Shown here: positions 1-18,071 of the stretch, in pieces | Layout: each line of letters starts with the position of its first letter | How positions within the stretch are numbered: position 1 is the stretch's first letter | Source of the DNA: Candidatus Nomurabacteria bacterium | GTDB lineage: Bacteria > Patescibacteriota > Minisyncoccia > Phycocordibacterales > Phycocordibacteraceae | Assembly (NCBI GenBank): GCA_943355045.1 | Contig: CALRDY010000003.1 | Coordinates: 1-18,071 of the forward strand | DNA: 18,071 nt | Reading direction: 5' to 3' | Notes under the pieces: model-generated | Told to the model about the DNA's origin: nothing | What the model saw: the letters and a program-made list of their open reading frames with translations, nothing else | The model's database searches: none | Program-made: the position numbers and the translations under genes

Positions 1-94
1 ATTTCCTGCTGGAAATTTGCTCTGGCTCGCGCCGTCGCGCTGCGCACGCTCCGAAATAATTGCCGCCTGCGTTTTGCATACTCCTTATGGTTTA

Positions 95-2728
95 TTAAAA
101 CTCCGCGGCGAGGTTGCCGTAGCCGGAGGTGTCGACCGGTTGGAAAGTGGCACGCTTTTCGTCGAAGAAGAGCTCGGTCGAGCCTGTCGGGCCGTTCCGG
201 TGCTTCTCGATGAGGATCTCGGCGATGTTCGGCCGGTCGCTGTCTTTGTTCATCTTGTCCTCGCGGTGGATGAACATCACGACGTCGGCGTCCTGTTCGA
301 TGGAGTTATGCACGATGAGGTCTCCGGCAACAAAATTGTGCGTGCCGGGCACTGTTGCGTCGTAGACCTCTTCAATGCCAAGTGGTGTGATAGAAGTGAT
401 TTCATCCCAATACACGTCGGATTCAGCAAGGTGCATAAGACCATCGTTCTTCAGCGCCTTCGCGACCTTTGCAAGCCGTGTGCGCGATACCCCCGTGGCC
501 GTGAGCGCCGAGCCGTTATACGCCGTCTGCAAATCATGTGCGACATCCCGCCAGCTCATACCAAGCGCATCCTTTGCAGAGCCGACCAGTTCCCAGACCT
601 CCGGCGGAAGCGTATCCGTGTTCGGGATGGGAGCGATCTTTTCGAGTGCTTGCGCGAGCTCGGCGACGATATCGCCTCGTGCGCCATAGGAGCCGACGAG
701 CGAGAGAAAGCGTGCTTGTACGGGTGCGCTTTGCACCTGCACCTGATAGCAAGGACGATAGCCTTTTTTCACACTCTCCCGTATCGAGCTCCAGATGCCG
801 AGGCGAAGCAGGAGATGTTGTACGTCTTCAGCGAGACCGCGGCTCGTGCTCGCATAATAAATCGCGGCAGACGGCGAGCGTCCGGGGAGCCTCTTCCACG
901 AAATGTTCCCGTCGGTTGCCCAAAGATGATGGAGGAAGAGCTGGATAGATATTGAATCGGAGGCGAACACTGCTTGCGGAATCCGCTTTTCATAAGAACG
1001 TACGGGCGCGATGCCGAGCGTCCGGTACCAAGCGGTAATCGGATGCGGCTTGCCGTGTGTCAGGTAATAAGGAGAAGGTAGGTAGGTGTGCCACCAATTC
1101 TTCTGCTTGATGCGGCGGGGTGTAATGCCGAAAAGGGTATGCGCGGCATGTTCTACCGCTGCAAGGTTCTTCGGGTCGGCGCTCGTGTAATGGATCGGTT
1201 GGCGCGGCAGTACACAGCCGTCACCGAGAAGATGCGCAAGCAGTATGAGCTCTTGGGTAGAAAGAAGCGACGGGGCGTTGCTCGCAGTGAGAAGACGCGG
1301 CGTGGCAAGGCGCTCGCCTTCAGAAAGCGCATCCAGTCGTTGCCACCCGTGGAGCGTTAGGAACTGATGATTGCCGGACGCCTTGATGCTGCGGCCGCTA
1401 CGGAGCTTGAGCGAGAAGACTCGTTTGCGTCCGCTCGGGAAGATGCGGCTTGCGAGCATAGGATGCAGTTGGTAGGTAGCATCCATTGAGACGAGCGGTA
1501 CAGACTCGCATCCGACCAAATCTTTAATGGGGATACGTTCGCCCGTATCGGCGCGTTGCACAAGAGTGTCGCCGGTAAGGCAGCCGGAGTCGCGCAGGTC
1601 GGAGAGGCGAGGCTTGCCGCCGCGCTGCTCGACCGCACGCGAGAGTTGCGAGAGCGCGATGACCGGCACTTCGAGCTCGCGCGCGAGCGACTTCAGGGAG
1701 CGCGAGATCTCGGTCACTTGCTGCACCATAGAGTCGGACGCTTTGGTCGAGGTCGGCGCCATGAGCTGGAGGTAGTCGACGACGATGAGCCCGATGCCGC
1801 GTTCGCGCTTCAGGCGGCGGGCGACCGCGCGCATCGCGAGGATGTTATTGCCCGGTTTGTCGTCGATGTAAATCGGCGCCTTGGAGAGTACCTCGAGCGC
1901 ATCGCGGATGCGGTTGAAGTCTTCCTCTTCTCGCACTTGGCCGGTGCGCAGTTTCCACGAGTTCACGAAGGACTCTGCCGCGAGCATGCGGTCGATGAGC
2001 TGTTCCGAGCTCATTTCAAGCGAGAAGATGCCGACCGGAACATTGTGGCGCACAGCGGCGTTCCGGGCGATGTCGAGCGCGAGCGAGGTTTTACCCATCG
2101 AGGGGCGCGCGGCGAGGATGATGAGGTCGGAAGGATGGAAGCCCGAGAGGAGGTTGTCGAGCGTCGGGAAGCCGGAAGGCACGCCGCGGATTCCATCTTC
2201 TTTTTTAGAAAGCGCTTCAATGCGGTCCCATGCTTCGTGCACCTTGTCGCCGATGGCAGTGAATTTGTGTGCGGCGGAGGCATTGCCGATGGCGTAGATG
2301 CTTTTCTCGGCCTCATCGAGCACTTCCATCGTCTCGCGCGCGTCGTCGAAGGCTGCTTCTGAAATGTTGTACGCGGCGTCGATGAGAGAGCGCATGAGGA
2401 ACTTGCGCGACACGAGCTCAGCGTAGTGGGAGAAGTTTCCCGGCGCAGGTGCCGAGCCCGCAAGCTCAGCTAAGTAACTCCTGCTTCCGGAGCGCTCGAG
2501 GAGTCCTTGATTTTGCAGTCGTTCGGAAAGAGATAGCTGATCGATCGGTTCTCCGCGGTCGGAGAGTTCGCGCATCGCCCCGAAAATAATCCGATGTTTC
2601 TCCGCATAAAAAGAATCGGGATGGATGAGGTCCGAGACGTCATGGATGGCGTCAGGCTTCAGAAGGAGGGCGCCGAGGAGCGCTCGTTCGGATTCGAGAG
2701 ATTGAGGAGGGACGCGGTCGGAGGCCAT
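95..2728 (-). CDS. dnaB: Replicative DNA helicase DnaB, intein-containing precursor
   Basis: Hexameric replicative helicase that unwinds DNA ahead of the fork. The precursor has 877 residues; removing the intein (residues 383-808) leaves 451, the normal DnaB length. The N-terminal domain opens with the typical PPQSLESERALLGALLL stretch. The RecA-like ATPase domain shows Walker A (ARPSMGKTS, about 207-215), Walker B (LIVVDYLQLM, 314-323) and, after the intein, SIEQDADVVMFIHRE and EKHRNGPTG. The ATG at 2728 is chosen because the family N-terminus starts here and an extended -10 box lies 8 nt upstream; no Shine-Dalgarno is visible. It follows cysS by 14 bp on the same strand. The extein halves join without loss at LRDSG/SIEQD, so helicase function depends on splicing. 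Product assignment is very secure. Confidence 0.97.
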   Translation of the reverse strand: MASDRVPPQSLESERALLGALLLKPDAIHDVSDLIHPDSFYAEKHRIIFGAMRELSDRGEPIDQLSLSERLQNQGLLERSGSRSYLAELAGSAPAPGNFSHYAELVSRKFLMRSLIDAAYNISEAAFDDARETMEVLDEAEKSIYAIGNASAAHKFTAIGDKVHEAWDRIEALSKKEDGIRGVPSGFPTLDNLLSGFHPSDLIILAARPSMGKTSLALDIARNAAVRHNVPVGIFSLEMSSEQLIDRMLAAESFVNSWKLRTGQVREEEDFNRIRDALEVLSKAPIYIDDKPGNNILAMRAVARRLKRERGIGLIVVDYLQLMAPTSTKASDSMVQQVTEISRSLKSLARELEVPVIALSQLSRAVEQRGGKPRLSDLRDSGCLTGDTLVQRADTGERIPIKDLVGCESVPLVSMDATYQLHPMLASRIFPSGRKRVFSLKLRSGRSIKASGNHQFLTLHGWQRLDALSEGERLATPRLLTASNAPSLLSTQELILLAHLLGDGCVLPRQPIHYTSADPKNLAAVEHAAHTLFGITPRRIKQKNWWHTYLPSPYYLTHGKPHPITAWYRTLGIAPVRSYEKRIPQAVFASDSISIQLFLHHLWATDGNISWKRLPGRSPSAAIYYASTSRGLAEDVQHLLLRLGIWSSIRESVKKGYRPCYQVQVQSAPVQARFLSLVGSYGARGDIVAELAQALEKIAPIPNTDTLPPEVWELVGSAKDALGMSWRDVAHDLQTAYNGSALTATGVSRTRLAKVAKALKNDGLMHLAESDVYWDEITSITPLGIEEVYDATVPGTHNFVAGDLIVHNSIEQDADVVMFIHREDKMNKDSDRPNIAEILIEKHRNGPTGSTELFFDEKRATFQPVDTSGYGNLAAEF
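305..1582 (-). mobile_element. DnaB intein with LAGLIDADG homing endonuclease
   Basis: Self-splicing protein element of 426 residues (precursor 383-808). Seen: it starts with Cys383 (CLTGDTLV, block A), carries a block-B-like KASGNHQFL (449-457), and ends VPGTHNFVAGDLIVHN with the His807-Asn808 pair, followed by Ser809 as the +1 nucleophile. Between the splicing halves lie two LAGLIDADG-like helices, LLAHLLGDG (Asp503) and LFLHHLWATDG (Asp606), each keeping its catalytic acid, so the endonuclease looks intact. A helix-turn-helix-like stretch (SWRDVAHDLQTAYNGS, about 725-740) precedes block F. Known: inteins at the same LRDxG/SIEQDAD site occur in cyanobacterial DnaB, for example the Synechocystis Ssp DnaB intein. 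Oddity: block B has Ser451 where the family usually has Thr. Boundaries are exact; the activity of splicing and endonuclease is inferred. Confidence 0.95.
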
Positions 2729-2736
2729 TACCGGTA

Positions 2737-2745
2737 ACTATATCA
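2737..2745 (-). promoter_or_regulatory. Extended -10 promoter for dnaB
   Basis: On the minus strand TGA TATAGT reads 8 nt before the dnaB ATG. The TG of the extended -10 lies inside the TGA stop codon of cysS. The short spacing predicts a leaderless or nearly leaderless dnaB mRNA in addition to read-through from cysS. Found by eye; no -35 claimed. Confidence 0.5.
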
Positions 2746-4218
2746 AAGAGTGACGCGAGTTAATACAGGGCCCTCCGAGCCGTCGTCGATACGGTATCCT
2801 TTCTGCTCGATTTCGCCTCGGAGACGGTCAGCTTCGGTAAAATCGCGCGCGGCGCGCGCTGCTTCCCTGCGAGCGAGCATATCCCGCATTTCTTCCGGCA
2901 TTTCTTCAGCGGAAACAGCATTGAATGCGGGCGCGCTCGTGAGCGAAAGGCCGAGGTGCGCTTCGGCGTCTTCGAGGAGTCCCCATTTTTCTTCAGGCGC
3001 ATAGTCTTCGCTCCGCAGGGAGTCCCAGAGGATGCTGAGCGCTTGCGGCGTCGCGAGGTCGTCGCGCATGACGGCGAGGAATCGTTCACGGGCTTCGGAA
3101 GGCACTGCGACGCGCTTTGATTCGCTCGCGATATCGCGCGAAAGTTTCCAGAGTCGGTCGAGCGCGCTCGCGGCGCCCGCAAGCGCGTCCCACGAGAAGG
3201 AGAGGGGAGTGCGGTACTGCGCCTGCAGGAAGAAGTAGCGCAGCGCGAGAGGATGGAATCCTTTTTTGACGACATCCGAGAGATACACGACATTGCCGAG
3301 CGACTTTGAGGCTTTCTCGCCCTGCATAGTGAGAAAGGCATTGTGCATCCAATAGTGGACGAACGTGCGACCATTTGCTGCTTCGGACTGCGCGATCTCA
3401 TTGTTGTGATGGATGTTGATGTGGTCCTCGCCGCCGGTGTGGATGTCGATCTCTTGCCCCAGAAGCGCGCGGATCATTGCCGAGCATTCGATGTGCCAGC
3501 CCGGATTGCCGCGGCCCCATGGGCTGTCCCACTGCTGGAGGTCGTGCGGCTTCGCGGTGCGCCAGAGGACGAAGTCGGCGGGGTGGCGTTTTCCTTTGAC
3601 GACTTCGACGCGCGCGCCGGCCTCGAGCTTGACTCCATGTATCCCACCGAGCTTGCCGTAGCCGGGGAACTTTTCCGTATCGAAATAGAGGCCGTCCGGC
3701 AGGCGATACGCGAAGCCTTTTTCTTCGAGCGTTTTCGCGAGTGCAATCTGTTCTTTGAGGTACTCGGTCGCGCGCGGGAAAGTGATGTCATCGGTATCGA
3801 TACTGAGGTCGCTGATGTCCTCGATGAAGAGCTTCGTATAGCGCGTCGCGATCTCCTCGGGCGTCACGTGTTCGCGTGCGGCACCCACAGCCATCTTGTC
3901 TTCGCCGCGATCGCCGTCGCCGACCAGGTGGCCGACGTCGGTAATGTTGATGACGCGCCGCACGCGGTAGCCCGCCGCAGTCAGCGTACGCGCGATCGTA
4001 TCTGAGAATACATAGGCGCGCAGATTGCCGATATGCGCTGGGCCATACACGGTCGGTCCGCACGAGTAGAGGAGTGCCAGTCCCGGCTTCCGCGATACGA
4101 AGATCTCTTTTTTACCGGAAAGGGTATTCGTCAAGAATACTTGCGGCGGCCGATACAGAGCAGCCGTGTCCCGTTTTCCGAATAGGCGTGCGAGAAGGTT
4201 CATAGGATGCTTCATCAT
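2743..4218 (-). CDS. cysS: Cysteine--tRNA ligase
   Basis: Charges tRNA-Cys with cysteine in the cytoplasm (class I synthetase); 491 residues, slightly above the usual 460-470 because of a roughly 20-residue N-terminal extension. Zinc ligands are visible as Cys53 (YSCGPTVY), Cys245 (GWHIECSAM), His270 and Glu274 (IHHNNE), and their spacing matches E. coli CysRS. The HIGH motif is HIGN (62-65). The KMSKS loop reads KASKS (302-306), so the Met is replaced by Ala. The start is uncertain: the Met-Met pair at 4218 or Met6 at 4203 are both possible, and no Shine-Dalgarno or clear -10 decides. It lies between the corA-like gene (13 bp) and dnaB (14 bp), all on the minus strand, so the three probably form one transcription unit. 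Confidence 0.97.
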   Translation of the reverse strand: MMKHPMNLLARLFGKRDTAALYRPPQVFLTNTLSGKKEIFVSRKPGLALLYSCGPTVYGPAHIGNLRAYVFSDTIARTLTAAGYRVRRVINITDVGHLVGDGDRGEDKMAVGAAREHVTPEEIATRYTKLFIEDISDLSIDTDDITFPRATEYLKEQIALAKTLEEKGFAYRLPDGLYFDTEKFPGYGKLGGIHGVKLEAGARVEVVKGKRHPADFVLWRTAKPHDLQQWDSPWGRGNPGWHIECSAMIRALLGQEIDIHTGGEDHINIHHNNEIAQSEAANGRTFVHYWMHNAFLTMQGEKASKSLGNVVYLSDVVKKGFHPLALRYFFLQAQYRTPLSFSWDALAGAASALDRLWKLSRDIASESKRVAVPSEARERFLAVMRDDLATPQALSILWDSLRSEDYAPEEKWGLLEDAEAHLGLSLTSAPAFNAVSAEEMPEEMRDMLARREAARAARDFTEADRLRGEIEQKGYRIDDGSEGPVLTRVTL

Positions 4219-4231
4219 GCTGTCGAGTACG

Positions 4232-5152
4232 CTAGAAGAGCCAGCGTTTCTTAATGAAAAACAGGGTCAGGAGCATCGCGACGCCGAACATGATCGCGAG
4301 CACGATCCAGAACGCGTTCGGCGAACTGATGAAGGGTATACCTTCCGTGCGCATCGCGAATATCCAGCTGATGAGCCCGAGCGGCAGGAAGATGAAGTTG
4401 ACGATGGTCAGCTTCTTCATGATCTCATTCTGGCCCGCTTCGAGAAGCGCGATGTTCGTCTCGCGCAATTCGCTCGCGACGGCACGATGCGTCTCGATGA
4501 GCCGCGCGACTTGCGTGCGCTCCGCGAGGATGTGTTCGGCGCGCTCGGCGAATGCGGCGTTGAAGAACTCGTGCTGTCCGAGCACGTTCAAGAAACGGCC
4601 GAGCGGTTCTTCCTGGTTCGCGAGCGCGGCTTCCATGTGCAGGAATTCGCGGCTGATGCTCGAGATCGAGCGCACCGTCGTGCGCTCGGCGCCGTCGAAC
4701 ATGTCCCGTTCGACATGCGCGAGATGGTCCACGACGTGGTTGATATGGTCGCGTACCGACGTATAGAGGTGTACGAAAAGAATCTCGAAGAGGACGTCGG
4801 CCGTGAGGAGTGTGTGCGGCGCAACGAGCTTCTGCGTTTCGAGCAGCTTCTTCAGGTGATAGAGGGGCGCGATGACTTCGTACCGGACTGTCAGGATGAA
4901 ATGCTTTCCGACAATGACGTCGATTTCCTGATTTCCGGTCTCGCCGTTTTCCGCGCCGTGCGCTGGGAAATGGAGGACGAGGAGCGCCGCGCCTGCATCG
5001 GCAGCAACAAGCGGCACGGGGGTAGGGGAGAGCAGCTCTTTCTCAATGCGTCCGCTGATCGAGAATTCGCTCGCGATCTGCTGCATCTCCTCTTCGCTCG
5101 GCTGTTCGAGATCGACCCATACCCCGCCGTGGTATTCGTATCGAAATATCAT
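4232..5152 (-). CDS. CorA-family divalent cation transporter (divergent, GMN motif not conserved)
   Basis: Probable inner-membrane cation channel or transporter of the CorA superfamily, about 306 residues. Seen: a long soluble N-terminal domain, a helix-rich stretch around 120-250 (the stalk of CorA), and two C-terminal membrane segments (about 251-266 and 281-299) ending in a positive tail, KKRWLF. The two-helix carboxy end after MKKLTIVNFIFLPLGLISWIF is typical of CorA. The signature Gly-Met-Asn at the end of the first helix reads Ala-Met-Arg (266-268), followed by TEGIPF where the periplasmic loop would be. The ATG at 5152 is preferred over a GTG two codons upstream because an extended -10 box ends 6 nt before the ATG and the GTG lies directly behind it. 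Ion specificity, and whether it transports at all, cannot be read from the sequence; ZntB-like export is an alternative. Confidence 0.8.
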   Translation of the reverse strand: MIFRYEYHGGVWVDLEQPSEEEMQQIASEFSISGRIEKELLSPTPVPLVAADAGAALLVLHFPAHGAENGETGNQEIDVIVGKHFILTVRYEVIAPLYHLKKLLETQKLVAPHTLLTADVLFEILFVHLYTSVRDHINHVVDHLAHVERDMFDGAERTTVRSISSISREFLHMEAALANQEEPLGRFLNVLGQHEFFNAAFAERAEHILAERTQVARLIETHRAVASELRETNIALLEAGQNEIMKKLTIVNFIFLPLGLISWIFAMRTEGIPFISSPNAFWIVLAIMFGVAMLLTLFFIKKRWLF

Positions 5153-5158
5153 GCGCAC

Positions 5159-5167
5159 AGAATACCA
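5159..5167 (-). promoter_or_regulatory. Extended -10 promoter for the corA-like gene
   Basis: Minus strand TGG TATTCT, followed by six bases (GTGCGC) and then the ATG at 5152. This places +1 at or next to the start codon. It decides the start against the in-frame GTG, which would be the first transcribed bases or untranscribed. Confidence 0.5.
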
Positions 5168-5185
5168 TAGGCATTGGCGCTCTTA

Positions 5186-5194
5186 TGCTAAACT
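5186..5194 (+). promoter_or_regulatory. Extended -10 promoter for the S41 protease gene
   Basis: TGC TAAACT on the plus strand lies 7 nt before the ATG at 5202. It faces the corA-like promoter 18 bp away. The hexamer is a 4/6 match to TATAAT, helped by the TGn extension. An overlapping TATGCT (5184-5189) is an alternative hexamer, 12 nt from the ATG. Confidence 0.4.
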
Positions 5195-5201
5195 GTGCGA
5201 A

Positions 5202-6455
5202 ATGGAATCGAGAGAATCATCTTTTCGAGGGCAGGGCGTCGCGGTGCGCGGCGTCTCATTCGCGCTTGTCGCCGCGCTTTCTTTCATCATCGGCCTTTCC
5301 GTGGGTACGAGCGGCTCCGCCGCGACGGTCGCGGCGCATATCCCGTTCATCGGCGACGGTCTCGATGCGACACCGGATGCCAACGTCGATCTGGCCGCTT
5401 TCTGGAAGGCGTGGAATGCGCTTTCCGTGAACTACGTCAACACACACGCTTCTTCCACGCTCCCTACGACGAAAGAGCGGCTGCACGGCGCCATCAGCGG
5501 TCTCGCCGCCGCGTACGGCGATCCGTACACCGTGTTCTTCCCGCCGGAAGAAGCGAAAGCGTTCGCAGACAACATTTCAGGAAGCTTCGCGGGCGTCGGC
5601 ATGGAGATCGGCATGAAAGAGACGGTCTTGACGGTCATCGCTCCGCTCAAAGGCACGCCCGCGGAAGCAGCGGGAATCCTCGCGGGCGACCAGATCGCCG
5701 CTATCGACGGGAAATCGACTGACGGCCTCTCGGTCGAGAAAGCGGTCAGCAAGATTCGTGGCCCGATCGGCACGACGGTATCCTTTACCATCATCCGCGG
5801 CGACAAATCGCTCGATATCAAGATCGTCCGCGATACGATTCAGGTGCCCGAGACCAAGGACAGCCTTGATGAGAAGAGCGGCGTCTACAGCATCGCTCTG
5901 TACGAATTCACGTCGAATTCCGCGAGTCTTTTCAGCCAGGCTTTCGCGCGGTTTAAAGCATCGGGCTCGCAGAAGCTCGTCATCGACCTGCGCAGCAATC
6001 CGGGCGGGTATCTCGACGCTGCGGTCGACATCGCGAGCCACTTCCTTCCGAGGGGCGCGGTCGTCGTGACGGAAGACTTCGGTGGCAAGGAGGAGAATCA
6101 GGTGCATACGAGTCTCGGCTATAACGACCTGCCGCCGGGGACGAAAATCGTCGTACTCATCGACAGCGGCTCCGCTTCCGCCTCCGAAATCTTCGCGGGA
6201 GCCTTGCAGGATGCGCATATCGCGACACTAATCGGGATGAAATCATTTGGTAAAGGCTCGGTACAGACATTGCTGGACCTCGACGGCGGATCGCTCAAGG
6301 TTACGGTGGCCCGCTGGGTCACTCCCGCCGGGCACTGGATCATGGGCGACGGCGTCACGCCGGATATCAAAGTGCCGTTTACTGCCGCCGATGCCGTCGC
6401 GAAGCGCGACCCGCAGATGGCGCGCGCGATCGATTTTTTGACCAGAAGCAGATGA
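5202..6455 (+). CDS. S41 family carboxy-terminal processing protease (CtpA/Prc type)
   Basis: Membrane-anchored serine protease that cuts C-termini of extracytoplasmic proteins; 417 residues from the chosen ATG. Domain order: a short basic N-terminus, a signal-anchor helix (about 17-38), an N-terminal region with YGDPYTVFFPPEEAKAF (105-121), a PDZ domain (about 125-205, SGSFAGVGMEIG onward), then the S41 core. The nucleophile is Ser326 (SGSASASEIF) and the general base Lys351 (FGKGSVQT); their spacing of 25 matches Ser430-Lys455 of E. coli Tsp. LRSNPGGYLDAAV (263-275) is the conserved strand-loop. An upstream in-frame ATG at 5046 would run through the corA-like gene and is rejected. No Shine-Dalgarno is present. 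rplI follows after 19 bp. Substrates are unknown; in CPR cells wall-associated proteins are plausible. Confidence 0.95.
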   Translation: MESRESSFRGQGVAVRGVSFALVAALSFIIGLSVGTSGSAATVAAHIPFIGDGLDATPDANVDLAAFWKAWNALSVNYVNTHASSTLPTTKERLHGAISGLAAAYGDPYTVFFPPEEAKAFADNISGSFAGVGMEIGMKETVLTVIAPLKGTPAEAAGILAGDQIAAIDGKSTDGLSVEKAVSKIRGPIGTTVSFTIIRGDKSLDIKIVRDTIQVPETKDSLDEKSGVYSIALYEFTSNSASLFSQAFARFKASGSQKLVIDLRSNPGGYLDAAVDIASHFLPRGAVVVTEDFGGKEENQVHTSLGYNDLPPGTKIVVLIDSGSASASEIFAGALQDAHIATLIGMKSFGKGSVQTLLDLDGGSLKVTVARWVTPAGHWIMGDGVTPDIKVPFTAADAVAKRDPQMARAIDFLTRSR

Positions 6456-6460
6456 TAGGG

Positions 6461-6466
6461 TATCCT
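6461..6466 (+). promoter_or_regulatory. Possible -10 box for rplI
   Basis: TATCCT lies 8 nt before the rplI ATG, just behind the stop of the S41 protease gene. No TGn extension is present, so it is weaker than neighbouring examples. Confidence 0.3.
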
Positions 6467-6474
6467 GGCCTCAC

Positions 6475-6918
6475 ATGAAAGTAATTATTTTGAAAGACAT
6501 AAAGGGGGTTGGGCGCAAGCACGAGACGATTGAGACGTCCGACGGTCACGCGTTGAATTACCTTATTCCGAAGAAGCTCGCTATCGCGGCGACACCCTCG
6601 GCGATGAAGGAGGCCGAGCAGCGCCGCAAGCAGGTCACTGACCGCGCAGCGCTCGATACGGCGCTCCTCGCGCAAAATATCGCGACGCTCGCCGAGACGC
6701 GCATCGTGATCAAGGCGAAGGCAAATGAGAAGGGTCATCTCTATGACGCGGTAGGGGAGCCGGAAATCCGGAAGGCGGCGAAGGAGCAGGCGCGCATCGA
6801 TCTTTCTGACGATGCAATCAAGCTCGAGAAGCCGATCAAGGAGCTCGGTACGTTCGATGTTCCGGTTGCTGTCGGCGAAGTCTTCGGGAAGTTTTCCATC
6901 ATCATCGAGGCTGAATAG
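6475..6918 (+). CDS. rplI: 50S ribosomal protein L9
   Basis: Large-subunit protein that binds 23S rRNA near the L1 stalk. It has 147 residues, the usual length. The N-terminal domain MKVIILKDIKGVGRKHETIE, followed by DGHALNYLIPKKLA, is the family signature. A charged linker helix (about 43-75, AMKEAEQRRKQV onward) connects to the C-terminal domain, which ends AVGEVFGKFSIIIEAE. The start is fixed by the conserved MKVI. It follows the S41 gene on the same strand and ends just before a strong terminator. Some CPR lineages are reported to lack L9, so its presence helps narrow the lineage but does not settle it. Confidence 0.96.
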   Translation: MKVIILKDIKGVGRKHETIETSDGHALNYLIPKKLAIAATPSAMKEAEQRRKQVTDRAALDTALLAQNIATLAETRIVIKAKANEKGHLYDAVGEPEIRKAAKEQARIDLSDDAIKLEKPIKELGTFDVPVAVGEVFGKFSIIIEAE

Positions 6919-6928
6919 GTAGAGGAGG

Positions 6929-6969
6929 AAACAAAAAACGCGGCGCTTTGAGCGCCGCGTTTTTTGTTT
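6929..6969. terminator. Bidirectional Rho-independent terminator between rplI and rpmA
   Basis: A perfect 19-bp inverted repeat (6929-6947 and 6951-6969) with a 3-nt loop (TTG). The GC core is CGCGGCGCT/AGCGCCGCG, flanked by six A on the left and six T on the right, so it ends transcripts in both directions. It fits the convergent rplI (+) and rpmA (-), whose stops lie 10-12 nt away. Confidence 0.95.
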
Positions 6970-6980
6970 GACTCTGGAGA

Positions 6981-7256
6981 TTAGACGATGACGTCGGCTA
7001 CTTTCTTTGCGAAAATGCGTCCGGTAAAGCTCGTCTTGCGGCGGCTGCGGTAGGCGACCGTTCCGGTAGCAAGCGAAAAGAGCGTGTGGTCGCGACCGAC
7101 GGCGACGTTCTTGCCCGCCTCAATCTTCGTACCGCGCTGGCGGACGATGACCATGCCCGGACGAGCGGCTGCGCCGTCGGCGAGCTTCACGCCGAGGTAT
7201 TTCGGGTTTGATGTATTAAGGTTTTTCGCTGAGCCGCCGGCTTTGGTTGATGCCAT
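6981..7256 (-). CDS. rpmA: 50S ribosomal protein L27
   Basis: Large-subunit protein whose N-terminus reaches the peptidyl-transferase centre; 91 residues. The family pattern is clear: MASTKAGGSAKN at the N-terminus, KYLGVKLADGAAARPGMVIVRQRGTK (19-44) and VAVGRDHTLFSLATGTVAY (51-69). No cleavable Firmicutes-type N-terminal extension is present. The usual partner rplU (L21) is not adjacent. Transcription is probably from the extended -10 box at 7279-7287, giving a leader of about 15 nt without an obvious Shine-Dalgarno. The gene is convergent with rplI across the shared terminator. Confidence 0.96.
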   Translation of the reverse strand: MASTKAGGSAKNLNTSNPKYLGVKLADGAAARPGMVIVRQRGTKIEAGKNVAVGRDHTLFSLATGTVAYRSRRKTSFTGRIFAKKVADVIV

Positions 7257-7258
7257 AG

Positions 7259-7267
7259 TGGTATAGT
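7259..7267 (+). promoter_or_regulatory. Extended -10 promoter for the Ada-like membrane protein
   Basis: TGG TATAGT lies 8 nt before the ATG at 7276. It sits in the short gap to the divergent rpmA start, so the two promoters overlap. Confidence 0.5.
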
Positions 7268-7275
7268 TTTACCTG

Positions 7276-7635
7276 ATGATTATAGCAGGGCTATACCAAA
7301 AATGCAAAGACGGCATCGGGCGGGTGCCCCAGGATATGCTCAGTATCGCCATCCTGGTGCTCGCTGCATCCTTCAGTTTCGGATTGGGTTATCTTGCCGG
7401 TCTGGATGCCGGACGAACGGGTACTTTCTCGCTTGAAATGGCTTCCGACCCGCTTCCTCTCGCCACGACGGCTGAAACGGGACAGATTGTCGCTTCAAAG
7501 AACGGGACGAAATACTATTTCCCGGGATGTGCCGGAGCGGGCCGCATTTCGGACGCCAATAAGGTCTGGTTCGCCTCAGCCGCGGCCGCTGCGGCCGCGG
7601 GTTATGCTCCGGCAGCGAATTGTACCGCGCCGTAA
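7276..7635 (+). CDS. Membrane-anchored protein with Ada-like metal-binding C-terminal domain
   Basis: 119 residues of unknown function. Seen: a short N-terminal segment, one hydrophobic helix (about 21-41, MLSIAILVLAASFSFGLGYL), a linker, and a tail (71-116) reading VASKNGTKYYFPGC...NKVWFASAAAAAAAGYAPAANC. This resembles the Ada methyl-phosphotriester zinc-binding fold pattern (K.Y....C...I...N.V.F.S...A...GY.P...C) but keeps only two of the four cysteines, Cys85 and Cys116. The helix would put the tail outside the cytoplasm, so a role in DNA repair as in Ada is unlikely. Similar single-helix proteins are, to my recollection, frequent in CPR genomes. The alanine run is encoded by a GC-only inverted repeat (7580-7589 and 7591-7600). 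The start is supported by a -10 box 8 nt upstream. The LOG-family gene begins 20 nt after its stop. Confidence 0.7.
   Translation: MIIAGLYQKCKDGIGRVPQDMLSIAILVLAASFSFGLGYLAGLDAGRTGTFSLEMASDPLPLATTAETGQIVASKNGTKYYFPGCAGAGRISDANKVWFASAAAAAAAGYAPAANCTAP
7279..7287 (-). promoter_or_regulatory. Extended -10 promoter for rpmA
   Basis: Minus strand TGC TATAAT, a perfect consensus, 22 nt before the rpmA start. It lies inside the first codons of the divergent gene at 7276. It is the only clear case here with a leader of more than a few bases. Confidence 0.55.
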
Positions 7636-7637
7636 TC

Positions 7638-7646
7638 TGGTATCAT
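7638..7646 (+). promoter_or_regulatory. Extended -10 promoter for the LOG-family gene
   Basis: TGG TATCAT lies 9 nt before the ATG at 7656. It overlaps no coding sequence and supports that ATG over the upstream in-frame ATG at 7620. Confidence 0.45.
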
Positions 7647-7655
7647 TACGGTACT

Positions 7656-8429
7656 ATGCACGAGGATTCAGCACGCAACGCATCGGTCGCAAGTCCGTTG
7701 CTGGGCGATCCAAAGACTCATGCAGCGGCTGAACGACTGACGAAGATAGTGCACGAAGGGCGTCGCTCCATGCCGGAAGAACGTCCTCCCCTGGTCTGCA
7801 AGCCGCAGAAGATAGAGTCGTGGCGCGTCTTCAAGATCATGTCGGAATTCATCGAGGGGTTCGACATCATCCGTCGCTACGGACTCGCAGTATCTTTCTT
7901 CGGCAGCGCGCGGTCTACGCTCGGGGATAATTCCTACAAGGACGCTGAAGAGCTTGCACGACGGCTCTCGAAGAAGGGCTTCGCGGTCGTGACCGGCGGC
8001 AGCTCCGGTATCATGCAGGCGGCAAATAAAGGCGCTTTTGAGGCTGGCGGCGCGTCCGTCGGTCTCAATATCAATCTGCCGGACGTGCAGAATTACAATC
8101 CCTATCTGACCGAAAAATACGGTTTCGATCATTTCTTCGTGCGAAAAGTGATGCTGACCTACGCCTCCGAAGTGTACGTCTATTTCCCGGGCGGCTTCGG
8201 CACGCTCGACGAGCTTTTCGAGATCATTACTCTCGTGCAGACGAAGAAGATTCGCAAAGTCCCCATCATTCTCTTCGGGAAGGATTATTGGGAGCCGCTC
8301 ATCGGTTTTATCGAGAAGACTATCTATCAAGACCATGCGGCAATCGATAAAGAGGATATGGAGCTCCTCACGCTCGTCAATTCGGTCGATGAGGCGTACG
8401 ATTTTATTACTACGAACGTTTCTTGCTAG
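7656..8429 (+). CDS. LOG-family (TIGR00730-type) nucleotide phosphoribohydrolase
   Basis: Rossmann-fold protein of 257 residues from the chosen start. Seen: the two family motifs GGSSGIMQAANKGAFEAGG (114-132; consensus GG.PGIM.A..KGA) and PGGFGTLDELFEIITLVQT (178-196; consensus PGG.GT..E), with Arg163-Lys164 in FFVRKVML. Characterised LOG proteins cleave nucleoside 5'-monophosphates (cytokinin ribotides) to base and ribose 5-phosphate; many were once annotated as lysine decarboxylases. The N-terminal 60 residues are charged and extend beyond the minimal LOG core, which fits the longer bacterial subgroup. Here a nucleotide-salvage or clean-up role is more likely than hormone synthesis, but the substrate cannot be read from the sequence. 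The start at 7656 is favoured by the promoter at 7638-7646; an ATG at 7620 would overlap the upstream gene. Confidence 0.88.
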   Translation: MHEDSARNASVASPLLGDPKTHAAAERLTKIVHEGRRSMPEERPPLVCKPQKIESWRVFKIMSEFIEGFDIIRRYGLAVSFFGSARSTLGDNSYKDAEELARRLSKKGFAVVTGGSSGIMQAANKGAFEAGGASVGLNINLPDVQNYNPYLTEKYGFDHFFVRKVMLTYASEVYVYFPGGFGTLDELFEIITLVQTKKIRKVPIILFGKDYWEPLIGFIEKTIYQDHAAIDKEDMELLTLVNSVDEAYDFITTNVSC

Positions 8430-8501
8430 AGTAGTACGAAATATGGACTACAGCCAAAAGCGACTTTTAAACATCGCCCGTCGTGGAGGGAGGGGAAGGC
8501 A

Positions 8502-8510
8502 TGGTACGCT
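8502..8510 (+). promoter_or_regulatory. Possible extended -10 promoter for the small ORF at 8518
   Basis: TGG TACGCT lies 7 nt before an ATG, in the same arrangement as at the confident genes in this window. The hexamer itself is weak (TA...T conserved). Confidence 0.3.
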
Positions 8511-8517
8511 TTCTTCC

Positions 8518-8631
8518 ATGAGCCGAAAAAGAAGTTGGGCGAGAAATCTCGAAGTGTACGCATTCTGGACGGGCTTCATGAGCACGCTCATCAGTCTGGT
8601 ACAAGTCATTCTCATCGCTACCAGGAAATAG
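8518..8631 (+). CDS. Possible 37-residue single-helix membrane peptide
   Basis: Unrecognised small ORF starting MSRKRSWARNLEVYAFWTG: a basic N-terminus followed by one hydrophobic helix (about 16-34) and a short basic end. Support comes from an extended -10-like box 7 nt upstream, a terminator 30 nt downstream and an orientation that matches a membrane peptide with a positive-inside N-terminus. A purine-rich run (GGAGGGAGGGGAAGG, 8485-8499) lies upstream of the -10 and is too far away to be its Shine-Dalgarno. The frame stays open further upstream, and an ATG at 8443 would give a 63-residue form. It could also be non-coding, so confidence is low. Confidence 0.35.
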   Translation: MSRKRSWARNLEVYAFWTGFMSTLISLVQVILIATRK

Positions 8632-8661
8632 GCGGGCGGCGCGAAATACTCGATGGGGAAC

Positions 8662-8688
8662 AGGGCCGCAAGGCCCTTTTCTGGTTTT
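8662..8688 (+). terminator. Rho-independent terminator
   Basis: AGGGCC-GCAA-GGCCCT forms a 6-bp GC stem capped by a GNRA-type tetraloop, followed by TTTCTGGTTTT. It ends plus-strand transcription of the LOG gene and of the small ORF if that is real. Confidence 0.75.
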
Positions 8689-8708
8689 AGTTGACCGTCG
8701 CACAATAT

Positions 8709-8792
8709 ATCTTTTACGACGCGCTACTAGAGCGCGTCGTAAAAGATGGCAACATTTTGCAACCGTCAAAAGCACAGTCGCAAAATGTTGCC
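8709..8792. repeat. Two abutting perfect hairpins
   Basis: The first inverted repeat has 17-bp arms (8709-8725 ATCTTTTACGACGCGCT and 8731-8747) with a 5-nt loop, ACTAG. The second begins at the next base with 13-bp arms (8748-8760 GGCAACATTTTGC and 8780-8792) and a 19-nt loop. Both are perfect. Neither is followed by a T-run, so they are not ordinary terminators. They lie downstream of the plus-strand terminator and downstream of the minus-strand 60-residue gene. Function is unknown. Confidence 0.9.
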
Positions 8793-8843
8793 TGTACCAT
8801 CTCGCTCTCTATCTCTGTATGATGATATGTCGATTCAAAAATC

Positions 8844-9026
8844 CTAAATCTTGATTTGAGCGAAGTGAACAAGCCATTGCCAGGCTTGAGAGAGTAAATA
8901 TATGAGGTAGCCGAAATTTGCCTGGCCGGCGGGAGATTCGATAATCGTCTTGATCGAAATGCCGAAGAATGACAATGCGAGAACGAGGACGAATACCCAG
9001 AACAAGGTCTTTAGGATGGCATACAT
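8844..9026 (-). CDS. Small two-helix membrane protein of unknown function
   Basis: 60 residues starting MYAILKTLFWVFVLVLALSF. One strong hydrophobic helix (about 4-22) is followed by FGISIKTIIESPAGQANFGYL and a second, amphipathic or hydrophobic segment (about 38-54, ending QAWQWLVHF). I recall proteins of this pattern (SFFGIS...ESPAGQ.NF...LL.QAWQW) as recurrent in Parcubacteria genomes, which supports it as a real gene; no function is known to me. The frame stays open to a TTG at 9047, but the TATAAT at 9039-9044 overlaps those codons, so the ATG at 9026 is the start. Its neighbour upstream is the divergent DNA glycosylase gene; downstream are the paired hairpins. Confidence 0.7.
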   Translation of the reverse strand: MYAILKTLFWVFVLVLALSFFGISIKTIIESPAGQANFGYLIYLLSQAWQWLVHFAQIKI

Positions 9027-9038
9027 GGGGTTGCGAGT

Positions 9039-9044
9039 ATTATA
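9039..9044 (-). promoter_or_regulatory. -10 box for the 60-residue membrane protein
   Basis: A perfect TATAAT on the minus strand, 12 nt before the ATG at 9026. It fixes the start by excluding the upstream in-frame TTG. Confidence 0.5.
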
Positions 9045-9061
9045 CAACAGGAACGGGCCAG

Positions 9062-9070
9062 TGATACTAT
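9062..9070 (+). promoter_or_regulatory. Extended -10 promoter for the DNA glycosylase gene
   Basis: TGA TACTAT, 6 nt before the ATG at 9077, so +1 would coincide with the start codon. The last two bases of the hexamer begin an 18-bp palindrome (9069-9086) centred on the start codon. Confidence 0.5.
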
Positions 9071-9076
9071 CTCGGC

Positions 9077-9715
9077 ATGCCGAGATTTGTTCATAGTAAG
9101 CCGGGGAAAATCGCTGCTCTGAAGCACTTTAAGCGCGTTGATCCGCATTTTTATGCGGCAACAGCAGCGCAACACGCTTCTCTTCCCTCGCAGCTTCCGA
9201 TGCGGCGCACGCGCGCTGAACTTTTTTCCGCACTCGTATCCATCGTCATCGCGCAGCAACTCGGTACTGCGGCAGCCGATACTATTTTTGAGCGAGTGAA
9301 GAAAGTGTGCGGCGGACGGCTCTCTCCGGAATCGATCCTAAAGACTCGTCTTCCGGCATTTCGCAAAGCCGGACTGTCAGGCGCGAAGACGAAGGCGCTG
9401 AAAGCGGTTGCGGCAGCTGTGGATAACGAGTCGCTCGACCTCCTGGTATTAAAAAAGATTCCCGAGGCGGCTGCCTCTGAAATGCTTGTGCGCATATGGG
9501 GACTCGGTCCTTGGTCGGTCGAAATGTTTTTGATGCACTCGCTCGGTCGCAGTGATGTTTTTTCGTCGGGCGACCTGGGTCTCGTGCGCGCGATGGAGGC
9601 TATCTACCGTCTGCCGAAAAATGCGCCGCGCACTTCCCTGCTCGCTATTGCAGAAAAGTGGTCGCCGTACCGCACTTACGCTTCCCTTCTCCTCTGGCGC
9701 ACGAGAGATACATAA
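9077..9715 (+). CDS. DNA-3-methyladenine glycosylase, AlkA/HhH-GPD type
   Basis: Base-excision repair enzyme that removes alkylated bases; 212 residues. Seen: SALVSIVIAQQLGTAAADTIFERV (51-74), typical of the first HhH-GPD helices; the helix-hairpin-helix LVRIWGLGPWSVEMFLM (137-153); and SSGDLGLVRAM (163-173), where Asp166 is in the position of the catalytic aspartate of AlkA. It lacks the N-terminal beta domain of E. coli AlkA, as do many short bacterial and archaeal members. The start is supported by an extended -10 box. It ends 3 bp before the convergent M23 peptidase gene, with only a weak 6-bp hairpin (9704-9720) over the junction. Substrate range is inferred from the family. Confidence 0.9.
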   Translation: MPRFVHSKPGKIAALKHFKRVDPHFYAATAAQHASLPSQLPMRRTRAELFSALVSIVIAQQLGTAAADTIFERVKKVCGGRLSPESILKTRLPAFRKAGLSGAKTKALKAVAAAVDNESLDLLVLKKIPEAAASEMLVRIWGLGPWSVEMFLMHSLGRSDVFSSGDLGLVRAMEAIYRLPKNAPRTSLLAIAEKWSPYRTYASLLLWRTRDT

Positions 9716-9718
9716 TCT

Positions 9719-10981
9719 CTAAAGATACACGAGCGGGTCGAGATACGCGGCGGGGGGCGCAACCGGTATAGTCACGACTGCTTTATTTCGGCAGGTGTAT
9801 TGCTTGAACGAAACAGCTTCGGCGATATATACGCTCAAATGCAGATGAGGTCCTGTCGCATAGCCGGTATCGCCGGAAAACCCGATGACTTGGCCTGTGG
9901 AGACTGCGGCTCCTTTCTGTACACTGATATCGGAGAGGTGTGAGTAGAGTGTCGCGAGGCCGTTTTGGTGTTTAATGAGTACCCATTTCCCGTATTGGCA
10001 ATTCGGTACCGCGCCGTAATTAATCGCCAGTACGGTCCCTGAAAGCGCCGCTCGAACCGGGGTGCCGATCAATGCGCGGAAGTCTACGCCGTTATGCGTT
10101 CCGGAGACGTAGAGTCGCTGTGAAGATGACGTCTTACCGAAGAGTTGTGTCAGAGCTACGATACTGAGCGGCCAGCGCAGCACTCCTTTGCCTGCCGGAG
10201 GAATGCGGCTCGGGTCGAGCACATACTGAAGCCGCGATTCAAGTTCAAACATCGCCGCTTCGAAAGCGGCTTCTTCGGCTTTCTTACTCGCCACTATCTT
10301 CTGATAGGTGCTTTCTTGGTTCTTGGTGTCCGTGAGGAGTTTTTGTTGTGCCGTCTTTTGGATATCGGTAGATTTTTTCTGCAACGAAAGATCGTTCTGC
10401 AGGGAGACGAGTTTGGATTTCTCCGCAGCGACGTCATCACGATTGTTTGCGAGCGCGGTGCGCATGGCGCGCAGGTCGGCGATATCTTTCGCGAGCGCCC
10501 GGTTGAACTGTATCGTCTCGTCGGTCGCGCGCCAGGCTTCGCCGAAGGAGTCCGAAGAGATGATCCGTGCGGCGAGCGTCGTCCGTTCATCTTCGGCGAT
10601 GCTGCGGAGCGCTTTGGCTATCGCGTCCTGATTTGCGGCGATAGACGCCTCTTTATCGCCGATGGAGAGGGAGAGTTCTTTAATCGTGAGGTTCGCCGAG
10701 GCGATCTTGCTTTGCGTCACTTTAATCTGTGCCGCGAGCTGTTTTTGAGAGAGCGTGAGCGAACTGATAGTCGATTGCAGCGTATTTTTCTGCGTGCCGA
10801 GTGCGTCTAATTGTTTTTGGAATGCGGCGATTTCCGCCTCGAGCGCAGCACGCTGCTGCTTGTTCGCATCGATCTGCGTTTGGATGTCCGCCGCTGCATC
10901 GGCGAATGCGATATGAGGGATTCCGAGAACGAGTCCCGCAGAAAGCAGACAAAGCAGAAGCGGGAACCCGAGACGTGTCAT
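9719..10981 (-). CDS. M23 (LytM) peptidoglycan hydrolase or activator, EnvC-like
   Basis: Secreted wall protein of 420 residues. Domain order: signal peptide (about 1-28, cleavage near AFA-DAA), a long coiled coil (about 30-250, heptad-like Q/A/L-rich sequence), and a LytM domain (about 265-390). All zinc and catalytic residues are present: His296 and Asp300 (HNGVD), His348 (LYSHL), His379 and His381 (GPHLHLSVY). It could therefore cut peptide bridges itself, unlike E. coli EnvC, whose LytM domain is degenerate and only activates amidases. Cys328 and Cys397 may form a disulfide. The start codon overlaps the gltX stop (ATGA), which implies translational coupling. It is the last gene of the minus-strand wall cluster and probably acts in septum splitting or wall opening. 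Confidence 0.93.
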   Translation of the reverse strand: MTRLGFPLLLCLLSAGLVLGIPHIAFADAAADIQTQIDANKQQRAALEAEIAAFQKQLDALGTQKNTLQSTISSLTLSQKQLAAQIKVTQSKIASANLTIKELSLSIGDKEASIAANQDAIAKALRSIAEDERTTLAARIISSDSFGEAWRATDETIQFNRALAKDIADLRAMRTALANNRDDVAAEKSKLVSLQNDLSLQKKSTDIQKTAQQKLLTDTKNQESTYQKIVASKKAEEAAFEAAMFELESRLQYVLDPSRIPPAGKGVLRWPLSIVALTQLFGKTSSSQRLYVSGTHNGVDFRALIGTPVRAALSGTVLAINYGAVPNCQYGKWVLIKHQNGLATLYSHLSDISVQKGAAVSTGQVIGFSGDTGYATGPHLHLSVYIAEAVSFKQYTCRNKAVVTIPVAPPAAYLDPLVYL

Positions 10982-12336
10982 CCTTCGAGTATAGCAATAG
11001 CTTTCTGTACGCGCGAAAGCGCTTCCGCAGGACCGAGTATCGAAACGAGCGTGAAGGGGTCAGGTGAGCGCTCTTGTCCTGAAAGCGCGTAGCGCAGCGG
11101 CCAGAGGACCGCGCCGCGACCCCCCTTCCCTTTCGCTTCCTCAGCATCGGCAAGCGGCATAAGCGTCTCTTTTGCTGTCTCGGGAGAAACGCCCTCTGGG
11201 AGGGATTTTAGGGCCTCAGAGAGGCTTTCCAGGGCTGTTTTGGTCATTCCCGGATGGTCCGGAAGTTCTTTCGCGAGGAGTCGATCTCGCTCGATGTCCG
11301 GCACGCTGAAAATGCAGGAGAGCTCGCCCGAGAGCATGTCGCGGGCCTCCGAGAAGGTGCGCGCGCGCTCTTTCAGAAGCGGCACTGTCTTCCGTAGCTT
11401 CTCGTCTTCCGCCTGGCTAAATTGGCCAACACCTGGTGTTGGCCAATTTAGATTCGTGAGGAAGTCGTTGTCGGAGAGTGCACGCATCCAGTGCTGGTTT
11501 ACTGAGAACAATTTCACTTCATCAAACACCGCACCTCCCTTCTGTACGCGAGAGAGGTCGAAGATGTCGACGAGCTCGGGGAGCGTATAGAACTCGCGCT
11601 CTCCTCCCGGATTCCATCCTAGAAGCGCGAGATAATTGATGAGAGCTTCGGGTAGTATCCCCTGCTCGCGATAATGCTTAACCGAACTTTCGTGTTTACG
11701 CTTCGACATCTTACTCCTGTCTGACATAAGGATAAGTGGGATATGCGCGTATGCAGGCGTCCTGAAGCCAAGCGCGCGTTGGAGAAGAATGTGCCGCGGA
11801 GTGTTTGAAATATGATCTTCACCGCGAATGATGTGAGTAACGTTCTCATCCTCGTCGTCGACAACGACTGCGAGATGGTAGAGCGGATCATCTATCGAGC
11901 GAGCGATAACGAAATCGCCAAGCTCGGTCGTATCGAAACTAATCTCACCGCGGATGAGATCGGTAAATGCCACGGTCTCCCCTGGATTTTTTAGACGCAC
12001 AACCCGCACGGTCTTCGACGGGTCATCCTTTGCAGGCTCCTCGCTCTCATAGGCAAGATTTTTTTCTATCAATATACGCAAACACTCGGTATGTCGCGCT
12101 CTATGCTCAGACTGACGGAAACGATGGTCGGCATTGAGACCAAGCCACGCGAGCTCCTCAAAAATATCAGCTTCATACTCTGGCTTGTTACGCACCGCGT
12201 CAGTATCTTCGATACGCAAAATGAATTCACCACCTGCTTTACGTGTAAAGAGATAGCTGAAGAGCGCTGTGCGCGCAAGACCGAAATGAAGATAGCCGGT
12301 CGGGCTCGGAGCGATGCGTGTGATGATGGCAGTCAT
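10978..12336 (-). CDS. gltX: Glutamate--tRNA ligase
   Basis: Class I synthetase that charges tRNA-Glu; 452 residues from the chosen start. The first motif is IAPSPTGYLHFG (8-19, HIGH variant HFG) and the second is SKMSKRK (208-214). RIEDTD (41-46), HIIRGEDHISNTPRH (168-182) and GWNPGGEREFYTLPELVDIF (240-259) are family stretches. The start at 12336 (MTAIITRIAPSPTG) matches the family N-terminus; a longer frame to 12387 would run through the intergenic repeat element and is rejected. Residues 296-307 (LNWPTPGVGQFS) are encoded by a 35-bp perfect palindrome at the entrance to the helical anticodon-binding region. Whether the enzyme also charges tRNA-Gln depends on GlnRS/GatCAB, not visible here. 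It overlaps the M23 gene by 4 bp. Confidence 0.96.
   Translation of the reverse strand: MTAIITRIAPSPTGYLHFGLARTALFSYLFTRKAGGEFILRIEDTDAVRNKPEYEADIFEELAWLGLNADHRFRQSEHRARHTECLRILIEKNLAYESEEPAKDDPSKTVRVVRLKNPGETVAFTDLIRGEISFDTTELGDFVIARSIDDPLYHLAVVVDDEDENVTHIIRGEDHISNTPRHILLQRALGFRTPAYAHIPLILMSDRSKMSKRKHESSVKHYREQGILPEALINYLALLGWNPGGEREFYTLPELVDIFDLSRVQKGGAVFDEVKLFSVNQHWMRALSDNDFLTNLNWPTPGVGQFSQAEDEKLRKTVPLLKERARTFSEARDMLSGELSCIFSVPDIERDRLLAKELPDHPGMTKTALESLSEALKSLPEGVSPETAKETLMPLADAEEAKGKGGRGAVLWPLRYALSGQERSPDPFTLVSILGPAEALSRVQKAIAILEG
11417..11451. repeat. 35-bp perfect palindrome inside gltX
   Basis: The 17-bp arms CTAAATTGGCCAACACC (11417-11433) and the exact reverse complement (11435-11451) are separated by one base. 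It lies in frame in gltX, begins exactly at a codon boundary (residue 296) and adds about 12 codons without a stop. This suggests an inserted palindromic unit. Confidence 0.95.
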
Positions 12337-12342
12337 GATTCG

Positions 12343-12458
12343 TCCCGTTAGAAATAGGACGCGGACGACATTGCTCCCGCATCGCACCTATTCAAATACA
12401 TATCTATCATGGTTATAATCATACCTTACTAGCATCGTGTCCGCGATTTCTAACGGGA
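12343..12458 (-). repeat. Intergenic element 1 with TCCCGTTAGA terminal inverted repeats
   Basis: Occupies the gap between murG and gltX. The 13-bp terminal arms, TCCCGTTAGAAAT (12343-12355) and ATTTCTAACGGGA (12446-12458), are perfect; a further GCGGAC/GTCCGC match continues the stem after a small bulge. The murG TAG stop (12450-12452) lies inside one arm. The interior is AT-rich with possible -10 boxes for gltX (minus strand TATGAT and TATAAC near 12408-12418). It shares ends and length with element 2 at 14708-14826. Confidence 0.85.
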
Positions 12459-13592
12459 TTCGTGTGAGAGTGCGAGCGCGAGCACTTCGCCTGCGAGGAT
12501 GCGCGCGGCATCTGGGTCGGTAAAGCCTTCGGCGGCTGCGCCCATGCGCTTTGCGAGCGCGGGGTCGTTCAGGATGCGTTCTATCTCAGAGACCAGAATG
12601 TGCGGCGTGAGATTCTCCTCGTCGAGTACGATCGCGGCACCAGTCTTCGCGTACGCGTACGCATTGGTGCGCTGGTCGTGGCTAATTGATTCGGGAATCG
12701 GGATGAGGATCGCCGGCTTCTTCCAGAGACCGATCTCGGCGATGGAGTTGGCACCCGCGCGCGAGACGACGAGGCTCGCCACGCCCGCCGCTCGCTGGAG
12801 CGATATTTCCGAGAGATAATTGATGGGATTGTAGCGAGACGCATGCGGGTCCTTCCCGAGCACGACCTTTGCAATTCCTTGGACATCTTTGAAATTGGCT
12901 TGACCGGTTTGGTGGATGACATTTGCTCTCGCAACGAGGCGCGGGAGCGAAGTGAGCACCATCTCGTTTATCTTTACCGCGCCCTGAGAGCCGCCGAGGA
13001 TGAGGATGGTCGGAATATCTTTCTCGAGCCCGAGGTATTGCTGCGCGCCCTCGATTTCGACGCGCATGAGCGCCTTGCGGATGGGGATGCCGGTGCGGGC
13101 GATCCTGTCTTGCACGTTCTTCGGAAAATACTGAGCCGCGCTCTCGAAGGAGATCGCTATTTTCTTCGCGAATTTTGCGGCGAGCAGATTCGCTCGGCCC
13201 GGTTTGGCGTCTGATTCGTGGATGATGACCGGGATGCGGAGCAGGCGCGCGGCGAGCACGGTCGGCACGCTGCCGTAGCCGCCTTTGCTCACGACCACAT
13301 CTGGATACAGGCGAAACAGCGTGAAGAGCGCTGAAATGGTTCCGGCAAGCGTGACGAATGCATCGGTAATGTTTTGTACGGACGCGTAGCGGCGCATCTT
13401 CCCTGCCGGGACGCGGATGAAGGTAATGCCATTTTCGAAGAGAGCTTTCTCATCGAATGAATTCGGCGCGAGATAGTACAGCGCCGGCGCGATGAGTCGC
13501 TTTTCGCGAACGAGGTCATTGATCGCTTCGGCGATCGCGATAATCGGATAAAAATGCCCGCCCGTCCCTCCCCCCGTAAACGCAATGGTCAT
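12450..13592 (-). CDS. murG: UDP-GlcNAc:lipid I N-acetylglucosaminyltransferase MurG
   Basis: Peripheral inner-membrane GT-B enzyme that adds GlcNAc to lipid I to make lipid II; 380 residues. Seen: the N-terminal glycine loop TGGGTGGHFYP (6-16), VVSKGGYGSVP (100-110), HESDAKPGRAN (125-135), the C-domain loop LILGGSQGA (197-205) and SRAGANSIAEIG (277-288) with the acidic residue used for the sugar nucleotide. The start fits MTIAFTGGGTGG, with a perfect extended -10 (TGATATAAT) 6 nt upstream, so it can be transcribed as a leaderless message as well as from ftsW, whose stop is 19 bp away. The last codons and the stop run into the terminal repeat of intergenic element 1 (...HESR, TAG). Confidence 0.97.
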   Translation of the reverse strand: MTIAFTGGGTGGHFYPIIAIAEAINDLVREKRLIAPALYYLAPNSFDEKALFENGITFIRVPAGKMRRYASVQNITDAFVTLAGTISALFTLFRLYPDVVVSKGGYGSVPTVLAARLLRIPVIIHESDAKPGRANLLAAKFAKKIAISFESAAQYFPKNVQDRIARTGIPIRKALMRVEIEGAQQYLGLEKDIPTILILGGSQGAVKINEMVLTSLPRLVARANVIHQTGQANFKDVQGIAKVVLGKDPHASRYNPINYLSEISLQRAAGVASLVVSRAGANSIAEIGLWKKPAILIPIPESISHDQRTNAYAYAKTGAAIVLDEENLTPHILVSEIERILNDPALAKRMGAAAEGFTDPDAARILAGEVLALALSHESR

Positions 13593-13598
13593 ATGCGG

Positions 13599-13607
13599 AT
13601 TATATCA
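13599..13607 (-). promoter_or_regulatory. Extended -10 promoter for murG
   Basis: Minus strand TGA TATAAT, a full consensus, with exactly six bases to the ATG. It lies in the 19-bp ftsW-murG gap and is the strongest leaderless-type promoter in the window. Confidence 0.6.
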
Positions 13608-13611
13608 GTTT

Positions 13612-14709
13612 TCAAGCCCTTTTATGCGCAGCAACATTGAGGACGAGTCCGCACATGATCAATACCGCGACGAGCGCGGTTCCGCCGTGGGAGAGGAATG
13701 GCAGCGGGAGGCCGGTAAGCGGGACGATACCGAGCATCGCCGAGATATTGGTAAACGCTTGCAGGACGATGATGAAAGAGAAGCCGAGCGCGACAAGTCC
13801 GCCGAAGAGGTCGGATGAGTGTCCCGCTATCGCGATGCCGCGCGCCGCAAGCGCGACGAAAAGCGCGAGCAGGATCAGCGAGCCGATGAATCCGGCTTCC
13901 TCGGCAAAGACCGCGAAGATTGAATCGCCCGTGGGTTCCGGCAGGTAGCTGAACTTCTCGACACTCTGCCCGAGACCTCTCCCGAGGAGCCCGCCAGAGC
14001 CGATCGCGATCAATGACTGCTGAATCTGGTAGCCGCTCCCCAAGGAATTCGCTGAGGGGTTCCAGAATGTCTGGACTCTCTTGAGCACGTAGGGCCGCAT
14101 GGCGACGAGGATGACGAGCGCGAGCAGGACGCCGATCGTAAGGATGCCGAAATCGCGCCAGGGAGCTCCCGCGGCGAAGTACATCGTCATGCCGGTCACG
14201 AGGATGAGAAGCGTCGTCGACGTATTCGGTTGAGCAATCAGGAGGATGACTGGCGCTGCGAGTAGGGCGACAAAAGGGATCAGTCCTTTCTTCGGATTCG
14301 CGAGCTGCTGCGCATGGGACGCGAGCCACCACGCGAGCACCAGCACGAAGCCGATCTTCAGGAATTCTGCAGGCTGTACGGTCGTGAAGCCGAGGTCGAT
14401 CCAGCGTGTCGCGCCGTTCGCGTGGAGCCCGATGCCAGGGACGAAGACGAGTGCAGTAAAGAGTATCGATAGGACGTAGAGGAAAGGTGCGGACCGTTTT
14501 ATGAACGCGAGCGGGATAGTGCGCACAAGGAAGAGCATCAGGAATCCGAAACCGAGGCCGAGACCCGCTTGGATCATGATATCTTGCGATATCGAGCTGC
14601 TTTCTCGGGCAAGCAGGCCGAGCTCGGCCGAGGAAAAGATTGCAAAGCCAGCAAAGGCGATGCTGAGCACGAGTAGGAAGAATACCCGATCGCCGGAGAT
14701 GGCTTTCAT
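13612..14709 (-). CDS. ftsW: SEDS-family peptidoglycan glycosyltransferase FtsW
   Basis: Polytopic inner-membrane enzyme that polymerises lipid II during division; 365 residues with about ten hydrophobic segments. Family motifs: NGATRWIDLGFTTVQPAEFLKI (98-119), QPNTSTTLLI (160-169; usually QPDxGT), GSGGLLGRGLGQSVEKFSYLPEPTGDSIFAVFAEEAGFIG (237-276, cited by its ends) with Asp262 in the position of the catalytic Asp297 of E. coli FtsW, and the C-terminal PLTGLPLPFLSHGG. FtsW is preferred to RodA because of the neighbours mraY and murG and the LPEPTGD loop; RodA cannot be excluded by eye. The ATG overlaps the inner end of intergenic element 2 (CTAACGGGATG). A cognate class B PBP is not in the window. 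Confidence 0.9.
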   Translation of the reverse strand: MKAISGDRVFFLLVLSIAFAGFAIFSSAELGLLARESSSISQDIMIQAGLGLGFGFLMLFLVRTIPLAFIKRSAPFLYVLSILFTALVFVPGIGLHANGATRWIDLGFTTVQPAEFLKIGFVLVLAWWLASHAQQLANPKKGLIPFVALLAAPVILLIAQPNTSTTLLILVTGMTMYFAAGAPWRDFGILTIGVLLALVILVAMRPYVLKRVQTFWNPSANSLGSGYQIQQSLIAIGSGGLLGRGLGQSVEKFSYLPEPTGDSIFAVFAEEAGFIGSLILLALFVALAARGIAIAGHSSDLFGGLVALGFSFIIVLQAFTNISAMLGIVPLTGLPLPFLSHGGTALVAVLIMCGLVLNVAAHKRA

Positions 14710-14826
14710 CCCGTTAGAGGTAGGAAATCGGAGATTTCCGTACGATTACTGATAATGTTTCTTTTCTTGCAGGCATCTTGTCCAGGATATCATGCATATT
14801 TCCTCGGTTTTGACCTCTAACGGGAT
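14708..14826 (-). repeat. Intergenic element 2 with ATCCCGTTAGAGGT terminal inverted repeats
   Basis: Fills the gap between mraY and ftsW. The 14-bp arms, ATCCCGTTAGAGGT (14708-14721) and its exact reverse complement (14813-14826), enclose 91 nt. The ftsW start codon overlaps one arm, and the mraY stop is 5 nt outside the other. A second, inner hairpin (GGAAATC GGA GATTTCC, 14723-14739) lies directly inside the ftsW-proximal arm. No ORF or clear -10 was found inside. Confidence 0.85.
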
Positions 14827-14831
14827 TCATA

Positions 14832-15896
14832 TCACTTCAGGAGCGCAACGGTCATGCCGACGACGGCGCAAATAATCGAGATGATCCAGTAGCGCATCGC
14901 GACCTTGTAGGATGGCCAGCCGATTGCTTCGAGGTGGTGGTGAAGCGGCGCGATGCGGAACACCTTTTTCCCGCGCAGTTTCTTTGATGCGACTTGAATG
15001 ACGTTCGAGAGGACGGTAATGACGAGCGGAAAAGCGATGATGGGGAGCGCCGCGATGCCGTAACCGTCGCCGAGCGTATCGGTCATGAAGGCGATGACGC
15101 CAAGCGTCATCGTAAGCCCCATGGTGCCCGTCTCGGTCATCCAGAAGCGCGCCGGCGGGATGTTGAACCAGAGGAATGCGAGGATGGCGCCGGTCACGGT
15201 CGCCGAAAATGCCGCGACGTTCAGCTGGTTCTGGAAATAGGCGATACCGGCGTAGGCCATGAAAGCGGAGCTCAGTACGCCGCCCGAGAGCCCGTCGATG
15301 CCATCGATGACTCCGCCCGCATACAGTCCTATTGTAATCAGTACGAAAAGAGGAATGATGAGCGCGCCGATTTCGAGCGTGCCGTCGCCGGGGATGCCGA
15401 TCGCGGTCACGCCGAGCTTCGCGTAGAACCACCAGCCGATGAAAAGCGACACGAGCGTCACGAAGAGGAGTCGGGTGCGGAGTCGGATGCCACGTTCGCC
15501 GGAAGGTCGGATATCGAGTAAGTCATTCACAAAGCCCATGCCGGCCCCGGCAAGGAGTGTGAAGAGCGGTATCCACGTCTGGCTCCGACTCAGGAAATCG
15601 AGCTTTTCAGTAGTAAGCGAAGGTGCGAATCGGGCAAGCGCCCATGTTCCGAGCGTGACAATGAGGACGCTGACCCAGATGAGGATGCCGCCCATGCGCG
15701 GGGTCGAAGTTTCTGTCTCGGTCCGCAGCTTCTCGAACTCGACGGCGACCGAACCGTCGAGCGCCGTCTTCCCTTTCACTTTTTTCCATACGCGGAATTT
15801 ATATAGATAGTGTATGAGCAGAGGTGCGAAGAGGATGCCGACCGCAAATGCGGCGGTCGCGGGGATGAATACCTTGATGAGGTCCGAGATGATCAT
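14832..15896 (-). CDS. mraY: Phospho-N-acetylmuramoyl-pentapeptide transferase MraY
   Basis: Polytopic enzyme that couples UDP-MurNAc-pentapeptide to undecaprenyl phosphate to make lipid I; 354 residues, about ten hydrophobic segments. Motifs: TPRMGG (65-70), GFVNDLLDI (121-129), VIDGIDGLSGG (196-206), MTETGTMGL (253-261) and APLHHHLEAIGW (316-327). The last is highly characteristic of MraY. Compared with canonical MraY the first motif has ND for the catalytic DD, and the GDxGS motif reads TETGT. The ATG overlaps the stop of the upstream carboxypeptidase gene (ATGA). In classical dcw clusters murD follows; here intergenic element 2 and ftsW follow. A related polyprenyl-phosphate transferase such as WecA is less likely given the triple histidine and the neighbours. 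Confidence 0.92.
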   Translation of the reverse strand: MIISDLIKVFIPATAAFAVGILFAPLLIHYLYKFRVWKKVKGKTALDGSVAVEFEKLRTETETSTPRMGGILIWVSVLIVTLGTWALARFAPSLTTEKLDFLSRSQTWIPLFTLLAGAGMGFVNDLLDIRPSGERGIRLRTRLLFVTLVSLFIGWWFYAKLGVTAIGIPGDGTLEIGALIIPLFVLITIGLYAGGVIDGIDGLSGGVLSSAFMAYAGIAYFQNQLNVAAFSATVTGAILAFLWFNIPPARFWMTETGTMGLTMTLGVIAFMTDTLGDGYGIAALPIIAFPLVITVLSNVIQVASKKLRGKKVFRIAPLHHHLEAIGWPSYKVAMRYWIISIICAVVGMTVALLK

Positions 15897-16840
15897 AGAG
15901 ACGATACGCCTGCGAAGTGCGCGAGCGCCGCCGCGACGAGTGTCGTGCCGTCGGTAAAGCGGGCTTTGACCGAGGAGCCGAGGACGACGACGGCGATTGG
16001 GTGATTGATGCCCGCATCAAAGACGAGGACCAGGTTTCCGCCGGCCAGGTCGGTGTAGCCGGTCTTCGAGAGCAGGAGGCGCGGGATGGTGCCGACCATC
16101 GGATCAGTATTTTTCACTTTGAAGGACGTGCCGCCCGCGGAGACAGCTTCCGTGAAGGGTCGTGTCGTCGCTGCGGCGATGCTCGGTGATTTCTCGACGA
16201 GTGCGCCGGCAAGGCGCGCGAGATCGTGTGCGGAGCCGTAGCCGCCGGAGATCGCGGTCGTCTCATCAAGGCCGCTGCCGTTTATCGCATAGGTTTGCGA
16301 GAGTTCGAGCGCCGCAGCTGCGCCCGCAAGCGCTTCATGTTGAGAACGATTTCCACGGAGCGCCGTCGCATGCGCGATCGCCGCCGCGCCATCGTTCAGC
16401 GAAGCGACAAGCGTGAGGCGTGCGAGGTCGCTGAGCGTGAATATCTGCCCTACGGAAAAGGCGTGCGGTCCGTCGAGGCGCGTCGCTTCAGCAGGAATGG
16501 TCACGGGCGTCGTCGGCGAAAGTTCAGCGAGCGCGGCGTACACGGTCAGGAGCTTCGTGAGCGAAGCGAGCGGGAGCTGCGCATCAGCATTTTTAGCATA
16601 GAGCGTTTCGCCGAGCGCTAAATCGTAGACGATCGCCGCTTTCGCTTCGAGCGGAATCTGCGCAAATGCGTCGGGCGGCGTTGAGGTCGCGATAGTGATC
16701 GGTGCAGGTACTATTTTCTCCGGCGCGAGCGGTATGAAAAGAAATAGCGCGAGGATACCTGAAGCGAAGAGGAGTGCGATGCCGGTCTCGCGCATGAAGC
16801 GGGAGCGCTGGGAAAGTTTTTGGAGGTCAGAACTATTCAT
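15893..16840 (-). CDS. D-alanyl-D-alanine carboxypeptidase, S11 family (DacA-like)
   Basis: Periplasmic or extracytoplasmic penicillin-binding protein that trims the terminal D-Ala of wall peptides; 315 residues. Seen: a basic N-terminus, a signal-anchor helix (about 20-38), then the serine-protease-like domain with all three active-site motifs: SLTK (Ser93, Lys96), SLN (147-149) and KTG (259-261). The NGSGLDETTAISGGYGSAHDLARL stretch (187-210) is typical of S11. The ATG at 16840 is chosen because it puts the signal anchor at the N-terminus; the frame runs open much further into scpB in another frame and is rejected. Spacing to scpB is 4 bp and the stop overlaps the mraY start, so the three are tightly coupled. 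No C-terminal amphipathic membrane anchor is visible. Confidence 0.93.
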   Translation of the reverse strand: MNSSDLQKLSQRSRFMRETGIALLFASGILALFLFIPLAPEKIVPAPITIATSTPPDAFAQIPLEAKAAIVYDLALGETLYAKNADAQLPLASLTKLLTVYAALAELSPTTPVTIPAEATRLDGPHAFSVGQIFTLSDLARLTLVASLNDGAAAIAHATALRGNRSQHEALAGAAAALELSQTYAINGSGLDETTAISGGYGSAHDLARLAGALVEKSPSIAAATTRPFTEAVSAGGTSFKVKNTDPMVGTIPRLLLSKTGYTDLAGGNLVLVFDAGINHPIAVVVLGSSVKARFTDGTTLVAAALAHFAGVSSL

Positions 16841-16844
16841 ATAG

Positions 16845-17405
16845 TTATGCGGCGTTGTCGTTTGCGGCCTGCGCAGTTTCCTCGGCGATGATTGCTGTGG
16901 CAGTCGTACTGAGTTCTGCAGCGCGCGGGAGCTCGCTTGCGCGTGCGATGCCCAAGTGTGCAAGCGCTTCAGTCGTAAGGCTGTAACGTATGCGTCGCTT
17001 GTCGTGCGCGTCCTCCTTCCCTTCGATGAGGCCGCGCAGGAGAAGGGTGCGGAGTGACGCCGAGGAGTTGACGCCGCGCACCCAGTCGATCTCGCCGCGC
17101 GTCGCACCCTCCTGGTACGCGACGACTGCGAGCGTCTCGAGACTTGCTGAGCCGAGGTCGCGCGCGAATTCGCTCTCGCGGAGTTTTTTTACAATCCCGA
17201 ACGCTTCGGGGGAGGTGCGCAATTCTACTTCCGTCGCGGTCTCAAGAAGCGTCAAACCGCTTCCCTTCAGGGAGGCGGTAAGGACTTGCAACACCACCGG
17301 AAGTTCCTCTTCTTTTATTTCAAGAAGCGCCGCAAGCTGCTTTTTCTCAAGGGGTTCGCCGGAAGCGAACAGGAGTGCGTGGGCGGCAGCAGGAGGCGTG
17401 AGCAT
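16845..17405 (-). CDS. scpB: Segregation and condensation protein B
   Basis: Winged-helix partner of the Smc-ScpA condensin that organises the chromosome; 186 residues, usual length. Seen: HALLFASGEPLEKKQLAALL (9-28) at the N-terminus, EVELRTSPEAF (59-69) and the diagnostic second winged-helix SASLETLAVVAYQEGATRGEIDWVRGV (86-112, cited by its ends), followed by SLRTLLLRGLIE (116-127). The C-terminal 30 residues are alanine/threonine-rich and probably disordered. scpA, the usual neighbour, is not seen; the gene upstream encodes a tail-collar protein. A -10 box (TACAAT) lies 7 nt before the ATG, making scpB the likely first gene of the wall cluster. Confidence 0.93.
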   Translation of the reverse strand: MLTPPAAAHALLFASGEPLEKKQLAALLEIKEEELPVVLQVLTASLKGSGLTLLETATEVELRTSPEAFGIVKKLRESEFARDLGSASLETLAVVAYQEGATRGEIDWVRGVNSSASLRTLLLRGLIEGKEDAHDKRRIRYSLTTEALAHLGIARASELPRAAELSTTATAIIAEETAQAANDNAA

Positions 17406-17412
17406 TAACGTT

Positions 17413-17418
17413 ATTGTA
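17413..17418 (-). promoter_or_regulatory. -10 promoter for scpB and the downstream wall cluster
   Basis: Minus strand TACAAT, 7 nt before the scpB ATG. A weak -35-like TCGACC lies 17 bp further upstream. An 8-bp palindrome, TAACGTTA (17406-17413), sits between the -10 and the ATG and could be an operator half, but this is unproven. Confidence 0.4.
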
Positions 17419-17471
17419 ACGGATTTATTTACCGTGGTCGAGAGTTGTCGCCGAGGATAAGCACAACAGAC

Positions 17472-18071
17472 TTATGTCCCAATCACGCACTTGAAAGCAA
17501 TCCAGGGCTGGGTGTTATTGTGCGCGGCACCACTTGCTCCTGAATAGCCGGAAGCAACACCTACCGCAGACTCCCAACCGCTAAGGCCCGCTGCTCCACC
17601 CGATAGTGCTGGCGCTTCGCTTGGAGTAAGCGCATGAGCCTGTTCCCCACCCGCTCCGCCAAGCGTGGTGCTATTTGCGCCGCCGACTGAGGCGGAAGTG
17701 ATGCGACCCGCTGCGCTGCCGCCCAGGTTGTCCATGCCAATCATGACGCGCCCTCTTAGATCGGGCAGGTTGAAAGTCGTGGAGCCGTCGCCCACGCCGT
17801 ACGTCGTTCCGATGATTGAAAAGAGAGTGGCGTAGGTCGTGCGCGAGACGGCTTGCCCGTAGGCTTCGAGAGTGTTTGATGGGATAGTTGCGCCCGCGTA
17901 GCAGCCGACGAAACCGGCTGGGAGCGCGCCGCCGCCCATGGATCCCCAAACTGTTCCATTACAAAATTCCATACCTTTCGAAGTCGAGTTGTATCGCTGC
18001 TGCCCTTCATGAGCGGCGTCACAGGTTGCAGAGGTATTTCCAAATTTCACTTCGCCGGTAACATCAAGCTT
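17472..18071 (-). CDS. Secreted protein with phage tail-collar domain (N-terminus outside window)
   Basis: The last 199 residues of a larger protein; the frame is open to the window edge (KLDVTGEVKFGNTSATCD...), so a GTG at 18050 is an internal Val codon and not a start. Seen: a two-cysteine segment (Cys17 and Cys37, TCDAAHEGQQRYNS...MEFCNG), then the collar domain PAGFVGCYAG...YATLFSIIGTTYGVGDGSTTFNLPDLRGRVMIG (51-112), a glycine/serine/alanine-rich stretch and the family ending HNNTQPWIAFKCVI (184-197). Tail-collar domains sit at phage fibre tips, but CPR genomes, as I recall, carry many stand-alone secreted versions with LDVTGEVKFG leaders. No other phage gene is near, so a cell-surface adhesin-like protein is more likely than prophage remains. 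Confidence 0.85.
   Translation of the reverse strand, partial: KLDVTGEVKFGNTSATCDAAHEGQQRYNSTSKGMEFCNGTVWGSMGGGALPAGFVGCYAGATIPSNTLEAYGQAVSRTTYATLFSIIGTTYGVGDGSTTFNLPDLRGRVMIGMDNLGGSAAGRITSASVGGANSTTLGGAGGEQAHALTPSEAPALSGGAAGLSGWESAVGVASGYSGASGAAHNNTQPWIAFKCVIGT

Follow-up and report, generated by a model that had tools for sequence, protein, structure and literature searches.

DNA is moved by enzymes of the DDE, HUH, tyrosine, serine and Cas1-like classes, and miniature inverted-repeat elements (MITEs) of the Correia type rely on ordinary transposases. Mobility is also tied to a GIY-YIG nuclease in homing endonucleases and in Penelope-like elements; homing proceeds by copying into one allelic site through repair, whereas Penelope-like elements depend on reverse transcription by an enzyme of their own. 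Among the miniature elements, the Correia element of Neisseria is about 100–200 bp long, has terminal inverted repeats (TIRs) and a target duplication, is non-autonomous, often lies immediately upstream of genes and contains promoter-like sequences (PMC10969869). The palindromic elements of Rickettsia are likewise small mobile repeats that are compatible with the host reading frame, and they form in-frame fusions inside genes (PMC10969869). In the rRNA genes of CPR bacteria, non-intron-like insertions with GIY-YIG proteins have been reported together with ORF-less insertions that are mostly shorter than 200 bp (PMC11270868), and Patescibacteria have been predicted as donors of GIY-YIG genes (PMC12455944).

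The window analysed here, which is the whole stretch of 18,071 nucleotides from a Candidatus Nomurabacteria bacterium, contains two elements that we read, with a probability of roughly 0.78, as miniature, non-autonomous copies of a start-codon-targeting insertion element of Patescibacteria driven by a GIY-YIG nuclease. They share with the Correia element the features listed above; unlike it, the group has a matching coding form with a GIY-YIG nuclease, targets and rebuilds the start codon, and preserves an open reading frame. In contrast to the Rickettsia elements, they enter the start codon itself, and a stop or an overlapping stop precedes the rebuilt ATG. Unlike homing endonuclease genes and Penelope-like elements, they are dispersed, have inverted repeats and a 4-bp duplication, and carry no gene beyond that of the nuclease in the coding form. 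The CPR rRNA insertions have the host group in common with them, and inverted repeats are not mentioned in the part of that report available to us (PMC11270868). The terms GIY-YIG and Patescibacteria do not occur in the main text of a 2024 review of MITEs (PMC10969869), and neither a GIY-YIG transposon nor these repeats are named in the literature searched, which comprised open-licence papers, with preprints outside its scope.

Both elements lie on the minus strand, as do their neighbours gltX, murG, ftsW (assigned by Pfam) and a mraY-like gene. Element 1 (12343..12458, 116 nt, GAAAT/ATTTC arm class) is located between murG and gltX with its right end towards gltX. Its 13-bp TIRs, 100% complementary, occupy 12343..12355 on the gltX side and 12446..12458 on the murG side, where the arm contributes the TAG that terminates the ORF of murG (12450), and the element is flanked by the duplication TTCG at 12339..12342 and 12459..12462. 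A second stem, read off the sequence by register, pairs CGCGGAC (12360..12366; gene-strand positions -24 to -18) with GTCCGCG (12439..12445; gene-strand positions 14–20), and an inner ORF, MIITMIDMYLNRCDAGAMSSASYF*, runs on the minus strand over 12348..12422 and ends at the TAA of the repeat. Element 2 (14709..14825, 117 nt, GAGGT/ACCTC arm class) lies between the mraY-like gene and ftsW. Its perfect 13-bp TIRs are at 14709..14721 on the ftsW side, where the rebuilt ATG of ftsW takes its A from the outermost base (14709), and at 14813..14825 on the mraY side. The duplication TTCA (TGAA on the gene strand) stands at 14705..14708, in the ftsW start, and at 14826..14829, and the frame MNPVRGQNRGNMHDILDKMPARKETLSVIVRKSPISYL* (14714..14830, minus strand) opens at the displaced host ATG and closes with the TAA that lies in the repeat. 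The original prediction had described two gaps of nearly equal length with the same ends, and the 13-bp complementary arms are indeed present in both, as is the change of the inner arm bases from AA/TT to GG/CC with pairing kept. The extent that it gave for the first gap stands exactly, and the second is narrowed by one base at each side: the complementary run there covers 14 bp (14708–14721/14813–14826, 100%), its fourteenth pair falls within the duplication, and this outermost A/T pair and the preceding GAA constitute the flanking 4-bp duplication, outside the element.

The insertion of these elements is evident from relatives that lack them. The stretch from gltX to mraY was searched in 92 genomes of the genus, 90 of which matched, and the 29 relatives with returned loci were examined, leaving out one unusable relative per junction (L128, L125). 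At the murG/gltX junction, 17/29 align with an overlap of exactly four bases, that is, with the repeat present once, and the rest comprise three that overlap by three bases, four with an element, four with other short differences and the unusable one. At the ftsW/mraY junction the exact 4-base overlap is found in 15/29, an element in six, an ambiguous alignment in seven and an unusable one in one. One relative (G069, 86–90% identical in this region) is without element 1, and the element that it carries at the start of ftsW is not the same as element 2; in another (L114) the copies are nested, one element within another. Since the relatives without an element carry TTCG or TTCA once, the aligned sequences show elements 1 and 2 to be insertions flanked by exact 4-bp direct repeats.

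The arm sequence TCTAACGGGA occurs exactly at only the four arm places of the window, and with up to two mismatches it matches seven times against 12.4 expected, so that a single arm alone is unremarkable here. What is remarkable is the pairing of the arms and the existence of further copies elsewhere, given that the own genome contains 17 arm pairs, 16 of 78–118 nt and one of 277 nt (unpaired near-matches C35, C13 and C44 excluded), and that the pattern read backwards has no match in 105 genomes of the family and 380 genomes drawn across the phylum. The exact paired pattern is present in 20 of the former and 27 of the latter, which bears out the expectation that more copies would be found in the genome and in relatives; the outcome that would have counted against the prediction, namely no further copies or arms that do not stay complementary, was looked for and did not materialise. 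Elements at different sites are up to 91% similar between genomes, and the best pair within one genome reaches only 85%, so no very recent burst is visible. For the analyses below, 116 short elements were used, 16 from the own genome and 100 from relatives; these 100 were picked by hand (85 of the 132 non-own family pairs, two 29-nt copies and 13 from the phylum sample), and copies of 62–65 nt are under-represented in the set. The short elements span 29–120 nt, the 29-nt copies of G010 being barely more than two arms, and contain short frames only. They are thus MITE-like, as the original prediction had offered as one option: they are short, lack a transposase gene, have TIRs and target duplications with empty sites, occupy many sites, and have the same ends as a coding element, the 277-bp GIY-YIG copy, whose self-sufficiency is putative.

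The target of the elements is the start codon. Identical 4-bp flanks border 97/116 short elements (TGAA 53, TGCG 15, TGGA 12, TGAG 7, others 10), an ATG stands at the left end of 97/116 and a rebuilt ATG at the right end of 107/116, the latter figure being favoured by the choice of orientation according to the ATG-giving end, with chance at roughly an eighth. When each of the 84 sites is represented by a single element, these features are present in 68, 67 and 75, respectively. Among the nine copies shorter than 76 nt, four each have the duplication, the left ATG and the rebuilt ATG; five lack the duplication and five the ATG. In the own genome, 16/17 copies abut an ORF start (15 ATG, one GTG; shortest ORF 38 codons), the exception being element 1, which sits 7 nt upstream of the gltX ATG and not within the start codon. 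The host genes are unrelated to each other, to judge from names assigned by eye, and in the own genome include ftsW (Pfam) and ssb-, L36- and L3-like ORFs (by eye).

The 277-nt copy of the own genome (C19) contains a single gene, the ORF of a 94-aa GIY-YIG nuclease. Its start codons, ATGAATCCCGTTAGA (MNPVR), are formed by the duplication and the repeat, and its end, CTAACGGGATGA, by the repeat and the duplication. The protein matches only PF01541 (GIY-YIG) in Pfam, with 57.8 bits against a curated cut-off of 22.6, has no match in NCBIfam, and is predicted to fold with a pLDDT of 88. Its best sequence match is BH0048 of the UPF0213 family (E 2.5e-9), with which it has the GIY-YIG fold in common, and by fold it comes nearest to UPF0213 and to Slx1, a nuclease of branched DNA, with weak E-values (1.4e-3 at best, TM about 0.5–0.6); we know of neither UPF0213 proteins nor Slx1 as mobile genes with terminal repeats. 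No DDE, HUH, serine or tyrosine transposase was matched in the coding copy, which separates it from classical insertion sequences, and the copies are dispersed beside many different ORFs with no common allelic site, which separates it from homing endonuclease genes. The coding form measures about 277–280 bp, with 13-bp TIRs TCCCGTTAGANNN and NNNTCTAACGGGA. When the best 80 of 420 nuclease loci in GTDB contigs were kept, 77 of these named loci had both terminal repeats at a fixed spacing; identical 4-bp flanks are present in 52/77 and imperfect ones in 25/77. An ATG or GTG is rebuilt in 65/77, and in the 64 loci that extend far enough the ORF that follows is 289 codons long at the median, 59/64 being at least 50 codons long or running off the locus, compared with a median of 24 codons for 2891 other ATGs. 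Of 2862 homologs found, 120 were listed, of which 99 have a PVR-like start, 16 start at the next Met and five differ; among the matches listed, 114/120 have an LTG C-terminus. The MNPVR start and SLTG end of these small Patescibacteria proteins are accounted for by the fact that the codons are the terminal repeats. The loci are labelled Kaiser-, Zambryski-, Lipton-, Doudna-, Levybacteria and others, and a few carry the labels Omnitrophota, Ratteibacteria, Desulfobacteraceae or Syntrophaceae, which may reflect misbinned contigs or transfer. In a search of IMG/VR 27 stretches matched a pattern and none was confirmed, and the nuclease had no match among PLSDB plasmids and phage records, so no vector was found. 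We lean, with less assurance than for the overall reading, towards regarding the coding copy as a DNA transposon of a new kind, 277 bp long, whose sole enzyme would be a GIY-YIG nuclease of about 90 residues and which would land in the start codon.

The nuclease and the short elements tend to occur in the same genomes. With a close nuclease defined as at least 90 bits, a cut-off set after inspecting the list, the phylum sample of 380 has 19 genomes with a close nuclease, 27 with short elements and 14 with both (p=1.7e-14, relatedness uncorrected), and the family of 105 has 11, 20 and 9 (p=2.5e-6, relatedness likewise uncorrected). Repeats of the CCCGTTAG type accompany the nuclease in 17 of the 19 phylum genomes (one with a mismatch); no repeat was found in G382, and G419 has CCCCGTGAGATA. 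Against the link stands that four family nucleases carry TACCGTTAG repeats, the short copies counted having TCCC. Inverted repeats of other types (CCCTGTTAAAT, CCCCGTGAGATA and unrelated ones of 12–22 nt) accompany GIY-YIG ORFs that are more distant: out of 19 distant loci of the family, seven beat every control pair, two (L083, L085) have a repeat type known from other loci and ten have no repeats above control, the same being true of another small GIY-YIG gene of the own genome (C30). In 20 chosen loci, those with the same repeat resemble each other more (means 62–67%) than those with different ones (47–52%), and by this measure repeat type tracks nuclease lineage among them. Short elements with two other repeat types were found in 7/105 and 10/105 genomes; where a nuclease with the same repeat was verified, they are present in G067 and G098 and absent in G104 and G082. 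The unrelated inverted repeats of the distant homologs suggest that there are several such lineages.

These relationships bear directly on the best-surviving alternative, an unlikely one in our view, according to which this is a mobile element with these repeats that is moved by another transposase, the GIY-YIG gene being a passenger or helper. It is favoured by the lack of a close nuclease in roughly every second genome that has short elements (11/20 in the family, 13/27 in the phylum sample) and by the putative status of catalysis by the nuclease. A separate point against the nuclease-driven reading is that the GIY-YIG enzymes described so far are not known to leave 4-bp duplications. Against the alternative, the coding copies contain no gene but that of the nuclease, the repeats stand at a fixed distance in 77 of the best 80, several GIY-YIG lineages each have their own repeats, and the nuclease and the short elements co-occur.

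Under the nuclease-driven reading, the element would enter between the A and the TGNN of a start codon, with duplication of these four bases, after the GIY-YIG protein had cut the element and had opened the A|TGNN site by cuts staggered by 4 nt; the short copies would be moved in trans by the same protein. On the left, the host ATG would stay before the element and start the frame of the latter, and on the right the last base of the element, an A, followed by the duplicated TGNN, rebuilds the host ATG. In nuclease copies the frame of the element would stop at the rebuilt ATGA; in short copies it would do so at TCTAA, which lies 4 nt upstream. Since it ends at or just before the rebuilt ATG, re-initiation of the host gene is possible, and translational coupling or re-initiation of this kind may keep the host gene on, as far as the frames indicate. 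Transposition was not seen happening, and all movement is deduced from the comparison of genomes.

The frames themselves are preserved. Among the 107 elements of at least 76 nt, the length is a multiple of three in 67 (binomial p 6e-10, shared descent ignored), and 56 of the 63 such elements with a left start codon, element 2 among them, are open from that codon to the TAA of TCTAACGGG, compared with a mean of 14.5 (maximum 22) for shuffled interiors and ten for reverse complements; counted once per site, the open frames are 39/42. In the class of 114–120 nt (n=67), an inner ATG ORF of at least eight codons, such as that of element 1, is found in this frame in 66% and in each other frame in 6%. 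A -10-like hexamer (at least 5/6) precedes the inner ATG in 17/41 (shuffled mean 2.4, maximum 9) and is missing in most copies, so a promoter is not a general feature. As to a conserved peptide encoded by the short ORFs, their endings are set by the repeat, and the remainder looks variable by eye.

The original prediction of a maintained stem holds for the whole group. Arm positions 1–13 pair nearly always and position 14 pairs at the level of chance. In 114 short elements (the two 29-nt copies omitted), positions 11–13 covary strongly and pair in 111–114, compared with 77–88 expected if the arms were independent. In the nuclease copies (n=77), strong covariation is found at positions 1 and 13, the latter being paired in 76 copies where 33 would be expected. 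There is also a covarying second stem. In the nuclease ORFs it is formed by the LRKRF codons with the RLKRFL codons, and its spacing to the right end does not vary. Of the 77 ORFs 61 are in frame, and in 37 of these the stem reaches at least 12 bp, compared with 4.0 (maximum 8) when synonymous codons were shuffled within columns; its base changes are compensated. In a class of 53 short copies a second stem lies near the same end, with two covarying pairs (48/53 against 28 expected and 44 against 25), in a register fixed after looking at the sequences. When 53 members of one class were folded to a consensus, only the terminal stem and three pairs emerged. The mismatches in the second stem, A.C (33) and G.T (21), do not favour either strand as the one that folds. 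The coexistence of different arm bases in one genome is most easily explained if the folding, be it of DNA or of RNA and on either strand, and not the inner sequence is read: the paired arms may be recognised as a folded strand or junction, and an enzyme that reads arm shape more than inner bases would allow variants with complementary arms to coexist.

For pairing of this kind the original prediction had also offered an RNA processing site, leader or attenuator, and a conserved RNA structure before cell-wall and translation genes would also be consistent with the position of the elements directly upstream of genes and with the leader-like -10-like boxes and short ORFs. As a reason for the existence of the elements, this second alternative is very improbable, because most of the 29 relatives have no element at the same site and contain the 4-bp sequence singly there, some carry a different element at that site, copies are nested, the host genes are unrelated, and an Rfam covariance search of the window gave no match at the gathering score. 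A tRNA search of it found none. An inserted copy could still have an effect on RNA. Scarcely credible at all is a third alternative, in which the elements are cassettes like integron attC sites or hairpins of the REP type that travel as single strands with the help of IntI or a Y1 transposase. The size, the hairpin ends, the GTTAGA/TCTAAC arms (reminiscent of attC boxes) and the 62- and 29-nt copies (reminiscent of REP hairpins) would favour it, and against it stand the arm order, inside out relative to the attC consensus RYYYAAC..GTTRRRY, and the 4-bp duplication at dispersed start codons, which to our knowledge neither route leaves.

If the nuclease-driven reading is true, a class of nucleases would join the few kinds of enzyme that mobilise DNA, with a member small enough for direct biochemistry. 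The Patescibacteria would also have a mobile element able to enter essential genes without breaking them, because its target duplication rebuilds the start codon. The GIY-YIG and short insertions described for CPR rRNA genes (PMC11270868), so far unexplained, could then be accounted for in a way that is open to testing.

In the source genome, a solitary right end of the element, TTCTAACGGGATGAA, is found without a left end at approximately positions 1082–1096 of locus L040 (G000, contig C35:4081). Its TAA constitutes the stop codon of a LemA-like ORF and its ATG the start codon of an M48-like ORF (both ORFs named by eye), and this solitary end is possibly the remnant of an element.

Among other genomes, G010, G082, G054 and G098 contain copies of 52–68 nt in which the arms enclose a pair of hairpins and little else. 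The same architecture recurs with TCCCGTTAGA and with CCCTGTTAAAT, repeat types that are unrelated to each other; few of the copies in G010 exhibit the 4-bp duplication or a location at an ATG. At the ftsW/mraY junction of locus L114 (G035, contig C9), one element lies within another, and the inner element has a duplication of its own. At loci L086, L087, L091, L092 and L098, distant GIY-YIG ORFs lie between perfect inverted repeats that are 12–22 nt long and unrelated in sequence.

The window itself contains three long inverted repeats (6929–6969 and 8709–8792), with arms of 17–19 nt that are 89–100% complementary and short loops, which are terminator-like. It also carries, on the reverse strand, a DnaB helicase gene (95–2728) with an in-frame intein (Intein_splicing and LAGLIDADG_3 domains within DnaB_C), and a gene for a Phage Tail Collar domain protein (17472–18071) that continues past the contig end.
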